The position numbers were made by a program, and so were the translations under genes. A model generated the notes under the pieces. That model did no database searches. It was not told where the DNA came from and saw only the letters and a list, made by a program, of their open reading frames with translations. This document shows, piece after piece, positions 1-64,000 of a DNA stretch of 64,000 nucleotides; the first letter of the stretch is position 1; the number at the start of each line of letters is the position of its first letter. The stretch is from Saccharopolyspora hordei (GTDB lineage: Bacteria > Actinomycetota > Actinomycetes > Mycobacteriales > Pseudonocardiaceae): assembly GCF_013410345.1 (NCBI RefSeq), contig NZ_JACCFJ010000001.1, positions 3,881,001-3,945,000 of the forward strand, in the 5' to 3' direction.

Positions 1-1366
1 CCCGGAACGCCTCCATGTGCGGCGAGCTCTCCACGACCTGCCGCGACGCGCCGGTCAGGTAGTAGATGTGGTTCTGCCCGTCCTTCATCCGCTCCACGTA
101 CTCGCGCAGCGTGGTCAGCTGCTCGGGGTCGTGGGTGGAGGCGAAGGAGGCGATGTCCAGCAGCGCGTCGCGGTTCTCCGGATCGCTGAGCAGGCCCTCC
201 TTGACCGCTTGGCCGAACTCGGTCCAGAAGGTCCGGTAGCGGTCGGCGTCGTTGGCCCGCATGTCCTTCACCGCCGACAGCACCTTCTTGGTCAGGCGCC
301 GCCGCATCAGGCTGATGTGGCGGTCCTGCTGGAGGATCTCCCGCGACACGTTCAGCGACAGGTCCTGGGCGTCCACGACACCCCTGACGAAGCGCAGGTA
401 GTCGGGCAGCAGCGCCTCGCAGTCGTCCATGATGAACACGCGCTTGACGTAGAGGTGCACACCGCGGGTGCGCTCGCGCGCGAACAGGTCGGCGGGCGCG
501 TGCGAGGGCAGGAACAGCAGCGCCTGGTACTCGAAGGTGCCCTCGGCCTTGACGTGGACGGTCTCCAGCGGGTCGCGCCAGTCGTGGCTGAGGTGCTTGT
601 AGAACTCGCGGTACTCGTCCTCGCCGACCTCGTCCTTGCCGCGCGCCCAGAGCGCCTTCATCGAGTTGATGGTCTGGATCTCGCGCTTGGTCCCACCGTC
701 GCCGTCCCGGGTCTCGACCTCCATCCGGATCGGCCAGGTGATGAAGTCGGAGTAGCGCTGCACGATATGGCGGATACGCCACTCGTCGGTGTAGTCGTGG
801 AGGTGGTCCTCGGCGTCCTCGGGCTTGAGGCGCAGGGTCACCGACGTGCCCTGGGGAGCCTCCTCCACGGTCTCGATGGTGTAGGTGCCCTGCCCGGTGG
901 AGCTCCACCGGGTCGCGGTGCTCTCCCCCGCGCGCCGGGTCACCAGCGTCACCTCGTCGGCGACCATGAAGGTGGAGTAGAAGCCGACGCCGAACTGCCC
1001 GATGAGCTCGTTGGCCGCCGCGTCGCTGGCTTCCTTGAGCTTGCGCAGCAGCTCGCCGGTGCCCGACTTGGCGATGGTGCCGATCAGCGACACGACGTCG
1101 TCGCGGGACATGCCGATGCCGTTGTCCCGCACGGTGAGCGTGCGCTGCTCGCGGTCGACCTCGATGGCGATGTGCAGATCGGAGGTGTCGACCTCGAGGT
1201 CCTTGTCGCGGAACGCCTCCAGCCGCAGCTTGTCCAGGGCGTCCGAGGCGTTGGCGATCAACTCGCGGAGGAAGACGTCCTTGTTCGAGTAGATCGAGTG
1301 CACCATCAGCTGCAGGAGCTGCTGGGCCTCGGCCTGGAACTCGAGGGTTTCCGCCTGCGTACTCAC
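1..1366 (-). CDS. htpG: Chaperone protein HtpG (Hsp90), C-terminal part off the left edge
   Basis: ATP-dependent cytosolic Hsp90 chaperone. The reverse strand reads from a GTG at 1366 for 455 residues without a stop and leaves the window. The GHKL ATPase domain is intact: catalytic Glu35 and Asn39 in ELIANASDALDK, DNGIGM at 81-86, and GQFGVGFYS near 120-128. The middle domain follows. Bacterial HtpG has about 620-640 residues, so roughly the last quarter is missing here. The GTG start sits just downstream of an AGGGGAAG-type ribosome site; a GATAAT-like -10 lies near 1433-1438 on the reverse strand but no clear -35 was found. Identification is firm. Confidence 0.95.
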   Translation of the reverse strand, partial: MSTQAETLEFQAEAQQLLQLMVHSIYSNKDVFLRELIANASDALDKLRLEAFRDKDLEVDTSDLHIAIEVDREQRTLTVRDNGIGMSRDDVVSLIGTIAKSGTGELLRKLKEASDAAANELIGQFGVGFYSTFMVADEVTLVTRRAGESTATRWSSTGQGTYTIETVEEAPQGTSVTLRLKPEDAEDHLHDYTDEWRIRHIVQRYSDFITWPIRMEVETRDGDGGTKREIQTINSMKALWARGKDEVGEDEYREFYKHLSHDWRDPLETVHVKAEGTFEYQALLFLPSHAPADLFARERTRGVHLYVKRVFIMDDCEALLPDYLRFVRGVVDAQDLSLNVSREILQQDRHISLMRRRLTKKVLSAVKDMRANDADRYRTFWTEFGQAVKEGLLSDPENRDALLDIASFASTHDPEQLTTLREYVERMKDGQNHIYYLTGASRQVVESSPHMEAFR

Positions 1367-1494
1367 TTCAGCTGCTTCCCCTTTCGCTTCGGACCGCACT
1401 GCGGGCGCGGGTCGAGCGGCCGCGCACCACGATGATTATCGGCAGCGCGCGGCAGGGCCCGGCGGCACCGGGCACGGGGTGAGCTGCGGGGGCC

Positions 1495-2160
1495 TCAGCC
1501 GCGGCGGGGTCGCCGGCAGACGTAGATCCGGGCCGGCGGGACGTTGCGCCACACCGTGCGCGAGGTGAGGACCTCGTCGAAGGTCAGGTCCAGGCGGCGG
1601 CGGAACAGGCGGGCGCCGGACATGCCCAGGGCGTGCACGTAGGCGAAGGTCGTGAAGGCGCCGCCGGGCGCGAGCACCGCGCCGACCTGGTCCAGGATCG
1701 CCTGCTGCAGCTCGCCCGGGAAGATCGACCACGGCAGCCCGCTGACCACCGCGTCGACCCGCTCGATCCCGAGCCCGCTGAGCAGGTCGCCGAGCCGGGC
1801 CGCGTCGCCCTGGACGACCTCCAGCCACGGCAGCTCGGCGCGCAGGTACTCGACCATGCCGCCGTCCAGCTCGATGGCCACGTGCCGACCGCCCGACGGC
1901 AGGCGCTCGGCGATCGCGCCGCTGAGCGCCCCCGTCCCGGGCCCGAGCTCCACCACGACCGGCCTGCCGGAGGTCGGCACCACCGCGGCCATCTCGCGCG
2001 CCAGGCTCGGCGAGCTGGGCGCGACCGCGCCGACCTGGCCGGGCTTGCGGACAGCGCGTTCGATGAAGGCGCGGTAGCCGGCCAGCGTCGATCCGGCACC
2101 GGGCCGGGACGGCGAGACGGTGCCCCGCTGCCGACCGCGGGTCTGTTCGGCTGGAGTCAC
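1495..2160 (-). CDS. Class I SAM-dependent methyltransferase, phospholipid/rRNA-adenine methyltransferase-like
   Basis: A 221-residue protein with a Rossmann-type methyltransferase fold. The SAM-binding glycine motif VVVELGPGTGALSG lies near residues 67-80, an acidic motif II (HVAIELD) follows, and a GLPWS stretch sits where the catalytic motif IV is expected. The overall pattern, including an N-terminal FIERAVRKPGQVGAVAPSS segment, resembles phospholipid N-methyltransferases (PmtA-like) and KsgA-type enzymes. The substrate cannot be decided from sequence. It reads in the same direction as htpG with a 128-base gap that contains only a short GCCCGG/CCGGGC hairpin at 1457-1473. No partner gene suggests a pathway. 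Confidence 0.8.
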   Translation of the reverse strand: MTPAEQTRGRQRGTVSPSRPGAGSTLAGYRAFIERAVRKPGQVGAVAPSSPSLAREMAAVVPTSGRPVVVELGPGTGALSGAIAERLPSGGRHVAIELDGGMVEYLRAELPWLEVVQGDAARLGDLLSGLGIERVDAVVSGLPWSIFPGELQQAILDQVGAVLAPGGAFTTFAYVHALGMSGARLFRRRLDLTFDEVLTSRTVWRNVPPARIYVCRRPRRG

Positions 2161-2458
2161 GGATGCCCTTCCCGAGTTGTGCTTCGGCCTCGCTCGCCCA
2201 CCCTATCGGGCAGCGCGGCGCACGGGGGCATCACGTGTCGATCAGCGTGACCACGGTGCGCGACCGCGCGACCGCGGAGCGGAATGGGACCGTTTCGCGC
2301 AAAGGGCTGGAGAACCGCCGCGCCGAATCGCGGGAAAAGGATGTCGGGAAATGTGTAACGAAATCAGTTCCGCCGACGATCAGATGAATTCCACGACCGT
2401 CGGCTCAGGGGGTACGGGCTCGGACAGCACCGGCCGCCGAGCCCGCGCGCGCGTCTGC

Positions 2459-2608
2459 TCAGGCGATGCGCTCGGTCATCGGACCGACCTGGTCAACCGC
2501 CTGGTCAGGGGTGCCCGACTGGGGACGGCTCACCCACTTGACCAACGAGCCCGCCACCGTCAGCAGGACAACCGCCTCAGCCGCCAGGGCCACCCACACC
2601 GTTGCCAC
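2459..2608 (-). CDS. Small single-pass membrane protein, unknown function
   Basis: A 49-residue ORF starting at GTG 2608, with a GGGAGG site about seven bases upstream that decides the start over the longer frame. Residues 3-22 form a hydrophobic segment (TVWVALAAEAVVLLTVAG), followed by KWVSRPQ and an acidic, soluble tail. It is divergent from the flavoprotein gene at 2876. I do not recognise the family. The clear ribosome site and the membrane segment argue that it is real. Confidence 0.5.
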   Translation of the reverse strand: MATVWVALAAEAVVLLTVAGSLVKWVSRPQSGTPDQAVDQVGPMTERIA

Positions 2609-2875
2609 TTCCTTGCCTCCCTTCTGCGAACCGCCCCGTCTTCCGCACGCGCGCGCGAGAGCGCCCGACCACAACTGCAGCCAGGACGAACGGAAGAAGG
2701 TTTGGGGGAACCGTGCTTGCACCAACAATCGTAGGACTTCAGTCCCGGAATTTCGAAGGCACCCCGGGGTGTCGTGCGTCTCCCCCTAGTGGCCGTGTTC
2801 CAGTGCGGGCTCCCACGGTGGCACAGACCACTCGGCGGGCGGGAAGAAACCGGTCCGCGAGTCGTTCTGCTGGGT

Positions 2876-3925
2876 GTGCGGCGCATCGACGTGGTGGTGA
2901 TCGGGGCCGGTCAGGCCGGCTTGAGCACTGCCCACCACCTGCAGCGGGCCGGTGTCGACCACGTCGTGCTCGACCGCGGGGCCGGGCCGGGCGGCGCCTG
3001 GCGGAACCGCTGGCCGTCCCTGCGGCTCGGCGGGGTGCACGGGATCCACCCGCTGCCGGGCAGCGCCCCGCCGGAGGCCGGTGACGCACGACCCGCCGCC
3101 GAGGTCGTCGCGGAGTACTTCGGGCGGTACGAGCGGGAGTTCGCGCTGCCGGTGCTGCGCCCGGTGCGGGTGGAGGCGGTCCGTGACGGCGGCGAGCGGC
3201 TGCTGGTGGAGAGCTCCGCCGGGACGTGGGCGGCGCGGGCGGTCGTCAACGCGACCGGCACGTGGGACAACCCGTTCTGGCCGCACTACCCCGGCCGGCA
3301 CCTGTTCACCGGGCGCCAGCTGCACACCGCCGACTACCGCGGGCCGGCAGAGTTCCGCGGGCAGCGGGTGGTCGTGGTCGGCGGCGGGATCTCGGCGGTG
3401 GAGCACCTGCTGGAGATCTCCGAGGTCGCCACGACGACGTGGGTGACCCGGCGGCCGCCCCGCTTCACCGGGGCGGTGTTCGGCCCGCAGGACGGGCGCG
3501 CCGCGGTCGCCGAGGTCGAGCGCCGGGTCCGGGCGGGCCTGCCGCCGGGGAGCGTGGTGAGCGCGACCGGGCTGCCGGACAGCCCCGCGGTGGTCGCGGC
3601 GCGCGAGCGCGGGGTGCTCCGCAGGGTGCCGATGTTCCAGCGGATCACCGCCGACGGTGTCGCCTGGGCCGACGGCAGCGCGCAGCGCGCCGACGTGATC
3701 CTGTGGGCCACCGGGTTCCGGCCGGCGATCGCGCACCTCGCACCGCTGGGACTGCGCGGGCCGGGAGGCGGCATCCAGCTGGACGGCACCCGCGTGGTCG
3801 CCGAACCCCGGCTGCACCTGGTCGGGTACGGGCCGTCGGCGAGCACCCTCGGCGCCAACCGGGCGGGCCGGGCCGCGGCCCGCGAGGTGCGCGCCCTGCT
3901 CGAAGCTCAAGCGAGCCTCAAGTGA
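2876..3925 (+). CDS. FAD-dependent oxidoreductase, CzcO/flavoprotein monooxygenase-like
   Basis: A 349-residue flavoprotein. The N-terminus carries the FAD-binding Rossmann motif VVVIGAGQAGLSTA (residues 6-19), and a second dinucleotide motif VVVVGGGISAVE lies near residue 166, as in NADPH-dependent monooxygenases of the CzcO/FMO group. A late ATGFRP segment matches the usual C-terminal nucleotide motif of these proteins. The start was set at GTG 2876 because the Rossmann fold begins five residues later; upstream in-frame sequence is low-complexity. It ends at a strong shared hairpin and converges with the methyltransferase gene. The substrate is unknown. Confidence 0.8.
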   Translation: MRRIDVVVIGAGQAGLSTAHHLQRAGVDHVVLDRGAGPGGAWRNRWPSLRLGGVHGIHPLPGSAPPEAGDARPAAEVVAEYFGRYEREFALPVLRPVRVEAVRDGGERLLVESSAGTWAARAVVNATGTWDNPFWPHYPGRHLFTGRQLHTADYRGPAEFRGQRVVVVGGGISAVEHLLEISEVATTTWVTRRPPRFTGAVFGPQDGRAAVAEVERRVRAGLPPGSVVSATGLPDSPAVVAARERGVLRRVPMFQRITADGVAWADGSAQRADVILWATGFRPAIAHLAPLGLRGPGGGIQLDGTRVVAEPRLHLVGYGPSASTLGANRAGRAAAREVRALLEAQASLK

Positions 3926-4001
3926 TCCTCTCCAGGGGCGGAAGACCCTGTCCTCCGCGCGGACCGACCGGCACGCTGCGCGGTGGCGGTACGCCCACGC
4001 G

Positions 4002-4044
4002 GAGGCGGCGCCACCTCCAGGAGAGGGGGAGGTGGCGCCGCCTC
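4002..4044. terminator. Bidirectional hairpin terminator
   Basis: A perfect 17-base inverted repeat: arms 4002-4018 (core AGGCGGCGCCACCTCC) and 4028-4044, with a 9-base loop. It lies between the converging stops at 3925 and 4059, so it can end transcription from both sides. No U-tract is present, which is usual in high-GC actinobacteria. Confidence 0.8.
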
Positions 4045-4058
4045 GCACCGTGCGCCGG

Positions 4059-4862
4059 TCAGGGCTTGCGGGCCACCCCCGCCGGCCCGGCGACGCGGGG
4101 AGCGCCTTCCCACACCTCCCCCGGGTCGGGTCGCCACTGGAGCAGGTCCACCAGCCCCGGCTCGATCAGCTCCAGGTCGCCGAACATCTTCGCGACCTCG
4201 GCTCGGGACCGCATGAAGAACCCGCCGATGCGCTCGCTGTAGAGCGCGGAGGCCCGCCTGGTGGACTCGTCGACGTCGTCGCTGCCCGCGTGCGAGATCG
4301 CCACGTAGCTGCCCGGGCAGAGCGCGTCGGCGTAGCGCGCCACGATGCCCGCCGGGTCGTCGCTGTCCGGCACGAAGTGCAGCACGGCGAAGAACAGCAC
4401 CGCGATCGGCGCGTCGAAGTCGAGCGTCGCCCGGACCTGCTCGTCGCCGAGCACCGCGTCCACGTCCCGGAAGTCGGCCCGGATCGCCACCGCCCGGTCG
4501 TTGTCGCGCAGCAGCGCCTGGCTGTGCGCGACCGCGACCAGGTCGTTGTCGACGTAGACGACGCGGCAGCTCGGGTCGACGCCCTGGGCGACCTCGTGCA
4601 CGTTGCCGACGGTCGGGATCCCCGAGCCCAGGTCGAGGAACTGGCGCACCCCGGTCTCGGCGAGGTGGTGCACCACCCGGCGCAGGAACGAGCGGTTGGC
4701 CCGCAGCACCGCGGGCAGCGACGGCATCATCGCGGCCGCCTGCTCGGCCAGCTCCCGGTCCACCTGGAAGTTGTGCGACCCGCCCAGGTGCACGTCGTAG
4801 ACGCGGGCGGAACTGGGCCGCTTGACGTCCACACCCCGGGCCCACCACGCTTGCGCGTCCAC
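4059..4862 (-). CDS. SAM-dependent methyltransferase, SAV2177/DUF574 family
   Basis: A 267-residue protein of the actinobacterial S-adenosyl methyltransferase family once called DUF574 (Methyltransf_19). Family hallmarks visible are the N-terminal SSARVYDVHLGGSHNF, the SAM site FLDLGSGIPT near residues 95-104, VVYVDNDLVAVAHS near 120-133, and the C-terminal EPGLVDLLQWRP. These proteins are numerous in actinomycetes and mostly of unknown substrate. The gene converges on the 4002-4044 hairpin and stands alone upstream of the P450 gene, which reads in the same direction. Confidence 0.85.
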   Translation of the reverse strand: MDAQAWWARGVDVKRPSSARVYDVHLGGSHNFQVDRELAEQAAAMMPSLPAVLRANRSFLRRVVHHLAETGVRQFLDLGSGIPTVGNVHEVAQGVDPSCRVVYVDNDLVAVAHSQALLRDNDRAVAIRADFRDVDAVLGDEQVRATLDFDAPIAVLFFAVLHFVPDSDDPAGIVARYADALCPGSYVAISHAGSDDVDESTRRASALYSERIGGFFMRSRAEVAKMFGDLELIEPGLVDLLQWRPDPGEVWEGAPRVAGPAGVARKP

Positions 4863-4962
4863 TGGCGCTCCTCCGGACTCGACGACGGTTCACCCCCCAT
4901 GATCGACCATCGGCGGCGGTCCGTCACGGACTTCGCGAACGGAGGCCGACGGCCTCCGCCGC

Positions 4963-6174
4963 TCACCAGGTCACCGGCAGCTCGTAGAGGCCGAAGACGG
5001 TCGCCTCGCTCTTCACCGGCACCTCCGCGACCGGGACGGCCGGCCGCAGGTCCGGGATCCGGCGCACCAGGGTGTCGAAGACGATCTGCAGCTCCGCCCG
5101 CGCCAGGTTCTGGCCGAGGCACTGGTGCGGGCCGAAGCCGAAGGCCACGTGGTGGCGGGCGCCGCGGTCGATGTCCAGCTCGTCGGGCCGCTCGAACACC
5201 TCCGGGTCGTGGTTGGCCGCCGACACCAGCGCCATGACCCCCTCGCCTTCCCGGACCAGGACGCCGCCGAGCTCCACGTCCTCCAGCGCCACCCGCGAGG
5301 TCGCGCCCTCGACGATGCTGAAGTAGCGCAGCAGCTCCTCGATCGCGGGCAGCGTCTTGGCCGGGTCCGCGGCGATCGCCGCCCAGTGCTCGGGGTTCTC
5401 CAGCAGGGCGAGGGTGCCCAGGGAGATCATGTTCGCGGTCGTCTCGTGGCCGGCGAGGAGCAGCAGCACGGCCGTGCTGACCAGGGTTTCGTGGTCGGCC
5501 TCGCCGGCGTCGCGCTGCTTGCGGGCCTGCCGGCCGAGCAGGTCGTCGGGCAGCTCGCGCTCCTTCACCGACACCAGCTCGTCCAGGTAGGAGCGCAGCT
5601 CCCGGGACGCGCGCAGCCGCTCGTCGAACGGCGTGGAGCGGTGCACCAGCTTCGAGCTGCGGGTCTGGAAGAACTCGTGGTCGTCGTAGGGCACGCCGAG
5701 CAGTTCGCAGATCACCAGCGACGGCACCGGCAGCGCCAGCGCCGACACCAGGTCGACCGGGCGGGGACCGGCGAGCATCGCGTCGATGCAGTCGTCGACG
5801 ATCTGCTGGATCCGCGGGCGCAGCGAGTCGATGCGCCGCACCGTGAACTCGCCGAGCACCGCGCGCCGGGCCCGGGTGTGCTCCGGCGGGTTCATCCCGA
5901 TCAGCGACGGCGGCAGGCCCTGGAGCACGCTCTGCTGGTTCTCCGCCAGGCGCGGGAACCCGGGCGAGCGGCGGTCCGAGCTGAACCGGGGGTCGCTGAG
6001 CACCTGGCGGACCAGGTCGTGGCGGGTGACCAGCCACGCGGTGCTCCCGCCGGGGGTCTGGACCTGCACGACCGGCTGTTCCGCCCGGAGCTGGGCGTAC
6101 TCCGGGTCGACGGAGAACGGGCAGGTCCGGGGCTTCGGGTAGGTGGTCGTCGCGCTGGCAGCCTGGTGGGCCAT
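4963..6174 (-). CDS. Cytochrome P450
   Basis: A 403-residue soluble bacterial P450. The I-helix oxygen motif is AGHETT (241-246), the K-helix ExxR is Glu280-Arg283, and the haem-binding loop FGFGPHQCLG places the thiolate ligand at Cys352. The start was taken at ATG 6174, which gives the normal family length; upstream in-frame sequence is not P450-like. No ferredoxin or reductase gene is adjacent, so electrons must come from elsewhere. It is divergent from a TetR regulator at 6306 across a region with a repeated 11-base motif, suggesting local control. Subfamily and substrate cannot be named; the overall look is of the CYP105/CYP107 group. Confidence 0.93.
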   Translation of the reverse strand: MAHQAASATTTYPKPRTCPFSVDPEYAQLRAEQPVVQVQTPGGSTAWLVTRHDLVRQVLSDPRFSSDRRSPGFPRLAENQQSVLQGLPPSLIGMNPPEHTRARRAVLGEFTVRRIDSLRPRIQQIVDDCIDAMLAGPRPVDLVSALALPVPSLVICELLGVPYDDHEFFQTRSSKLVHRSTPFDERLRASRELRSYLDELVSVKERELPDDLLGRQARKQRDAGEADHETLVSTAVLLLLAGHETTANMISLGTLALLENPEHWAAIAADPAKTLPAIEELLRYFSIVEGATSRVALEDVELGGVLVREGEGVMALVSAANHDPEVFERPDELDIDRGARHHVAFGFGPHQCLGQNLARAELQIVFDTLVRRIPDLRPAVPVAEVPVKSEATVFGLYELPVTW

Positions 6175-6196
6175 CGTCACTCCCTGGTCGCGGACA

Positions 6197-6237
6197 CAAG
6201 CGGAAGGTTCGTCTCCCAGTTGTACCCAAGCGGAAGG
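6197..6237. promoter_or_regulatory. Two direct repeats between the P450 and TetR genes, possible operator
   Basis: CAAGCGGAAGG occurs at 6197-6207 and again at 6227-6237, exactly 30 bases apart (about three helical turns). The pair lies in the 131-base divergent region. The spacing suggests cooperative protein binding; TetR operators are usually palindromic, so this could belong to another factor. Confidence 0.35.
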
Positions 6238-6305
6238 AAGTCGTCCAGTTCCGGCGGACATGCGACAATTCGCCCGAACAGCTGCCGGGAGCACGAGCGA
6301 GGACC

Positions 6306-6962
6306 ATGAGCACCGAGACCACGCCGCCCCTGCGGGCCGACGCGCGCCGCAACCGCGACCGGATCATCAACGCTGCTCGGACCGCGTTCGCCGAGCGGGG
6401 CCCCGAGGTGCCGATGGAGGAGATCGCGCGGTGCGCGGGTGTCGGCACCGGGACGCTCTACCGGCGCTTCCCCGACCGCGAGTCGCTGGTCCGGGCCGTC
6501 GGACTGGACTCCTTCGGCCGGGTGCTCGACGAGGTGCGGGAGATCGCCGACCGCGAGCCCGACCCGTGGCGCGCGCTCACCGAGTTCATGCTCACCGCCA
6601 CGGACATCGGCGTCGTGATCCGGCTGTCGCTGCACTCCCCGCGCGCCCGGGCCGTCCTGGCCGGCGACCCGGAGCTCAACCGGGTCCGCGACGAACTGCT
6701 GTCCATCATGGACAGGCTGGTGCGGTCGGCGCAGGAGTCCGGCGCGCTGCGGGCGGACGTCGGCAGCGGCGACATCGCCATGGTCCTGTCGATCGTGATG
6801 CAGGGCGTGCGCAACGTCTCCGACGACGTCCGCCGCGACGCCCCGGCCCGCTACCTGACCCTCATCCTCGACGGGCTGCAGGCGAAGCCGGGGACACCGC
6901 TGCCCGGGCGACCGGTGGGGCCCGAGGACATCGCGCTGGCGAAGGACTACACCGAGGGCTGA
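6306..6962 (+). CDS. TetR-family transcriptional regulator
   Basis: A 218-residue one-component regulator. The N-terminal helix-turn-helix runs from about residue 14 to 60 (RDRIINAARTAFAERG ... TGTLYRRFPDRESLV). The C-terminal ligand domain is typical of the SbtR-like group, with alternating hydrophobic helices. It is divergent from the P450 gene and is its likely regulator by position. Its last 16 bases overlap the end of the converging permease gene, an unusually tight tail-to-tail junction. The inducer is unknown. Confidence 0.88.
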   Translation: MSTETTPPLRADARRNRDRIINAARTAFAERGPEVPMEEIARCAGVGTGTLYRRFPDRESLVRAVGLDSFGRVLDEVREIADREPDPWRALTEFMLTATDIGVVIRLSLHSPRARAVLAGDPELNRVRDELLSIMDRLVRSAQESGALRADVGSGDIAMVLSIVMQGVRNVSDDVRRDAPARYLTLILDGLQAKPGTPLPGRPVGPEDIALAKDYTEG

Positions 6963-8302
6963 CCGCGCCGGCCCGGCACCAGCGCGCGCAGCACGTGGTA
7001 GCCGACCAGCGTCACCAGGGTGCCCAGGGCGATGCCGTTGAGGCTGAACTGCGGGGTGATCTCCAGCGAGACGCCCCCGATGCCCATCACCAGGCCGGCG
7101 GCCAGCGGCAGCAGGTTGACCGGGTCGCCGAAGTCCACCCGGTTCTCCACCCAGATCTTCGCGCCGAGCAGGCCGATCATGCCGTAGAGCACGACGGTGA
7201 TGCCGCCGAGCACACCGCCCGGGGTCGCCGCGATCACCGCGCCGAACTTGGGGCACAGCCCGAACAGGACCGCCACCACCGCGGCGACCCAGTAGGCCGC
7301 GGTGGAGTACACGCGGGTGGCCGCCATGACGCCGATGTTCTCCGCGTAGGTGGTGGTGGGCGGGCCGCCCACCGCGGTGGACAGCGTGCTGGCGAAGCCG
7401 TCGGCGAAGATCGCGCGGCCCATGTGGGAGTCCAGCCGCGTGCCGGTCATCTCCTCGACCGCCTTGACGTGCCCGGCGTTCTCGGCGATCAGCGCGATCA
7501 CCACCGGCAGCACCACGACCACCGCGGAGAGCTCGAAGGACGGCGCGTGCAACGCGGGCAGTCCGAACCAGGGCGCGTCGGCGACCGCGCTGAGGTCGAC
7601 CCGCGGGTGCGTGCCGACCACCCCGTTGGCGTCCGGCGCGGTGATCGGGCCGAAGCCCAGGTCGAACAGCCAGGACAGGCCGTAGCCGACGACCAGGCCG
7701 AGGAACACCGCGATGCGCGACCAGAACCCGCGCAGCAGCGCGCTGCACCCGAGCACCACGAGCATGGTGATGAGCGCGATCCACTGGTCCTGCGGCCAGT
7801 AGGTGGAGGCCACCACCGGAGCGAGGTTGAACCCGATCAGCATCACCACGGCCCCGGAGACCGCGGGCGGCAGGACCCGGTGCACCACCTGTGCGCCGAC
7901 GACGTGGATGAGCAGGCCGACGGCGGAGAGCACCAGGGCGCACACCAGCAGCGCGCCGGTCACCGTCGAGGTGTCCCCTCCCCCGGCGCGGACCACCGCC
8001 ACCACGCCCACGAACGAGGCGCTGCTGCCGAGGTAGCTGGGGATCTTGCCCTGCACGATGAGCAGGAACAGGATCGTCGCGACCCCGGAGACCATGATCG
8101 CCAGGTTGGGGTCGAGCCCCATCAGCACCGGGAAGACGAACGTCGCCCCGAACATCGCGACCACGTGCTGCGCGCCGAGGCCGACGGTGCGCCCCCAGGA
8201 CAGGCGTTCGTCCGGGGCGACCGCCTCCCCGGGCCGCGGGGTGCTGCCGTCACCGTGCACCCGCCAGCCGATGCCGAGCCTGGCGCCGAGTCCCTGCCGC
8301 AT
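6947..8302 (-). CDS. Uracil-xanthine permease, NCS2 family
   Basis: A 451-residue polytopic membrane transporter. The family signature AENAGHVKAV, the preceding VVVVLPVVIALI helix and the following GGPPTTTYAENIGVMA are all characteristic of UraA/RutG-type proton-nucleobase symporters. About 12-14 membrane spans are visible. It lies 138 bases downstream of the pyrimidine-degradation operon in the same direction, which supports uracil (or thymine) as cargo and import as the first step of that pathway. The start at 8302 leaves a 40-residue hydrophilic N-terminus, so a later start is possible. Confidence 0.9.
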   Translation of the reverse strand: MRQGLGARLGIGWRVHGDGSTPRPGEAVAPDERLSWGRTVGLGAQHVVAMFGATFVFPVLMGLDPNLAIMVSGVATILFLLIVQGKIPSYLGSSASFVGVVAVVRAGGGDTSTVTGALLVCALVLSAVGLLIHVVGAQVVHRVLPPAVSGAVVMLIGFNLAPVVASTYWPQDQWIALITMLVVLGCSALLRGFWSRIAVFLGLVVGYGLSWLFDLGFGPITAPDANGVVGTHPRVDLSAVADAPWFGLPALHAPSFELSAVVVVLPVVIALIAENAGHVKAVEEMTGTRLDSHMGRAIFADGFASTLSTAVGGPPTTTYAENIGVMAATRVYSTAAYWVAAVVAVLFGLCPKFGAVIAATPGGVLGGITVVLYGMIGLLGAKIWVENRVDFGDPVNLLPLAAGLVMGIGGVSLEITPQFSLNGIALGTLVTLVGYHVLRALVPGRRGQPSV

Positions 8303-8440
8303 GGCGTGCCTTCCTGCTCCGCCCGCCGCGCGGGCCGGTGTCGTGTCGCGCGGAACTCTACAAAGCAGGGGCGGTGTGACCGGCGCCGCAACGCGATCGT
8401 CACCCGGTGTTCACCGGTGGTCGCGGACCGCAGCGCGGCC

Positions 8441-9439
8441 TCAGCGCAAGGCCGGGACGATCCGCTCGCCGTAGGCGTCCACAGTGGCGTCGATGGCGTC
8501 GTGCATGGCGTAGATCGCGAACTGGTCGACTCCCGCCTCGCGGAGCTCGTGCAGCTTGGCCACGTGCTGCTCGGGCGGCCCGAGCAGGCAGAACCGGTCC
8601 ACGATCTCGTCGGGCACGAAGTCCGTGCTGCGGTTGCCTGCCCGGCCGTGGTGGGAGTAGTCGTAGCCCTGGCGGCCCTTGATGTAGTCGGTGAGCGCGG
8701 AGGGCACCGCTTCCGCGGAGTCGCCGTAGCGGGCGACCAGGTCGGCGACGTGGTTGCCGACCATGCCGCCGAACCAGCGGCACTGCTCGCGGGCGTGCGC
8801 GAGGTCGTCGCCGACGTAAGCCGGGGCGGCCACGCACACGGTGATCGACTCCGGGTCGCGGCCGGCGTCGCGGGCGGCCTGGCGCACGTGGTCGACCATC
8901 CAGCGCGTCAGGTACGGGTCGGCGAGCTGCAGGATGAACCCGTCCGCCTGGCGCCCCACCAGCTCCAGCGCCTTCGGGCCGTAGGCGCCCATCCAGACCG
9001 GCAGCTGCCCGTCGCGCACCCACGGCAGCCGCACCGCGGTGCCGTTCAGCTGCACCTCCCGCCCCTCGGCGAGGTCCTTGATGACCTGCATGGCGTGTTC
9101 CAGGTTGGCCAGCGTGGTCGGGTGCCCGCCGGTCACCCGCACCGCCGAGTCGCCGCGGCCGATGCCGCACACCGTGCGCGGCCCGAACATGTCGTTGAGC
9201 GTGGCGAAGGCGGAGGCGGTGACGGTCCAGTCCCGGGTGACCGGGTTGGTCACCATGGTGCCGACCCGCAGCCGCTCCGTGGCGGACAGGACCTGGCTGT
9301 GGATGACGAACGGTTCCTGCCACAGCACGCAGGAGTCGAACGTCCAGCCGTGGCTGAAGCCCAGCTCCTCGGCGCGACGCATCCGCTCCACCACCGACCA
9401 GGCCGGGGGATCGGTCTGCAGGACGAGCCCGAAGTCCAT
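8441..9439 (-). CDS. LLM-class flavin-dependent oxidoreductase in the pyrimidine-degradation operon
   Basis: A 332-residue luciferase-like TIM-barrel flavoenzyme. The N-terminus DFGLVLQTDPPAW, the segment VGTMVTNPVTRDWTV and the PVWMGAYGPKALELVG stretch are typical of F420- or FMN-dependent LLM oxidoreductases; I believe this is the CPS_4354-like group (TIGR03842) often found beside dihydropyrimidinases, but that recall should be checked. It follows the dihydropyrimidinase gene by 46 bases and is probably co-transcribed. No dihydropyrimidine dehydrogenase is present in the window, so this enzyme may provide a redox step of the pathway; that is inference. Confidence 0.82.
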   Translation of the reverse strand: MDFGLVLQTDPPAWSVVERMRRAEELGFSHGWTFDSCVLWQEPFVIHSQVLSATERLRVGTMVTNPVTRDWTVTASAFATLNDMFGPRTVCGIGRGDSAVRVTGGHPTTLANLEHAMQVIKDLAEGREVQLNGTAVRLPWVRDGQLPVWMGAYGPKALELVGRQADGFILQLADPYLTRWMVDHVRQAARDAGRDPESITVCVAAPAYVGDDLAHAREQCRWFGGMVGNHVADLVARYGDSAEAVPSALTDYIKGRQGYDYSHHGRAGNRSTDFVPDEIVDRFCLLGPPEQHVAKLHELREAGVDQFAIYAMHDAIDATVDAYGERIVPALR

Positions 9440-9485
9440 CGTGGACCCCTTTCGACGAGATCAGGTCGGGTTGCTCCGTCGCCGG

Positions 9486-10886
9486 TCAGGTCAGGTACTG
9501 GCAGGTGTCGCGACGCAGGAAGCGGCCGTGGCCGGCGCGCCCCAGGTAGGCGCCGTCGTCGACGATCACCTGGCCGCGGGACAGCACGGTGCGCACCGCG
9601 CCGGTGACCGTCCGGCCCTCGTAGGCGTTGTAGTCGACGTTCATGTGGTGGGTCTGCGCGGAGAGGACGTGCTCCCGGTGCGGGTCGTAGACCACGATGT
9701 CGGCGTCCGAGCCGGGCGCGATGGTGCCCTTGCGCGGGTGCAGGCCGAACATCCGCGCCGGGGTGGTGCAGGCCAGCTCGACCCACCGGCGGCGGCTGAT
9801 GTGCCCGTCGACGACCGCCTGGTGCAGCAGGTCGACCCGGTTCTCCACGCCCGGGATCCCGTTGGGGATCTTGGAGAAGTCCCCGAGCCCCAGCTCCTTC
9901 TGGTCCTTGAAGCAGAACGGGCAGTGGTCGGTGGAGACCACCGACAGGTCGTTGGTGCGCAGCGCCCGCCACAGGTGGGCCTGGTGCGCGACGGGGCGCA
10001 GCGGGGTCGAGCAGACGTACTTGGCGCCCTCGAACTCCGGCCGGGCCAGGTCGTCGGCGCTGAGGAACAGGTACTGCGGGCAGGTCTCGCCGAAGACGGC
10101 GAGCCCGTCGTCGCGGGCCCGGGCGAGTTCGGCGACCGCTTCGCCGGCCGACACGTGCACCACGTACAGCGGCGCCCCGGCCACCCGGGCGAGCTGGATC
10201 GCCCGGTGGGTCGCCTCCGCCTCCAGCAGCGGGTGCCGCACCTGCCCGTGGTAGCGGGGGTCGGTGCGGCCCGCGGCCAGGGCCTGCTGCACCAGCACGT
10301 CGATGGCGATGCCGTTCTCGGCGTGCACCATCGTCAGCGCGCCGTTGTCCGCGGCCTGCTGCATGGCGCGCAGGATCTGCCCGTCGTCGCTGTAGAACAC
10401 GCCGGGGTAGGCCATGAACATCTTGAAGCTGGTGATCCCCTCGGCGACCAGGGCGTCCACCTCCTTGAGCGCGTCGTCACCGACGTCGGAGAGGATCATG
10501 TGGAAGCCGTAGTCGACGGCGCACCGCCCGTCCGCCTCGGCGTGCCAGGCGTCCAGGCCCTCGCGCAGCGAGCCGCCCACCGGCTGGATCGCGAAGTCCA
10601 CGATCGTGGTGGTGCCGCCCCACGCCGCCGCCCGGGTCCCGGTCTCGAAGGTGTCCGAGGCGTAGGTGCCGCCGAAGGGCATCTGCATGTGGGTGTGCCC
10701 GTCCACGGCGCCGGGGATGACGTAGTGGCCCGCGGCGTCGACGACGGTGTCGGCGCCGTCCACCCACTGCTCGGCGACCTCCGGCGCGGCGATCGCGGCG
10801 ACCTGCTCGCCCTCGACGAGGACGTCCGCGCGGACCTCCTCGGTCGCGGTGATCACCAGGCCACCGCGGATGACCGTGCGGCTCAT
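9486..10886 (-). CDS. hydA: Dihydropyrimidinase (D-hydantoinase)
   Basis: A 466-residue cyclic amidohydrolase that opens dihydrouracil to N-carbamoyl-beta-alanine. The metal-binding motif GHTHMQMP gives His64 and His66; the carbamylated lysine lies in GITSFKMFMAYPG near residue 156; later metal ligands sit in MVHAENG and YVVHVSAGEA, and the Asp in VVSTDHCPF. Its ATG overlaps the stop of the aminotransferase gene by four bases (ATGA), which shows translational coupling. The neighbours supply the next two steps, which makes dihydropyrimidinase more likely than a generic hydantoinase. Confidence 0.93.
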   Translation of the reverse strand: MSRTVIRGGLVITATEEVRADVLVEGEQVAAIAAPEVAEQWVDGADTVVDAAGHYVIPGAVDGHTHMQMPFGGTYASDTFETGTRAAAWGGTTTIVDFAIQPVGGSLREGLDAWHAEADGRCAVDYGFHMILSDVGDDALKEVDALVAEGITSFKMFMAYPGVFYSDDGQILRAMQQAADNGALTMVHAENGIAIDVLVQQALAAGRTDPRYHGQVRHPLLEAEATHRAIQLARVAGAPLYVVHVSAGEAVAELARARDDGLAVFGETCPQYLFLSADDLARPEFEGAKYVCSTPLRPVAHQAHLWRALRTNDLSVVSTDHCPFCFKDQKELGLGDFSKIPNGIPGVENRVDLLHQAVVDGHISRRRWVELACTTPARMFGLHPRKGTIAPGSDADIVVYDPHREHVLSAQTHHMNVDYNAYEGRTVTGAVRTVLSRGQVIVDDGAYLGRAGHGRFLRRDTCQYLT

Positions 10887-12181
10887 CGTGTCCCCACCTC
10901 CTCCAGTGCCGACAACAGGATCCGAGCGCCGTCGCGCGCCTCCTCCTCGGTGAGGCTCAGCGGGGGCGCGATGCGCAGCACGTTGCCGTCCAGCCCGCCC
11001 TTGCCGACGAGCAGACCGGCCGACTTGGTCGCCTCGAGCACCGCGGTGGCCAGCTCCGGGGCCGGGGACCCGTCGGGGCGCACCAGCTCGACGCCGAGCA
11101 TCAGGCCCTTCCCGCGCACCTCCGCGACCGCGGGGACCCGGCCGACCGCGGCGTCGAGCTGCCCGCGCAGGACCGCGCCAACGCGCGCGGCGTTGCCCTG
11201 CAGGTCGTGCGCGACGAGGTGGTCGAGGTTGGCCAGCGCCCCGGCCGCGGTGATCGGGCTGCCGCCGAAGGTGGAGATCGAGTTGGCGCCGAGGCAGTTC
11301 ATCACCTCGGCGCGGGCGATGACCCCACCGATGGACAGCCCGTTGCCGATGCCCTTGGCGAAGGTGACGACGTCCGGCGCACCGCAGGCGTCGTGCGCCT
11401 GCCAGCCCCAGAAGTGCTCGCCGGTGCGGCCCCACCCGGTCTGCACCTCGTCGCTGATCCAGAGGATGCCGCTGCGGTCGAGCACCTCCTTGAACCGCGC
11501 GAACAGCCCGTCGGGCGGCAGCGTGAACCCGCCGACGCCCTGGACCGGCTCGGCGATCAGGCACGCCACGGTGCCGTGCAGCTGGCCGAGCACGTCCTCC
11601 AGGTCGGCGACGCAGGCCTCGGTGAAGTCCTCGTCGGACAGGTCGGCCAGCGGGGTCCCGCGCCGCCGGCTGCCGTGCACGTAGGAGGTCTGCACCGGCG
11701 ACAGGCTCGTCGGCGACCAGCCGCGGTTGCCGGTCACGGCCAGCGCCGAGAAGGAGCGACCGTGGTAGCTGTTGCGCAGCGCCAGCACCTGGTTGGAGCC
11801 GCGGTAGGTGGTGGCCAGCAGCAGCGCGGCGTCGTTGGCCTCGGTCCCGCTGGTCGTGAAGAACACCCGCGGGTCGTCGATGCCGGACAGCTCCGCGACG
11901 CGCTCGGCCAGCTCGACCATCGGGCGGTTGAGGTAGAGCGTCGAGGTGTGCAGGACCTTGCCGGCCTGCTCGCGGACCGCGGCGGTGACCTCCGGGAGGG
12001 CGTGCGCGGTCATCGTGGTGAGGATGCCGCCGAAGAAGTCCAGGTACCGGTTCCCCTCGGCGTCCCAGACGTACCGCCCCTCGCCGCGTTCGACGTCGAT
12101 GGGCTCGTCGTAGTACAGCGCCAGCCACTCCGGCAGCACCGCGCGGTGCCGCTTGGCCAGCTCGGCGTGCGTGCTCGTCAT
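10883..12181 (-). CDS. Class III aminotransferase, probable beta-alanine transaminase
   Basis: A 432-residue PLP enzyme of the omega-amino acid transaminase group. The cofactor lysine is Lys276 in VVTFAKGIGNGL, and the acidic residue binding the pyridine nitrogen is Asp244 in WISDEVQTGWGRTG. TTSGTEANDAA near 109-119 binds the phosphate. The operon context (dihydropyrimidinase and beta-ureidopropionase) implies transfer of the amino group of beta-alanine or 3-aminoisobutyrate to pyruvate or glyoxylate. By sequence alone it could also be a GABA or alanine-glyoxylate aminotransferase. It is preceded by a 137-base gap after the ureidopropionase gene that has GC-rich hairpins but no gene. Confidence 0.88.
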   Translation of the reverse strand: MTSTHAELAKRHRAVLPEWLALYYDEPIDVERGEGRYVWDAEGNRYLDFFGGILTTMTAHALPEVTAAVREQAGKVLHTSTLYLNRPMVELAERVAELSGIDDPRVFFTTSGTEANDAALLLATTYRGSNQVLALRNSYHGRSFSALAVTGNRGWSPTSLSPVQTSYVHGSRRRGTPLADLSDEDFTEACVADLEDVLGQLHGTVACLIAEPVQGVGGFTLPPDGLFARFKEVLDRSGILWISDEVQTGWGRTGEHFWGWQAHDACGAPDVVTFAKGIGNGLSIGGVIARAEVMNCLGANSISTFGGSPITAAGALANLDHLVAHDLQGNAARVGAVLRGQLDAAVGRVPAVAEVRGKGLMLGVELVRPDGSPAPELATAVLEATKSAGLLVGKGGLDGNVLRIAPPLSLTEEEARDGARILLSALEEVGTR

Positions 12182-12318
12182 CGTCTCCCCAATCGGCGGT
12201 GCTGACGGCGCACCGCGGTGCGGGTCTCCGTGCGCCGCTGCGCCGAGCTCGGCGGGCCCGGCCGGCGGTCAGGTGGTCATCGCGAGCGACTCCTCGCTCC
12301 CGCCGCGTGTCCCGGTGC

Positions 12319-13161
12319 TCACGGGGCGGTCAGCGGCTGGTAGGCGTCGGGGCGCCGGTCGCGGTAGAAGGCCCACTTCTGGCGGACCTCCTCGATCAGG
12401 TCGAAGTCCAGGTCGCGCACCACCAGCTCCTCGTCGGTGTCGCTGGCCGGGTCGCCGACGAACTGGCCGTAGGGGTCGACGAAGTAGCTGGTGCCGTAGA
12501 AGTCGTTGTCGCCGTACTCCTCCACGCCGACGCGGTTGATCGCCGCGATGAAGTACTCGTTGGCCACCGCCGCGGCGGGCTGCTCGAGCTTCCACAGGTA
12601 GGACGACAGCCCGCGGCTGGTCGCCGACGGGTTGTACACCAGCTGCGCCCCGGCCAGGCCGAGCGCCCGCCAGCCCTCCGGGAAGTGCCGGTCGTAGCAG
12701 ATGTAGACGCCGATCCGGCCGACGGCGGTGTCGAACACCGGCCAGCCGAGGTTGCCGGGGCGGAAGTAGTACTTCTCCCAGAACCCCGGCAGGTGCGGCA
12801 GGTGGTGCTTGCGGTACTTGCCGAGGTAGGTGCCGTCGGCGTCGATCACCGCGGCGGTGTTGTAGTAGAAGCCCGGGCCGTCGACCTCGTAGAGCGGCAC
12901 CACCAGCACCATGCCGGTCTCCCGCGCCAGCGCGCACATCCGCTGCACGGTGGGCCCGTCCGGGACCGGCTCGGCCCAGCGGTGGTGCTCGGCTTCCTGC
13001 ACCTGGCAGAAGTACGGGGCGTTGAACACCTCCTGGAAGCCGATGACCTGCGCGCCCTGCGCGGCGGCGGCGCGGACGTGGGCCTCGTGCTGGTCGACCA
13101 TCGACGCGGTGTCCCCGGTCCACTTCGCCTGGACCAGCGCGGCTCGAACGGTGTTGGACAT
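12319..13161 (-). CDS. Beta-ureidopropionase (N-carbamoyl-beta-alanine amidohydrolase), nitrilase superfamily
   Basis: A 280-residue carbon-nitrogen hydrolase that releases beta-alanine, CO2 and ammonia. The nitrilase triad is complete: Glu44 in GFQEVF, Lys118 in KYRKHHLP and Cys155 in ICYDRHFPE. The start is ATG 13161, which begins the conserved strand TVRAALVQ, with GGAGG a little over ten bases upstream; a longer frame upstream is not family-like. It is the first gene of the leftward pyrimidine-degradation operon, and a candidate operator lies 84 bases upstream. Confidence 0.92.
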   Translation of the reverse strand: MSNTVRAALVQAKWTGDTASMVDQHEAHVRAAAAQGAQVIGFQEVFNAPYFCQVQEAEHHRWAEPVPDGPTVQRMCALARETGMVLVVPLYEVDGPGFYYNTAAVIDADGTYLGKYRKHHLPHLPGFWEKYYFRPGNLGWPVFDTAVGRIGVYICYDRHFPEGWRALGLAGAQLVYNPSATSRGLSSYLWKLEQPAAAVANEYFIAAINRVGVEEYGDNDFYGTSYFVDPYGQFVGDPASDTDEELVVRDLDFDLIEEVRQKWAFYRDRRPDAYQPLTAP

Positions 13162-13244
13162 GGTTGCGCTGCACCTCCGGTCGGTGGAGCAGGACGAGCC
13201 GATCGGCCCGCTCACCGACGGTATGGCCACCCATCGCCACGCGC

Positions 13245-13266
13245 AATGATCAACCGGTTACGCATT
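13245..13266. promoter_or_regulatory. Imperfect palindrome upstream of the pyrimidine-degradation operon
   Basis: A 22-base imperfect palindrome: AATG at 13245-13248, central AACCGGTT at 13252-13259, CATT at 13263-13266; 8 of 11 base pairs match. It lies 84 bases upstream of the first gene of the operon in a relatively AT-rich patch. It looks like a dimeric repressor or activator site. No regulator gene is adjacent, so the factor must be elsewhere. Confidence 0.4.
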
Positions 13267-13428
13267 GTTCCCATTCAGCCGGGCGCCGACCGCGCCACGC
13301 CCCGGGCGTGGGCCGATGCCGCGGGTGCCCCGGTGCCCCGCCGCTCGAATTCCTACGAACAGGCGAAGCACCGGTGCGTCGTGCCGACGGCGGTCCACAG
13401 AGGTCGCACCGGGGACGGGTGAGCGCGG

Positions 13429-14538
13429 TCAGTCGGTGGAGAGCAGGTCCGCGGCGCGGCCTTCGAGCGCCCGGGCCATCTCGGTGGCGCGCGGGAACAT
13501 GCTCCGCTCGTAGCAGCGGACCGCGTCGGCGACGGTGGGGGCGGTCGCGAGCGCGAGGGCGAGCTCGCCGGCGTCGAGCATGGCGAGGTTGACGCCGACG
13601 CCGAGCGGCGGCATCAGGTGGGCGGCGTCGCCGAGCAGCGTCACCGTCGGGTCGTGCGGCCAGGTGTGCGGGACGGGGAGCGCGAAGATCGGGCGGTCGA
13701 CGTAGGCGCCGTCGTTGTCGGTGATCATCCGGAGCAGGCGCGGTGACCAGTGGCCGTACTCCTCCAGCAGCAGGGCGCGGATGCCGTCGGTGTCGTCCGC
13801 GCGCAGACCGCTGCGGCTCAGCCAGTCGACCGGGACCCGCCGGACGAGGTGGACGCGGAGGCGGCCCCCGCTGCCCCGCTGGGCGAACAGGGCGCGCTCG
13901 CCGTCGGCGGCGTGCGCGCTGCCCTGGCCGACGAGCGCGGCGATCTCGGGGTGCCGCTCGTCGACGTCGGAGAACCACGCCTCCAGAAGACTGATGCCGG
14001 TGTGCTCCGGGACGGCGCGGGACACTGCCGCGCGCACCCGGGAGAAGGCGCCGTCGGCGCCGATGACCAGGTCGGCCTCGGTGGTCGTGCCGTCGGCGAA
14101 GCGCAGCCGCCGCGGGCCGCCGGCGGGCCCGCTGATCGTGTCGAGCGCGTGTCCCCAGCGCACGGTGCCCGGCTGCAGGGAGTCCAGCAGCAGGTCGCGC
14201 AGCTGTCCGCGGTCGATCTCCGGCCGGAACAGCTCGTCGGGCTCGGGCAGGTGGTGGTCGGTGATGCGGCCGGTCACGTCCATCCGGCGCATCTCCTGCC
14301 CTTCCGGGCGGGCCAGGGCCAGGAACTCGTCGAGCAGACCGGCGGCCTTGAGGGCGACCTGCCCGCTGTCGGCGTGCAGGTCGAGGCTGCCGCCCTGGTC
14401 GCGCGCCTCCGGCCCGAGGTCGCGGTCGTGGACCGTGACCGCCAGGCCGTGCTGCTGGAGGACCCGCGCGCAGGTCAGCCCGGCGGGCCCGGCCCCGATG
14501 ACGCTGATCCTGGCGCGGGTGGCTTCCGGAGGGTTCAT
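13429..14538 (-). CDS. FAD-dependent monooxygenase, TetX/aromatic hydroxylase-like
   Basis: A 369-residue group A flavin monooxygenase. The FAD motif ISVIGAGPAGLTCARVL lies at residues 11-27, the mid-chain DG motif is VIGADGAFSRVR, and the GD motif is GDAAHLMPPLGVGVNLAMLD near 305-324. The GVGVNLAMLDAGELA wording is close to TetX-like proteins. Many chromosomal members are ordinary catabolic or secondary-metabolism hydroxylases, so drug inactivation should not be assumed. It is divergent from a TetR gene across an AT-rich 117-base region, a common repressor-monooxygenase pairing. Confidence 0.85.
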   Translation of the reverse strand: MNPPEATRARISVIGAGPAGLTCARVLQQHGLAVTVHDRDLGPEARDQGGSLDLHADSGQVALKAAGLLDEFLALARPEGQEMRRMDVTGRITDHHLPEPDELFRPEIDRGQLRDLLLDSLQPGTVRWGHALDTISGPAGGPRRLRFADGTTTEADLVIGADGAFSRVRAAVSRAVPEHTGISLLEAWFSDVDERHPEIAALVGQGSAHAADGERALFAQRGSGGRLRVHLVRRVPVDWLSRSGLRADDTDGIRALLLEEYGHWSPRLLRMITDNDGAYVDRPIFALPVPHTWPHDPTVTLLGDAAHLMPPLGVGVNLAMLDAGELALALATAPTVADAVRCYERSMFPRATEMARALEGRAADLLSTD

Positions 14539-14590
14539 CGCGGTGACCTTCCCATCGGTGAGAGCCCGGGCGGGCGCCCGAGCGAACGCG

Positions 14591-14632
14591 GAACGAGTAT
14601 AAAAGTGAAACGAGTCAACTTTTCAACCGAGT
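14591..14632. promoter_or_regulatory. AT-rich divergent promoter/operator region with repeated CGAGT
   Basis: Between the divergent monooxygenase and TetR genes, GAACGAGT (14591-14598), GAAACGAGT (14607-14615) and CCGAGT (14627-14632) recur in one orientation. On the reverse strand a TATACT -10 (near 14594-14600) lies about 19 bases from a TTGAAA -35, a plausible promoter for the monooxygenase gene that overlaps these repeats. This is the likely site of TetR control. Confidence 0.45.
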
Positions 14633-14655
14633 TCACCGATGGTTACGATCGGCGC

Positions 14656-15246
14656 ATGACCGAGCCCCCCGTCGGCCGCCGCGAGCGCAAGAAGGCGGCC
14701 ACCCGGCGAGCGATCGCCGACGCCGCGCTGCGCCTGTTCCTGGAGCGCGGGTTCGAGCAGGTGAGCATCCGCGAGATCGCCGACGCGGCCGACGTGTCGA
14801 CCACGACGGTGTTCAAGCACTTCCCGTGCAAGGAAGCGCTCGTCTTCGACCAGGACGAGGAACGGGAGGCGGCCCTGGTCGCCGCGGTGCGGCAGCGGCC
14901 CGCCGGGCAGAGCATCCCCGAGGCCCTCCGCCGGCACGTCCTCGACGCCTGGCTGCCGTTCGTCGAGCACCCGCAGCAGGCCGAGTTCACCGAGCTCGTG
15001 CACTCCACGCCGGCGCTGCGCGCCTACGCCGACCAGATGTGGACCCGGCACACCGACAGCCTCAGCGCCGCCATCGCCGCCGAGTGCGGCGTCGCGCACG
15101 ACGACCTCGCGTGCGTCGCCCTGGCCCGGTTCGCGCTCCAGGTCCCCACGCTCGCCCACGGGCAGCGGGACCGCCGCGCCGCGGTCGAGACCCTCTTCGA
15201 CCTGCTCGTCCACGGCTGGACTCCCCCGAGCCCCGCGAACGACTAG
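14656..15246 (+). CDS. TetR-family transcriptional regulator
   Basis: A 196-residue regulator. The DNA-binding domain spans about residues 8-55: KKAATRRAIADAALRLFLER, then VSIREIADAADVSTTTVFKHF. The C-terminal half is helical and includes a HSTPALRAY segment seen in this group. The start is ATG 14656, where the family begins; a much longer frame extends upstream but is antisense to the monooxygenase gene. It probably represses its own gene and the divergent monooxygenase. It ends just before a convergent hairpin. Confidence 0.88.
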   Translation: MTEPPVGRRERKKAATRRAIADAALRLFLERGFEQVSIREIADAADVSTTTVFKHFPCKEALVFDQDEEREAALVAAVRQRPAGQSIPEALRRHVLDAWLPFVEHPQQAEFTELVHSTPALRAYADQMWTRHTDSLSAAIAAECGVAHDDLACVALARFALQVPTLAHGQRDRRAAVETLFDLLVHGWTPPSPAND

Positions 15247-15256
15247 CACCGCGGGG

Positions 15257-15289
15257 CGGCCCGCGAGCGTGCCGGGCGCTCGCGGGCCG
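15257..15289. terminator. Bidirectional hairpin terminator
   Basis: Perfect 13-base arms CGGCCCGCGAGCG at 15257-15269 and its complement at 15277-15289, with a 7-base loop. It sits between the converging stops at 15246 and 15299. Confidence 0.75.
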
Positions 15290-15298
15290 ACCGGGGTG

Positions 15299-16780
15299 TC
15301 ACAGCGGCGGTTCCAGGTGCGCCCAGGGGCGTTCGGCCTCCAGCTGGGCTGCCAGGGACAGCAGCGTCGGTTCGGCGCCGAGGCCGCCGACGAACTGCAC
15401 GCCCAGCGGGAGCCCGTCCGGCGTCCGGTAGGTCGGCACGCTCATGGCCGGACGACCGGTGACGTTCGCCAGCTGGGTGAACGGCACCTTCTCCAGGTTC
15501 TTCAGCACCAGGTCGTTGACCGGCCGGGTGCGCGCCACCTTGCCCGCCAGCCCGACCGCGAGCAGCAGCTGCACCGCCTTCTGCAGGGCCGGGGGTGTGT
15601 CGAGCTCCCCGATCCGGCCCGGCGGGTGCGCCAGCGCCGGCGTCAGGAGGAGGTCGTAGCGGCTGTGGAAGTCGGCGAGCGCGCGGTTGTGGTCGTTCCA
15701 GCGGTCGAGCACCGCGACGTACTCGACGGCCTTCGTCTCCCGGCCCGCGGCCGCGAGCAACCGGGTGTCGAGCTCGAAGTCGTCCGGAGCCGCACCGAAG
15801 GCCCGCCGCGCGTCCTCCACCGCTCGGGCCAGCTGGACGAACCACACGGTGAGGAAGTCGCGGGACAGCTGGCGGCCGTCGATGTCCGGCTCGGCCTCCT
15901 CGACGTCGTGGCCCAGCCCGGCGAGCAGGGCGGCCGCGTCCTTGACCGCCGACACCGCGTGCGGGCTCACCGCGGATCCCAGTGGTGAGCGGCAGGTGAA
16001 CCCGATCCGCAGCCTCCCCGGCTCACGGCGGGCGTGCTCGGCGTAGGGCAGCTCCGGGCGGGCCGCCAGGTAGGGCCCACCCGGGTCCGGGCGGGCGGTG
16101 AGCACGTCCAGCATCACGGCCGAGTCCCGCACCGTCCGGGAGATCACCCCGTCGGTGGCGCCGCCGTGCATCTGCTCGGCGCGGTCCGGCCCCGCAGGCA
16201 CCAGACCGCGTCCCGGCTTCAGTCCGAACAGGCCGCAGCACGCCGCCGGGATGCGGATCGACCCGCCGCCGTCGCTGGCCCCGGCCACCGGCACGATCCC
16301 GGCGGCGACCGCGGCGGCGGAACCGCCGGACGAACCGCCGGGCGTGCGGTCGGTGTCCCACGGGTTGCGGGACGGGCCGTGGGCCACCGGTTCGGTGATC
16401 CCCTTGGCACCGAACTCCGGCGTGTTGGTCCGGCCGAAGATCACCAGCCCGGCGTCGAGCCACCGCTCGACGCTGGCGCTGTGCCGGGTCGCCACGGCTG
16501 TGCGCGTGGACCGGGACCCGCTGCCGGTGCGCACCCCGGCGTAGTCCTGGTGCAGGTCCTTGACCAGGAACGGCACGCCGGCCAGTGCCCCGGTCAGCGG
16601 CTGCGCCGCCCGCTCGCGCGCGATCCCGACCATCGGCCGCACGATCGCGTTGATCCGGTCGTTGACCTGCTCCGCCCGTTCGATCGCCGTCTCGAGCAGC
16701 TCCGGCGGCGCGACCTCACCGGTGCGCACGAGCTCGGCCAGGCCCACGGCGTCATGACGCCGGTACTCCGCGTAGTCCAT
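15299..16780 (-). CDS. Amidase, amidase-signature family
   Basis: A 493-residue amidase. The Ser-cisSer-Lys machinery is present: Lys in PFLVKDLHQ near residue 73, the glycine-serine block GGSSGGSAAAVAAG near 150-163, and the nucleophile region GASDGGGSIRIPA near 169-181. The C-terminus has the usual PAMSVPTYRTPDGLPLGVQFVG. Substrates of this family range from aliphatic and aromatic amides to 6-aminohexanoate oligomers and cannot be named. It has no partner gene other than the oxidoreductase gene 40 bases upstream in the same direction, which may be co-transcribed. Confidence 0.9.
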   Translation of the reverse strand: MDYAEYRRHDAVGLAELVRTGEVAPPELLETAIERAEQVNDRINAIVRPMVGIARERAAQPLTGALAGVPFLVKDLHQDYAGVRTGSGSRSTRTAVATRHSASVERWLDAGLVIFGRTNTPEFGAKGITEPVAHGPSRNPWDTDRTPGGSSGGSAAAVAAGIVPVAGASDGGGSIRIPAACCGLFGLKPGRGLVPAGPDRAEQMHGGATDGVISRTVRDSAVMLDVLTARPDPGGPYLAARPELPYAEHARREPGRLRIGFTCRSPLGSAVSPHAVSAVKDAAALLAGLGHDVEEAEPDIDGRQLSRDFLTVWFVQLARAVEDARRAFGAAPDDFELDTRLLAAAGRETKAVEYVAVLDRWNDHNRALADFHSRYDLLLTPALAHPPGRIGELDTPPALQKAVQLLLAVGLAGKVARTRPVNDLVLKNLEKVPFTQLANVTGRPAMSVPTYRTPDGLPLGVQFVGGLGAEPTLLSLAAQLEAERPWAHLEPPL

Positions 16781-16820
16781 TCGAACACGTTGGCACGCCG
16801 ACGATGTCCGGGTGAACCCC

Positions 16821-18218
16821 TCAACTGCCCAGACCGACGCCGTGCCGGTCGAGGAAGGACAGCCAGCGGCCGCGGCGGCCGGCGTTCTGGTCGGCCCGGG
16901 CCAGTGCGCGGCGGGTCAGCTGGACCAGCGGCCAGCGCAGCGGCTCCGGTGGGAAGGGCAGCGGCGGACGGCGCACCAGCTCCAGGCGGGTCCGCTCGGT
17001 GTCCTCGCCCCACAGCAGGTCCAGCGCGGTGCGGGCGCCGAACCGGGACGCGGCGACGCCCAGACCGGTGTAGCCGACCGCGTAGGCGATGCGGCCGGTG
17101 CGGCCGATCAGCGGGGTGAACCGGGTCGTGGAGTCGATCGGGCCGCCCCAGCGGTGGGTGAACCGCACGCCCTCCAGCTGCGGGAAGGTGCGGAAGAAGC
17201 CGCGCGCCAGCTGGCGGTGCGACGCGTCGTGGCGGGCCAGCTCCGGGTCGGTGCGCCCGCCGAAGTAGTACACCGGCTCGTAGCCGCCCCACAGGACCCG
17301 GCCGTCCGGGGTCGGGCGGTAGTAGTGGAAGCGGTTGGCGCTGTCGGTGATGCCCTGGCGGTCCCGCCAGCCCAGCTCCGCCCACTGCCGGTCGGACAGC
17401 GGTTCGGTCACCAGCACGTAGTCCCAGACCGGCAGCACGCGGCGGCGGACGGTGCGCAGCGGGGCGCGGAACGCGTTGGTGCCCAGCAGGACCTCGCCGG
17501 CGCGCACCCGTGCGCGGGGCGTGCGCACCAGGACCTGCCCGCCGCGCTCGCGCAGTCCGCGCACCGGGCTGGCCTCGTGGACCCGCACGCCCAGGCGCTC
17601 CGCCGCGTCGGCCAGGCCCCAGGTCAACCGGGCGGGGTCGACCAGGCCCCCGGCGTCGGGCAACCGCAGTCCCGCCCGGTAGGTCGGCGATCCCACGTCC
17701 GCACGGATGCCCCCGGCGCCCAGGAAGCGGGCCGCCATCCCGTGCTCCCGGTGCAGCTCGGCCTCGTCGCTGAGCTCGGCGACCTCGTGCGGCTCGGTGG
17801 CCACGGCGGTCCTGCCGCACCACCGCAGGTCCGCGTCGATGCCGTGCTCCCGGACGAACTCGTCGATCTCGCGCAGGTTCTGCCGCCCGAGCTCGACCAG
17901 CCGCGGGAGCTCGGCGGGCCAGTGCAGCGCGCCGTGCACCAGGCCGTGCGTCAGGGACTCGGAGAGGAACCCGCCGTTGCGGCCGCTCCCGCCGTGCCCG
18001 AGGCGGTGCGCTTCGAGCAGCAGCACGTCGAGCTCGGGCCGCCGCCGCTTGGCCTCGACCGCCGCCCACAGCCCGGTGAACCCGCCGCCGACCACCACCA
18101 GGTCCGCCTCGTGCACCCCGGTCAGGGGGGCACGCGGTTCCGGCCGGTCGGCGCGGTCGGTCCAGAACACGGTCACCGCGGCGTCGGCCAACGCGACGTC
18201 GAGCTGCGCTGCGTCCAT
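16821..18218 (-). CDS. DAO-type FAD oxidoreductase, gamma-glutamylputrescine oxidase-like
   Basis: A 465-residue flavoprotein of the D-amino acid oxidase/glycine oxidase fold. The FAD motif LVVVGGGFTGLWAAVEA lies near residues 40-56, followed by the GHGGSGRNGGFLS loop typical of PuuB-like amine oxidases. The C-terminus keeps the conserved YAVGYTGLGVAASRFGARTALDL. It probably oxidises a secondary amine or amino acid. It lies between the amidase and a DUF5313 gene (6 bases apart), all leftward, so an amide-to-amine degradation unit is possible but unproven. Confidence 0.83.
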   Translation of the reverse strand: MDAAQLDVALADAAVTVFWTDRADRPEPRAPLTGVHEADLVVVGGGFTGLWAAVEAKRRRPELDVLLLEAHRLGHGGSGRNGGFLSESLTHGLVHGALHWPAELPRLVELGRQNLREIDEFVREHGIDADLRWCGRTAVATEPHEVAELSDEAELHREHGMAARFLGAGGIRADVGSPTYRAGLRLPDAGGLVDPARLTWGLADAAERLGVRVHEASPVRGLRERGGQVLVRTPRARVRAGEVLLGTNAFRAPLRTVRRRVLPVWDYVLVTEPLSDRQWAELGWRDRQGITDSANRFHYYRPTPDGRVLWGGYEPVYYFGGRTDPELARHDASHRQLARGFFRTFPQLEGVRFTHRWGGPIDSTTRFTPLIGRTGRIAYAVGYTGLGVAASRFGARTALDLLWGEDTERTRLELVRRPPLPFPPEPLRWPLVQLTRRALARADQNAGRRGRWLSFLDRHGVGLGS

Positions 18219-18224
18219 CCAGCG

Positions 18225-18608
18225 CTATCCCCACCAGGGGCGGTAGCCGGCACCGTGCTTGGCGACCCGTTGGACGTCCCGGCGGATCTCGCGGGTCTCG
18301 CGCGCCACGCCCGGCGGGAACCCGTGCTTGATCGCGCGGTGCTCGGCCGTCTCCCCCATGTAGCAGATCGAGTAGAACAAGCCCACCAGCAGCCCGAGCA
18401 GGATCGCGCTCAGCCGGACCTCCAGCGGGCCGGGCAGCAGCACCAGCAAGCAGAACGGCGCCAGCTGGGTCAGCGCGCGCAGGACGTGCCGCAGCACCCA
18501 GGTGCGGCAGGTGACGTCGTGCAGCACCCACTCGGCGCAGCGGTCCGGGAGCTTGCCGCCGAAGGCGTACCAGACCCATTGCGCGAGATTGGGTCGGTCG
18601 GTCGCCAT
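18225..18608 (-). CDS. DUF5313 family membrane protein
   Basis: A 127-residue actinobacterial protein. Family features visible are the N-terminal QWVWYAFGGKLPDR, WVLHDVTCRTWVLRHV and a double membrane segment around residues 45-80 (APFCLLVLLPG ... AILLGLLVGLFYSICYM). The C-terminus is basic and ends in YRPWWG. The function of DUF5313 is unknown. It is the promoter-proximal gene of the leftward group that includes the amine oxidase-like and amidase genes. Confidence 0.8.
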   Translation of the reverse strand: MATDRPNLAQWVWYAFGGKLPDRCAEWVLHDVTCRTWVLRHVLRALTQLAPFCLLVLLPGPLEVRLSAILLGLLVGLFYSICYMGETAEHRAIKHGFPPGVARETREIRRDVQRVAKHGAGYRPWWG

Positions 18609-18799
18609 GGTCTCCAGGCTAGCCTCCGCGGGGTCGTACCGGATCCGCTCATCGGCCGGTGCTGCTTTCGCAGTCGGATCCTAGGACGCCCCTCCGCGCC
18701 GACCGGCGACCGGTTCGCGCCCGTCGCGTCACACCGTGGCGACCGCTCGGTAACGGAACCGGCGGTGCGCCGATGTTCCTGGCAGAAGGGGTGAGTGCA

Positions 18800-18955
18800 G
18801 TGTTCGTGGTTGTCGTGGCGATGTTGTTGGTCGTGATCTTGGGTGCGGTGATGTTCACCGACGTGCTCGACGGGAAGGGTGCTGCGGACGACCGGTCGTT
18901 CAAGCACCTGGTGGCGGAGTTCATGCGAGGGGTCCGGACTCCCAGCCACCGCTGA
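18800..18955 (+). CDS. Small single-pass membrane protein, unknown function
   Basis: A 51-residue ORF. A GAAGGGG site at 18785-18791 favours the GTG at 18800; in-frame alternatives are GTG 18791 and ATG 18773. Residues 2-18 are a strongly hydrophobic helix (FVVVVAMLLVVILGAVM), followed by a charged tail DGKGAADDRSFKHLVAEF. It is followed directly by a terminator hairpin, which supports a real monocistronic gene. I do not recognise the family. Confidence 0.5.
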   Translation: MFVVVVAMLLVVILGAVMFTDVLDGKGAADDRSFKHLVAEFMRGVRTPSHR

Positions 18956-18973
18956 ACCGTCCGAAGTGGAGGA

Positions 18974-19001
18974 AGGCCCGGTCGCCGAGGCGGCCGGGCC
19001 T
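18974..19001 (+). terminator. Hairpin terminator
   Basis: Arms AGGCCCGGTCGC (18974-18985) and GCGGCCGGGCCT (18990-19001), with one G-U pair and a 4-base loop, starting 18 bases after the stop of the small membrane protein gene. Confidence 0.7.
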
Positions 19002-19329
19002 CCGTCGTCACAGGGGCCCCGCGGCGGTGAGGTCGGCGGCCAGCACCCGGGGGCCCACTGCGGGCAGTCCTCGGACCGGGCCACCGGCCGGCCGTGGAGC
19101 CGGCCGATCGGGGAGGCCGCGGCGGACGGTGCCGCCGAGCAGGTCCACGCGCTCCTCTGCGGCTCGGTGGCATCGGCCCGGAGACCGCCGTCCGAGCCCC
19201 TGACCAGTGACGATCTTGCCCCGGGACTGGAACCGGCGATCACCGGTCGCGTAGGGTGCAGCCGACCCGCTTCATCCATTCGAGTGAGGACGAGCGGACG
19301 ATCGGACCGACCAGGTGAGGTGACAACCA
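19002..19329. other. Intergenic stretch without a recognisable gene
   Basis: About 330 bases between the hairpin and the proline-rich protein gene. Open frames cross it on both strands but they have no ribosome site and no family-like sequence. The end, GGTGAGGTGACAACCA before 19330, can serve as the ribosome site for the next gene. Nothing else is supported. Confidence 0.5.
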
Positions 19330-20013
19330 GTGGGCAGTTCGTCGTTGCCTCGGACCCGCGGCCGGCACCGGCTCGTGCGGCCCCAGAGGTGGCGCCGTGT
19401 GACTCCCCCGCGCCTGCTCGGCTACGCCGTCGCGGTGTTCGTCACCGCGGTCGCGGTGGGCAGCGCGCACCACGGCACGGCGACGGATCCGGTCGCGAGC
19501 CCGCAGGGCCCCGCCCCGGCACCGGCCGCCCGGCTCCTGCCGCCGCAGGTGGCCCCGACCGTGCCGGACCTCTCCGAATCCGTCGCCGTCGTCGCACCGC
19601 CGCCCGCCCCGGAGACCACGGCCGCGCCTGCGGCCGCCGCCGAGCCGGAGCCGGTGCGCGCGACCGGGACCGCCGAGGCCGCGGCGCAGCCGACGGCCCC
19701 GCGCGCGGTGACCACGCCCCCGTCCGAGCCCGCCGAACAGCCGACGGAGTCGGTGCCCCCGGCGCAGGAACCGCCGACGGAGACGCAGCCGCCGACGGAG
19801 ACGCAGCCGCCGACGGAGTCCGCGCCGCCCTCGGAAACCCCGCCGCCGTCGGAAATGCCGCCGCCGTCGGGAACGCGGCCCCCGTCGGAGACGGAGCCGC
19901 CCGAGGAGACCCCGCCGCCGTCGGAGCCGCCGACCGGGCCGGAGCGCCCGCGGCTGCTGCCGCCCCTCGGTGACGTCATCGAGGGCATCACCGGACCGCT
20001 GCTCGGCCGCTAG
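19330..20013 (+). CDS. Proline-rich, membrane-anchored repeat protein
   Basis: A 227-residue protein of unknown function. A basic N-terminus (RPQRWRR) precedes one membrane or signal segment at about residues 29-46 (LLGYAVAVFVTAVAVGSA). The rest is an exported low-complexity domain rich in Pro, Ala, Glu and Thr. Residues 140-205 hold short tandem units of the type PPTETQ, PPTESA, PPSETP and PPSEMP. Such domains usually act as extended cell-wall spacers. No enzymatic domain is visible. It is not linked to the SDR gene downstream by overlap. Confidence 0.7.
   Translation: MGSSSLPRTRGRHRLVRPQRWRRVTPPRLLGYAVAVFVTAVAVGSAHHGTATDPVASPQGPAPAPAARLLPPQVAPTVPDLSESVAVVAPPPAPETTAAPAAAAEPEPVRATGTAEAAAQPTAPRAVTTPPSEPAEQPTESVPPAQEPPTETQPPTETQPPTESAPPSETPPPSEMPPPSGTRPPSETEPPEETPPPSEPPTGPERPRLLPPLGDVIEGITGPLLGR
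19771..19952 (+). repeat. Tandem repeats coding for PP[ST]E units
   Basis: Near-identical units of about 18 bases such as CCGCCGACGGAGACGCAG recur inside the proline-rich gene, the first two copies identical and later ones diverged to CCGCCGTCGGAA forms. The pattern suggests expansion by slippage or unequal exchange. Confidence 0.65.
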
Positions 20014-20067
20014 CCGTCGCGATCCTCGGCACCCGGTGGGACAGTCGCTCCCGAGGGGGTTGCCGCC

Positions 20068-20868
20068 ATGGACGTCATCGCGATCACCGGTGGGACCGGG
20101 CACCTGGGGCGCGACCTGGTGCGCCGGCTCACGCCCGCGCACCAGGTCCGGGTGCTCTCCCGCCGTCCGGGCACCGATCCCGCGGTGGAGTGGGTGCCGG
20201 GTGACCTGAGCACCGGCGAGGGCGTGGCCGAGCTCGTCGCCGGGGCGACCACCGTGGTGCACGCGGCCACCCACTCCCCCGCGGCGCAGCGCGGGTACCT
20301 GCACCCGAAGGACTTCTGGCGCAGCCCGCCCGACGTGGACGTCGACGGCACCAGCCGGCTGCTGGAGGACGCGACCGCGGCCGAGGTGCAGCACTTCCTC
20401 TACGTGTCCGTCGTGGGCGTGGACCGCCCCGCGCTGCCCTACCTGCAGCTCAAGCACACCGCCGAGGAGCTGGTGAGCGTCTCCGAACTGCCGTGGTCGG
20501 TGGTGCGCGCCACCCAGTTCCACTGGTTGCTGGACCGGATGTTCAGCCGGGCCGCGCGGCTGCCGGTCCTGCCGCTGCCCGGGAAGCTGCCCACCCAGCC
20601 GGTGGACGCCGGGGACTTCGCGGAGTACCTCGTCGAGTGCGTCGACGACGGCCCCGGCGGCCGGCGGGAGGACTTCGGCGGGCCCGAGGTGCTCACCCTC
20701 GGCGACGCGGTGCGCACCTGGCAGGAGGCCCGCCACGAGCGGCAGAAGGTCATCGACGTGCCCGCACCGCACAAGCTGCGGCGCGTCGCCGAGGACCTGA
20801 CCTGCCCGAGCGCGCGGCGCGGCCGCACCACGTGGGCGGACTGGCTGCGCAGCCACCCCGCCGAGTGA
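20068..20868 (+). CDS. NAD(P)-binding SDR-like protein, atypical (NmrA-type)
   Basis: A 266-residue atypical short-chain dehydrogenase. The dinucleotide motif is IAITGGTGHLGRDLVRRL at residues 4-21. HFLYVSVVGVDRPALPYLQLK corresponds to the usual SVVGxD...Y..K region of the NmrA/TMR group. Such proteins either reduce quinones or small carbonyls or act as redox sensors. It has a ribosome site GAGGGGG before ATG 20068 and ends at a bidirectional hairpin. The substrate is unknown. Confidence 0.82.
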   Translation: MDVIAITGGTGHLGRDLVRRLTPAHQVRVLSRRPGTDPAVEWVPGDLSTGEGVAELVAGATTVVHAATHSPAAQRGYLHPKDFWRSPPDVDVDGTSRLLEDATAAEVQHFLYVSVVGVDRPALPYLQLKHTAEELVSVSELPWSVVRATQFHWLLDRMFSRAARLPVLPLPGKLPTQPVDAGDFAEYLVECVDDGPGGRREDFGGPEVLTLGDAVRTWQEARHERQKVIDVPAPHKLRRVAEDLTCPSARRGRTTWADWLRSHPAE

Positions 20869-20882
20869 GCGTCCACCCCGGA

Positions 20883-20910
20883 CCGCCGCAGCAGCGCGGT
20901 GCTGCGGCGG
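20883..20910. terminator. Bidirectional hairpin terminator
   Basis: Perfect 11-base arms CCGCCGCAGCA (20883-20893) and TGCTGCGGCGG (20900-20910), loop of 6. An outer CCCGG/CCGGG pair extends it. It lies between converging stops at 20868 and 20921. Confidence 0.75.
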
Positions 20911-20920
20911 CCCCGGGAGG

Positions 20921-21925
20921 TCAGGCGATCTTCACCAGCATCTTGCCGGTGTTCTCGCCGCGGAGCATGCCCAGGAAGGCCTCCGGGGCGTTGCGCAGCC
21001 CCTCCACCACGGTCTCCCGGTAACGGATCTTGCCGTCGCGCAGGTAGCCGCCGACCTCGGTGAAGAACTGCTCCTTCAGGTGCGCGCGGTCGGAGACGAT
21101 GAAGCCCTCCAGCCGCAGCCGCTTGGAAACGATCTTGAACAGGTTGCTCGGGCCGGGCTGTGGCTCGGCGTTGTTGTACTGCGAGATCATGCCGCACTCG
21201 GCGACCCGGCCGAAGTCGTTGAGCACGTCGATCGCCGCTTCCAGGTGCTCGCCGCCGACGTTGTCGAAGTAGACGTCGATGCCGTCCGGCGCGGCGGCGC
21301 GCAGCTGCTCGACGACCGGGCCGTCGTGGTAGTTGAAGGCCGCGTCGAAGCCGGCCTCCTCGGTGAGGAAGCGGACCTTCTCCGCCGACCCCGCGCTGCC
21401 GATCACCTTCGCCGCGCCGCGCAGCTTGGCGAGCTGCCCGACCAGCGAGCCGACCGCCCCCGCGGCCCCGGAGACGAACACGACGTCCCCTTCCTCCTGC
21501 TTCGCCACGTCGACCAGACCGACGTAGGCGGTCATGCCGGGCATGCCCAGCACGTAGAGGTAGGCGTTCAGCGGGGCCGCCTGCGGGTCGACCTTGACCG
21601 CGCGCGTGGCGTCGACGACCGCGTAGTCGCGCCAGCCGAGGTCGTGCAGCACGAAGTCGCCCGTGCTGATGCCCTCGGCCTCACCGGCGACGACCTCGCC
21701 CACCGCGCCGCCCTGCAGCGCCTTGCCGACCTCGAAGGGCGGCACGTAGGACTTGCCCGCGTTCATCCGGCCCCGCATGTAGGGGTCCACGCTCATCACG
21801 ACGTTGCGCACCAGCAGCTGGCCGTCGCCGGGCTCCGGCGCGTCGACCTCGACGACGTCGAAGTTGTCCAGGGTCGGCCAGCCCTTCGGGCGGGACGCGA
21901 GGCGGATTTCCAGGCCCTTGCTCAT
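20921..21925 (-). CDS. NADP-dependent MDR oxidoreductase, CurA/leukotriene-B4 dehydrogenase-like
   Basis: A 334-residue zinc-free medium-chain reductase. The N-terminus SKGLEIRLASRPKGWPT, VDPYMRGRMN near residue 48 and the nucleotide-binding VFVSGAAGAVGSLVGQLAK near 150-168 are the family marks; YFDNVGGEHLEAAI follows near 230. These enzymes reduce alkenals, enones or quinones with NADPH. The start is ATG 21925, with GGAGGAG a few bases upstream. It is divergent from a TetR gene, with a near-palindrome between them, so it is probably induced by electrophiles. Confidence 0.9.
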   Translation of the reverse strand: MSKGLEIRLASRPKGWPTLDNFDVVEVDAPEPGDGQLLVRNVVMSVDPYMRGRMNAGKSYVPPFEVGKALQGGAVGEVVAGEAEGISTGDFVLHDLGWRDYAVVDATRAVKVDPQAAPLNAYLYVLGMPGMTAYVGLVDVAKQEEGDVVFVSGAAGAVGSLVGQLAKLRGAAKVIGSAGSAEKVRFLTEEAGFDAAFNYHDGPVVEQLRAAAPDGIDVYFDNVGGEHLEAAIDVLNDFGRVAECGMISQYNNAEPQPGPSNLFKIVSKRLRLEGFIVSDRAHLKEQFFTEVGGYLRDGKIRYRETVVEGLRNAPEAFLGMLRGENTGKMLVKIA

Positions 21926-21970
21926 CGGTTCTCCTCCACGGAACGGGATCGGCACCGACCCTACCGAAAG

Positions 21971-21985
21971 TGTCAGTGACTGCCA
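21971..21985. promoter_or_regulatory. Candidate TetR operator
   Basis: TGTCAGTGACTGCCA is a 15-base near-palindrome (TGTCAGT, G, ACTGCCA; one mismatch) midway between the divergent MDR reductase (start 21925) and TetR (start 22039) genes. Its symmetry and place fit a TetR-dimer site controlling both. Confidence 0.5.
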
Positions 21986-22038
21986 ATTGTCGTTAGATGA
22001 CTCATGTCTCCGGCTGCCGTGGTGGCAGAATGGTCGGC

Positions 22039-22683
22039 ATGAGCGCCCCGACGGACCAGGGTGGCCTACGGGCCCGCAAGAAGCAGCGCACCCGCGCGGC
22101 GCTGATCGACGCGGGCCTCGACCTGTTCCTGGCCCACGGCTACGAGGCGACCACCATCGACGAGATCGCCGCCGCGGTGGAGGTCTCCCCGCGCACCTTC
22201 TTCCGCTACTTCGCGAGCAAGGAGGACATCGCGCTGGCCAAGGGCGCCGAGTTCGACGAGCTGATGCTGGACGCCCTGGCCGCGCGGCCCGCCGCCGAGC
22301 CCCCGCTGGACGCGCTGCGGCACGCGGTGCTCGAGATGCTCCGCGCCGCCGCCACCGACTCCGGTGTCCAGCGGTTCCTGAGCACCCAGCACCTCATCAC
22401 CAAGACCCCCGCGCTGCTGGCCGGCAACCTGCGCCGAGCAGCGGGCACCGAGGAGCGGCTGACGGCCGAGATCGCCAAGCGGCAGCGCCTGGACCCCGCC
22501 GAGGACATGCGCCCCCGGGTGCTCGTCGGCGCGGTCTGCAGCGCGCTGCGCATCGGCCTGGAGGCCACCTGCGCCGACCCCAGCCGCGAGCTGGACCGGA
22601 TGGTCGAGCTCGTGGCGCAGGCCATCGGGCTGGCCACCGCAGGCATCCCACAGCGCTGGGGCGAGGACCCGCACCGCTGGTGA
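22039..22683 (+). CDS. TetR-family transcriptional regulator
   Basis: A 214-residue regulator. The helix-turn-helix runs from about residue 9 to 58 (ARKKQRTRAALIDAGLDLFL ... TTIDEIAAAVEVSPRTFFRYF). The middle carries LSTQHLITKTPALLAGNLRR, a segment common in the mycofactocin-associated-like TetR group. The start was set at ATG 22039, ten residues before the conserved basic start of the domain. It probably represses itself and the divergent MDR reductase gene. The dehydratase gene follows 33 bases later in the same direction and may share its transcript. Confidence 0.88.
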   Translation: MSAPTDQGGLRARKKQRTRAALIDAGLDLFLAHGYEATTIDEIAAAVEVSPRTFFRYFASKEDIALAKGAEFDELMLDALAARPAAEPPLDALRHAVLEMLRAAATDSGVQRFLSTQHLITKTPALLAGNLRRAAGTEERLTAEIAKRQRLDPAEDMRPRVLVGAVCSALRIGLEATCADPSRELDRMVELVAQAIGLATAGIPQRWGEDPHRW

Positions 22684-22716
22684 CCGCACCGGCGGGCGAT
22701 CGAGGAGAGGAGCGCT

Positions 22717-23673
22717 GTGGGCACGATCGTGACCGTGGACGACGTCCGGGACGCCGCCGACCGGCTGGCGGGTGTCGCGCACCGGACGCCGGTGATCACC
22801 TCACGCACGCTGGACGAGCTGGTCGGCGCCGAGGTCTTCCTCAAGTGCGAGAACTTCCAGCGGATGGGGGCGTTCAAGTTCCGCGGCGCCTACAACGCGA
22901 TCTCCCGGCTGAGCCCGGAGGAGCTCGGGCGCGGGGTCGTGGCGTACTCGTCCGGCAACCACGCGCAGGCCGTCGCGCTGGCCTGCCGGCTGCTCGGCAC
23001 CAAGGCGGTGATCCTCATGCCCGAGGACGCCCCGGAGGCGAAGCTGGCCGCCACCCGCGGCTACGGCGCCGAGGTCATCACCTTCGACCGCTACACCCAG
23101 GACCGCGACCAGCTCGGCCGGCAGCTGGCCGCCGAGCGCGGGCTCACGCTGGTCCCGCCGTACGAGCACCCGCACATCATGGCCGGCCAGGGCACGGTGG
23201 CACTGGAGCTGCTGGAGGAGACCGGGCCGCTGGACGCGGTGGTGGCGCCGGTCGGTGGCGGCGGGCTGATGGCCGGGTGCTCGACGGTGGCCAAGGCGCT
23301 GCACCCCGGCATCCGGGTGGTCGGGGTCGAACCCGAGGCCGCCGACGACACCCGGCGGTCGCTCGCGGCGGGCGAGCGGGTGTCGGTCCCGGTGCCGCGC
23401 ACCATCGCCGACGGGCTGGCCGTGGCCACCCCGGGCGAGCTGACCTTCTCGGTGAACCGGCGGCTGGTCGACGAGGTCGCGGTGGTCTCCGAGGACGACA
23501 TCCGCACGGCGATGCGCCTGCTGTTCGAGCGGCTCAAGCTGGTGGTCGAGCCCAGCGGCGCCGTGGGCGTCGCCGCGCTGCTGGCCGGGCGGACCACCCC
23601 GCCGCCGCGGGTGGGCGTGGTGGTCTCCGGCGGCAACGTCGGCGTCGACCGCTTCGCCGAGCTGCTGGGCTGA
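22717..23673 (+). CDS. Threonine ammonia-lyase / serine-threonine dehydratase-like PLP enzyme
   Basis: A 318-residue fold-type II PLP enzyme. The cofactor lysine lies in the signature FQRMGAFKFRGAYNA near residue 53; SSGNHAQAVALA binds the substrate carboxylate, and PVGGGGLMAGC near 185-195 is the phosphate loop. There is no C-terminal ACT regulatory domain, so it resembles catabolic threonine dehydratase, threo-3-hydroxyaspartate ammonia-lyase or serine racemase rather than IlvA. The GTG start follows GAGGAGAGG closely. Its stop lies three bases from the converging amidase stop. Confidence 0.87.
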   Translation: MGTIVTVDDVRDAADRLAGVAHRTPVITSRTLDELVGAEVFLKCENFQRMGAFKFRGAYNAISRLSPEELGRGVVAYSSGNHAQAVALACRLLGTKAVILMPEDAPEAKLAATRGYGAEVITFDRYTQDRDQLGRQLAAERGLTLVPPYEHPHIMAGQGTVALELLEETGPLDAVVAPVGGGGLMAGCSTVAKALHPGIRVVGVEPEAADDTRRSLAAGERVSVPVPRTIADGLAVATPGELTFSVNRRLVDEVAVVSEDDIRTAMRLLFERLKLVVEPSGAVGVAALLAGRTTPPPRVGVVVSGGNVGVDRFAELLG

Positions 23674-23676
23674 GCG

Positions 23677-25062
23677 CTACGGCTGCGGCCACGGCCGCTG
23701 CGCTGGGCGCAGCCGCTCGTAGCACCGGGCCAGGCGGAGCACCCCGACGTCGTCGAAGCGACGGCCTGCGATCTGCAACCCGATCGGCAGGCCCTCCGGG
23801 GTCCAGCCGCAGTTGACCGACACCGCGGGCTGCCCGGACATGTTGTAGGGTAGCGTGAAGGCGATGTGCTCCATGCCGCGCAGCGGGTCGCCGGTCGGGT
23901 AGGCCTGGTCGGCCGGGAACGCGGGGATCGGCGCGACCGGGGACAGCACGTAGTCGAAGTCGCGGACCACCCGGTTGGCCGCCTTCGAGATCGCGTCCAT
24001 CTGGCTGAAGCCGTGGAACACCTGCGCCGCCGTGGCGTCCCGCGCGCTGCCGGCCCACTGCGCGATGCCCGGCAGCACCCGCTCGCGCCGCTCCGCGGGC
24101 AGCGCCGAGATGTCGGTCCAGGACCGGAAGCGCCAGAACAGGTCCATGCCGTCGAGCATCTCGCGGGACAGGAACGGGTCGATCGGCTCCACCGACGCCC
24201 CGGCCGACTGCAGCGCCTGGGCCGCCGCGGCGACCGCGGCGGTGACCGCGGGCTCGACGGGCAGGCCCACCCGGTGGTCCAGCAGCAGGGCGATGCGCAG
24301 GCCGCGCGGCTCGCCGTCGAGCGCCTGCCAGTCGAGGTCGGCCGGCGGCAGCGCGGTGTGGTCGCGGGGGTCCGGGGCCGCCAGCACCGAGGCCAGCAGC
24401 GCGGTGTCGGTGACCGTGCGGGTCAGCGGCCCGACCACTCGCCCCGGGTAGGGCGGGTCCACCGGGATCCGGCCGAAGCTCGGCTTGAAGCCGACCACCC
24501 CGCACCACCCGGCGGGCAGCCGGACGGACCCACCGATGTCGGTGCCCACGTGCAGCGGCCCGTACCCGGCCGCGGCCGCCGCGCCCGCCCCGGCGCTCGA
24601 CCCGCCCGGCGTGCGGTCGAGGTCCCACGGGTTCCGGGCCAGGCGGTGGAAGCTGGACACGCCCGAGGAGAGCATGCCGTAGTCGGGCATGGTCGTCTTG
24701 GCGAAGATCACCGCACCGCTCTCGCGCAGGCGGGCGGCCGCCGGCGCGTCCTCCCGCGCCGGGACGAGCTCGGTGGCCGCGGTGCCCAGTGGCACCGGGG
24801 TGCCCTTGGTGGCGATGTTCTCCTTCACCGTCACCGGCACGCCGTCCAGCGGACCGGCCGGTGCGCCGCTGCGCCAGCGCTGCTCGGCAGCCCGGGCCGC
24901 GGCACGCGCTCCGTCCGGGTCCAGCGCGTAGGTCGCGCACAGCTTCGGCTCGCAGTCCTCGACCCGGTCCAGCACGGCGTCGAGGGCCTCCATCGGCGAG
25001 GCCTCCCCCGCCCGGAAGGCCGCCACCAGGTCCACCGCCGAGAGGTCCGCCAACTCCGCCAT
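23677..25062 (-). CDS. Amidase, amidase-signature family (second copy in the window)
   Basis: A 461-residue amidase. Key elements are Lys in PVTVKENIATKG near residue 79, [16 protein letters not shown] near 150-165, and GTDIGGSVRLPAGWCG with the nucleophilic serine near 174. The start is ATG 25062, preceded by GAGGGAGG; longer upstream frames lack family sequence. It differs clearly from the amidase at 15299, so the two are not recent duplicates. Acyl amide substrate unknown. No operon partner. Confidence 0.9.
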   Translation of the reverse strand: MAELADLSAVDLVAAFRAGEASPMEALDAVLDRVEDCEPKLCATYALDPDGARAAARAAEQRWRSGAPAGPLDGVPVTVKENIATKGTPVPLGTAATELVPAREDAPAAARLRESGAVIFAKTTMPDYGMLSSGVSSFHRLARNPWDLDRTPGGSSAGAGAAAAAGYGPLHVGTDIGGSVRLPAGWCGVVGFKPSFGRIPVDPPYPGRVVGPLTRTVTDTALLASVLAAPDPRDHTALPPADLDWQALDGEPRGLRIALLLDHRVGLPVEPAVTAAVAAAAQALQSAGASVEPIDPFLSREMLDGMDLFWRFRSWTDISALPAERRERVLPGIAQWAGSARDATAAQVFHGFSQMDAISKAANRVVRDFDYVLSPVAPIPAFPADQAYPTGDPLRGMEHIAFTLPYNMSGQPAVSVNCGWTPEGLPIGLQIAGRRFDDVGVLRLARCYERLRPAQRPWPQP

Positions 25063-25267
25063 ACCGGTTCCTCCCTCGCTCGCGACCGCGAACCAGTCGA
25101 GTCTCGACGACCGGACGCCGCGGGAACAGTTGGCACAGTGCGCGCACTGGGCGGCAACACCGAGCAGATCGTCGGTTGACACTCCGCCAGGTGGGTGACA
25201 CGCCAGTCCCCCTGACGGGGTGGTCCGTCCGGTGTGGACGCGCCCGGGACCGTCCACTGCGGACCGA

Positions 25268-26347
25268 TCAGCTCACGGTCGCCCCGAAGGCCAGACCGAG
25301 CGCGTAGGTGACCGCGGACGCCCCCGCACCGATGCCCAGCTGGCGCAGCGCGCGGGGCAGCGGCGCGGCGCCGGAGAGCACCCCGACGGTCGCGCCGGTG
25401 AGCATCAGGGCGAGCCCCACCAGCACCACCGCCACCAGCACCGCCGGCCAGCCGGACATGCCGACCAGGAACGGCAGCACCGGCACCAGCGCGCCGGACG
25501 CGAAGAACACGAAGCTGGAGACCGCCGCCTTGATCCCGGTGCCGACGACCTCGTGGTCGTCGGCGGGCGACTCCGCCGGCGGCACCGGGGGCCGCGGGTC
25601 GCGCAGCAGGGCGTCGGCGCGGCGGTGCGCCTCCTCCTCCGACATGCCCCGGGCCCGGTAGACCAGCGCCAGCTCGTTGGCGTCGACGTCGAGGTAGGGC
25701 ACCACGGCGCGCGCCTCCGGGTTCGGCGAGGCCGCGGCCAGCAGCTCCCGCTGGGAGCGCACCGAGATGTACTCCCCGGCGCCCATGGACAGCGCGCCCG
25801 CGAGCAGCCCGGCCAGGCCCGTCAGCAGCACCGTCTGCGGCGGCACGTTCCCGCCGATCACGCCCAGCACGAGCGCCAGGTTGCTCACCAGGCCGTCGTT
25901 GGCGCCGAACACCGCGGCGCGGAAGGTGCCGGACACGCGCGCCCGGCCGCGCGCGGCGAGCGCGCGCACCACCTCCTCGTGGATCCGCTCGTCCGCGGCC
26001 ATCGCCGCGGAGGCGTCGCGGTCCGAGCGGTACGGCGAGCGGCTCTCGGCGCGCTGGGCCAGGGCGAGCACGAAGACCGAGCCGAAGCGGCGGGCCAGGA
26101 ACACCAGCAGCCGCATCCGGAACTGGCCGCGGCGCTGCGGCCCGGCCTCGTCCCCGAGCAGCTCCTCCCAGTGCGCGGCGTGCCGCTCCTCGGCCTCGGC
26201 GAGGCCGAGCAGGATCTCGCGCTCCTCGCCGGTCCGGCGCGCGGCCAGCTCGCGGTAGACCGCGGCCTCCTCGCGCTCGTCGGCGAGGCGACGCCGCCAC
26301 CGGCGCACCGCCCGCGGACCGGACTCCGGCGCGCTCCTCCTGCTCAC
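25268..26347 (-). CDS. Fusion of ferritin-like (rubrerythrin/erythrin) domain with VIT1/CCC1 iron-manganese transporter
   Basis: A 359-residue membrane protein. Residues about 20-140 form a ferritin-like helical domain with the metal-type motifs EEAAVYRELA, EEREILLGLAEAEERHAAHW and a later ERIHEEVV. Residues about 145-359 form a CCC1/VIT1 transporter: VFGANDGLVSNLALVLGV, LAGALSMGAGEYISVRSQRE and further hydrophobic spans. Such Er-VIT1 (MbfA-like) proteins bind ferrous iron through the cytosolic helix bundle and export it, giving iron or peroxide tolerance. No iron box was seen immediately upstream. Starts at GTG 26347. Confidence 0.88.
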   Translation of the reverse strand: MSRRSAPESGPRAVRRWRRRLADEREEAAVYRELAARRTGEEREILLGLAEAEERHAAHWEELLGDEAGPQRRGQFRMRLLVFLARRFGSVFVLALAQRAESRSPYRSDRDASAAMAADERIHEEVVRALAARGRARVSGTFRAAVFGANDGLVSNLALVLGVIGGNVPPQTVLLTGLAGLLAGALSMGAGEYISVRSQRELLAAASPNPEARAVVPYLDVDANELALVYRARGMSEEEAHRRADALLRDPRPPVPPAESPADDHEVVGTGIKAAVSSFVFFASGALVPVLPFLVGMSGWPAVLVAVVLVGLALMLTGATVGVLSGAAPLPRALRQLGIGAGASAVTYALGLAFGATVS

Positions 26348-26410
26348 GGCCCCAGCCTCCTCACGGGCACAGCCTCGCAGCCGATCACCCCGGGCACCAG
26401 TCGGCCGGGT

Positions 26411-27190
26411 CTACTCGCCGAAGGCCGGTCGGCGCTTCTCCAGGAAGGCGCGCATCTGCTCGCGCGCGTCCGCGGACTGCGAGGTCGCGGCCATCACCTC
26501 GGTGGCGATCGCGTAGGCGTCGGCCTCGGGCCGGTCCAGCTGGGCGTAGAGGGTCTGCTTGCCCACCGCCTTCGCCAGCCTGCTCCCCCGCGTGGCGCGC
26601 GCCAGCAGGTCGTCCACCGCGGCGTCCAGCTCGTCGTCGGGCACCACGCGGTTGACCAGGCCCCAGCGCTCGGCCGTGACCGCGTCGATCGGGTCTCCGG
26701 TGAGCGCCATCTCCATGAGCCGCTTGCGCCCGATCGACCGCGCCACCGGCACCGCCGGGGTGTGGCAGAACCAGCCGCCCTTGCCGCCGGGCAGCGCGAA
26801 CGCGGCGGACTCGGCCGCCACCGCCAGGTCGCAGGAGGCGACCAGCTGGCACCCGGCGGCCATCGCCAGCGCGTGCACGCGGGCGACCACCACCTGCGGG
26901 ACGGCGTGGATGGTGCGCATCAGCGACTCGCACAGCCGCAGCATCTCGCGCATCCCGGTCAGGTCCCGGTCGGCCATGTCGCCGAAGTCGTGGCCGGAGC
27001 TGAACACCGGCCCGGCCCCGGCCAGCACGATCCCGGTCGCCTTCGTCTCGCCGGCCTCCTCGAACGCGCGCTTGAGCTCCGCCAGGTGCGCCACCGACAG
27101 CGAGTTGCGCCGGTCCGGGCGGTTCATGGTGATGCGGACGGTCGCACCGTCCTGCTCGGTCAGCAGGTGCTCGTACTGCGGACTGCTCAT
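26411..27190 (-). CDS. Enoyl-CoA hydratase/isomerase family protein
   Basis: A 259-residue crotonase-fold protein. The oxyanion-hole segments are visible as SSGHDFGDM near residues 63-71 and LAMAAGCQLVASCDLAVA near 106-123, where the glycine before CQLV is conserved. The wording (SSGHDF, KGGWFCHTPAVPVAR) is close to the ECHDC3-type group, whose members often lack the classical catalytic glutamates; Glu positions here should not be assumed active. It lies 89 bases downstream of the DUF1177 gene in the same direction. Confidence 0.85.
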   Translation of the reverse strand: MSSPQYEHLLTEQDGATVRITMNRPDRRNSLSVAHLAELKRAFEEAGETKATGIVLAGAGPVFSSGHDFGDMADRDLTGMREMLRLCESLMRTIHAVPQVVVARVHALAMAAGCQLVASCDLAVAAESAAFALPGGKGGWFCHTPAVPVARSIGRKRLMEMALTGDPIDAVTAERWGLVNRVVPDDELDAAVDDLLARATRGSRLAKAVGKQTLYAQLDRPEADAYAIATEVMAATSQSADAREQMRAFLEKRRPAFGE

Positions 27191-27279
27191 CCTGCCCTCC
27201 CCGGGAGTTCGACCACGTGCACCGAGCCTCGCACGAGCGGAGCCGCCGGGTCACCGTCCGCGGCCCCGGGACACCGCGC

Positions 27280-28230
27280 TCACCACTCGGCGGGCAGGGC
27301 GCCCATCGTCTGCAGGTGGGCCATCGATCCGTAGCGCGCGACGAGGTGCTCGAACTCCGCCTGGTCGTGGAAGGTCAGCCGCCCGGCGCCGAACTCCTTG
27401 GCCACCTCGACGGCGTAGCGGGCGGCCGCGGCGATGTCGGGCTCGTGGCTGACCCCCGTGGCGCAGCCGGGCACCACGGTCGCCGCGACGATCGCCAGGC
27501 CGACCACGGGCGCGTCCGTGGCGGTCGCGGGCTGCATGATCGAGTTGAGGTGGTGCACGCCGTTGCCGTAGGGCGTGATGTCCTGCATAGTCACCGGGTA
27601 GGTCACCAGGGGTTCGCCGGTGACCTCCTCCAGCAGGGTGCCGAGCCGGTCGGACACGCGCAGCACCCAGCCCTGCTTGACCGTCGGCGACAGCGCCAGG
27701 CCCCGGTGGCTGATGAGCCGGTTGCCCTTGGTGGTGTCGATGGACAGCACGGCGTCCATGTCGGCGGTGATCTCGTGGGCGTTCATGGTGGCGATGTCCA
27801 CCGGCGAGCCCATGAACGGCACCGGCTCGTGCGGCAGGGTGGGGGCGTGCGGGCACACGTGGGTGCTGAGCACGACGTCCCCCGGCAGCCGGTCGCCGCG
27901 GGCCCGCATGGTCAGCAGCTTGGCCGCGGCCGAGATCGCCGCCGCCGCACCGTCGCCGTCGGAGACGAAGCCGGTCGCCTCCGGGCGGGCGCCGATGCCG
28001 CCCAGCCGGCCCACCACGCCGAGCGTCGGGGCGTCACCGCCCGCGGTCCGGCCACGGGTGCCGGGCACCCGGACCTGGACGAAGTCGGTGGTGCCGCGGT
28101 CGCCGTGGACGGTCGTGCTGGTGGCCAGGCCGCGCTCGCCCGCGGCGGCGTCCAGGTGGGCGACCACGTCGGAGCCGGTGACCCGCGGCGAGTCGAGGAG
28201 GTCCACCACCTCCAGGACGAACTTGAGCAT
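27280..28230 (-). CDS. DUF1177 family protein
   Basis: A 316-residue protein beginning MLKFVLEVVDLLDSPRVTG, the family start. It has several histidines and acidic residues in loops, as in DVVLSTHVCPHAPTLPHEPV, which could bind metal, but I know of no established activity for DUF1177. The start was set at ATG 28230, with a GAGGAACGG site; upstream frame is low-complexity. It may be the first gene of a leftward pair with the enoyl-CoA hydratase-like gene. Confidence 0.78.
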   Translation of the reverse strand: MLKFVLEVVDLLDSPRVTGSDVVAHLDAAAGERGLATSTTVHGDRGTTDFVQVRVPGTRGRTAGGDAPTLGVVGRLGGIGARPEATGFVSDGDGAAAAISAAAKLLTMRARGDRLPGDVVLSTHVCPHAPTLPHEPVPFMGSPVDIATMNAHEITADMDAVLSIDTTKGNRLISHRGLALSPTVKQGWVLRVSDRLGTLLEEVTGEPLVTYPVTMQDITPYGNGVHHLNSIMQPATATDAPVVGLAIVAATVVPGCATGVSHEPDIAAAARYAVEVAKEFGAGRLTFHDQAEFEHLVARYGSMAHLQTMGALPAEW

Positions 28231-28493
28231 CCGCCGTTCCTCCTCGGGAGCACCGCACGGGAGGGGCTGCCCGGGCGGTGCGCCCGTGTTCGCTGGCCGC
28301 CGCCGGGGAGGGGCGGTCCACTCGTCGACCACGGTGCTCGACCGGATCCCGCCGGGCAAGGGCCATGCGGATGATCACACCGCCACCTCGGGCGCGACGC
28401 GCCGTGGCCGACGCTGGTGGGGTCCCGCAGGCGCCGCCGGGTAGGGTTTCCGCGTCACGGCGCGGGAGTGTCCGACGACGGGAGGGTGGTCTG

Positions 28494-28679
28494 ATGAACC
28501 GCAGGCCGGTGATCGTGGTCGTGGTGCTGGTGGTCATCGTGTGCGGTTTCCTGCTCGTCCGCGATCCGGTGGGCGCCGCCACCGCCGTGCAGACGGCGTG
28601 GGACCTGCTCGTCACCGCGATCGGCACGGTGATCGAATCGCTGACGACGTTCTTCCAGCACCTGTTCCACCGCAGCTGA
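28494..28679 (+). CDS. Small membrane protein, unknown function
   Basis: A 61-residue ORF with GGAGGG at 28481-28486, seven bases before ATG 28494. Residues 5-21 are a membrane helix (PVIVVVVLVVIVCGFLL), and the rest is an amphipathic stretch (TAWDLLVTAIGTVIESLTTFFQHL) ending in HRS. The architecture resembles small actinobacterial membrane peptides but I do not recognise the family. Confidence 0.5.
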   Translation: MNRRPVIVVVVLVVIVCGFLLVRDPVGAATAVQTAWDLLVTAIGTVIESLTTFFQHLFHRS

Positions 28680-28969
28680 GCGCTTCGAGGAATTCCTCCA
28701 CCGGCGGCCGTGCGCGACAATCACCAACAACGCGCGCGGCGCCGTTCCCACCGTTCTCCCCATTCCGGAGATCGGCAGGGACAGTTACCCGCTTTCGGCC
28801 GCGAGAAACGCGGAGAACACAAGACCAGGGACCAAGTACCTGGATTCGTGCACAACGCGTCAGCCCAGTGCCGCCGGGCGAAAAAAACCAGACGACGCAG
28901 TGCCCGAGTCAGCTTGTCCTGCACCACACAACGCTTTAGTGTGGGTGACGGTCACGTCGAGGAAAGCGA

Positions 28970-29071
28970 ATGAACCGGCGCCGACTGCGACGCCGGGAAC
29001 TGGGGAAGTCCGGTTCGCCCCGCGAAGTGACCCGACGCGAGGGGCAATTCCGGAACGGGCCGCGAACCTGA
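28970..29071 (+). CDS. Possible very small basic protein (33 aa)
   Basis: ATG 28970 follows a good ribosome site, GAGGAAAG, by three bases, and the frame stays open for 33 codons rich in Arg (MNRRRLRRRELGKSG at the start). An 11-base palindrome lies just upstream. The protein is too short and too basic to classify and could be chance. Confidence 0.25.
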   Translation: MNRRRLRRRELGKSGSPREVTRREGQFRNGPRT

Positions 29072-29162
29072 AAGCTCCCATCGGGCGGCAGTTCGATCCA
29101 CGGGCCCAGATCGAAATCGTCCGGAACGGATCGCGGTTCTTGTCGTGTTCGAACCTCGCGTT

Positions 29163-29178
29163 GCGTGCAAGTGCACGC
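29163..29178. promoter_or_regulatory. 16-base palindrome upstream of the Trp/Gly-rich peptide gene
   Basis: GCGTGCA (29163-29169), AG, TGCACGC (29172-29178): perfect 7-base arms, ending 56 bases before ATG 29235. It has the form of a dimer binding site. Confidence 0.4.
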
Positions 29179-29234
29179 CGGGCAGCGCGACGGCCCGGTG
29201 TGCGACGTGCATCGACCGGGAGAGAGTGATCGGA

Positions 29235-29390
29235 ATGCAGATCAAGGACACCTTCAAGAGCGGCTTCAACCGCAACCGCTGGGGCTGCGGCTGGGGCTGG
29301 GGCTCTGGCTGGGGCTGGGGCGGCCACTGGGGCTGGGGCCGCTGGGGCCACGGCTGGGGCTGGGGTCGCTGGGGCGGCTGGGGCTGCTGA
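29235..29390 (+). CDS. Trp/Gly-rich 51-residue peptide, unknown function
   Basis: A 51-residue ORF with GGGAGAG about ten bases before ATG 29235. Residues 1-15 (MQIKDTFKSGFNRNR) look like an ordinary, slightly basic leader. Residues 16-51 contain 12 Trp and about 17 Gly, mostly as WG dipeptides separated by single His, Arg or Ser, with Cys18 and a C-terminal Cys51. The DNA is a run of TGGGGC hexamers with almost no synonymous change, so the repeat is young or constrained. A strong terminator hairpin follows 30 bases later and an ABC exporter gene starts 76 bases after the stop. The split into leader and core recalls precursor peptides, but no modifying enzyme is adjacent. I do not recognise a family. 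Confidence 0.55.
   Translation: MQIKDTFKSGFNRNRWGCGWGWGSGWGWGGHWGWGRWGHGWGWGRWGGWGC
29271..29387 (+). repeat. TGGGGC hexamer repeat tract
   Basis: Degenerate tandem hexamers and nonamers based on TGGGGC, interrupted by CAC, CGC and TCT codons, make up most of the peptide gene. In the coding frame it gives WG repeats; other frames give LGLG and PQP repeats. Confidence 0.7.
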
Positions 29391-29420
29391 GCGGCCTTGA
29401 CGTTCCATCCCATCCGATTC

Positions 29421-29454
29421 GCGTAGCTCCCGCTCCCCGGAGCGGGAGCTACGC
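29421..29454 (+). terminator. Strong hairpin between peptide and exporter genes
   Basis: Perfect 16-base arms, GCGTAGCTCCCGCTCC at 29421-29436 and its complement at 29439-29454. Its stem makes it the strongest hairpin of the neighbourhood. It should end most peptide transcripts and could act as an attenuator with partial read-through into the exporter gene 12 bases further. Confidence 0.8.
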
Positions 29455-29466
29455 CTCTGTGCGGGG

Positions 29467-31362
29467 GTGAGGCGGGTGCCGGGGTTGGTCAACTGGCTGT
29501 TCCGGCCTGCGGAGCGGGACACCGAGGGCCTGGTCGAGCACGCACCGGTGATGCGGGTGCGGGCGGTCATCAAGCGGTTCTGGCCGGACGCCCGGCCGTT
29601 CCGCGGCTGGCTGCTGCTCAGCCTGGTGCTGGTGCTGGTGTCGCCGGTGCTGGACACCGCGGCGATCTGGCTGTTCAAGGTGCTCATCGACGAGGTGCTC
29701 ACCCCGCGCAACTTCGCGGTGTTCCCGATGGTGGCGGCCGCCTACGCGCTGCTGACGCTGGCGTCCGGGGTGATCGACTTCTGCGGGCAGTACCTCGCGG
29801 TGTGGATCGGGGAGAACTTCCTGCACCAGATGCGCGTGCGGGTCTTCCGCCACCTGCACACCCTCTCGGTCGGCTTCTTCGACCGCAGGCGGATCGGCGA
29901 CACGCTGTCCCGGCTCACCGGTGACGTGGGCGCCATCGAGGCCCTGGTGCTCTCCGGCGTCACCCAGACCTTCTCCTCGCTGGTCAAGATCCTGATGTTC
30001 GCCGGCGTGCTGTTCTACCTGGACTGGCAGCTGGCCCTGGTGTCGCTGGTCGCCGTGCCGCTGTTCTGGACGGTCGCCCGGTTCTTCGCCCGCCGGCTCA
30101 AGGCGGCCTCCCGCGAGGAGCGCGGGCGCAGCGGCTCGATCAGCACCGTCGCCGAGGAGAGCCTCGGCAACGCGCCGCTGATCCAGGCCTACGGCCGGGA
30201 GGCGGCCGAGGTCGAGCGCTTCGCCCGGCAGAGCCGCGGCAACATCGTCGCCGAGCTGGCCTCGGCCCGCATCGGGGCGCTGTTCGGCCCGCTCACCGAC
30301 CTGCTGCAGGTCTTCGGCGTGCTGGCGATCGTCGGGGTCGGGATCCTGGAGCTGTCCGCCGGGCGGATCAGCCTCGGCGGGCTGCTGGCGTTCCTGGTCT
30401 ACCTCTCCCAGCTCTACACCCCGGTGCAGAGCCTGGGGCAGCTGTCCAACACGGTGTTCTCCGCGGCGGCCAGCGCCGAACGCATCATCGAACTGCTCGA
30501 CCAGAAGCCGATGGTGCAGAGCCCGCCGAACCCGGTGCCGCTGCGGCGGGTCACCGGCCGGATCGACGTCGACCGCGTCGACTTCCGCTACCCCGGCACC
30601 AGCCACGACGTCCTGCACAGCGTGAGCTTCTGCGCCCCGCCCGGCCAGACCACGGCGATCGTCGGCGCCAGCGGTGCGGGCAAGTCGACGCTGACCAAGC
30701 TGCTGCTGCGCTTCTACGACCCGACGCGGGGCCGCATCCTGCTGGACGGCGTCGACCTGCGGCAGCTGGACATCACCGAGCTGCGCGCCAACGTCGCGAT
30801 CGTGCTCCAGGAGACGCTGCTGCTGGACGGCACCATCGCGGACAACATCCGGGCCGGTCGCCCGGACGCCGACGACCGGCAGCTCGTCGAGGCCGCCGAG
30901 GCCGCCGACGCCCACGAGTTCATCCAGGCCCTGCCCGAGGGCTACGACACCCGGGTCGGGCAGCGCGGCCGGTTGCTCTCCGGCGGCCAGCGGCAGCGCA
31001 TCGCCATCGCCCGCGCGATGATCCGCGACGCGCCGATCCTGCTGCTCGACGAACCGACCACGAGCCTGGACGCCGACGCCACGCGCCGCATCCTCGCGCC
31101 GCTGCGCCGGTTGATGGCCGGGCGCACCACCATCGTGATCTCGCACAACCTGCTCACGGTCCGCGACGCCCAGCAGATCGTCTACCTGGAGCAGGGCCGG
31201 ATCACCGAGGTGGGCACGCACGAGGACCTGCTCGCCAACGGCAACGGCTACGCCCACCTCTACCGGCTGCACCACCCGGAGCGCGGCCCGGTGGTGCCCG
31301 AACAGCAGCAGGCCGGGTCGGTTCCCCCGACCCGGCCCATCGACGGGCAGCTGCCGAACTGA
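29467..31362 (+). CDS. ABC transporter, fused permease/ATPase (exporter type)
   Basis: A 631-residue half-exporter of the MsbA/MDR type. Six membrane helices occupy about residues 45-330, and the ATPase follows: Walker A GASGAGKST near 400, signature LSGGQRQRI near 504, Walker B ILLLDEPTT near 524, then the H-loop VISHN. There is no N-terminal peptidase (C39) domain, so it cannot cleave a leader itself. Likely works as a homodimer exporting a lipid, drug or peptide. The gene order makes the Trp/Gly-rich peptide a possible cargo, which is inference. Its stop TGA directly abuts the converging stop of the next gene (TGATCA). Confidence 0.92.
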   Translation: MRRVPGLVNWLFRPAERDTEGLVEHAPVMRVRAVIKRFWPDARPFRGWLLLSLVLVLVSPVLDTAAIWLFKVLIDEVLTPRNFAVFPMVAAAYALLTLASGVIDFCGQYLAVWIGENFLHQMRVRVFRHLHTLSVGFFDRRRIGDTLSRLTGDVGAIEALVLSGVTQTFSSLVKILMFAGVLFYLDWQLALVSLVAVPLFWTVARFFARRLKAASREERGRSGSISTVAEESLGNAPLIQAYGREAAEVERFARQSRGNIVAELASARIGALFGPLTDLLQVFGVLAIVGVGILELSAGRISLGGLLAFLVYLSQLYTPVQSLGQLSNTVFSAAASAERIIELLDQKPMVQSPPNPVPLRRVTGRIDVDRVDFRYPGTSHDVLHSVSFCAPPGQTTAIVGASGAGKSTLTKLLLRFYDPTRGRILLDGVDLRQLDITELRANVAIVLQETLLLDGTIADNIRAGRPDADDRQLVEAAEAADAHEFIQALPEGYDTRVGQRGRLLSGGQRQRIAIARAMIRDAPILLLDEPTTSLDADATRRILAPLRRLMAGRTTIVISHNLLTVRDAQQIVYLEQGRITEVGTHEDLLANGNGYAHLYRLHHPERGPVVPEQQQAGSVPPTRPIDGQLPN

Positions 31363-32562
31363 TCAGCGGGAGCGCCAGGGCTCGCCGCGGCGGCGGGCCC
31401 GGTACCACCGCTGCCCGGTCCCGGCCCACCGCAGCGCTCTGCGCACCAGCAGGTTCTGCTGGGCCAGGAACATCTGGTACTGCCAGGGCCGCTGGACGCC
31501 GTGGCGGCCAGCCATCGCGTAGCAGAACTCCACGGCACCGCGGTCGGTGTAGCGGTCGGCCCGCTCGAACCAGGCCATGCTGCTGCGCGCGGCGATCTGC
31601 GCCTCCCGCAGCGCCGCGTGACCCGCTTCGTCGAACTCCTTGACCGCGAGCGCCGTCTCCGGGTGGTCGTAGAGCTCCTGCGCGAGCACGATGGCGTCCA
31701 TCATGGCCAGGCGGGTGCCGGACCCCAGCGTGAAGTGCGTGGTGTGCGCGGCGTCCCCGAGCAGCACGGCGTTGTCGTGGCGCCAGGTCTGGTTGAACAC
31801 CTGGGTGAACCGCTGCCAGGTCGCCGGTTTCCCGCGCGACCTGCTGATCAGCGGACGGCCGCGCAGCGGCCTGGCGAAGACCTCCTCCAGCAGCCGCAGG
31901 GTCTCGGCGTGGCCGAGGCGGTCCAGGCCCAGTTCCCGCCACGTCGGTTCGGTGCACTCCACGATGAACGTGCTGACGCCCTCCGCGGAGGGGTAGGCGT
32001 GGAACCAGACCCAGCCGGCCGGCGTGGGCTCGAAGTCGAAGGTGAACTCCTTGAACACCCGCTCCGTGCCCAGCCAGATGTAGGGGTTCTTGCCGTGGTC
32101 CACGCGAGTGCCGAACTGGTCCTGGTAGCGCTGCCGGGTGCGGCTGTTGGCCCCGTCGGCGACCACCACCAGGTCGGCGTCGGCGAACTCGGCGAGGTCC
32201 TCGACCACGGTCTCGTACTGGATCCGCACGCCCAGCTCGGTGGCCCGGTCGGCCAGGACCTGCAGCAGCGGCGCACGGTTGACGCTGTAGCCGTAGCCAC
32301 CGAGGTAGGCCTTGTCGGTGCCGCGCAGCGAGACGACCTGCTCCTGCCAGAGCGTGGACTCGGCGCGGATGCGGCGTGCGCTCTCCCGGTCGTTGCGGTA
32401 GAGCGTGTCCAGCAGGTCCTCCCAGTAGACGACGCCCCAGCCGTAGGTGGCTCCGGGAGGGTCCCGCTCGATCACGGTGATGTCGTGGCCGGCGTCGCGC
32501 AGCTTCGCCGAGATGGCGAAGTACAACCCCCCAGGCCCGGCCCCGATGCACACGATCTTCAC
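31363..32562 (-). CDS. FAD monooxygenase, salicylyl-CoA 5-hydroxylase-like
   Basis: A 399-residue group A flavin hydroxylase. The start [19 protein letters not shown], then [15 protein letters not shown], and late [21 protein letters not shown] match the monooxygenase half of bifunctional salicylyl-CoA 5-hydroxylases and anthraniloyl-CoA or VioD-type enzymes. The reductase or oxidoreductase half of the bifunctional proteins is absent. GTG 32562 was chosen because GGAGG lies upstream and the FAD strand starts at once. Isolated gene, substrate unknown. Confidence 0.85.
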
Positions 32563-32829
32563 AGCAGCACCTCCTGGACGACAGGCGGGCAGCTGCGCAG
32601 GCGGTCCAGGCGGACCGCCAATGTCCGCGTCAGAGTCGATACGAACCCCGTTGTACCCGGCACCCCGCAAGGTCGCACCCGGTGCCGCTGCCGAGCCCGC
32701 GCGAGCGCTGCTGTCACCCGGCCGAGGCAGTACTCTCGGACTCGCGCATCGTCGTTCCGCCCAGCCACGCGCGGGGGTTCGGCAGGGAGCGTTCCCCGTG
32801 TCGTCGGGGCGCGGCAGCCGGGAGTCGAC

Positions 32830-34491
32830 ATGAGCAGGCTGACTCAGCCCACGAAGTCCGAGAGCAAGGTCGCCGCCTCGCTGCGCCGCCAGGCCGAGGA
32901 GGTGGACCTGCGGTTCCGGCTGGCCTCCGGGATGCGGCGGCAGATCAGCAAGGTCTTCCCGTCGAACTGGTCGTTCCTGCTCGGCGAGATCGCGCTGTAC
33001 AGCTTCATCCTGCTGCTGGTGACCGGGACCTACCTCGCCTGGTTCTTCGACCCGTCGATGACCGAGGTGGTCTACGACGGCAAGTTCACCAACATGCAGG
33101 GGATCTCCATGTCCCGGGCGTTCGAGAGCACCCTGGACATCTCGTTCGACGTCCGTGGCGGGCTGTTCACCCGGCAGTTGCACCACTGGGCCGCGCTGAT
33201 CTTCATGGCCGCCATCGTGGTGCACATGCTGCGGATCTTCTTCACCGGCGCGTTCCGGCGTCCGCGCGAGGTGAACTGGTCGATCGGGATCCTGCTGTTC
33301 ATCACCGGCATGTTCGAGGGCTTCGTCGGGTACTCGCTGCCCGACGACCTGCTGTCCGGCACGGGCGTGCGGATCGCCTCCGGGATCCTGCTGTCGATCC
33401 CGGTGATCGGCACCTGGTTGCAGTGGCTGCTGTTCGGCGCGGAGTTCCCGGGCGACGAGATCATCCCGCGCTTCTACATGATCCACATCTTCCTGTTGCC
33501 CGGCATCATCCTGGGGCTCATCGCGGTGCACCTGGCCATCGTCTGGTACCAGAAGCACACCCAGTACCCCGGTCGCGGCCGCACCGAGTCCAACGTGGAG
33601 GGTGTGCGGATCATGCCGTCGTTCGCGGTGAAGAGCAGCGGGTTGTTCTTCGTCGTCACCGGCGTGCTGGGCATCATGGCCGGCATCTTCCAGATCAACC
33701 CGGTGTGGAACCTGGGGCCGTACAACGCCGGCCAGGTCTCGGCGGCGTCGCAACCCGACTGGTACATGATCTGGACCGACGGGATGGGCCGGTTGTGGCC
33801 GCCGTGGGAGCTCTACCTCGGCCCGTACACCGTCCCCGCGGTGTTCTTCCCGCTCGTCGTGGGCCTCGCCCTGGTGTTCACCGTCGCCGCGCTCTACCCG
33901 CTGCTGGAGCGCAAGCTCAGCGGGGACGACGCCCACCACAACCTGCTGCAGCGGCCGCGGGACGCGCCGGTGCGCACCTCGCTGGGCGCGATGGCGCTGG
34001 CGTTCTTCCTGGTGGTGCTGGCCTCCGGGGCCAACGACATCATCGCGTACCAGTTCGACTTGTCGCTGAACATGACCACCTGGGCCGGCCGGCTCGGGGT
34101 GCTGCTCGCCCCGCCCATCGCCTACTACGTGACCTACCGGATCTGCCTGTGGTTGCAGCGGTCGGACCGCGAGGTGCTGGAGCACGGGGTGGAGACCGGC
34201 ATCGTCAAGCGGCTGCCGCACGGCGAGTTCGTCGAGGTGCACCAACCGCTCGGGCCGGTGGACGAGCACGGTCACCCGGAACCGCTGCCCTACCAGGGCA
34301 CGCCGGTGCCCAAGAAGATGAACCAGCTCGGCGCCGCCGGGCACTCGGTGCCGGGCAGCCTGCTGGTCCCGGACCCGAGGGAGGAGACCGAGGCGCTGGA
34401 GCAGGCGCGGCGGGAACAGGTGGAGCAGGAGCGGGAGGAGCGGTCCCGCGAGCCCGAGGTGCGCGCCCGCGCGCAGGAACCCGAGCGGTGA
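32830..34491 (+). CDS. qcrB: Cytochrome b subunit of the cytochrome bc1 complex (QcrB), not in a qcrCAB cluster
   Basis: A 553-residue quinol-oxidising membrane subunit. Haem-ligand histidines lie in [20 protein letters not shown] and [20 protein letters not shown], the Qo-site motif is PDWY (in [12 protein letters not shown]), and there is a long hydrophilic C-terminal tail rich in Glu and Arg, typical of actinobacteria. In actinobacteria qcrB normally follows qcrC and qcrA next to ctaE; none is present here, only a flavin monooxygenase upstream and ribonuclease Z downstream. So this is probably a second, orphan copy. The start is ATG 32830, with GGAG nine bases upstream. The protein acts in the cell membrane. 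Confidence 0.92.
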
Positions 34492-34514
34492 TCGGGGTCG
34501 GATAGGCTCGGGGG

Positions 34515-35429
34515 GTGGCCAACCGGGAACTGGTGGTGCTCGGCACCGCGAGCCAAGTGCCCACCCGCACCCGCAACCACAACGGCTACCTGCTGCGGTG
34601 GGACGGGGTCGGGTTCCTGTTCGACCCCGGCGAGGGGACGCAGCGGCAGATGACCCACGCGGGCGTCAGCGCGCACGACGTCGACCACGTCTGCATCACC
34701 CACTTCCACGGCGACCACTGCCTCGGGCTGCCGGGCGTGCTGCAGCGGCTGTCGCTGGACCGCGTGCCGCGGCCGGTGCCGGTGCACTTCCCCGCCGCGG
34801 GCACCGACTTCTTCCGCCGGCTGCACCACGCCTCGGCCTTCGAGGAGGTCGCGGAGGTGCGGGAGCAGCCGGTCGAGCGCGCTGGCCCGGTGTGCACCGG
34901 GGCGTTCGGCACCCTGGAGGCGGTGCCGCTGGACCACCGGATCGAGACGTTCGGCTACCGGCTCGTGGAACCGGACGGGCGTCGGATGCTGCCCGAGCGG
35001 CTGGCTCGCGTGGGCGTGCGCGGCCCGGACGTCGGCCGCCTCCAGCGGGCCGGTTCGCTGCGGGTCGGCGACCGCACCGTGACCGTGGAGGAGGTCAGCG
35101 TGCACCGGCCCGGGCAGCGCTTCGCCTTCGTGATGGACACGCGGCTGTGCGACGGGGTGTTCGAGCTCGCCGACGGGGCCGACCTGCTGGTGATCGAGTC
35201 GACGTTCCTGGACCGGGACGCGCGGCTCGCCGACGCCTACGGCCACCTCACCGCGGCGCAGGCCGCGCGGGTCGCCGCCGAGTGCGGGGTGCGCTGCCTG
35301 GTGCTCACCCACTTCTCCCAGCGCTACCCCGACCCGCGGCTGTTCCACGACGAGGCGGCGGCGGTGTTCGACGGGCAGCTGGTGGTCGCCGACGACCTGG
35401 TGCGGGTGCCGGTGCCGCCGCGGCGGTGA
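34515..35429 (+). CDS. rnz: Ribonuclease Z (tRNA 3'-end processing MBL nuclease)
   Basis: A 304-residue metallo-beta-lactamase fold nuclease. The zinc motif is [13 protein letters not shown] with His63, His65, Asp67 and His68; the later ligands are Asp in FVMDTR and His in [17 protein letters not shown] and HLTAAQAA match the PxKxRN-lacking tail of short-form RNase Z. It releases the 3' trailer of tRNA precursors. It starts with GTG 23 bases after qcrB and may share its transcript. Confidence 0.88.
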
Positions 35430-35469
35430 CTACGCTCCCAGGCGGCCAGCGATCGTCGGAGGAGGTGTG

Positions 35470-36489
35470 GTGCGGCGGACCGTCCCGGTGATCATCGTCG
35501 CCGGTTTCCTCGGCTCCGGGAAGACGAGCCTGCTCAACCACCTGCTGCGCGACCCGCAGGGGGCGCGGATCGGCGTGGTGGTCAACGACTTCGGCACGAT
35601 CAACGTCGACGCGCTGAGCGTGGCCGGTCAGGTCGACTCGACGGTCTCGCTGGGCAACGGCTGCCTGTGCTGCGCCGTCGACGCCAGCGGCCTGGACGAC
35701 CTGCTGGCGCAGCTGGCCCGCCCGAGCAGCGACATCGACGTGATCGTCATCGAGGCCAGCGGGCTGGCCGACCCGCGCGTCATGGTGCGGCTGCTGCTGA
35801 ACAGCACCAACCCCCGGCTCAGCTACGGCGGGCTGGTGGAGGTGGTCGACGCCGCCGAGTTCGAGGCCACCCGGCAGCGCCACCCCGAGATCGACCAGCA
35901 CCTGCGCTTCGCGGACCTGGTGCTGCTGAACAAGACCGACCGGGTCGCCGAGGACGAGCGCGACCGGCTGCTGGGGCTGGTGCGCGAGCTCGCCGGCGGC
36001 AGGCCGGTGCTGCCGACCGCGCACGGCCGGGTCGACCCGGCACTGCTGTTCGACCGCGAGGCCGTGCGGCAGCGGCGGGAGACCGTCCGGCAGCTGTCCT
36101 TCGACGACCTGCTCGCCGAGGACCGCTGCCACGAGCACCTGCACGCCGCGTACCAGAGCGTGGCGTTCACCGCGGACGAGCCGGTCGACCCGCGGGCGCT
36201 GATGCGGTTCCTGGACGACCGCCCGGCCGGGGTGTACCGGATGAAGGGGCAGCTCCACTTCGCGGTGCCCGGTCACGAGCAGAAGTTCACCCTGCACACC
36301 GTGGGCGCTTTCGTGCGCTTCCACCGCTCGCGCTGGGCCCGCGGCGAGCCGCGCCGCACCCAGCTGGTGGTGATCGGCTCCGGCCTGGACGCCGACCGCG
36401 TCCGCGCCGGGCTCGGCGCGTGCCTGGGCGTCCCGGACGCCGCCGACGAGCACAGCATGCTCGACGTGCTCAAGCACACCCGCTCCTGA
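35470..36489 (+). CDS. CobW/G3E-family GTPase, putative metal chaperone
   Basis: A 339-residue GTPase. Walker A is GFLGSGKTS at about residues 12-20, the metal motif is CLCC near 65-68, the G4 motif is NKTD near 154-157, and a CobW C-terminal domain ends the chain (YRMKGQLHFAVPGHEQKF). The CxCC motif marks it as a zinc-type or similar metallochaperone of the COG0523 group. A GGAGGAGG at 35458-35465 makes GTG 35470 the better start; GTG 35467 is also possible. No Zur box was identified. Confidence 0.9.
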   Translation: MRRTVPVIIVAGFLGSGKTSLLNHLLRDPQGARIGVVVNDFGTINVDALSVAGQVDSTVSLGNGCLCCAVDASGLDDLLAQLARPSSDIDVIVIEASGLADPRVMVRLLLNSTNPRLSYGGLVEVVDAAEFEATRQRHPEIDQHLRFADLVLLNKTDRVAEDERDRLLGLVRELAGGRPVLPTAHGRVDPALLFDREAVRQRRETVRQLSFDDLLAEDRCHEHLHAAYQSVAFTADEPVDPRALMRFLDDRPAGVYRMKGQLHFAVPGHEQKFTLHTVGAFVRFHRSRWARGEPRRTQLVVIGSGLDADRVRAGLGACLGVPDAADEHSMLDVLKHTRS

Positions 36490-36565
36490 ACACCTGCCGG
36501 GTGCCGGTCACCGTCGTACGGTGGCGCGGACCGGTTCTCGCCCGCGTGGAGAGGGGTGTGCCCGA

Positions 36566-37078
36566 ATGACCAGCGCTGATGTGCTCGCCGACGCGTTCGG
36601 CCGGATCCAGGAGGTGGTGCACGACGCCGTCGGCGGGCTGGACGCCGAGCAGCTGGCGGTCCGCCTCGACCCGGAGGCGAACTCGATCGCGTGGCTGGTC
36701 TGGCACCTGACCCGGGTGCAGGACGACCACGTCTCCGACGTCGCGGGCCTCGAGCAGGTGTGGACCGCGCAGGGCTGGGCCGACCGCTTCGGGTTGCCGT
36801 TCCCCGCCGGGGACATCGGCTACGGCCACGACTCCGAGGACGTCGCGGCGGTGCGCGTGGAGTCCGCCGACCTGCTCACCGGCTACCACGACGCGGTGCA
36901 CGCCCAGACCCTCGAGTTCGTGCGGAGGCTGAGCGACGAGGACCTCGACCAGGTCGTCGACGAGTCGTGGCAACCCCCGGTGACGCTCGGTGTCCGACTG
37001 GTCAGCGTGATCGGCGACGACCTCCAGCACGCCGGGCAGGCGGCCTTCGTGCGCGGCATCGTCGAACGCGCCGACTAG
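36566..37078 (+). CDS. DinB/DUF664-type protein, mycothiol-dependent enzyme superfamily
   Basis: A 170-residue four-helix-bundle protein. The metal-binding histidines are recognisable in WLVWHLTRVQDDHV near residues 46-59, and a third in VIGDDLQHAGQAA near 150-160. Actinobacterial members include mycothiol S-transferases and isomerases, so a thiol-dependent detoxification role is possible. The start at ATG 36566 follows GAGAGGGG by about ten bases. Confidence 0.8.
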   Translation: MTSADVLADAFGRIQEVVHDAVGGLDAEQLAVRLDPEANSIAWLVWHLTRVQDDHVSDVAGLEQVWTAQGWADRFGLPFPAGDIGYGHDSEDVAAVRVESADLLTGYHDAVHAQTLEFVRRLSDEDLDQVVDESWQPPVTLGVRLVSVIGDDLQHAGQAAFVRGIVERAD

Positions 37079-37123
37079 CTCGGGAGGTGGCACCGCGGGG
37101 CCGGTGTGCGGGACGATCGGGGC

Positions 37124-37609
37124 ATGTCCGAGCGGAAACCACCCGGTACCACCTTCGAGTCGTGGGTGGATCGGCAGATCCGCATGGCGCAGGAGCGCGG
37201 CGACTTCGACGACCTGCCCGGCGCGGGCAAGCCGTTGCCCGGCGCGGGCCAGCCCGTCGAGGAGCAGTGGTGGCTCAAGCAGCGCCTGCGCGAGGAGGGC
37301 CTGTCCGCCGAGGCGCTGCTGCCGACGTCGCTGCGGTTGCGCAAGGAGGTCGAGCGGCTGCCCGAGACCGTGCGCGACCTGCCCACCGAGCGGGACGTGC
37401 GGGAGACCGCCGCTGAGCTGAACCGCCGCATCGTCGAGCACCTGCGCAACCCGTGCGGACCTCAGGTGGCGGTCCGGCCGGTCGACGTCGACGAGCTGGT
37501 GGCCGGCTGGCGGTCCGCGCGCCGGCAGCGGGCAGCGCGGCCCGCTCCCGAGCCGGCGGACCCCGAACCGCCGCGCCGGCGCCGCTGGTGGCGCCGCTGG
37601 CGGCGGTGA
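37124..37609 (+). CDS. DUF1992 (DnaJ-homologue subfamily C member 28-like) protein
   Basis: A 161-residue protein. The conserved part is TFESWVDRQIRMAQERGDFDDLPGAGKPLPG (split here: FESWVDRQIRMAQERG, then FDDLPGAGKPL) within the first 45 residues, the core of DUF1992. There is no J-domain in this bacterial form. The C-terminus is a basic and aromatic tail (RRRRWWRRWRR) that could contact nucleic acid or membrane. Function unknown. Confidence 0.8.
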   Translation: MSERKPPGTTFESWVDRQIRMAQERGDFDDLPGAGKPLPGAGQPVEEQWWLKQRLREEGLSAEALLPTSLRLRKEVERLPETVRDLPTERDVRETAAELNRRIVEHLRNPCGPQVAVRPVDVDELVAGWRSARRQRAARPAPEPADPEPPRRRRWWRRWRR

Positions 37610-37634
37610 CCCCCGTCTCACTGTGTGAGCGGCT

Positions 37635-37663
37635 TTGACGCCGCCCCGCGGTGATGCTTTGAT
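37635..37663 (+). promoter_or_regulatory. Promoter of the leader peptide and winged-helix regulator
   Basis: TTGACG at 37635-37640, a 17-base spacer, then TTTGAT at 37658-37663. The -10 ends six bases before ATG 37670, so transcription should begin at or very near the start codon and the leader peptide would be translated from a leaderless mRNA. The second locus at 58372 has the same layout. Confidence 0.5.
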
Positions 37664-37669
37664 CCGATC

Positions 37670-37750
37670 ATGGCACTGGGACCGCTGCTCGTGCAGCGCG
37701 CGCACATCGACCTGCTGTGGGTCGCGTCGGCGGCCTGTTCGCGCGGCTGA
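37670..37750 (+). CDS. Putative cysteine-responsive leader peptide (26 aa)
   Basis: A 26-codon ORF, leaderless by promoter position. The C-terminal half reads RAHIDLLWVASAACSRG, matching the actinobacterial leader-peptide pattern H-[IV]-D-L-L-x-x-x-x-A-x-C. It aligns without gaps over its whole length with the leader at 58408 (13 of 26 identical, including the single Cys at residue 23). Known leaders of this type sit before sulfur-metabolism genes, and ribosome stalling at the cysteine codon is thought to control the downstream gene. Here the downstream gene is a winged-helix regulator 59 bases away. Confidence 0.7.
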   Translation: MALGPLLVQRAHIDLLWVASAACSRG

Positions 37751-37757
37751 GCGATTC

Positions 37758-37773
37758 CGCGCACCCCTCCCCC
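37758..37773 (+). promoter_or_regulatory. C/U-rich tract after the leader stop, possible anti-Shine-Dalgarno element
   Basis: CGCGCACCCCTCCCCC begins seven bases after the leader stop. An almost identical tract follows the leader at 58408. It could pair with the GGAG ribosome site at 37796-37799 and hide it unless a ribosome covers the leader end. Confidence 0.45.
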
Positions 37774-37809
37774 GATCCGCATCGCGATGTGAGACGGAGA
37801 CCTGTGCCC

Positions 37810-38346
37810 ATGACACCGGAAGCTGCCCGGCCGCTGGCGGCGAACTCCTTCGAGACCCGGCCCCTGCAGGACGGCGCCGTGGTCGAGGTGACCGCTCGGT
37901 TCATCGTCACCCGCCAGGACTTGGCCGCGCTGGAGCGGGTCTTCACCCCGCACGTCACCAGATCGTCCACAGTGGACGAACGGACCGCCCTGGAGGTGCC
38001 GCGGCTGCGGTCGCTGCCCTCCCCGGCCGAGCCGGTGGAACCGAAGCTGCGGATCCAGGTCGCCGCCCGGCGCGTCCTGCGCGCTGACGGCACCCCCGTG
38101 GACCTGACCCGCCTGGAGTTCGACCTGCTGCTGCACCTGTGCGAGAACCCCGGCCGGGTGCACCGGCGCACCTCGCTGCTCACCGCGGTGTGGCGCTGCA
38201 CCAGCCCGCCGAGCACCCGGACCGTGGACGTGCACGTCCGCCGGATCCGCCGCAAGCTCGGGCCCGACCTGGACCTGATCACCACGGTGCGCGGGGTCGG
38301 CTACCGGGTGGACCGGGCCGACGAGGTGCACATCGTCCGGGAGTAG
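37810..38346 (+). CDS. Winged-helix (OmpR/PhoB-type) DNA-binding regulator without a receiver domain
   Basis: A 178-residue protein (180 if GTG 37804 is used; GGAG at 37796 suits either). The last 100 residues are an OmpR-type winged helix: LTRLEFDLLLHLCENPGRV, the recognition helix region TRTVDVHVRRIRRKLG and the wing ITTVRGVGYRVD. The first 80 residues are not a phosphate receiver; they lack the Asp pocket and may bind a ligand. The leader peptide upstream suggests that its synthesis responds to cysteine, making it a candidate regulator of sulfur metabolism. That role is inference. Confidence 0.82.
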   Translation: MTPEAARPLAANSFETRPLQDGAVVEVTARFIVTRQDLAALERVFTPHVTRSSTVDERTALEVPRLRSLPSPAEPVEPKLRIQVAARRVLRADGTPVDLTRLEFDLLLHLCENPGRVHRRTSLLTAVWRCTSPPSTRTVDVHVRRIRRKLGPDLDLITTVRGVGYRVDRADEVHIVRE

Positions 38347-38392
38347 TGACCGCGCGGGGCATGCCCGCGGGCCCGGTGGGTAGCCGAAGGGC

Positions 38393-38674
38393 ATGCGCAA
38401 GCGGAGTCGCGAGGAGTACCAGCGGGGACTGCCCGGCTACCACGACCCGATGGCCGGGGTCGGCGGTGCGCCCTACGCGCGCAGCGCGCTGACCCTGCGG
38501 TTGTGGCTGGCCGGGTTCGGGCTGGTGTTCTGCGCCGTCGCGGCGGTGCTGCTGTTCGTGGCCGGGCCGGGAGAGCTGGCCTGGCTGGGCTGGGTGCTCG
38601 TGGTGCTGGCGGTGGTCGCCGCCGTGGACCTCGCGTGGGTCGCGCACCGCAAGCTCCGCGGCGAACCCGGCTAG
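38393..38674 (+). CDS. DUF6343 family small membrane protein
   Basis: A 93-residue protein with two membrane helices, about residues 35-58 and 63-82, preceded by the family phrase PYARSALTLRLWLAGFGLV and ending in a basic tail. The function is unknown. Its stop overlaps the converging gvpK stop by the palindrome CTAG. Confidence 0.72.
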   Translation: MRKRSREEYQRGLPGYHDPMAGVGGAPYARSALTLRLWLAGFGLVFCAVAAVLLFVAGPGELAWLGWVLVVLAVVAAVDLAWVAHRKLRGEPG

Positions 38675-38994
38675 TCGTCCCGGGGCAGCAGCGGGCCGAG
38701 CGGTCCGAGGTCCAGGTTGAGGTCGTCGGTGGTGAAGCCGAACCGGTCACGGAGCTCGCCCATGGCCTCCTCCAGCTTCATCAGCGCCAGCCCCAGGTCC
38801 TCGACCTGGTCGTCGTCGAGCGTGCCCTGGTCGACCCGGCGCAGCGCCTGGCGTTCCATGAGCTGCCGCAACAGCTCGACGATGGTCAGCACGAGCCGCA
38901 CCAGGTCGCGCTGCACCGACTCGGCGTCCGTCTCGATGCGGTGCGGCAGTCCCCGCGACCGGTCAGCGCGGTGGTCGTCCGGTGGTCCAGTCAT
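38671..38994 (-). CDS. gvpK: Gas vesicle protein GvpK
   Basis: A 107-residue protein with the GvpK core QRDLVRLVLTIVELLRQLMERQALRRVD (here cut as VRLVLTIVELLRQLMERQ) and GLALMKLEEAMGELRDRFG. GvpK is required for proper gas vesicle assembly in several bacteria. It is the last gene of the leftward gas vesicle operon and overlaps the preceding GvpA-family gene by 32 bases, so translation is coupled. Confidence 0.93.
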   Translation of the reverse strand: MTGPPDDHRADRSRGLPHRIETDAESVQRDLVRLVLTIVELLRQLMERQALRRVDQGTLDDDQVEDLGLALMKLEEAMGELRDRFGFTTDDLNLDLGPLGPLLPRDD

Positions 38995-39217
38995 CTCCGG
39001 CCGGCTCCCCGTCGTCGATGTGCATCGTGGCCTGGTTGATCGAGGTGATGATGGCCCGCAGCGACACGCGCACCAGGTCGACGCCCGCCAGGGAGATGGT
39101 GATGTCGCCGGTGAGCACCACCCCGCCGGCGAGCAACCGGTCGAGCAGGTCGACGAGCGCGATCTCCCGGGCGTCCCGGACCGACCGCGGGCCGGCCTCC
39201 GTGACCACGCCGCTCAT
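38963..39217 (-). CDS. gvpS: GvpA-family minor gas vesicle protein, GvpS-like
   Basis: An 84-residue protein of the GvpA/GvpJ/GvpM superfamily: EIALVDLLDRLLAGGVVLTG followed by DITISLAGVDLVRVSLRAII. The conserved hydrophobic strand-helix pattern of the gas vesicle shell is kept, but charge and length suit a minor component. The symbol follows the position used in Streptomyces clusters (before gvpK) and is tentative; GvpJ or GvpM would also fit. The ATG at 39217 overlaps the gvpL stop by four bases. Confidence 0.8.
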   Translation of the reverse strand: MSGVVTEAGPRSVRDAREIALVDLLDRLLAGGVVLTGDITISLAGVDLVRVSLRAIITSINQATMHIDDGEPAGDDWTTGRPPR

Positions 39218-39990
39218 CGCCGCTCCTCGACGTCGACCACCGCGAAGGAGTACGGGGCCCACGGCCCGGTGAGCTCCACCCGCAGGGAGCTGTCGCGCAC
39301 GGCCTCGTCGACCGCGGCCCGGAACTCCTCCGTCCGCGCGTCGTCCACCAGGTACGCGCCGTTCAACACCATCATGCCCTGGTAGCCCGCCAGGTCCTTG
39401 TTCTGCGGCGGGTGCACCCGCACCGCGTCGGCGATCGCGGCCAGCGCTTCGTGCACCTCACCCGCACGCTCCACGGCCTCGCCCTCCGCACGGGCACGGC
39501 CCTCCTTGCGCTTGCGGAGCTTGCCGAGGTAGGCCCGCCCCGGGCTCTCCGCCTGCGCGTCCTCGCCGGAGTCCTCGGCCCCCTCCGGAGCGCTGAGCTC
39601 GGCGTAGGCCTTGACGCCCCACTCCGTGCGGCCGGTGATCAGGTCGAGGACGCCGAGGAACTCCTCCGCCCGCTCCTGGAGGGCCGCCCGGACGCGGTCG
39701 TCGTCGTAGTAGACCGTGGCCAGCGCCAGCGGCGCGACCGTCGCGACGGCGGCGGCCGCGTCGACGACGCTGTTGTGCTCCCACACCGTCCGCTCCAGCC
39801 ACCGCAGGTCCTCGAGGTGCTCGCGGAGCCCCTGCTCGCCGAACTCCTCGGCGCTGACCGTGCTGACCAGGGCGGCCAGCTCCCCGGCGGCGACCTTGCG
39901 CACCTCCGCGCCCGCGATGCCCTTCACCTCGGACGGCGGGGCGGCGTCGTGCCGCAGGATGGCGTAGACGTAGGACAGCGTCTCAGTCAC
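39214..39990 (-). CDS. gvpL: Gas vesicle protein GvpL (GvpF/L family)
   Basis: A 258-residue GvpF/L-type protein. The family starts with TLSYVYAILRHD and contains HNSVVDAAAAVATVAPLALATVYYDDD-type sequence (LALATVYYDDDRV), then a charged insert rich in Glu, Arg and Lys at about 150-190, and ends in LTGPWAPYSFAVV. GvpF/L proteins interact with GvpA and are thought to prevent its aggregation. The start is GTG 39990, with AGGAGG upstream, eight bases inside the end of gvpJ. Confidence 0.9.
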   Translation of the reverse strand: MTETLSYVYAILRHDAAPPSEVKGIAGAEVRKVAAGELAALVSTVSAEEFGEQGLREHLEDLRWLERTVWEHNSVVDAAAAVATVAPLALATVYYDDDRVRAALQERAEEFLGVLDLITGRTEWGVKAYAELSAPEGAEDSGEDAQAESPGRAYLGKLRKRKEGRARAEGEAVERAGEVHEALAAIADAVRVHPPQNKDLAGYQGMMVLNGAYLVDDARTEEFRAAVDEAVRDSSLRVELTGPWAPYSFAVVDVEERR

Positions 39991-40432
39991 GGTCCTCCTC
40001 CTCGGGGATGGGTCGAGGCGACAGCCGGCGCGGCTCCGCGGTGCGCTCGTCCGCGCCGGGGAGGGACTCGGCGTCCGAGGTCTCGCCTTCCAGCTCACGC
40101 ACCCGGGATCGCAGCTGCCGGTTCTCCTCGGCCAGGTTCCGGCTGCCGGAGGACAGGGTCGGGTCGTGCTCCCACCAGTCGATCCCCATCTCGCGGGCGC
40201 GCTCCACCGAGGCGACCACGAGGCGGAGCTTGATGGTGAGCAGCTCGATGTCGAGCAGGTTCACCTGGATGTCGCCGACGATGACGATGCCCTTGTCCAG
40301 CACGCGCTCGAGGATGTCGGCGAGGTTGGCGCCCTCCTGCTGCCGCGCGGGGGGCGCCGAGCGCTGCTGGCCGTACCAGGCGGGCGCCCGCCCGGCACCG
40401 CCTCGGGAGTCGTCGCGGTCGTGGCCGGTCAT
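39983..40432 (-). CDS. gvpJ: GvpA-family protein with long hydrophilic tail, GvpJ-like
   Basis: A 149-residue protein. The GvpA-like core lies at about residues 35-85: NLADILERVLDKGIVIVGD, then VNLLDIELLTIKLRLVVASVE. The last 60 residues are hydrophilic, with a predicted coiled coil around AEENRQLRSRVRELEGE. This is typical of GvpJ-type minor shell proteins of actinobacteria. Its ATG overlaps the gvpO stop by four bases. Confidence 0.87.
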   Translation of the reverse strand: MTGHDRDDSRGGAGRAPAWYGQQRSAPPARQQEGANLADILERVLDKGIVIVGDIQVNLLDIELLTIKLRLVVASVERAREMGIDWWEHDPTLSSGSRNLAEENRQLRSRVRELEGETSDAESLPGADERTAEPRRLSPRPIPEEEDRD

Positions 40433-40875
40433 CGTCCGTCGCCTCGCCCTCTGGCATAGCGGTCAACCCGGCGGTAGGAGAGCAGGTCACCGTCGTGGTC
40501 CAGTTCCGCCTGGTACACCGCGAGGATGTCCGCGGTGTCCGGGACCCGGCGGCTCTCCACGACCTCGACCCCCACCAGCCATCCCTCGTCCCCGCGCTCG
40601 ATGGACGTCACTCCCTCGATCTGCCTGCCCGTCAGCTCGTACACGTGGCGGACCGCCAAGTGCGCCGCTTCGGCCGCCTTCAGCGATCGCCTCCTCTCCG
40701 CGGGAGCTCGCTCCCGCTCCGCACCGCTCGCTTCCGCCTGGGTGCGCTGCGGTGCGTCCGCACCGCGGCCGCCGGCCCGTTCCGCGGGCTGCTCCTCCGA
40801 TCGCGGTGGCCTCCTGCCGCGCCGCTCCGCCGGTGGCTCGCGGCCCCGGGCACCATCGCTGCGCGGCGTGGCCAT
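40429..40875 (-). CDS. gvpO: Gas vesicle protein GvpO
   Basis: A 148-residue protein. The first 60 residues are a disordered, Arg/Glu/Pro-rich extension; the GvpO domain follows: AVRHVYELTGRQIEGVTSIE, then GWLVGVEVVESRRVPDTADILA and YQAELDHDGDLLSYRRVDRY. GvpO is essential for gas vesicles in haloarchaea and is standard in actinobacterial clusters, where it usually comes first; here it sits mid-operon. Confidence 0.92.
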   Translation of the reverse strand: MATPRSDGARGREPPAERRGRRPPRSEEQPAERAGGRGADAPQRTQAEASGAERERAPAERRRSLKAAEAAHLAVRHVYELTGRQIEGVTSIERGDEGWLVGVEVVESRRVPDTADILAVYQAELDHDGDLLSYRRVDRYARGRGDGR

Positions 40876-40881
40876 CGCCGA

Positions 40882-41133
40882 TCACGCTTCCCCTGCGTCA
40901 CGCCGCCGCTGCGCTTCGAAGAGCCGGGCGAGCAGGTGGTCGTGCAGGTCGTCCCGCTCCTGCTCGGTCAGCTCCCCGGCCTCGTAGGCGTCGTCGACGT
41001 CGGCCATCTGGCTCTGGATGATGGCCGGGTCGTAGTACTGCTTCTCCGCGTGCTGCTTGACCTGTTCGACCACCCACGCCGCACCGCGGACCGGGGCCAG
41101 CGGGAGCGTGAGCAGACCGGTGATGAGCCCCAT
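40882..41133 (-). CDS. gvpG: Gas vesicle protein GvpG
   Basis: An 83-residue protein with the GvpG pattern: LLTLPLAPVRGAAWVVEQV at the start, then a helical acidic segment EAGELTEQERDDLHDHLLAR. GvpG is a small assembly accessory protein. It begins one base after the gvpF stop. Confidence 0.92.
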   Translation of the reverse strand: MGLITGLLTLPLAPVRGAAWVVEQVKQHAEKQYYDPAIIQSQMADVDDAYEAGELTEQERDDLHDHLLARLFEAQRRRDAGEA

Positions 41134-41134
41134 G

Positions 41135-41926
41135 TCAGCTCTCCGGCATGAAGTCGTAGGGAGCGAGCGGACCGAGCAGTCGCAGGTTGATCCGCCCGGC
41201 CCACCGCTGTCCGAGGTCTTCCACGGCCTGCTCGAAGTCGCCCGTCACCTCGCGGCCGACGAGGAAGGCCACGTGCACGGCGTCGTCCTCGCCCGCGACG
41301 TCGTGCCGGTTGGAGGCGACGGCCACCGCTTCCAGCGCCCGGACCATCTCCTCCGCGTCGGCTTCGCGCTTCTGCACCACCGCGTTGTTGACCAGTTCTC
41401 CCAGCCGCATCCGCTCCGCGTAGCCCGCCTCCTCGGGCAGGCCGCGAACGGTCTCGCGCAGCTGCTGGATCTCCGGGTCCTCGGCCACGATCTCGCGGAT
41501 GTGCGCGCTCTCGGCGTACTTGCCCCGGATCGTGAACTGCACCAGGCCAGCCAGCTCGGCGAGCATCTCCTCGAAGCGGTCGTGGTGCGGGGCCAGGAGC
41601 TCGTCCACGACGGCTTCCTTGGTCTTGAGCACGGACCCGAAGCGGATGGGGATCACGGTCGCGTCCGCTGCGAGGGTGTCGAGCACCTGTTGGTGCGCCA
41701 TCAGGTCCTGGCGCTTGCCGAGCGGGCGGGCGAGCGGCAGTTCGCTGATCACGGCCGAGACGTTCCCGTGGGTGGCGAGCTCGACCTTCACGTCGTCGTC
41801 ACCGACCGCGGGCAGGCCGTCCGGGAGCTCCTCCTGGTGGCCCAGGATCCCGTAGACGTAGAACCCGCGGTCCACCTGACCCTCGTCCGCGACCTGGTCA
41901 CCTCGTACTGCGTTCGTGGACATCAT
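41135..41926 (-). CDS. gvpF: Gas vesicle protein GvpF (GvpF/L family)
   Basis: A 263-residue GvpF/L protein: [10 protein letters not shown] near residue 22, [20 protein letters not shown] near 92-111, and the C-terminal [12 protein letters not shown], a family signature. It is a close functional relative of the gvpL product at 39990 but more canonical, without the charged insert. It starts at ATG 41926 (or ATG 41923), overlapping gvpA. Confidence 0.93.
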
Positions 41927-42339
41927 TCACGCTCCCGACTGCGCGAGGACTCCCGTCTGCGGGCCGTCTGCTTCTCCCGCCGCTCCTCCGCCTCGTCGCG
42001 GAACTCGTCGAACTTGTCCTTGGCGGCGTCGATCATCCCCTTGGTCTTGCCCTCCGCACCGCTCTGCGTGGTGCCCTCCACCAGCTCCGTGAGGTCCTTG
42101 CCGCCCTTGGCTTCCAGGTCCAGCCGGTTGGTCGCCTCGGCGAACCTCAGGTAGGTGTCCACACTGGCCACGACGACGCGCGCGTCGATCGTGAGGATCT
42201 CGATGCCGACCAGGGAGACGCGCACGAACACGTCGATCACCAGGCCCTTGTCGAGGATCAGCTCCACCACGTCCGCGAGGCTGCCGCCTCCCTTCTGGAC
42301 AGCCCCACCGCCACCTTGCTGCATGCCCGCGACGGTCAT
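41923..42339 (-). CDS. gvpA: Gas vesicle structural protein GvpA (GvpB)
   Basis: A 138-residue major shell protein. The core spans about residues 20-75: [20 protein letters not shown], then [26 protein letters not shown] (shown in part). Classic GvpA has about 70 residues; the extra 60 here are a charged, probably helical C-terminus like that of Streptomyces GvpB. Only one full GvpA copy is present. The gene follows the SRPBCC gene by four bases. Confidence 0.93.
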
Positions 42340-42343
42340 GCGA

Positions 42344-43507
42344 TCACCTTCTCCGGCTCGCCGTCACGGGTTCACGGCGGCGCCGCCCGCGACTTCCCTC
42401 GACGTCGGGTTCCTCGTCCGCGTCGCTGTCCTCGTGGTCCTCCTCGCCGTACTCGTCCTCGTCCCCGTACTCGTCCTCGTCCCCGTACTCGTCTTCCTCG
42501 TAGCCCTCGTCCTCGCGGGGTTCCTCGTCGTACTCGCCGTGCTCCTCGTCGCCCTCGGCCTGGCCGCGCTCGTCCGCGTAGCCTTCCTCCTCGGCGCGGC
42601 CGCGCTGCTCCTCTTCCTCTTGCACGGCTTCTTCGTGGGTCCGGACGACCTCCCGGTCCCGGATCTCCCCGCGCCAGCCCTCGATCTGGTCCTGCTCCAA
42701 GATGGTCCGCGTCATCATGTGCCGCTTGATGTACTTGAAGTCCGCGCGGACCCGGCGCCCCTGCGCGCGCCACATGTACGCGGTCTTCTCGAAGAACCCC
42801 TGCGGGTAGTACTCGAGGACCAGCAGGACCCTGGTCATGTCGGGCGTGATCTCGTGGAACGTGACCGTCCCGTCCACCGTGCCCTTGGCGCCCTTGGAGG
42901 TCCAGACGATCCGCTCGTCCGGGACCTGCTCGACGATGGTGGCCTCCCAGCTGCGCTTGGACAGGAAGATCTGCGCCTGCCAGTTGAGCTTCTCGTCGGA
43001 CTCCTGGTCCACGCTGAGGACCTTCTTGGTCATGCTCGGGAAGTCCTCGAACCGGGTCCACTGGTCGTACACGACGCGGCGCGGCAGACCGAAGTCGTTC
43101 TCCTCGATGATGTTGACGACCTTGGCCTTGCCCTTCTTGCCGCCCTTGCTACCGCCGCCGCCTCCACCGCCCATGCCCAGGGCCTCCTTGGTCTTCTCCT
43201 TCGCCCCTGCCAGGCCGGCCTTGAGCATCGATCCCATCGGAGAACCCCCCTTGGCCAGTTCCTTGCCCCCGGTCAACGCGGCCGCCAGGCCCGCGCCTCC
43301 GTTGCCCGCCGACTCCGTGAGCCGTTCGGTGATCTCCTCGGCCTTCTCGCTGAGGAGGCCCACCGCCCGTTCCCCGACCGCGGCCAGCAGGTCCTGCAGG
43401 CCCGCCTTGAGAGGTTCCAGCGGGAGTTCGCTCATCAACCCACCGGAACCGGTGGACCGGCCGGCTTCGGATCGTTCCGTCATGGTCATCACCCCAGCCA
43501 CGCTCAC
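42344..43507 (-). CDS. SRPBCC (START-like) protein of the gas vesicle operon with acidic repeats, GvpZ-like
   Basis: A 387-residue protein in three parts. Residues 1-130 are a helical, Ala/Gly-rich segment ending in a Gly run. Residues about 130-275 form an SRPBCC lipid-pocket domain ([39 protein letters not shown]). Residues 285-375 are extremely acidic, with tandem units of the form [18 protein letters not shown] proteins occur in many actinobacterial gas vesicle clusters (called GvpZ in Streptomyces, by my recall), but their role is not established. It overlaps the upstream gene by four bases. Confidence 0.82.
42441..42500 (-). repeat. Tandem acidic repeats in the SRPBCC gene
   Basis: The sequence CGTACTCGTCCTCGTCCC recurs in tandem on the plus strand, giving acidic GDEDEY units in the protein. 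The tract is the most repetitive DNA of the gas vesicle operon. Confidence 0.6.
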
Positions 43508-44172
43508 GACTTCCTGGTGGACGAGGACCGGGGACCGGGCCTCGTCCGGCGCGGGTTCGCCGTCGACGACGAGCTCTTGCGCCGACCGGCCGCACGCCGG
43601 GGGGTCTCGGCCGGCTCCTGGTCCGCGTCCCTCGGCTGCGGCACGGACTCCCGCTCCGAGCTGCCGCGCCGCTCCTTCGCCCCCGTCCGGCGCGCGCTCG
43701 ACGACCGCTCCGGCCGCCGTTGCTCAGCACGCTCCTCCTCGGCTTCGCCGCGCTCCTCCTCGGGCGCCTCCTCAGGTTCTTCCTCGGTCGACCGTCCCGC
43801 GAGACCGGAGGCGCGCTCGCCCAGACCGGACGCGCGCTCCCCCACGTCCTCGACGTGGGGAGTCCGCAGACCCGCAGCACGTTCGGTCAAGCTCTCACCG
43901 AGCGACTCGATCTTGTTGGTGGCAGCGGCGATCGCGGCGGACTTCGCCGCGTCCAGCAGGCGTTCCCGCGCCTCTCCCGTCAACTTCTTCACCTCGGGAG
44001 ACGACGCGAGCAGCTCGCCCCCCTTGGTGAGCAGCTCCCTCGGGTTCGGCGTCAGGCGCTTGCCCGCCATCATCCCCGCGGCCGCGATGGCGAGCTTCAT
44101 CTTCCGACTGCGCCCGAGGACGTAGCCGATCGCCACGGCCAAGGCGATGTGAGGTCCAGATCCCATGGTCAA
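43504..44172 (-). CDS. First gene of the gas vesicle operon, GvpY-like, unknown function
   Basis: A 222-residue protein. The N-terminus is hydrophobic and repetitive (HIALAVAIGYVLGRSRKMKL, then AIAAAGMMAGKRL), followed by a helical middle and a long Glu-, Arg- and Ser-rich disordered tail. Its place and make-up match the Streptomyces gene often called gvpY and sometimes annotated as DNA primase; I see no primase motif. It may link the vesicle to other proteins. It starts at ATG 44172 (or 44166) and leads the ten-gene operon. Confidence 0.7.
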   Translation of the reverse strand: MTMGSGPHIALAVAIGYVLGRSRKMKLAIAAAGMMAGKRLTPNPRELLTKGGELLASSPEVKKLTGEARERLLDAAKSAAIAAATNKIESLGESLTERAAGLRTPHVEDVGERASGLGERASGLAGRSTEEEPEEAPEEERGEAEEERAEQRRPERSSSARRTGAKERRGSSERESVPQPRDADQEPAETPRRAAGRRKSSSSTANPRRTRPGPRSSSTRKS

Positions 44173-44464
44173 CCCCCTGCCGGTTGCTCCGGCGGGTCGC
44201 TCGCCCGCGACTCGACCACCGTCACGTCGCTGCGGCGATTGTCATAGTGCGAGGCTACCCGCTCGCCCGCGCCTCAACACCCGTTGACAGCGTGCCGGTC
44301 CACTTCGGGCAAAGATCTCCGGAAACCGTGATCACGTGGGGAAGTTCGGAGTTCGGGACCGCCCCAGCACGCGGGGTCCGGGACGTCGTGCGACCGGCCG
44401 CGCGGTCGGTCCCGGACCTCGGGCGGAGCGTGTCGGTCCGGGCGGTGCCGGGTACTGCCGGAGC

Positions 44465-45871
44465 GTGCAGCTCGTCGAGGAGACGCCGTACCGGTTCCGG
44501 ATCGACCCGCGCGGTCCGATGCGGGTGCCCGGTGTGGTGTTCACGTCGCGGGCGCTGGCGACGGACGACGGCGCGCTGGAACAGGTCGCCAACGTCGCGA
44601 CGCTGCCGGGCATCGTCCGCGCCTCCTACGCGATGCCCGACGTGCACTGGGGCTACGGCTTCCCGATCGGCGGGGTCGCCGCCACCGACGTGCGGGCCGG
44701 TGGCGTGGTGTCCCCGGGCGGGGTCGGGTTCGACATCTCGTGCGGGGTGCGGCTGCTCGCCGCCGACCTCGAGCGTTCGGACTTCCACCGCGTGGCCGAG
44801 CGGATCATGGACGGGCTCAGCCGGGAGACCCCGCGTGGCGCGGGCCGGGGCGCGGTGTGGCAGCTGCCGGGCGACGGCCTGCTGCGGTTGCTCACCGAGG
44901 GCGCCCGCTACGCGGTCGAGCGGGGCTGGGGCGGGCAGCGCGACCTCGACCGCTGTGAGGACGGCGGCGCGGTCCCCGACGCCGATCCCGACCGGGTCAG
45001 CACCCGTGCCCGGGACCGCGGGCTCGGCCAGGTCGGCAGTCTCGGGTCGGGCAACCACTTCCTGGAGGTGCAGGCCGTCGACGCGGTCTACGACGAGCGC
45101 ACCGCCACCGCGTTCGGTCTGCACCTCGACCAGGTGTGCGTGATGATCCACTGTGGATCACGCGGGCTCGGGCACCAGATCTGCACCGACCACGTGCGGC
45201 GGATGGACGAGACCATGGCCGACCGCGGGATCACGGTGCCGGACCGCCAGCTGGCGTGCGCGCCCGCGGACTCCCCGGACGGACGCGCCTACCTGGCGGC
45301 GATGGCCGCGGCGGCGAACTACGCCCGTGCGAACCGCCACGTGCTCGGCGTCGCGGCCGGCGAGGTCCTGCGCGAGGTGACCGGGCGCGGTCTGGACCTG
45401 GTGTACGACACCTCGCACAACCTCGCCAGGATCGAGCAGCACGACGTCGACGGTGACCGCCGCACGCTGTGCGTGCACCGCAAGGGCGCCACCCGCGCGC
45501 TCCCGCCCGGGCACCCCGAGCTGCCGCCGGACCTGCGGGAGGTCGGGCAGCCCGTGCTCATCCCGGGGTCGATGGGCACCGCGTCCTACGTGCTGGCCGG
45601 GGTGCCCGAGGGGGACGCGTTCCACTCGACCTGCCACGGCGCCGGGCGCACGCGCAGCCGCCACCAGGCCGCGCGCACCACCGACGCGCGGCAGCTGCGG
45701 CGGGACCTGGAGCGCCACGGCGTCGTGGTGCGCGGGAACTCGGCGCGCGGCCTGGCCGAGGAGGCCCCGACCGCCTACAAGGACGTCGACGCCGTGGTGT
45801 CCGTGGCCGAGGGCGCCGGGCTGTGCCGCAAGGTCGCCCGGCTCGTGCCGCTGGGCGTGGTGAAGGGGTGA
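44465..45871 (+). CDS. rtcB: RNA-splicing ligase RtcB
   Basis: A 468-residue GTP- and Mn-dependent RNA ligase joining 2',3'-cyclic phosphate or 3'-phosphate ends to 5'-OH ends. The metal cysteine is Cys93 in [11 protein letters not shown]; other ligands lie in [18 protein letters not shown] and TSHNLA. The guanylated histidine is His391 in [11 protein letters not shown], and [13 protein letters not shown] and HRKGATRA are conserved. The start was set at GTG 44465. Its stop overlaps the archease start (GTGA). It is divergent from the gas vesicle operon. Confidence 0.94.
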
Positions 45872-46278
45872 GCGGCGGGTTCGAGCACCTGCCGCACACC
45901 GCCGACATCCGGTTCCAGGCGTGGGGCGGCACCCGCGAGGAGTGCCTGGAGCAGGCCGCGCGGGCGCTGGTCGCCGCGTTCGCCGACGTCGCCGAGGACG
46001 CCCCGGCGCGCACCAGCGAGGTGGTGCTCGGCGGCGACGACGAGCAGGTGCTGCTGGCCGTGCTGGACGAGATCGTCTACCGGCTCGACGTCGAGGGCAC
46101 CGTGCCGCGGGACGTCGGCGTCCGGACCACGTCCTCGGGGACCGTCCTCCGCCTGTCCGAAGTGGACGCCGACCGGGTGCGGTTCACCGGGGCCGCGCCG
46201 AAGGCGATCTCGCTGCACGGGTTCTCCTTCACCCACGACCAGCGCGGGTGGCGGTGCGAGATCACAGTGGACGTCTGA
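45868..46278 (+). CDS. Archease, RtcB activator
   Basis: A 136-residue protein of the archease/MTH1598 family. The start [16 protein letters not shown] carries the key metal Asp13, and the end is the typical [19 protein letters not shown]. Archease speeds the guanylation and turnover of RtcB. Four-base overlap with rtcB shows coupling. Its stop abuts the converging MBL gene (TGATCA). Confidence 0.92.
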
Positions 46279-47106
46279 TCACGGTTCGTCCCGGACGAAG
46301 CGGAGGTAGCGCTCGGCGGAGCGCTGCACGACGCGGTCCGCCCCGCTGAGGATCACCGCGTCCCACCACGCGCCGTAGAGCGCCTCGAAGCGGTACTGCG
46401 CGAGCGTGCGGGCGGCCCGCTCGACCACGCTGGGCCGCTCCGGGACGAGGTTCGGGTAGCTGTACATGAACGCCACGTGCGTGCGGTCCGGGATGACCTG
46501 CACGATGTCGCCGCTGAACAGCGCACCGTCCCCGCGGTCCCAGTGCAGCACCGTGCCGCCGGTGAAGTGCACCCCCAGGTTGATCAGCGTCAGGCCGGGC
46601 GCGAGCTGCGTCGAGGTGCCCTCCCACAGCTGGATCGCCGGGTCCGGGCGGCCGATCCACTGCGCGTCGCCGGCGTGCAGGTGCACCGGGGCGTCGAAGG
46701 CGTGGGCCCACTCCACCATCGTGGTGTAGTAGTGCGGGTGGCTGATCGCGATGCCGTCCAGCCCGCCGAGCTCGCCGATGGTCCGGACGATCTCGTCGTC
46801 GAGGTAGGCCACGCAGTCCCACAGGAAGTTGCCGGCCTCGGTGCGCAGCAGCAGGGCCCGCTGCCCGATCGCGAACCGCGGCTCGCAGCCGATGCCCAGC
46901 ACCTCGCCCTGCTCCCGGATGAGCGCCGTGCGCTCACCGGAGCGCAGCTCCTCCAGGTCGGTCCACTGCTGCCCGTCGGCCGGCACGTACTGGCGCTCGT
47001 CCTCGCAGACCGGGCAGTCCGGTCGCGGGTGGGCGTACTGCGTGCCGCAGGTGGCGCAGATCGGCAGCGGAGTGGTGGGCATGGCGGGCGTCCTCTCCGT
47101 CGTCAC
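46279..47106 (-). CDS. Metallo-beta-lactamase-fold hydrolase with N-terminal zinc ribbon
   Basis: A 275-residue protein. Residues 15-36 form a small rubredoxin-like zinc ribbon, with CATCGTQY and CPVCED pairs. The MBL domain follows: ISHPHYYTTMVEW, in place of the usual HxHxDH, then HLHAGDAQW, LFSGDIVQV. The replaced Asp suggests altered or single-metal chemistry. It starts at GTG 47106, or at ATG 47082. Substrate unknown. Confidence 0.8.
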   Translation of the reverse strand: MTTERTPAMPTTPLPICATCGTQYAHPRPDCPVCEDERQYVPADGQQWTDLEELRSGERTALIREQGEVLGIGCEPRFAIGQRALLLRTEAGNFLWDCVAYLDDEIVRTIGELGGLDGIAISHPHYYTTMVEWAHAFDAPVHLHAGDAQWIGRPDPAIQLWEGTSTQLAPGLTLINLGVHFTGGTVLHWDRGDGALFSGDIVQVIPDRTHVAFMYSYPNLVPERPSVVERAARTLAQYRFEALYGAWWDAVILSGADRVVQRSAERYLRFVRDEP

Positions 47107-47199
47107 GAGCCGCAGCGTAACGCCGTCGGGACGGCGTGCGGTGGGCTTCCCGTGGAGGAGCGCCCGCAGCCGCGGCGCCCGGGTCCGGCGCGCTCCGGC

Positions 47200-47646
47200 T
47201 CAGCGCGCGGCCGGGCGGACGACGACGACCGGGCAGCGCGCGTGGGTCACGCAGTGCTGGCTCACCGACCCCAGGAGCGCGCCGACGAACCCACCGTGGC
47301 CCCGGCTGCCCACCACGAGGAGGTCGGCGTCCCGGGCCCGCTCCAGCAGCGACCCCGCCGCCGGACCGCACACCGCGTCCTGGTGGACGGGAACGGACGT
47401 CGCCAGCTCCGCCGCGGTCTCCTCGACGACCCGCCGGAGCACCTGCTCCGCCCGCGTCCGCACCTCCTCGTCCGAGATCACCGGCGGCACGGGCGCGGCC
47501 TCGACGAGCACCGGCGGCGCCCACGCGATCAGCGCCGTGACGGTGCCCCCGCACCGTTCGGCGTAGCGCAGCGCCCACCGGAGCGCGTCCCGCGACCCCG
47601 GCGAGCCGTCCACCCCGACGACGATCCGCGGCTCGTCCTCGCTCAT
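47200..47646 (-). CDS. Universal stress protein, single domain
   Basis: A 148-residue UspA-fold protein: RIVVGVDGSPGSRDALRWAL at residues 7-26 and the ATP motif LLVVGSRGHGGFVGALLGSV near 110-129, followed by CPVVVVRP. It binds ATP and is usually expressed in dormancy or stress. It is divergent from a two-domain Usp gene. Confidence 0.9.
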   Translation of the reverse strand: MSEDEPRIVVGVDGSPGSRDALRWALRYAERCGGTVTALIAWAPPVLVEAAPVPPVISDEEVRTRAEQVLRRVVEETAAELATSVPVHQDAVCGPAAGSLLERARDADLLVVGSRGHGGFVGALLGSVSQHCVTHARCPVVVVRPAAR

Positions 47647-47811
47647 CTCCCCCACGCTCCGAACCTCGCCCACCGTCCGGTTACCCGCGCGGGCCCGAGC
47701 TCGCACCTCGCCGGGTCCCCTGTGGACACCACGGGCGGGCGCCCGCGGGTCGCGCGCCCGCGTCCGGGGTATCCGACGGACGTCGGCGACGAGCGCATGA
47801 CGGAGGGCGCC

Positions 47812-48645
47812 ATGGGGACACCGGAGCAGCCCGTCGTGGCCGCTGTGGACGGGTCGGAGGGTTCGGCGCGGGCCGCGCGCTGGGCGGCCGAGGAGGCCGG
47901 CCGGCGGCACGCGGGACTCCGGCTCGTGATCGTCAACGACGATCCGGTGCGAGCGGAGTTCGCGGAACGGGCGGTGGAGAAGGTCGCGGCGGCGTGCCGC
48001 ACCCGGACACCGGAGGTCGAGGTCGGCACCGAGGTCGCCGACGGGCATCCCGTCGAGGAGCTGGTGCGCCGCAGCGCCCAGGCGCAGCTGCTGGTGCTCG
48101 GCGCTCGCGGGCTCGGCGGCTTCACCGAAGCACTGCTGGGCGGGGTGAGCACGACGGTGGCCACGCACGCGTCGTGCCCGGTGGTCGTCGTGCGCGAGAA
48201 CGTCCCCACCACCGTGGGGCCGGTGGTCGTCGGGGTGGACGGCTCCCCGAGCAGCCAGCGGGCCCTGCTGTTCGCCCACGACGCGGCCGCCCGGTTGCAC
48301 GCCGAGCTGGTCGTCGTGCAGGTCTGGCACGAGGTGGGGCTGCTCGCGGGCCTGCTCGCACCGCAGGACCGGGACCGCGTGCAGCAGGAGGTCGAGCGGT
48401 CGCTGGCGGAGCAGACCGCCACGGTGCGCGACCTGCGGCCGGAGGTCCGCACCCGCGAGGTGGTCGAGCGCGGCCACCCGGTGGCGGCGCTGATCGACGC
48501 CTCCCGCGACGCGCGGCTGCTCGTCGTGGGGCACCGAGGGGTCGGGGGCTTCGACGGGGTGTTCCTGGGCTCGGTGGCGGCCGGGGTGCTGCACCACGCC
48601 GTGTGCCCGGTGGCCGTGGTCCGCGACACCGGGGGGACGCGCTGA
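47812..48645 (+). CDS. Universal stress protein, tandem two-domain
   Basis: A 277-residue protein with two UspA domains, about 1-135 and 140-277. Each ends in an ATP-type loop: LLVLGARGLGGFTEALLGGV and LLVVGHRGVGGFDGVFLGSV. The start was set at ATG 47812 because GGAGGG at 47802-47807 lies inside the longer frame that starts at ATG 47797. The divergent Usp pair probably shares control by stress or low oxygen, but I saw no DosR-type box. Confidence 0.9.
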   Translation: MGTPEQPVVAAVDGSEGSARAARWAAEEAGRRHAGLRLVIVNDDPVRAEFAERAVEKVAAACRTRTPEVEVGTEVADGHPVEELVRRSAQAQLLVLGARGLGGFTEALLGGVSTTVATHASCPVVVVRENVPTTVGPVVVGVDGSPSSQRALLFAHDAAARLHAELVVVQVWHEVGLLAGLLAPQDRDRVQQEVERSLAEQTATVRDLRPEVRTREVVERGHPVAALIDASRDARLLVVGHRGVGGFDGVFLGSVAAGVLHHAVCPVAVVRDTGGTR

Positions 48646-48756
48646 CCGGTCCCGCCCGCGGGGCGCCGCGGCTAGCATGGCCGCGGCGGCCCCGGCCGTC
48701 GCGTCCACGGCCACCGAACCCCGGCAAGCGCCGGGAAGACCCGCTCGGGGGTGCTC

Positions 48757-48978
48757 ATGTGCCGCAGCATCAAGACGCTCCGCCCGCCCTACGCCGAGGA
48801 GGTCACCGAGGGTGACGTGCGCGCGGCGGCGTTGCAGTACGTCCGCAAGGTCTCCGGCTTCCGGCAGCCCGCCGCGCACAACGCCGCGGCGTTCGAGCAG
48901 GCCGTCGACGAGGTCGAGCGCGCCACCGCGAAGCTGCTCGCGTCGTTGCAGGTGCGTGGCGGCCGGACCCGCACCTGA
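48757..48978 (+). CDS. DUF2277 family protein
   Basis: A 73-residue protein with the family start MCRSIKTLRPPY, then TEGDVRAAALQYVRKVSGFR and a helical end. DUF2277 is a small, widespread family of unknown function. The start was set at ATG 48757; a GTG two codons earlier is possible. Stands alone. Confidence 0.85.
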   Translation: MCRSIKTLRPPYAEEVTEGDVRAAALQYVRKVSGFRQPAAHNAAAFEQAVDEVERATAKLLASLQVRGGRTRT

Positions 48979-49027
48979 CACCTCCACCGCCTCCCGCACC
49001 TGCCCCCGACCCTGGAGTTGATCGCCC

Positions 49028-49810
49028 TTGCAGACCGCGACGGCCGCGTTGCAGGACGTCCAGACGCACTACTGCGCCGGCGGGTCCGGACCGGCCGTGG
49101 TGTTCGTGCACGGCTTGGCCGAGGACCACCGCAGCTGGCGGCGCCAGCAGGAGGAGTTCACCGACCACCGCACCTACGCCTACGACGTCCGCGGCCACGG
49201 GTCGAGCACGCTCGGAGCCGCCGACGGCACCGTGGCGCAGCTGCGCGATGACCTGGTGGCGTTCCTGGCCGAGGTCTCCGGGCCCGCGGTGTGCGTCGGG
49301 TTCTCCCTGGGCGGCACCGTCGTGCTCTCCGCCGCTGCGCACCGCCCCGACCTGGTCACCGGGGTGGTCGTGCTCGGCACGTCCTCGGTGGTGGGCCGGC
49401 GGGCGGCCGAGGCCAACCGCGAGCGCGCGGCGGAGGCCGGCGATCCCACCGCGCTGCTCGACGCACTGCGCGCGGACACCCGGACGATGCTGCACAACCC
49501 TTCGGTGGACGTCGAGGAGGTGGTCGCGCGCCGGGCCGCGGCGGTCGGCGACGGCGCGGGCTACGCCAACGCGCTCACCGCGATGGCCGGGATCCACGAC
49601 GACCCGCTGACGCCCGCGCTCGCGGCGATCACCTGCCCGGTCACCGTGATCGGCGCGGAGCACGACGCGCTCTGCCCGCGCAAGGCGGCCGACCTCCTCC
49701 TCGAAGGCCTTCCCCACGCGAGCTACGTGGAGATCCCGGACGCGGGCCACCTGATGAACGTCGACAACCCGGACGCCGTCACGGCCGCGCTGCGCACCGC
49801 GCTGGGCTGA
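49028..49810 (+). CDS. Alpha/beta hydrolase
   Basis: A 260-residue hydrolase. The oxyanion motif is FVHGLAED near residue 26, the nucleophile elbow is GFSLGG near 91-96, the acid is likely Asp in IGAEHDALCP, and the catalytic His is in DAGHLMNVD near 238. Substrate unknown. Ends before a convergent hairpin. Confidence 0.88.
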   Translation: MQTATAALQDVQTHYCAGGSGPAVVFVHGLAEDHRSWRRQQEEFTDHRTYAYDVRGHGSSTLGAADGTVAQLRDDLVAFLAEVSGPAVCVGFSLGGTVVLSAAAHRPDLVTGVVVLGTSSVVGRRAAEANRERAAEAGDPTALLDALRADTRTMLHNPSVDVEEVVARRAAAVGDGAGYANALTAMAGIHDDPLTPALAAITCPVTVIGAEHDALCPRKAADLLLEGLPHASYVEIPDAGHLMNVDNPDAVTAALRTALG

Positions 49811-49830
49811 ACCGAGCGCCCGCCGGAACG

Positions 49831-49871
49831 CCGGGAGGGCGGCTGCGGACGAACCGCAACCGCCCTCCCGG
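49831..49871. terminator. Bidirectional hairpin terminator
   Basis: 18-base arms (49831-49848, core CCGGGAGGGCGG; 49854-49871) with one mismatch and a 5-base loop. Lies between the hydrolase stop (49810) and the converging tctA stop (49888). Confidence 0.8.
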
Positions 49872-49887
49872 ACAGGCCGCCGACGGG

Positions 49888-51399
49888 TCAGGCGTCCACG
49901 CGCTCCGGCTCGGAGCGCCCCTTCGCGGGGCGGACCAGCTTCGCCCACAGCGGCCAGGTCAGCAGCACCGCGATCACCACGTAGACCGCGATGGCCAACG
50001 GCGAGTTCACCAGTCCGGTCAGCGACCCGTCGCTGATCTGCAACGCGCGCCGCATCTGCAGCTCGGCGGCCGGGCCGAGGATGACGCCGACGATCGCCGG
50101 GAGCACCGGCAACCCGTAGCGGCGCATCACGAACCCGATGACACCGATGAGGAACAGCAGCACCAGGTCCATCACCTCACCGCCGATGGCGTACGCGCCG
50201 ACGCTGGCGAAGAACAGGATCCCGGCGTAGAGGTACGGGCGCGGGATCTGCAGCAGCTTGGCCCACACCGGCGCCAGCGGCAGGTTGATGACCAGCAGCA
50301 GCACCAGGCCGACGAACATGCTCGCGATGAGCGCCCACACCAGGTCGGCCTCGCGCTCGAACAGCAACGGCCCGGGCTGGATGCCGTACTGCTGGAACGC
50401 CGCCAGCATCACCGCGGCCACCGACGTGGTCGGCAGGCCCAGGGTGAGCATGGTGACCATCGTGCCCGCGGCGCTGGAGGTCGAGGTCGACTCGGGTCCG
50501 GCGACCCCCTCGATCGCGCCCGTGCCCCAGTCGCCCTTCTTCCGCGCGAGCTGCTTCTCCAGCGTGTAGGACAGGAACGTGGGCATTTCCGCACCGCCCG
50601 CGGGGATCGCGCCGAACGGGAACCCGATCAGCGGTCCGCGCAGCCACGGCTTCCACGCCCGCCTCAGGTCCTGCTTGCCCAGCCAAGGACGCCCGACCGA
50701 CAGCGGCTTCTCCTGGGTGTGCCGCAGGTGCGCGGCGACCCACAGCGACTCGCCGACGGCGAACAGCCCGACCGCCACGACCACGATGTCGATGCCGTCG
50801 GCCAGCTGCAGCCAGCCGAAGGTCAACCGGGCCTGGCCGCTCATCTGGTCCAGCCCGACCAGCCCCATCGTCAGGCCGATCAGCAGCGAGGCGAACCCGC
50901 GGACCCGCGAGCTGCCCAGCACGGTCGCGGTCGCGGCGAAGGCGAGCACCATGAACGCGAAGTAGTCCGGCGCGCCGATGTTGACCGCGTAGCCCGCGAT
51001 GACCGGCGCCAGCAGCACCAGCAGGACCAGGCCGACCAGGCCGCCGACGAAGTGGCCGATCGCCGCCGCGGCCAGGGCCTGCGAGCCGCGGCCCCGCTTG
51101 GCCATCTTGTTGCCTTCGATCGCCACCACCACCGCCGCGCTCTCGCCGGGGGTGTTGAGCAGGATCGAGGTCGTCGAGCCGCCGAACATGCCGCCGAAGT
51201 AGATGCCGGCGAACATGATGAACGCGCCGGTGGGGTCCAGCGCGTAGGTCACCGGCAGCAGCAGCGCCACCGCCATCGCCGGGCCGATGCCGGGCAGCAC
51301 GCCCACCGCGGTGCCCAGCAGCACGCCGATCGCGGCGAACAGCAGGTGCTCCGGGGTCAGCGCGGTGCCGAAACCCGCCAGGAGGTTGGACAGGTCCAT
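49888..51399 (-). CDS. tctA: Tripartite tricarboxylate transporter, large permease TctA
   Basis: A 503-residue polytopic protein: [20 protein letters not shown] near residues 29-48, [20 protein letters not shown] near 68-87, and [18 protein letters not shown] later, the three signatures of TctA. With TctB and TctC it imports carboxylates such as citrate using the ion gradient. It starts three bases after the tctB stop. Confidence 0.94.
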
Positions 51400-51402
51400 C
51401 GG

Positions 51403-51942
51403 TCAGATCACCCCCATCAGCGGGCCACCGGGCAGCGGGACGCCGAGCAGGTTGTTGAACGCCAGCCAGGTGAGCACCGCGACGACCGCCGAGACCAGCG
51501 GGTCGCGCACGAAGTTCCGGCTGCCCAGCGAGTAGGCCGCGCCCCAGAACAGGACCGCCGACGACGCCGGGAAGCCGATCACGTTGATCAGCGCCGCGTT
51601 GAGCAGGAAGAACCCGGACAGCAGCAACAGCGTCCGCCAGTCGGTCGGCGCCTCCAGGTCGACGTCCTCGCCGCCCTCGGCCTCACCGCGCCCGCCGCGC
51701 AGCACGTCGACGGCCAGCAGGACCGAGACCACGACCAGCAGCGTGCCCACGAGGAGCGGCACCGCGGTCGGGCCCACCGGGCCGCGCTGGGCGAAGTCGG
51801 TGGACATGGTCATCGCGTCCACCAGCACCAGCACGCCCACCGCGAGCAGCAGCACGCACAGGCCCAGCTCGGAGTGCGCCTTCCACCAGCTCTGGCGCGA
51901 CGGTTCGGCCTCCGGGCGTTCGGTGTCCACAGCAGTGCTCAT
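51403..51942 (-). CDS. tctB: Tripartite tricarboxylate transporter, small permease TctB
   Basis: A 179-residue membrane protein with four helices, the usual TctB layout: LGLCVLLLAVGVLVLVDAM, then VGPTAVPLLVGTLLVVVSVL, an acidic cytosolic loop, and two C-terminal helices. Overlaps tctC by four bases (ATGA). Confidence 0.9.
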   Translation of the reverse strand: MSTAVDTERPEAEPSRQSWWKAHSELGLCVLLLAVGVLVLVDAMTMSTDFAQRGPVGPTAVPLLVGTLLVVVSVLLAVDVLRGGRGEAEGGEDVDLEAPTDWRTLLLLSGFFLLNAALINVIGFPASSAVLFWGAAYSLGSRNFVRDPLVSAVVAVLTWLAFNNLLGVPLPGGPLMGVI

Positions 51943-52931
51943 GCCACCCCCAGTTCCGCGAGGACCGAGGCCACCCGGTCGTTCTCCGACTCGAGGAAGG
52001 TCCCGAAGTCGTCACCGGTCTGGAACGCGTCCGACCAGCCGTTGACCCGCATCGCCTCGCGCCACTGCTCGGTGTCGTGCAGGCGGGTGAACAGCCCGAT
52101 CAGCTTCTCCCGCTCGGTGTCGGTGAGCCCCGGGGGCGCGACGATGCCGCGCCAGTTGGTGAAGGTGACGTCCACCCCGGACTCCTGCAGGGTCGGGGCG
52201 TCGATGCCGGGCACCCGCTCGGGGCTGGTCACCGCCAGCGCCCGCAGCTCGCCCGCGGCGATCTGGTCGCGGGTCTCGCCGATCCCGGACACGCCGAAGG
52301 CGACCTTGCTGCCCAGCACCGAGGCCATCAGCTCGCCACCGCCGTCGAACGGCACGTAGTTGACGTCCTTGGCCGGCAGGCCGATCCCGCGCGCGGTCAG
52401 CATCGTCGCCAGGTGGTCCGGGCCGCCCGGCGAGGAACCGCCGCCCACCGGGACCGCTCCGGGGTTTGCCTTCCACGCCCCGACCAGGTCGCCGATCGTG
52501 CGGTACGGCGAGTCCTTGGCCACCACGATCACGTCGGCTTCCTCGGTCAGCTTCGCGATCGGCGTGGTGTCCTGCAGCGACACCGGCGAGTGGTTCGTGT
52601 ACACCGAGCCCACCACGCCCAGCCCCATGGACATCACCAGCGCGCCGTTGCCCGACTCGCCGACCAGCCGGCCCAGGCCGACGGTGCCGCCGGCGCCGGG
52701 CAGGTTGAAGACCTCGGTCGGCCCGTTCAGCCCGGTGTCCTCGACGGCCTTCACCGCGGTGCGCGCGGTGATGTCGTACCCGCCGCCGGGGGTGTTGGGC
52801 ACCATGACCCGCAGACCGCGGACCTGGGACCCCGCCGCGTCATCCCGCCCCGAGCCGAGCAGGGGCGGCACCAGGAGCACCAGCAGTGCTGCCCCCAGCA
52901 CCGCCAGCGCGACTTGGATCTTGCGCATCAT
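51939..52931 (-). CDS. tctC: Tripartite tricarboxylate transporter, substrate-binding protein TctC
   Basis: A 330-residue extracytoplasmic binding protein of the Bug family. A signal segment lies at about residues 7-24; the mature part has VMVPNTPGGGYDITAR, then FNLPGAGGTVGLGRL, the two ligand loops. No lipobox cysteine is evident. The ligand is a carboxylate but not identifiable. Starts at ATG 52931 (or 52928), first gene of the operon. Confidence 0.92.
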   Translation of the reverse strand: MMRKIQVALAVLGAALLVLLVPPLLGSGRDDAAGSQVRGLRVMVPNTPGGGYDITARTAVKAVEDTGLNGPTEVFNLPGAGGTVGLGRLVGESGNGALVMSMGLGVVGSVYTNHSPVSLQDTTPIAKLTEEADVIVVAKDSPYRTIGDLVGAWKANPGAVPVGGGSSPGGPDHLATMLTARGIGLPAKDVNYVPFDGGGELMASVLGSKVAFGVSGIGETRDQIAAGELRALAVTSPERVPGIDAPTLQESGVDVTFTNWRGIVAPPGLTDTEREKLIGLFTRLHDTEQWREAMRVNGWSDAFQTGDDFGTFLESENDRVASVLAELGVA

Positions 52932-53006
52932 CACCTCACTGTGACCCCGATCTCGTACCGACCGGGTGGTAGGTGATCCTGCCCCCGCGCACCGCGCGCC
53001 GTCTCG

Positions 53007-53025
53007 CTTCCGGAACTGTCGGAAG
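53007..53025. promoter_or_regulatory. Inverted repeat upstream of the tct operon
   Basis: CTTCCG (53007-53012) and CGGAAG (53020-53025) flank a 7-base spacer, 75 bases upstream of tctC. It could be an operator for the carboxylate transporter; no two-component regulator (TctDE) gene is nearby. Confidence 0.3.
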
Positions 53026-53219
53026 TACTGGAACTTGTGTAACCGCGGGGGACCGCCCCGGCCGACTGGCGGCCGGGCCCACTCGCACCGCCTGGTCGCA
53101 GTCCGCGTACCGACGGTCGGGCGACGGTCGGTGACCGCACGGCGAGTAGGATCCGGGCGGCGCAACCAGGAGCCACCCGGTGCCGCACCCCGGTGGCGGA
53201 ACAGCGAGGAGTGGAAGTC

Positions 53220-53411
53220 ATGGGTTCGCTCAGTGCCTGGCACTGGCTGGTCGTGCTCATCGCGGCCGTGCTGCTGTTCGGCTCGTCGAAGCTGCCCCAG
53301 ATGGCCCGCTCGCTGGGCCAGTCCGCCCGCGTGCTCAAGGCCGAGGTGCGCGGCATGAAGGCCGACGAGGAAGCGGCTGCGCGGCCCGCCGAGGGCGAGC
53401 CGCGCAGCTGA
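53220..53411 (+). CDS. tatA: Twin-arginine translocase subunit TatA/TatE
   Basis: A 63-residue Tat subunit: one membrane helix at about residues 6-22 (WHWLVVLIAAVLLF), the hinge FGSSKLPQMA, an amphipathic helix (RSLGQSARVLKAEVRGM) and an acidic tail. No tatB or tatC lies nearby. The start was taken at ATG 53220, after GGAG. Confidence 0.92.
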   Translation: MGSLSAWHWLVVLIAAVLLFGSSKLPQMARSLGQSARVLKAEVRGMKADEEAAARPAEGEPRS

Positions 53412-53415
53412 CCGG

Positions 53416-54414
53416 TCAGGACCGGGCCAGGCCCGCCTCCAGCTGGTCGGCGAGCCTGCCCATGATCCGCGCGTAGCTGGCGTAGCTCATCGGCGCGACC
53501 GCGTCCCACTCGGCGAAGCGGTCCGCCGCGACCTCCGGACGCGCGGCGAAGACCGGGTTCTGCTTCATCTGCTCGGGCGTCATCGACGCCGACCGGGCGT
53601 CCCAGAGCAGGATGTCGGCCGGGTAGGCGCCGGCGTTCTCCCAGGACAGCCGCTCGAAGTAGCCGCCGCTCGCGGCGTCCGGGTTCCTCGGCGCGGTGAT
53701 CGGCAGGCCCAGCTCGCGGACGTAGAAGTCCAGGTCGGGGTTGCGCTCGGGCACCACCACGAAGAACTCCTCCTTGGTGCCGCCCACGGCCAGGATCGAC
53801 TTCCCCTCGCCGCGCATCCGGGCCCCGATGTCGCGCAGCCGCTGCGCGGCGGCGTGGAAGGCCGCTTCGTCGGCCTGCACCTGCGGCGAGTCGACGTCGG
53901 CGCCGAGCGCGCGGGCCAGCTCCTCGTACTTGCCGATCGCGTCGAGCAGCGAGAGACCGGACTGCTGCACGCCGACCGTCGGCACGATCCGCTTGACCGC
54001 CTCCTCCTGGTCCTGCACCAGGTGCCACAGACCGGGGTACTCCGCGTACTTGCCGCTGACCACCAGGTCGGGCGCCAGCCCGGCCAGGCGCTCCAGGTTG
54101 ACCTCGCCGTACCCGGGACCGGTGACGTCGACGACCTGGCGCGGGTCGACGCTGCCGGCCTCGGGCTCGGTGGAACCGTCGTCGCGCACCAGCGGGCCGA
54201 ACGTGCCCACGACCGGCACGCCGAAGTCCTCCAGGGCACCGGCCGCCGAGACCTGGGCGACGACCCGCTCCGGGCGGTGGTCGAGCTGCACGGTGACGCC
54301 GCGGTCGTCGGTCCAGGACCAGCCGCCGCCCTGCTCGGTCGGCGCGGGCGCACCGCAGCCCGCGAGGACGCCGACGGCGAGCAACCCGGCCGCGGCTCGG
54401 ATGGTGTGACGCAC
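53416..54414 (-). CDS. Iron-siderophore ABC transporter substrate-binding lipoprotein
   Basis: A 332-residue FecB/FepB-type lipoprotein. The signal ends in the lipobox LAGC with Cys20; the mature part has ERVVAQVSAAGALEDFGVPVVG, and the helical backbone with LAPDLVVSGKY typical of class III binding proteins. It would deliver a ferric siderophore to an ABC importer that is not encoded here. Its promoter carries an iron box. Confidence 0.9.
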   Translation of the reverse strand: MRHTIRAAAGLLAVGVLAGCGAPAPTEQGGGWSWTDDRGVTVQLDHRPERVVAQVSAAGALEDFGVPVVGTFGPLVRDDGSTEPEAGSVDPRQVVDVTGPGYGEVNLERLAGLAPDLVVSGKYAEYPGLWHLVQDQEEAVKRIVPTVGVQQSGLSLLDAIGKYEELARALGADVDSPQVQADEAAFHAAAQRLRDIGARMRGEGKSILAVGGTKEEFFVVVPERNPDLDFYVRELGLPITAPRNPDAASGGYFERLSWENAGAYPADILLWDARSASMTPEQMKQNPVFAARPEVAADRFAEWDAVAPMSYASYARIMGRLADQLEAGLARS

Positions 54415-54433
54415 TCCAACCTCCCTGTGCTTG

Positions 54434-54452
54434 TGAGGGTAGGCTAACCTAG
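54434..54452. promoter_or_regulatory. Iron box (IdeR/DmdR-type operator)
   Basis: TGAGGGTAGGCTAACCTAG matches the actinobacterial IdeR/DmdR1 consensus TTAGGTTAGGCTAACCTAA at 16 of 19 positions. It lies between the divergent binding-protein gene (start 54414) and the siderophore-interacting protein gene (start 54477), so iron probably represses both. Confidence 0.8.
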
Positions 54453-54476
54453 CACGTGATCACGGGAGGTTCGTGG

Positions 54477-55394
54477 ATGGCAGCGAGGCAGACCGAGCGG
54501 CCCGACTACCGGCTGTTCCCCGTCGAGGTCGCACGGGTCCGGCGGCTCGGCCCCAGTTTCGTCCGGGTCACCTTCACCGCCGAGTGCCTGCGCGGCTTCG
54601 GCGCCGGTGGTGACGACCAGCGGATCAAGCTGGTGCTGCCGCAGCCCGGGCGCACCCTCGCCGACTTCCCGGACGGCCCGGACTGGTACCGGCGCTGGCT
54701 GGCGCTGCCCGAGGAGGTCCGCCCCACGCTGCGCACCTACACGGTCCGCGCGTTCCGCCCCGACGGCTGCGAGCTCGACGTCGACTTCGTGCTGCACGGC
54801 ACCGCGGACGGGCACGGCGGGCCCGCCTCCCGGTGGGCCGCCGCCGCCCGCCCCGGCCAGCGGATCGGGCTGCTCGGTCCGGACCGCCCGGGACGCGGGC
54901 GGATGTGGGGCTGCGAGTGGGCCCCGCCGGAGTCGGCCGACCACCTGGTGCTGGCTGGCGACGAGACCGCGGTGCCCGCCGTCGCGGCCATCGTCGAGAA
55001 CCTGCCGCCGTCCGCCCGCGGTGTCGTCTGCCTCGAAGTGCCCGAGGAGGCCGACCGGCAGGACTGGCCGGTGCCCGCCGGGATCGAGGTGCGGTGGTTC
55101 CCCCGCGGCGCGGGCGCACCGCACGGCAAGCTGCTGGAGGAGGGCGTCGCCACCGCGCTCGCCGAGCTGCACCCGCGGTCCGCCCCCGGCAGCGCGGAGC
55201 TCGACGACATCGACGTGGACACCGAGACGCTGTGGGAGGTGCCCGCCGAGGGCACCGCGCCGAGCCGCCTCTACGGCTGGCTGGCCGGGGAGGCGGGGGT
55301 CATCAAGCGGTTGCGCCGCACGCTGGTCACCGACCACGGCATCCCCACGCAGTCCGTGGCGTTCATGGGCTACTGGCGCCAGGGCCGGAGCTGA
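54477..55394 (+). CDS. Siderophore-interacting protein, ferric-siderophore reductase
   Basis: A 305-residue flavin reductase of the SIP/ViuB family. The FAD motif RTYTVRAF is near residue 82, the NAD(P)-binding part has LAGDETAVPAVAAI, and the C-terminus is the typical SVAFMGYWRQG. It reduces ferric siderophores in the cytosol and releases iron. ATG 54477 follows GGGAGG by seven bases. Divergent from the binding-protein gene across the iron box. Confidence 0.92.
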   Translation: MAARQTERPDYRLFPVEVARVRRLGPSFVRVTFTAECLRGFGAGGDDQRIKLVLPQPGRTLADFPDGPDWYRRWLALPEEVRPTLRTYTVRAFRPDGCELDVDFVLHGTADGHGGPASRWAAAARPGQRIGLLGPDRPGRGRMWGCEWAPPESADHLVLAGDETAVPAVAAIVENLPPSARGVVCLEVPEEADRQDWPVPAGIEVRWFPRGAGAPHGKLLEEGVATALAELHPRSAPGSAELDDIDVDTETLWEVPAEGTAPSRLYGWLAGEAGVIKRLRRTLVTDHGIPTQSVAFMGYWRQGRS

Positions 55395-55507
55395 CCCGTC
55401 CCTGTCGGTGCCTCCCGCTACGGTCCCCGGCACGGGCGCGCCGGTGCCCCGGCACTCCCGGCTGCGTCGTCCTAGAGTCGCAGCAGGAGAGCAGGGAGGG
55501 GGACGCC

Positions 55508-56488
55508 ATGGGCGGCACCATGGTCGTCGAGGACTTCGCCACCGCAGCTGATCCCTACCGGCGCGAGCTGCTGGCGCACTGCTACCGGATGCTCGGGTCG
55601 CACCACGACGCCGAGGACCTGGTGCAGGAGACCTACCTGCGCGCGTGGCGCGCCTACGACCGGTTCGAGGGCCGCTCGTCGCTGCGCACCTGGCTGTACA
55701 AGATCGCCACGACCGCGTGCCTGACCGCGCTGGAGAACCGCAAGCGCCGCCCGCTGCCGACCGGGCTCGGCGGCCCCAGCGAGATCCCCCGCGACGAGCT
55801 GGTGGAACGACCCGAGATCCCGTGGCTGGAGCCGGTCCCGGACTCCGCCGTCACCGACGACCCGTCCGATCCGGCGGTCATCGTCAGCGGCCGCGAGAGC
55901 ACCCGGTTGGCGTTCATCGCCGCCCTCCAGCACCTGCCCGCCCGGCAGCGCGCGGTGCTGGTCCTGCGCGACGTGCTCGGGTGGAGGGCCTCCGAGGTCG
56001 CCGAGGTCATCGGCGTCAGCACGGCGGCGGTGAACAGCGTCCTGCAGCGCGCGCGGGCGCAGCTCGCCGAGGTCCGGCCCTCCGAGGACGACCCGCCCGC
56101 CCCGCTCACCGCAGGGCAGCGGCGGCTGCTGGAGCGCTACGTGGCGGCGTTCGAGGCGAAGGACGTCCCCGCCATCGTGCGGCTGTTCACCGCCGAGGCG
56201 GTCTGGGAGATGCCGCCGTTCACCACCTGGGTGCGCGGTCCGGAGCAGATCGGGCGGCTGGTGGAGCTGAAGTGCCCGGCCGGGCCGGGCGAGCTGCGGC
56301 TGCTGCCCGCGCGGGCCAACGGCCAGGTCGCCTTCGGCGTCTACCGGCTGGGGCCCGACGGGGTGTTCCGCCCGTTCCACCTGCAGGTGCTCGAGCTGCG
56401 CGGCGAGGCGGTGCAGCACACCGTCGCCTTCTTCGACGTCAGCGCCTTCCCCGCCTTCGGGCTGCCGGACACCCGCCCGCGCGACTAG
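55508..56488 (+). CDS. ECF-type RNA polymerase sigma factor with SnoaL-like C-terminal domain
   Basis: A 326-residue sigma factor of the SigG-like (TIGR02960) group. Region 2 covers about residues 15-80 (CYRMLGSHHDAEDLVQETYL), region 4 about 130-185 (LPARQRAVLVLRDVLGWRAS, then VNSVLQRARAQL). Residues 200-320 form a SnoaL/NTF2-like domain that regulates such sigma factors without a classical anti-sigma factor. Target promoters are unknown. Its end overlaps the converging hydrolase gene by four bases. Confidence 0.9.
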   Translation: MGGTMVVEDFATAADPYRRELLAHCYRMLGSHHDAEDLVQETYLRAWRAYDRFEGRSSLRTWLYKIATTACLTALENRKRRPLPTGLGGPSEIPRDELVERPEIPWLEPVPDSAVTDDPSDPAVIVSGRESTRLAFIAALQHLPARQRAVLVLRDVLGWRASEVAEVIGVSTAAVNSVLQRARAQLAEVRPSEDDPPAPLTAGQRRLLERYVAAFEAKDVPAIVRLFTAEAVWEMPPFTTWVRGPEQIGRLVELKCPAGPGELRLLPARANGQVAFGVYRLGPDGVFRPFHLQVLELRGEAVQHTVAFFDVSAFPAFGLPDTRPRD

Positions 56489-57273
56489 TCGAGCGGGTGC
56501 TCGGCGAGGAAGCTGAGCACCGTGCTGGAGGCCTCCTCCCGGCGCTCCTCGAAGTAGGCGTGCCGGGCGCCGTCGAAGTAGTGCACCTCGGCGCCGGGGA
56601 TGCGGTTGGCCAGGATCACCGCGTTGTCCACCGGGCTGAAGGCGTCGTCGGTGCCGTGCAGCACCAGCGTCGGCGCGGTGATCTGGTCCAGCACCGCCCA
56701 GCTGTCGTGGGCGTTGCTGGCGCGCAGGTGCCCGCGGCGGGCGTGGTCGGGCATCGGGCTGCCGAGGGTCACGTACGGCCCGGGGTGCTCGCGCACGTAC
56801 TCCGGGGTGTACATGAGGTCGACGAGGACCTCGCGCACGGCGTCCTCCGACGGCTGCGTGAGCGCGCGGATGATCTCCGGGTCGGCGCGCAGCCCGTGCA
56901 CGCCGCCGGCCGAGGTGCAGCCCAGGACCAGCGCGCCGATGCGGTCCGGGTAGTCGATCGCCAGCCACTGGGCGACCTTGCCGCCCATCGAGGTGCCGTA
57001 GACGTGCGCGCGGGCGATGCCGAGCTCGTCGAGGACGCAGACGACGTCGGTGGCGAAGCGGCGGACGCCGTACTCGGCGTCGACGGGCTTGTCGCTCTGC
57101 CCGGTGCCCAGGTAGTCGAGCACGATCACCTGGTGGTCGGCCTCGAAGTCGCCGCGCACGGTGTCCCACCAGTGGTGCGTGTTGGCCTGCCCGCTGAGCA
57201 GCACCAGCGGTTCCCCGCTCCCGTGCACCTCGTAGTAGATCTCGGCTTGGTCAGCAGTCTTGGCGAACGGCAC
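56485..57273 (-). CDS. Alpha/beta hydrolase
   Basis: A 262-residue hydrolase. Nucleophile elbow GTSMGG near 95-100, acid in HGTDDAFSP, catalytic His in GARHAYFEE near 242. The start VNTHHWWDTVRGDF-type region resembles haloperoxidase-like and 3-oxoadipate enol-lactonase-like hydrolases. Because genes for TIGR02960 sigma factors often lie beside an alpha/beta hydrolase, the two may be functionally linked. Confidence 0.87.
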   Translation of the reverse strand: MPFAKTADQAEIYYEVHGSGEPLVLLSGQANTHHWWDTVRGDFEADHQVIVLDYLGTGQSDKPVDAEYGVRRFATDVVCVLDELGIARAHVYGTSMGGKVAQWLAIDYPDRIGALVLGCTSAGGVHGLRADPEIIRALTQPSEDAVREVLVDLMYTPEYVREHPGPYVTLGSPMPDHARRGHLRASNAHDSWAVLDQITAPTLVLHGTDDAFSPVDNAVILANRIPGAEVHYFDGARHAYFEERREEASSTVLSFLAEHPLD

Positions 57274-57333
57274 ACCACAATCCTAAGATCCGCGTCCGCT
57301 GTGGGAGACGCCCGGAGATGCTCCAATGTCGGT

Positions 57334-58335
57334 ATGACGGACACGGAGCCGATCCGCCTGACCCAGTACGCGCACGGTGGCGGGTGCGCGTGCAAGATCC
57401 CGCCCGGTGAACTGGAATCCGTGCTCGGCGGGTTGGCGACCGACGTGGCCGACCCCCGGGCGCAGCTGCTGGTCGGCCTGGCCACCGGCGACGACGCGGC
57501 CGTGGTGCGCGCCGACGGCGGGCCCGGGATCGTGGCCACCACGGACTTCTTCACCCCGGTGGTGGACGACCCGTACGACTGGGGCCGCATCGCGGCGGCC
57601 AACGCCCTGTCCGACGTCTACGCGATGGGCGGCACCCCGGTGGTCGCGGTGAACCTGCTCGGCTGGCCCCGCGACGTCCTGCCGTTCGAGCTGGCCGCGG
57701 AGGTGTTGCGGGGCGGCTGCGAGGTCGCCGCGGCGGCCGGGTGCCACGTCGGCGGCGGGCACAGCATCGACGACCCCGAACCCAAGTACGGCCTGGCGGT
57801 GACCGGGCTGGTGGACCCGGACCGGTTGCTGCGCAACGACACCGCGCGGCCCGGGCAGCCGCTGTCGCTGACGAAACCGCTCGGCGTCGGCGTGCTCAAC
57901 ACCCGGCACAAGCGCACGGGAGAGCGCTTCCCGCAGGCGATCGAGGCGATGACGACGCTCAACCGGGACGCCGCCGCGGCAGCGCTGCGGGCGGGCGCGG
58001 TGTGCGCCACCGACGTCACCGGGTTCGGGTTGCTCGGGCACCTGTTCAAGATGATGCGCGCCTCCGGGACCTCCGCCGAGGTCGACGTCGCCGCGGTGCC
58101 CTACCTCGACGGGGCGCGGGAGGCGGTGCGCGCGGGGTTCGTCAGCGGCGGGACGCGGCGGAACCTGGACTGGGTGCGCCCGCACCTCGACCCCGGTCCG
58201 GCTCCGGAGGAGGACCAGCTGCTGCTCGCCGACGCGCAGACCTCCGGCGGTCTGCTGGTGGTGGGCGAGGTCCCCGGCGCTCCGGTGATCGGCCGGGTGC
58301 TGCCCGCCGGGGACGCGGTGGTCGCGCTGCGCTGA
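57334..58335 (+). CDS. selD: Selenide, water dikinase (selenophosphate synthetase)
   Basis: A 333-residue AIR-synthase-fold enzyme making selenophosphate from selenide and ATP. The start IRLTQYAHGGGCACKIPPG aligns with E. coli SelD, so the catalytic pair is Cys18 and Lys21; it is a cysteine, not selenocysteine, form. TGDDAAVV binds Mg-ATP, and HVGGGHSIDDPEPKYGLAVTG is the second signature. selA, selB and a tRNA-Sec gene are not in the window. Downstream lies the leader-peptide locus of the LLM operon. Confidence 0.94.
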   Translation: MTDTEPIRLTQYAHGGGCACKIPPGELESVLGGLATDVADPRAQLLVGLATGDDAAVVRADGGPGIVATTDFFTPVVDDPYDWGRIAAANALSDVYAMGGTPVVAVNLLGWPRDVLPFELAAEVLRGGCEVAAAAGCHVGGGHSIDDPEPKYGLAVTGLVDPDRLLRNDTARPGQPLSLTKPLGVGVLNTRHKRTGERFPQAIEAMTTLNRDAAAAALRAGAVCATDVTGFGLLGHLFKMMRASGTSAEVDVAAVPYLDGAREAVRAGFVSGGTRRNLDWVRPHLDPGPAPEEDQLLLADAQTSGGLLVVGEVPGAPVIGRVLPAGDAVVALR

Positions 58336-58371
58336 GGTCGCGCCCACATCGTGGGCAGCGGCGGGTTTCCG

Positions 58372-58400
58372 TTGACGCTGCGGTGATCCGGTCCTAGCGT
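58372..58400 (+). promoter_or_regulatory. Promoter of the leader peptide and LLM monooxygenase operon
   Basis: TTGACG at 58372-58377, a 17-base spacer, TAGCGT at 58395-58400. The -10 ends seven bases before ATG 58408, which predicts a leaderless transcript starting at the leader ATG, as at 37635. Confidence 0.6.
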
Positions 58401-58407
58401 TCCACTC

Positions 58408-58488
58408 ATGGCGCATCCGGTGCAGCTGGTCACCAGGGACCACGTCGACCTCCTCCGGATCATCGCCGCCGCGTGTCCGCGGCGCTGA
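58408..58488 (+). CDS. Putative cysteine-responsive leader peptide (26 aa)
   Basis: A 26-codon ORF with C-terminal half RDHVDLLRIIAAACPRR, the actinobacterial leader pattern H-V-D-L-L-R-x-x-x-A-x-C. It is exactly as long as the leader at 37670 and shares 13 of 26 residues without gaps. Its single cysteine codon (TGT) is residue 23. The downstream genes are flavin monooxygenases of families used in organosulfur breakdown, which fits control by cysteine supply. Confidence 0.75.
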   Translation: MAHPVQLVTRDHVDLLRIIAAACPRR

Positions 58489-58491
58489 CCT

Positions 58492-58508
58492 CGCGCACCC
58501 ACCTCCCC
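58492..58508 (+). promoter_or_regulatory. C/U-rich tract after the leader stop, possible anti-Shine-Dalgarno element
   Basis: CGCGCACCCACCTCCCC begins three bases after the leader stop and is nearly the same as the tract at 37758. It could pair with GGAAGG (58555-58560) before the first monooxygenase gene. Confidence 0.5.
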
Positions 58509-58571
58509 TTCATCCACTGTGGACGAATCGTGTCCGCGGTGTCCCATGCCCGCAGGAAGGACGACCTGCAC

Positions 58572-59732
58572 ATGGCTCCACCCCACCTCCACCTGGCGGT
58601 CGCGCTCGACGGCGCGGGCTGGCACCCGGCAGCCTGGCGACGCCCGGACGCCCGCCCCGCCGACCTGTTCACCGCCCGCTACTGGGTCGACCTCGCGCAG
58701 GAAGCCGAACGCGGACTGCTCGACCTCATCACCTTCGAAGACGCCCTGGGACCGCAGTCCAGCCGCGACGACGGCCCCGACGACCGCACCGACCAGGTGC
58801 GCGGACGGCTGGACGCCAACCTCGTCGCCGCACGCGTGGCGCCGCTGACCGAGCGCGTCGGGCTGGTGCCGAGCGTCGTGGTCACGCACACCGAGCCGTT
58901 CCACGTCTCCAAGGCCATCGCCACCCTCGACCACATCAGCACCGGACGCGCCGGGTGGCAACCGCGGGTGTCCGCCCTCCCGAGCGAGGCGGCGCACTTC
59001 GGCCGCCGCGAGGTGCAGCCCGACGAACTGCTCGACGAGGCGGCCGACCACGTCGAGGTGGTGCGCCGGTTGTGGGACAGCTGGGAGGACGACGCGGAGA
59101 TCCGCGACGTCGCCACCGGCCGGTTCATCGACCGCGACAAGCTGCACCACGTCGACTTCGCCGGGAAGTGGTTCTCCGTCAAGGGACCGTCCATCACGCC
59201 CCGCCCACCGCAGGGGCAACCGCTGGTCGCCGTGCTGGCCACCGACGCGGACGAGCACCGCTTCGCCGCCCAGGCCGCGGACCTCGTGTTCACCACGCCC
59301 CACGACGTCGAGCAGGCGCGACTGGTCGAGGCCCGCATCCGCGACGAGCAGGTGCTGGCCGGCCGCGCGCACGAGGACGTCCACGTCTTCGGTGACCTCG
59401 TGGTGCACCTCGGCGCGGACGCGGCCAGCCGCAAGGCGCAGCTGGACGAGCTCGACGGCGCCGAGCACGTCCCGGACGCCCCGGTGTTCACCGGGAGCGC
59501 CGCCGAACTCGCCGACCGGTTGCAGGTCCTGGCCACCGCGGGACTCTCGGGGTTCCGGTTGCGGCCGGGGGCGGTCCCGGAAGACCTCACCGCGATCACC
59601 CGGGACCTGGTGCCGGAACTGCAACGGCGCGGGCTGTTCCGCACCTCCTACGACACCGGGTCGCTGCGCGCGCGGTTCGGCCTGCCCCGACCGGCCAGCC
59701 GCTACGCCACCACAGCGGGAGGACGACCGTGA
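58572..59732 (+). CDS. LLM-class flavin-dependent monooxygenase
   Basis: A 386-residue luciferase-like TIM-barrel enzyme: HLHLAVALDGAGWHPAAWR at the start, DLITFEDALGPQ, and PSVVVTHTEPFHVSKAIATL, the FMN-site strand of the NtaA/SnaA/DszA-related group. It needs reduced FMN from a separate reductase, not present here. First gene after the leader; its stop overlaps the next start (GTGA). A role in oxygenating an organosulfur compound is inferred from the leader and the neighbours. Confidence 0.85.
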   Translation: MAPPHLHLAVALDGAGWHPAAWRRPDARPADLFTARYWVDLAQEAERGLLDLITFEDALGPQSSRDDGPDDRTDQVRGRLDANLVAARVAPLTERVGLVPSVVVTHTEPFHVSKAIATLDHISTGRAGWQPRVSALPSEAAHFGRREVQPDELLDEAADHVEVVRRLWDSWEDDAEIRDVATGRFIDRDKLHHVDFAGKWFSVKGPSITPRPPQGQPLVAVLATDADEHRFAAQAADLVFTTPHDVEQARLVEARIRDEQVLAGRAHEDVHVFGDLVVHLGADAASRKAQLDELDGAEHVPDAPVFTGSAAELADRLQVLATAGLSGFRLRPGAVPEDLTAITRDLVPELQRRGLFRTSYDTGSLRARFGLPRPASRYATTAGGRP

Positions 59733-61096
59733 CCAAGCAGATCCACCTCGCCGCGCACTTCCCCGGCGTCAACAACACCACCGTGTGGAGCGATCCCCGG
59801 TCGCAGAGCCAGATCGCGTTCTCCTCGTTCGTGCACCTGGCCCGCACCGCCGAGCGCGCCGGGTTCGACTTCCTGTTCCTGGCCGAGGGACTGCGGTTGC
59901 GCGAACAGGGCGGCAAGATCTACGACCTGGACGTGGTGGGCCGCCCGGACACCTTCACCGTGCTGGCCGCCTTGGCCGCCGTCACCGAGCACCTGGGGCT
60001 GGCCGGCACCATCAGCTCGACGTTCAACGAACCCTACGAGGTGGCGCGGCAGTTCGCCAGCCTCGACCACCTCTCCGGTGGCCGGGCCGCCTGGAACGTG
60101 GTGACCTCGTGGGACACCTTCACCGGGGAGAACTTCCGGCGCGGCGGCTTCCTGCCCGAGGAGCAGCGCTACGAGCGCGCCGAGCGGTTCCTGCGCACCG
60201 CGTGCGAGCTGTTCGACTCCTGGCGCGGCGACGAGGTCGTCACCGACAAGGAGACCGGCACGTTCCTCACCGACCCGCGCGCCGGGTCGTTCGCGCACCG
60301 GGACGCGCACTTCGACATCAGCGGCCGGTTCACCGTCCCCCGCAGCCCGCAGGGCCGACCGGTGATCTTCCAGGCCGGCGATTCCGACGCGGGCCGGGAG
60401 TTCGCCGCCTCCGCCGCCGACGCGATCTTCACCAGGCACGGGACCTTCCGCGCCGGCAAGGAGTTCTACGCCGACGTCAAGCGGCGGCTGCCCAAGCACG
60501 GGCGCTCCCGCGACGAGCTGCTGGTGTTCCCGGCGACGACCGTGGTGCTCGGGGACACCGACGCCGAAGCGCACGAGCACGCCGCGCACATCCGGCGCCA
60601 GCAGGTCAGCGGGCAGACCGCGGTCCGGTTCCTGGAGCAGGTCTGGAACCGCGACCTCAGCGACCTCGACCCGGACGGCCCGCTGCCGGAGTTCGACCCG
60701 GTCCCGGGCGAGAACACCATCGCGAAGGGGCGCGCCAGCACGCGACAGCACCGCGACCCGATCGCCGTCGCCCGCCAGTGGCGGGAGCTGGCCCAGGCCA
60801 AGGGGTTGTCGGTGCGGGAGCTGGTCATCGAGGTGACCGCCCGCCAGTCGTTCATCGGCACCCCGGAGACCGTGGCGGCGGAGATGGACCGGTTCGTGCA
60901 GGAGGACGCCTGCGACGGCTTCATCCTCGTCCCGCACCTCACCCCGGGCGGCCTCGACGACTTCGCCGAGACCGTGGTGCCGCTGCTGCAGGAGCGCGGC
61001 GTGCACCGCACCGAGTACACCGGCGGCACGCTGCGCGAGAACCTCGGTCTGCCGCCGCTGCCCGCCCCGCGGCACCGCGAGAGGACCGCGTCATGA
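59729..61096 (+). CDS. NtaA/DmoA-family FMN-dependent monooxygenase
   Basis: A 455-residue LLM monooxygenase of the nitrilotriacetate/dimethylsulfide/dibenzothiophene-sulfone group: [20 protein letters not shown] at the start, then [31 protein letters not shown] and [20 protein letters not shown], the family signatures. It would use FMNH2 and oxygen to cleave a C-S or C-N bond. Translationally coupled to the preceding gene. Confidence 0.9.
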
Positions 61097-61112
61097 CCCG
61101 GAGGTCGCGCTG

Positions 61113-62303
61113 ATGCCCACCCCGCTCTCGGTCCTCGACCTCGCACCGATCCCCTCGGGCGGGACGGCGTCGGACGCGCTGCGCAACACCCTGGACCTCG
61201 CGCGGCGCGCCGAGCAGCTCGGCTACCGGCGCTACTGGGTCGCCGAGCACCACCTCACGCCGGGCGTCGCCTCGGCGGCGCCTGCCGTGCTCATCGCGCT
61301 CATCTCCGGGGCCACCAGCCGGATCCGGGTCGGCTCGGCAGCCGTGCTGCTGGGCCACCACTCACCGCTGGTGGTGGCCGAGGAGTTCGGCACCATCGCC
61401 CACCTGCACCCGGGCCGGGTGGACCTGGGCCTGGGCCGGGTCGCCTCGAACCGCGCCGCCGACCTGGCGCGCCGCTTCGCCGAGGGCGTCGGCGCGCCGT
61501 CGCGGGTCGTCGACGGCCTGCTGGTCCCGGCGAAGCCGAAGGGCCTGGCCAGGTCGGAGGCGCAGCTGGCGCGCATCGCCGAGCAGCAGCGGCTGGTCGG
61601 CAGGCCGGTGGAGGGGCTGGACTACCGCACCCAGGTCGGCCAGGTCCTGCAGTACGTCACCGGCGGGCTCCGCGACAGCGCGGGCGAGCCGCTGCACGCC
61701 CAGCCGGCGGAGGGCGCGGACCTCGACGTCTGGGTGCTGGGCTCCAGCGCCGGGGAGAGCTCGGCGACCGCGGGAGCGCTGGGCCTGCCGTACGCGGCCA
61801 ACTACCACGTCAGCCCGTCCACCGTGCTGGAGTCGGTGTCGTCCTACCGGGACGGTTTCACCGCCTCGACCCGGTTGGCGCGGCCGTACGTGGCGGTCTC
61901 GGCGGACGTGGTGGTCGCCGGCACCGACGAGGCGGCCCGCGAGCTGGCCGCCCCCCACGCGCGGTGGGTGCACAGCATCCGCGCCGGGGCGGGCGCGATC
62001 CCGTACCCCAGCCCGGCGGAGGCGGCCGCGTTCCCGTGGACCGACCAGGACCGGGAGCTGGTGGCCGACCGGGTGGCCACCCAGTTCGTGGGCGCGCCGG
62101 AGACGGTGGTGCGCGGGCTGGCGACGCTGCGCGACGTCACCGGGGCCGACGAGCTGGTGGTCACCACGATCACCCACGACCACGCCGACCGGGTGCGGTC
62201 CTACGAGCTGCTCGCCGAGGCCTGGCAGGCGTCAGCCGCGGCCGATGAAGGGCATGGCGGTGGCGGTGATGGTGAGGAACTGGACGTTCGCCGACAGCGG
62301 TAG
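61113..62303 (+). CDS. LLM-class flavin oxidoreductase, MsnO8/luciferase group 1 type
   Basis: A 396-residue enzyme with the start [33 protein letters not shown] and [12 protein letters not shown], typical of the TIGR03558-like group. GGAGG lies nine bases before ATG 61113. The last 20 or so residues (after ELLAEAWQ) are Gly/Glu-rich and run 72 bases into the antisense end of the SDR gene, so the natural stop may have been lost. Third gene of the leader-controlled operon. Confidence 0.87.
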
Positions 62304-62747
62304 CCCGGCCATGTAGAGCACGGCCTCGGCGACGTGCCGCGCGTCGAAGGTGGGTTCCGGGCGGACCGTGCCGTCCGCCTGGGCCGCGCCGGTGGCGATG
62401 CCCGCGGTCATCTCGGTGGCGGCGTTGCCGATGTCGATCTGCCCGCAGGCGATGTCGTACGGGCGGCCGTCCAGCGAGATCGACTTGGTCAGGCCGGTGA
62501 TCGCGTGCTTGGTCGCGGTGTAGGCGACGCTGCGTGGCCGCGGGCTGTGCGCGGAGATCGAACCGTTGTTGATGATCCGCCCGCCCTGCGGGCGCTGCTC
62601 CTTCATGACGCGGAAGGCCTGCTGCGCGCAGAGGAACGAGCCGGTGAGGTTGACCTGCACGGCGGCCTGCCAGTCCGCGGGCGACAGCTCGCCGACGTCC
62701 CCGGCCGTGCCGAAGGTGCCCGCGTTGTTCACCAGCAGGCTCGGGTT
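62232..62747 (-). pseudogene. Short-chain dehydrogenase, 5' part removed by an IS30-family insertion
   Basis: The remaining C-terminal part of an [12 protein letters not shown] (the mid-domain NNAG motif), [22 protein letters not shown] with the Ser-Tyr-Lys catalytic residues, and the end [15 protein letters not shown]. The frame is intact back to codons for [10 protein letters not shown] and then meets TAG at 62748-62750, exactly where the IS sequence begins. The first 80 or so residues, including the nucleotide-binding glycines, are missing and may lie beyond the element. It is not functional as it stands; ATG 62732 could start only a truncated product. Confidence 0.8.
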
Positions 62748-62759
62748 CTAGCGGTGGTT

Positions 62760-62786
62760 GCAACGCCTGATTTGTTCAGGGGTTGC
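62760..62786 (+). promoter_or_regulatory. Stem-loop near the IS left end, before the transposase start
   Basis: Arms GCAACGCCTGA (62760-62770) and TCAGGGGTTGC (62776-62786), one mismatch, loop TTTGT. It ends two bases before the GTG start and may limit translation or read-through into the transposase. Confidence 0.5.
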
Positions 62787-62787
62787 G

Positions 62788-64000
62788 GTGTTCGAGATCC
62801 GTCAGGACAGGTCGCCTCAGGGGTGTAAGAAGTTGCTTGCTGAGCGCGAGGTCTATTTTGATCTTGTGGCGCGGGGTGTGGGCACGGTTGAGGCATGCCG
62901 GATCGTGGGGGTCAGCCGCACGACCGGGTATCGGTGGCGATTCGGCCGACGGGCGGGGCGTGGGACCACGTGTTCTTGCGCCCCGCCGTCACCTCCGGCT
63001 CGTGCCCGGCCCGAGGTGTCGTCCCGGTTTTTGTCTCAGGACGAGCGGCTGGTGATCGCTGACCTGCGTCGGGCCGGCCTGGGTGTGCGGGCCATCGCAG
63101 GCGAGCTGGGGCGTGATCCTGGCACGATCAGCCGGGAGCTGCGGCGCAACAGTCATCCCGGTAGCGGTGACTACCGGCCCTATGCCGCTCAGGCTCGCGC
63201 CGAGGCGCGCCGCGCCCGGCCGAAGACCGGCAAGATCGCCGCCCATCCCGAATTGCGTGAACGGGTGCAGGGCATGCTCGACGACCGGTACAGCCCGGAG
63301 CAGATCAGCCATCGGCTGCGCCGGGACCATCCCGACCGCCCGGAGCTGCACGTGACCCACGAGACGATCTACCAGGCCCTTTATGTCCAAGGTCGCGGCG
63401 GACTGCGTCGTGAACTGGCCCGGGCGCTGCGCACCGGCCGTACGGTGCGCCGACCCCGCCGGACCACCGAGCAACGCCAGTCCCGCTTCACCGCACCGAT
63501 GCTGATGATCAGCGACCGCCCGGCCGAGGTCGCGGACCGGGCCGTGCCCGGCCACTGGGAAGGTGACCTGATCCTCGGTGCCGGCGGGGCATCCGCGATC
63601 GGCACACTGGTCGAGCGCACCACCCGCTACGTGCTGCTGGTCCACCTGCCAGAACGACACGACGCCGAAACCGTCCGCGACGGCCTCATCACCACCATCC
63701 AGACACTGCCCACCCACCTGAAACGGTCCCTGACCTGGGACCAAGGCGCTGAGATGAGCCGCCACCACGAGTTCACCCTCGCCACCAACATCCCGGTCTA
63801 CTTCTGCGACCCTCACTCGCCCTGGCAACGCGGCAGCAACGAAAACACCAACGGCCTGCTCCGCCAGTACTTCCCCAAAGGCAGCGACCTCTCTGTCCAC
63901 ACCCCCGACGACCTCGCCGCCGTCGCCGCCCAACTCAACCGCCGACCACGCAAAACGCTCGGCTGGGACACCCCAGCCGAGCGCCTGACTAAACTCCTGA
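62788..64000 (+). CDS. IS30-family transposase, last residues beyond the right edge
   Basis: An open frame from GTG 62788 to the window end (404 codons). N-terminal helix-turn-helix segments: LVARGVGTVEACRIVGVSRT and LRRAGLGVRAIAGELGRDPG with TISRELRRN. The DDE catalytic residues are Asp in GHWEGDLILG, Asp in SLTWDQGAEM and Glu in QRGSNENTNGLLRQYFPKG, the IS30 spacing. The end TPAERLTKLL is the usual IS30 C-terminus, so only a few residues are missing. Likely active by sequence. Confidence 0.93.
   Translation, partial: MFEIRQDRSPQGCKKLLAEREVYFDLVARGVGTVEACRIVGVSRTTGYRWRFGRRAGRGTTCSCAPPSPPARARPEVSSRFLSQDERLVIADLRRAGLGVRAIAGELGRDPGTISRELRRNSHPGSGDYRPYAAQARAEARRARPKTGKIAAHPELRERVQGMLDDRYSPEQISHRLRRDHPDRPELHVTHETIYQALYVQGRGGLRRELARALRTGRTVRRPRRTTEQRQSRFTAPMLMISDRPAEVADRAVPGHWEGDLILGAGGASAIGTLVERTTRYVLLVHLPERHDAETVRDGLITTIQTLPTHLKRSLTWDQGAEMSRHHEFTLATNIPVYFCDPHSPWQRGSNENTNGLLRQYFPKGSDLSVHTPDDLAAVAAQLNRRPRKTLGWDTPAERLTKLL

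Follow-up and report, generated by a model that had tools for sequence, protein, structure and literature searches.

A probable relative of actinobacterial cysteine leader peptides, with a fixed-position TGT codon, ahead of an oxygenase operon in Saccharopolyspora hordei

In a 64,000-nucleotide stretch of the genome of the soil actinobacterium Saccharopolyspora hordei (hereafter the window), an open reading frame of only 26 codons precedes three oxygenase genes, raising the question of whether so short a frame serves as a leader that ties expression of the operon to cysteine supply. Our analysis suggests that the frame is a relative of leader peptides that probably slow the ribosome when cysteine is scarce. 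The features on which the argument turns are the following.

58372..58377, plus strand: -35 hexamer TTGACG, read from the sequence; same hexamer in 16 of 16 genus orthologues
58395..58400, plus strand: -10 hexamer TAGCGT, separated from the -35 by a 17-nt spacer and ending 7 nt before the ATG
58408..58488, plus strand: leader peptide gene MAHPVQLVTRDHVDLLRIIAAACPRR, 26 codons plus TGA, ATG at 58408-58410
58474..58476, plus strand: motif cysteine codon 23, TGT, the proposed sensing codon; TGT there in 142 of 143 leaders
58489..58554, plus strand: C-rich spacer from leader stop to ribosome site; C/(C+G) 0.67 in the first 60 nt
58555..58560, plus strand: GGAAGG, ribosome-binding site of the first oxygenase gene, from the sequence and genus orthologues
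58572..59732, plus strand: LLM1, NtaA/DmoA-family FMN-dependent monooxygenase (TIGR03860, 284.1 bits; cut-off, 279.7)
59729..61096, plus strand: LLM2, NtaA/DmoA-family FMN-dependent monooxygenase (TIGR03860, 417.5 bits)
61113..62303, plus strand: LLM3, MsnO8-family LLM oxidoreductase (TIGR03558, 325.4 bits; cut-off, 166.95)
37670..37750, plus strand: second leader in the window, MALGPLLVQRAHIDLLWVASAACSRG, Cys codon TGT (NF042934, 22.7 bits, below cut-off)

A sequence-only reading had placed the arrangement TTGACG-17-TAGCGT-7-ATG ahead of a 26-codon frame that ends in AACPRR and is followed past its stop by a C/U-rich stretch, with GGAAGG ahead of the first monooxygenase. Direct reading and a script confirmed the promoter arrangement, and the frame, its stop (TGA, 58486-58488), the C/U-rich stretch (CCTCGCGCACCCACCTCCCCTTCATCC, from 58489) and the GGAAGG (58555-58560, with the gene ATG at 58572) were all found in the sequence as described. 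A search for TTGAC-N17..19-TAnnnT-N6..8-[AG]TG gave a single hit in the window, on the plus strand at the leader, and no hit on either strand of 100 order-1 shuffles of the window; no strict sigma-70 site by the rules of the tool was found in 58300-58700, and Rfam 15 gave no match over the gathering score in the window. The fixed distance from the -10 to the ATG suggests that the transcript of the leader probably starts leaderless. In VTRDHVDLLRIIAAAC, Asp is codon 14, inside the R-x-H-[VI]-D-L-x-R core, and Cys is codon 23; a script re-check of the sequence gave one cysteine codon among the 26 and no run of cysteine codons.

Against the NCBIfam entry NF042934 ("putative leader peptide"), the peptide scores 16.1 bits (E 0.0066), and because this is less than the cut-off of 27 bits we call it a divergent relative of that family and not a member; against NF042936 it reaches 17 bits (E 0.0033), also below the curated cut-off. 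The NF042934 scores of the orthologue in genome G112 (28.0), of a Pseudonocardia leader (27.6) and of three Streptomyces leaders (32.8-42.0) lie above the cut-off. With a scoring matrix derived from the other 15 leaders of the genome, the window ORF scores 28.0, the top value among 1100 shuffled upstream regions being 11.5. Among 22 Saccharopolyspora genomes, the own genome included, 18 have a leader match and 16 a clear orthologue; both promoter hexamers are present at fixed distance in all 16, with 6-7 nt from the -10 to the ATG and a -10 of TAGCGT (13 of 16) or TAACTT or TAGCTT (3 of 16), and the ribosome site, in the 13 orthologues where it was located, is GGAAGG in 10 and GGGAGG in 3. That the ORF is a chance frame beside a promoter that is the truly conserved feature, as its shortness and its score below the curated cut-off might suggest, is very improbable: frame, peptide and stop are retained in 16 genus genomes, related leaders stand ahead of the same gene in other genera, and the 11 distinct 26-codon genus sequences differ pairwise by 166 synonymous and 210 nonsynonymous codon changes, with residues 8-17 constant.

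Across 110 LLM1 loci, a leader lies within 600 nt upstream in 35, with scores of 20-50 (maximum of 1100 shuffles, 11.5); the named ones among the 35 belong to Saccharopolyspora, Streptomyces, Kitasatospora, Actinacidiphila, Frankia, Protofrankia and Pseudonocardia. The other 75 loci carry no leader within 600 nt; of the 52 named loci among them, 13 have one elsewhere in the locus, on either strand. A reverse-strand control of those upstream regions gave a 95% quantile of 3.2 and a maximum of 38.8, the latter taken to be a real leader because several loci have leaders on the opposite strand (e.g., L088, 39.3). Kinship with a curated family, the retention of leader and promoter together in 16 of 22 genus genomes and the paralogues described below thus uphold the earlier assignment to the actinobacterial cysteine type, probably with a leaderless start.

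The genome carries about 16 leaders of this type, two of them inside the window, and genes that are sulfur-related by best match lie downstream of 9 of the other 15. The second leader of the window has the promoter TTGACG-17-TTTGAT-6-ATG. One of the 16 leaders has TGC instead of TGT at the motif cysteine, and two are weak cases, one without an in-frame ATG, GTG or TTG and the other found at E 0.54 only. Within the operon behind the window leader, the nearest solved relative of LLM1 is DszA (5tlc, E 3.6e-50), those of LLM2, whose first 4 nt are shared with the end of LLM1, are YtnJ/MoxC (1yw1, 6ask and 1tvl, E about 1e-83), and that of LLM3 is 4us5 (E 2.7e-47). We take 4us5 to be MsnO8 and YtnJ to be CmoJ. 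CmoJ is described as acting in cysteine salvage from S-alkylcysteine (PMC10863075). The probable role of the operon is to recover sulfur or cysteine from organosulfur compounds, alkylated or otherwise, and the suggestion that the oxygenases plausibly act on such compounds is supported.

Codon 23, to which the sequence-only reading had assigned the key role, proved to be the most conserved codon of the leader family. At the motif cysteine, 142 of 143 leaders use TGT, whereas the other cysteine codons within those leaders are mostly TGC (109, versus 25 TGT; Fisher 4e-51, a descriptive value, as the leaders are related and some sampled genomes may coincide with other loci counted). The sample skips rows from the own genome and some rows near contig ends, and L137 and L143, identical in reading to L056 and L095 (both TGT), were omitted before the count; 95 of the sampled leaders are best-scoring matches, and weaker matches may hold more exceptions to TGT. 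Asp stands nine codons ahead of Cys in 95 of the 95 leaders whose Cys was assigned independently of this spacing, a pattern seen in the leader set and not an official NF042934 criterion, and the distance from Cys to the stop ranges from 0 to 18 codons. Third bases are free at the conserved R, D, L and V codons and fixed at the motif cysteine codon (Asp, GAC 111 and GAT 32; Leu third base, G 88, C 45 and other 5); because they vary at these nearby conserved codons, shared descent is an unlikely cause of the TGT. A single cysteine is found in 67 of the 143 leaders, counting from 12 codons before the motif cysteine onward. The sole tRNA-Cys among the 50 tRNA matches of the genome has the anticodon GCA, and in a leader-based assay NNC codons were reported as faster than NNU codons for most pairs (PMC4046918). 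Taken together, the codon counts suggest that TGT nine codons past Asp acts as a fixed-register, wobble-read sensing codon; a literature search, with Canestrari 2020 outside its scope, found no earlier report of the TGT preference.

Other causes of the TGT were considered and set aside. Selective charging of isoacceptors, for which there is theory (PMC1183508), is inapplicable here, with one tRNA-Cys (GCA) among the 50 matches. A local RNA fold needing the U of TGT was rejected; in 59 of 128 leaders the U is left mostly unpaired, and a U-to-C change at the motif codon shifts the ensemble energy by a mean of -0.32 kcal/mol, with C more stable in 79 of 128. Thiolation of tRNA (ms2i6A37) could supply an added sulfur signal; MiaB is present in the genome, which permits such a signal without supporting it.

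Kinship, promoter geometry, the position-specific UGU and the sulfur-gene context of the paralogues are computed results, and building on them we infer the leaderless start, the pausing, the direction of the response and the substrate. We consider it quite likely that the 26-codon ORF acts in cis as a cysteine leader, on which ribosomes would pause at codon 23 under a shortage of Cys-tRNA. Transcription would start at or within one or two bases of the leader ATG, and with a start at the ATG the ribosome would begin at the 5' end of the mRNA. The lone UGU codon, nine codons past the Asp, would enter the A site as R-x-H-[VI]-D-L-x-R enters the exit tunnel, and would be read by tRNA-Cys GCA via a G.U wobble, a mode of reading for which slow decoding is expected. 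Shortage of Cys-tRNA would then make the ribosome pause at the UGU and expression of the oxygenase operon rise; the pause may act via exposure of the ribosome site, via blocked Rho-dependent termination in the C-rich spacer or via translational coupling.

How the pause arises and what it does can be read in more than one way. A rather doubtful alternative is an arrest peptide, in which the nascent chain R-x-H-[VI]-D-L-x-R-V-x-S-[AL] would pause the ribosome and the UGU would set the place, the signal perhaps being something other than charging of tRNA-Cys. It would accord with an Asp-to-Cys spacing that is constant (95 of 95) beside a variable Cys-to-stop distance (0 to 18 codons), with R, D, L and V residues kept under free third bases next to a fixed cysteine codon, and with the 67 of 143 leaders that have one cysteine, few for a purely starvation-driven attenuator; however, the invariant Cys in the leader set fits amino-acid sensing, and 9 of 15 paralogues of the genome lie ahead of sulfur-related genes. 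We tentatively raise the possibility that actinobacterial cysteine leaders share one device, a single UGU that is wobble-read, rarely stands before G and keeps a constant spacing to a nascent-chain motif, forming a hybrid of arrest peptide and codon-starvation attenuator. The nascent chain and the slow decoding would jointly allow one cysteine codon to suffice for sensing cysteine or a sulfur-dependent modification of tRNA-Cys, and the device would serve many operons within one genome, the oxygenase operon among them. A stall that frees the downstream ribosome site had also been proposed: in the free leader RNA, codons 13-18 (around CUCCUCCGG) would pair with the AGGAAGGA region and hide the site, and a pause at codon 23 would block the pairing. 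We regard this as unlikely. Folding with and without a ribosome on the leader agreed with the proposal in the window RNA, where the six-base site is predicted to be unpaired at 0.67 and 0.27, respectively, and the pairing between site and leader is above that of 92% of 60 synonymous recodings; two further genus orthologues (L352 and L353), closely similar, fold alike. Codons 15-17 are CTC CTC CGG in 11 of 11 distinct 26-codon genus sequences, without synonymous variation (CTG comes first in the 25-codon group), a constraint outside the cysteine codon that makes an RNA-level role in this genus possible, and Mycobacterium smegmatis cysteine genes are stated, citing Canestrari 2020, to be regulated by translation attenuation (PMC13236596). 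The proposal failed on conservation: of 15 genus orthologues submitted to folding, two lacked a located site or gene, and site hiding was predicted in 3 of the remaining 13 and not in the other 10. Of 31 LLM1 loci submitted, four were without a located site, and over the other 27 the mean for the unpaired site was 0.26 native, 0.26 with the leader removed and 0.27 recoded, the native value being below the leader-removed one in 9. The prediction is also unstable, the leader of genome G129 sequestering the site when folded as L138 (0.26 versus 0.63) but not as L349 (leader pairing 0.00), two RNAs with different ends, and in the window RNA the predicted exposure of the site is the same whether the ribosome sits at the stop codon or at codon 23 (0.67 in both cases). 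Site hiding is thus unsupported as a conserved structure, with no effect over the 27 loci.

Termination offers a further route by which the cysteine leader could act. No terminator-like site, the mark of a classical transcription attenuator, was found in 58300-58700; because an intrinsic terminator was not found and the spacers are C-rich, Rho is a live rival, which we judge possible and not probable. With ample cysteine the ribosome would leave at the stop and Rho would load on the C-rich, G-poor spacer and end transcription, and a pause would let transcription through. An excess of C over G in the 60 nt past the stop is seen for 122 of the 128 leaders, with a mean C/(C+G) of 0.61, compared with 54 of 75 (mean, 0.54) upstream of LLM1 in loci that lack a leader at that place, a rough control that is partly coding; Rho has also been suggested for mycobacterial cys leaders with pyrimidine tracts, in a prediction called rather weak (Seliverstov et al. 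2005, PMC1262725). Among the 33 leaders at LLM1 loci, however, the C bias marks the 30 nt next to the stop (32 of 33) and is lost over the following 30 (17 of 33), and its role could be no more than to keep the spacer unfolded; moreover, while codon 23 occupies the A site the ribosome should extend no farther than about the stop codon, so the spacer would stay uncovered. For the cysteine-leader reading as a whole, the points against it include the window copy below the cut-off, the single cysteine, the unconserved site hiding and the 75 of 110 LLM1 loci without a nearby leader.

These results add an organosulfur-type oxygenase operon to the operons with a cysteine-type leader, an arrangement that holds in Saccharopolyspora and in some of the examined loci from Streptomyces and elsewhere, and they indicate that one genome has about 16 such leaders in use. 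What is new is the position-specific TGT at the motif cysteine (142 of 143), against mostly TGC elsewhere in the leaders. TGT nine codons past Asp provides a codon-level criterion for leaders that score under the profile cut-offs, the window copy included, and if one synonymous TGT-to-TGC change abolishes the response, single-codon cysteine sensing becomes directly answerable.

Among known systems, NF042934 (cis_reg_atten) has the same core in the same register, its profile positions 3-19 falling on window residues 7-23; genus orthologues and same-operon leaders of Pseudonocardia and Streptomyces pass its cut-off, whereas the window copy does not (16.1 versus 27) and ends in IIAAACPRR where many NF042934 leaders end in xxSALCR. 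The mycobacterial polycysteine attenuators of Canestrari et al. (2020) reportedly rely on folding of the mRNA to mask the downstream ribosome site. Leaders of the Ms5788A type share the TGT position in 28 of 28 assigned cases, counted from 30 loci, with L321 and L329 (without Asp) outside the 28 and four of the 28 overlapping the earlier sample. The mycobacterial polycysteine short ORFs (Ms5788A and Ms4527A; NF042933 and NF042936) are described as leaderless and directly upstream of sulfur genes, with Cys near the end (Shell et al. 2015, PMC4633059); the window leader has one Cys and no run, in contrast to the studied mycobacterial leaders described as polycysteine. The cys leaders proposed for Mycobacterium, P. 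acnes and B. longum by Seliverstov et al. (2005, PMC1262725) share Cys codons near the stop, a spacer with a pyrimidine tract and no terminator hairpin, but they contain Cys codons in runs and are followed by cys or cbs genes. The cysS leader uORFC-8-2 of Rhodobacterales is likewise a cysteine uORF proposed to sense tRNA-Cys charging and differs in its two tandem Cys codons, dominant UGC and putative intrinsic terminator (PMC8632094). The oxygenase operon itself recalls the Bacillus salvage systems with CmoO/CmoJ and YxeK (PMC10863075, PMC9706529), the nearest solved relatives of LLM2 being YtnJ/MoxC, whereas LLM3 matches the MsnO8 family and is not assigned here as a CmoO.

The promoter, 26-codon ORF, C-rich spacer and GGAAGG that the sequence-only reading had placed before the first oxygenase gene were all found by reading of the sequence, and the same family supplies a second leader in the window.

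58372-58377, +: -35 hexamer TTGACG
58395-58400, +: -10 hexamer TAGCGT, 17 nt after the -35 and 7 nt before the leader ATG
58408 (ATG) to 58486-58488 (TGA), +: leader ORF MAHPVQLVTRDHVDLLRIIAAACPRR, 26 codons
58555-58560, +: ribosome site GGAAGG, with the C-rich spacer between it and the leader stop
58572, +: ATG start of the first oxygenase gene (LLM1)
37670-37750, +: second leader MALGPLLVQRAHIDLLWVASAACSRG, Cys codon TGT, with TTGACG-17-TTTGAT-6-ATG

The 64-kb window holds a single copy of the promoter-plus-start pattern, the one at the LLM1 leader, and none of 100 order-1 shuffles contains it. A 333-aa gene (57334-58335, +) that looks by motif like selenophosphate synthase (SelD) has the same orientation and ends 72 nt ahead of the leader ATG, and the leader region may be reached by read-through from it.

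The window peptide scores 16.1 bits against NF042934 ('putative leader peptide') and 17 bits against NF042936 ('Ms4527A family Cys-rich leader peptide'), short of the respective cut-offs of 27 and 45; we tie it to the NF042934 family because its orthologue in genome G112, MAQSVQLVTRDHVDLLRVTSAACPRH, reaches 28.0 bits, two further genus orthologues scoring 21.8 and 16.7. A peptide search of 22 genus genomes gave matches in 18 and clear orthologues in 16, own included. TTGACG is present in 16/16, followed by TAGCGT (13), TAGCTT (2) or TAACTT (1) 6-7 nt before the ATG, and the sequence between the hexamers diverges. Summed over all pairs, the 11 distinct 26-codon sequences show 166 synonymous and 210 nonsynonymous codon differences, with residues 8-17 (VTRDHVDLLR) invariant. 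Judged by this orthology, the window ORF is a divergent member of a known leader kind. The next gene, read from the downstream start, is LLM1 in 15 of the 16; at the exception (locus L348, genome G404), the orthologous leader and promoter precede a gene starting MTTLSRRQVLRGGLL, which looks like an exported binding protein, and leaders therefore seem to move between genes.

Among the codons of these leaders, that of the motif Cys is the best conserved. We read 143 leaders: the 95 best-scoring from class and phylum samples, picked by amino-acid profile, 33 from LLM1 loci, and the host genome's 15 others. The motif Cys codon was TGT in 142 and TGC in one (L042, 5088229-5088285, before a sulfite/nitrite reductase relative; the only one among the host's 16), as against TGC 109 and TGT 25 at the other Cys codons of the same leaders (Fisher, 4e-51). 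Coding background was TGC 197, TGT 15 in ORFs near the host leaders and TGC 119, TGT 18 around 35 sampled leaders. For Ms5788A-type leaders in the order, 30 loci were read and 28 could be assigned, four of these being shared with the 143; all 28 had TGT at the motif position, and TGC stood at -7 in 24/24 and at -2 in 18/20. In addition, 21 further leaders from LLM1 loci gave TGT 19, TGC 1 and Ser 1. The distance from Asp to Cys was nine codons in 143/143, Asp having been used to locate Cys in 48 and not in 95; the distance from Cys to stop ranged from 0 to 18 codons, and third bases varied at the other conserved codons. The base after the motif codon was G in 0/83 leaders and then in 1/60 of the next set, compared with first-base G fractions of 0.23 and 0.17 in the next two codons. 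Since the host's 50 tRNA matches include a single tRNA-Cys (anticodon GCA), UGU should be read by wobble; in a leader-based assay, NNC was translated faster than NNU for most pairs (PMC4046918). An RNA fold that would account for the U of TGT was looked for, and none was found.

Searches of the host genome (one 5.78-Mb contig) with the NF042934 profile found seven places over cut-off plus weaker ones, and together with the window peptide and NF042936 about 16 credible leaders; two of the 16 are weak, G_2662k, which has no in-frame ATG, GTG or TTG, and P_1781k, from the peptide search only (E 0.54). Among 14 control genomes, 10 had a weak match of some kind and none was over cut-off. By best match, a sulfur-related gene follows 9 of the 15 other leaders.

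Sulfur-related genes after host-genome leaders, by best match (NCBIfam cut-offs unless stated)
Sulfite/nitrite reductase relative (under), CysN downstream (over)
SsuC and first SsuA relatives (both under)
Second SsuA (over)
SsuE (over)
SsuD relative (under)
O-acetylhomoserine/O-acetylserine sulfhydrylase (over)
DUF4395 (over Pfam cut-off) and sulfurtransferase relative (under)
TauE/SafE (TauE over Pfam cut-off)
Cysteine dioxygenase (over Pfam cut-off)

The remaining six are followed by an MFS transporter, a dicarboxylate-type symporter, an amino-acid permease with DsbA, a winged-helix protein and two genes without assignment. The small gene behind the second window leader (37810-38346) encodes a Trans_reg_C domain of the winged-helix type and may be a cysteine-controlled regulator. 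Leaders were over cut-off (E 2e-5 or better) in 77/118 genomes of a class-wide sample and present in 5/100 of a phylum-wide sample (E 1e-4), own included in each; all five lie inside the class.

LLM1 was matched in 63/150 family genomes, and 110 loci (the best 80 of 592 matches plus the 30 best from family genomes) were scored over 600 nt upstream with a matrix from the 15 other host leaders, the window leader left out. Scores were bimodal: 35 loci lay at 20-50 and the other 75, without a leader in this stretch, at or below 6.7, against a maximum of 11.5 in 1100 shuffled regions. The reverse strand gave one value at 38.8, which we take to be a real leader on that strand. Named loci with a leader belong to Saccharopolyspora, Streptomyces, Kitasatospora, Actinacidiphila, Frankia, Protofrankia and Pseudonocardia; of the 52 named loci without one upstream, 13 carry a leader at another place in the locus, on one strand or the other. 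A scripted search found no convincing hexamers at leaderless distance in most Streptomyces loci, and in four loci of this genus (L062, L066, L067, L078) a Shine-Dalgarno-like GAGGTG lies six bases before the chosen leader start; the leaderless start may therefore fail outside the host's taxonomic family, the leader being possibly leadered in these four and leaderless in Saccharopolyspora. Seven loci (L064, L085, L086, L088, L093, L067, L108) carry two family leaders, on the same or opposite strands, as at 3133 and 3853 in L064 (Streptomyces sp. CB01635); the second in L067 has TGC.

We take the window ORF to be a cysteine leader on which ribosomes would pause under a shortage of Cys-tRNA. The sequence-only reading proposed that such a stall frees the downstream ribosome site, and folding of the window RNA predicts that leader codons 13-18 hide it; this hiding was predicted in only 3 of 13 genus orthologues folded and not over 27 loci, one orthologue receiving opposite predictions in the two analyses. 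The elements that the sequence-only reading described are confirmed and its interpretation is partly supported, a cysteine-type leader being backed and a conserved hiding of the ribosome site not. No intrinsic terminator was found in 58300-58700. The excess of C over G in the spacer (122/128 leaders versus 54/75 control upstream regions) would suit Rho-dependent termination there, a possible reading, without demonstrating it; in LLM1-locus leaders the bias is limited to the first 30 nt and to the part beyond 60 nt. Between leader stop and ribosome site, a hairpin (58515-58541, GTGGACG-loop-TGTCCGC) has counterparts in L056, L057 and L138 (GTGGACA-GTCG-TGTCCAC in the last) and appears, by eye, to be kept through pair-preserving changes. 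The stretch TCCACTGTGGA doubles as a DNA palindrome.

The genes after the leader encode three LLM oxygenases, two NtaA/DmoA-type (TIGR03860) and one MsnO8-type (TIGR03558), all over cut-off. LLM1, whose best named matches are in S. kobensis and S. hirsuta (85% identity), is nearest DszA, LLM2 nearest YtnJ/MoxC and LLM3 nearest 4us5. Beyond the operon, a short-chain dehydrogenase ORF (62232-62732, -) covers only Pfam profile positions 82-190 of 195 and adjoins a transposase-like ORF (62758-63999, +), probably IS30-like by motif. Judged from the similarities of the oxygenases, salvage of sulfur or cysteine is the operon's likely task. Cysteine is recovered from S-alkylcysteine by CmoJ, which is homologous to YxeK and DszA (PMC10863075), and N-acetyl-S-(2-succino)cysteine is a YxeK substrate in a pathway that yields cysteine (PMC9706529).

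TGT is a family-wide codon signature; neither an earlier description of it nor one of this operon's leader was found among the papers listed in a search of mostly open-access literature. Canestrari 2020 reportedly belongs to the known work on actinobacterial cysteine leaders. Such leaders were already known from Seliverstov 2005 (PMC1262725) and Shell 2015 (PMC4633059). The eight leader peptides listed for S. lividans differ from the NF042934-type window leader in that 0/8 have its core (PMC8079986). The cysteine uORF of Rhodobacterales uses mostly UGC (PMC8632094), whereas the present leaders use TGT at the motif Cys.
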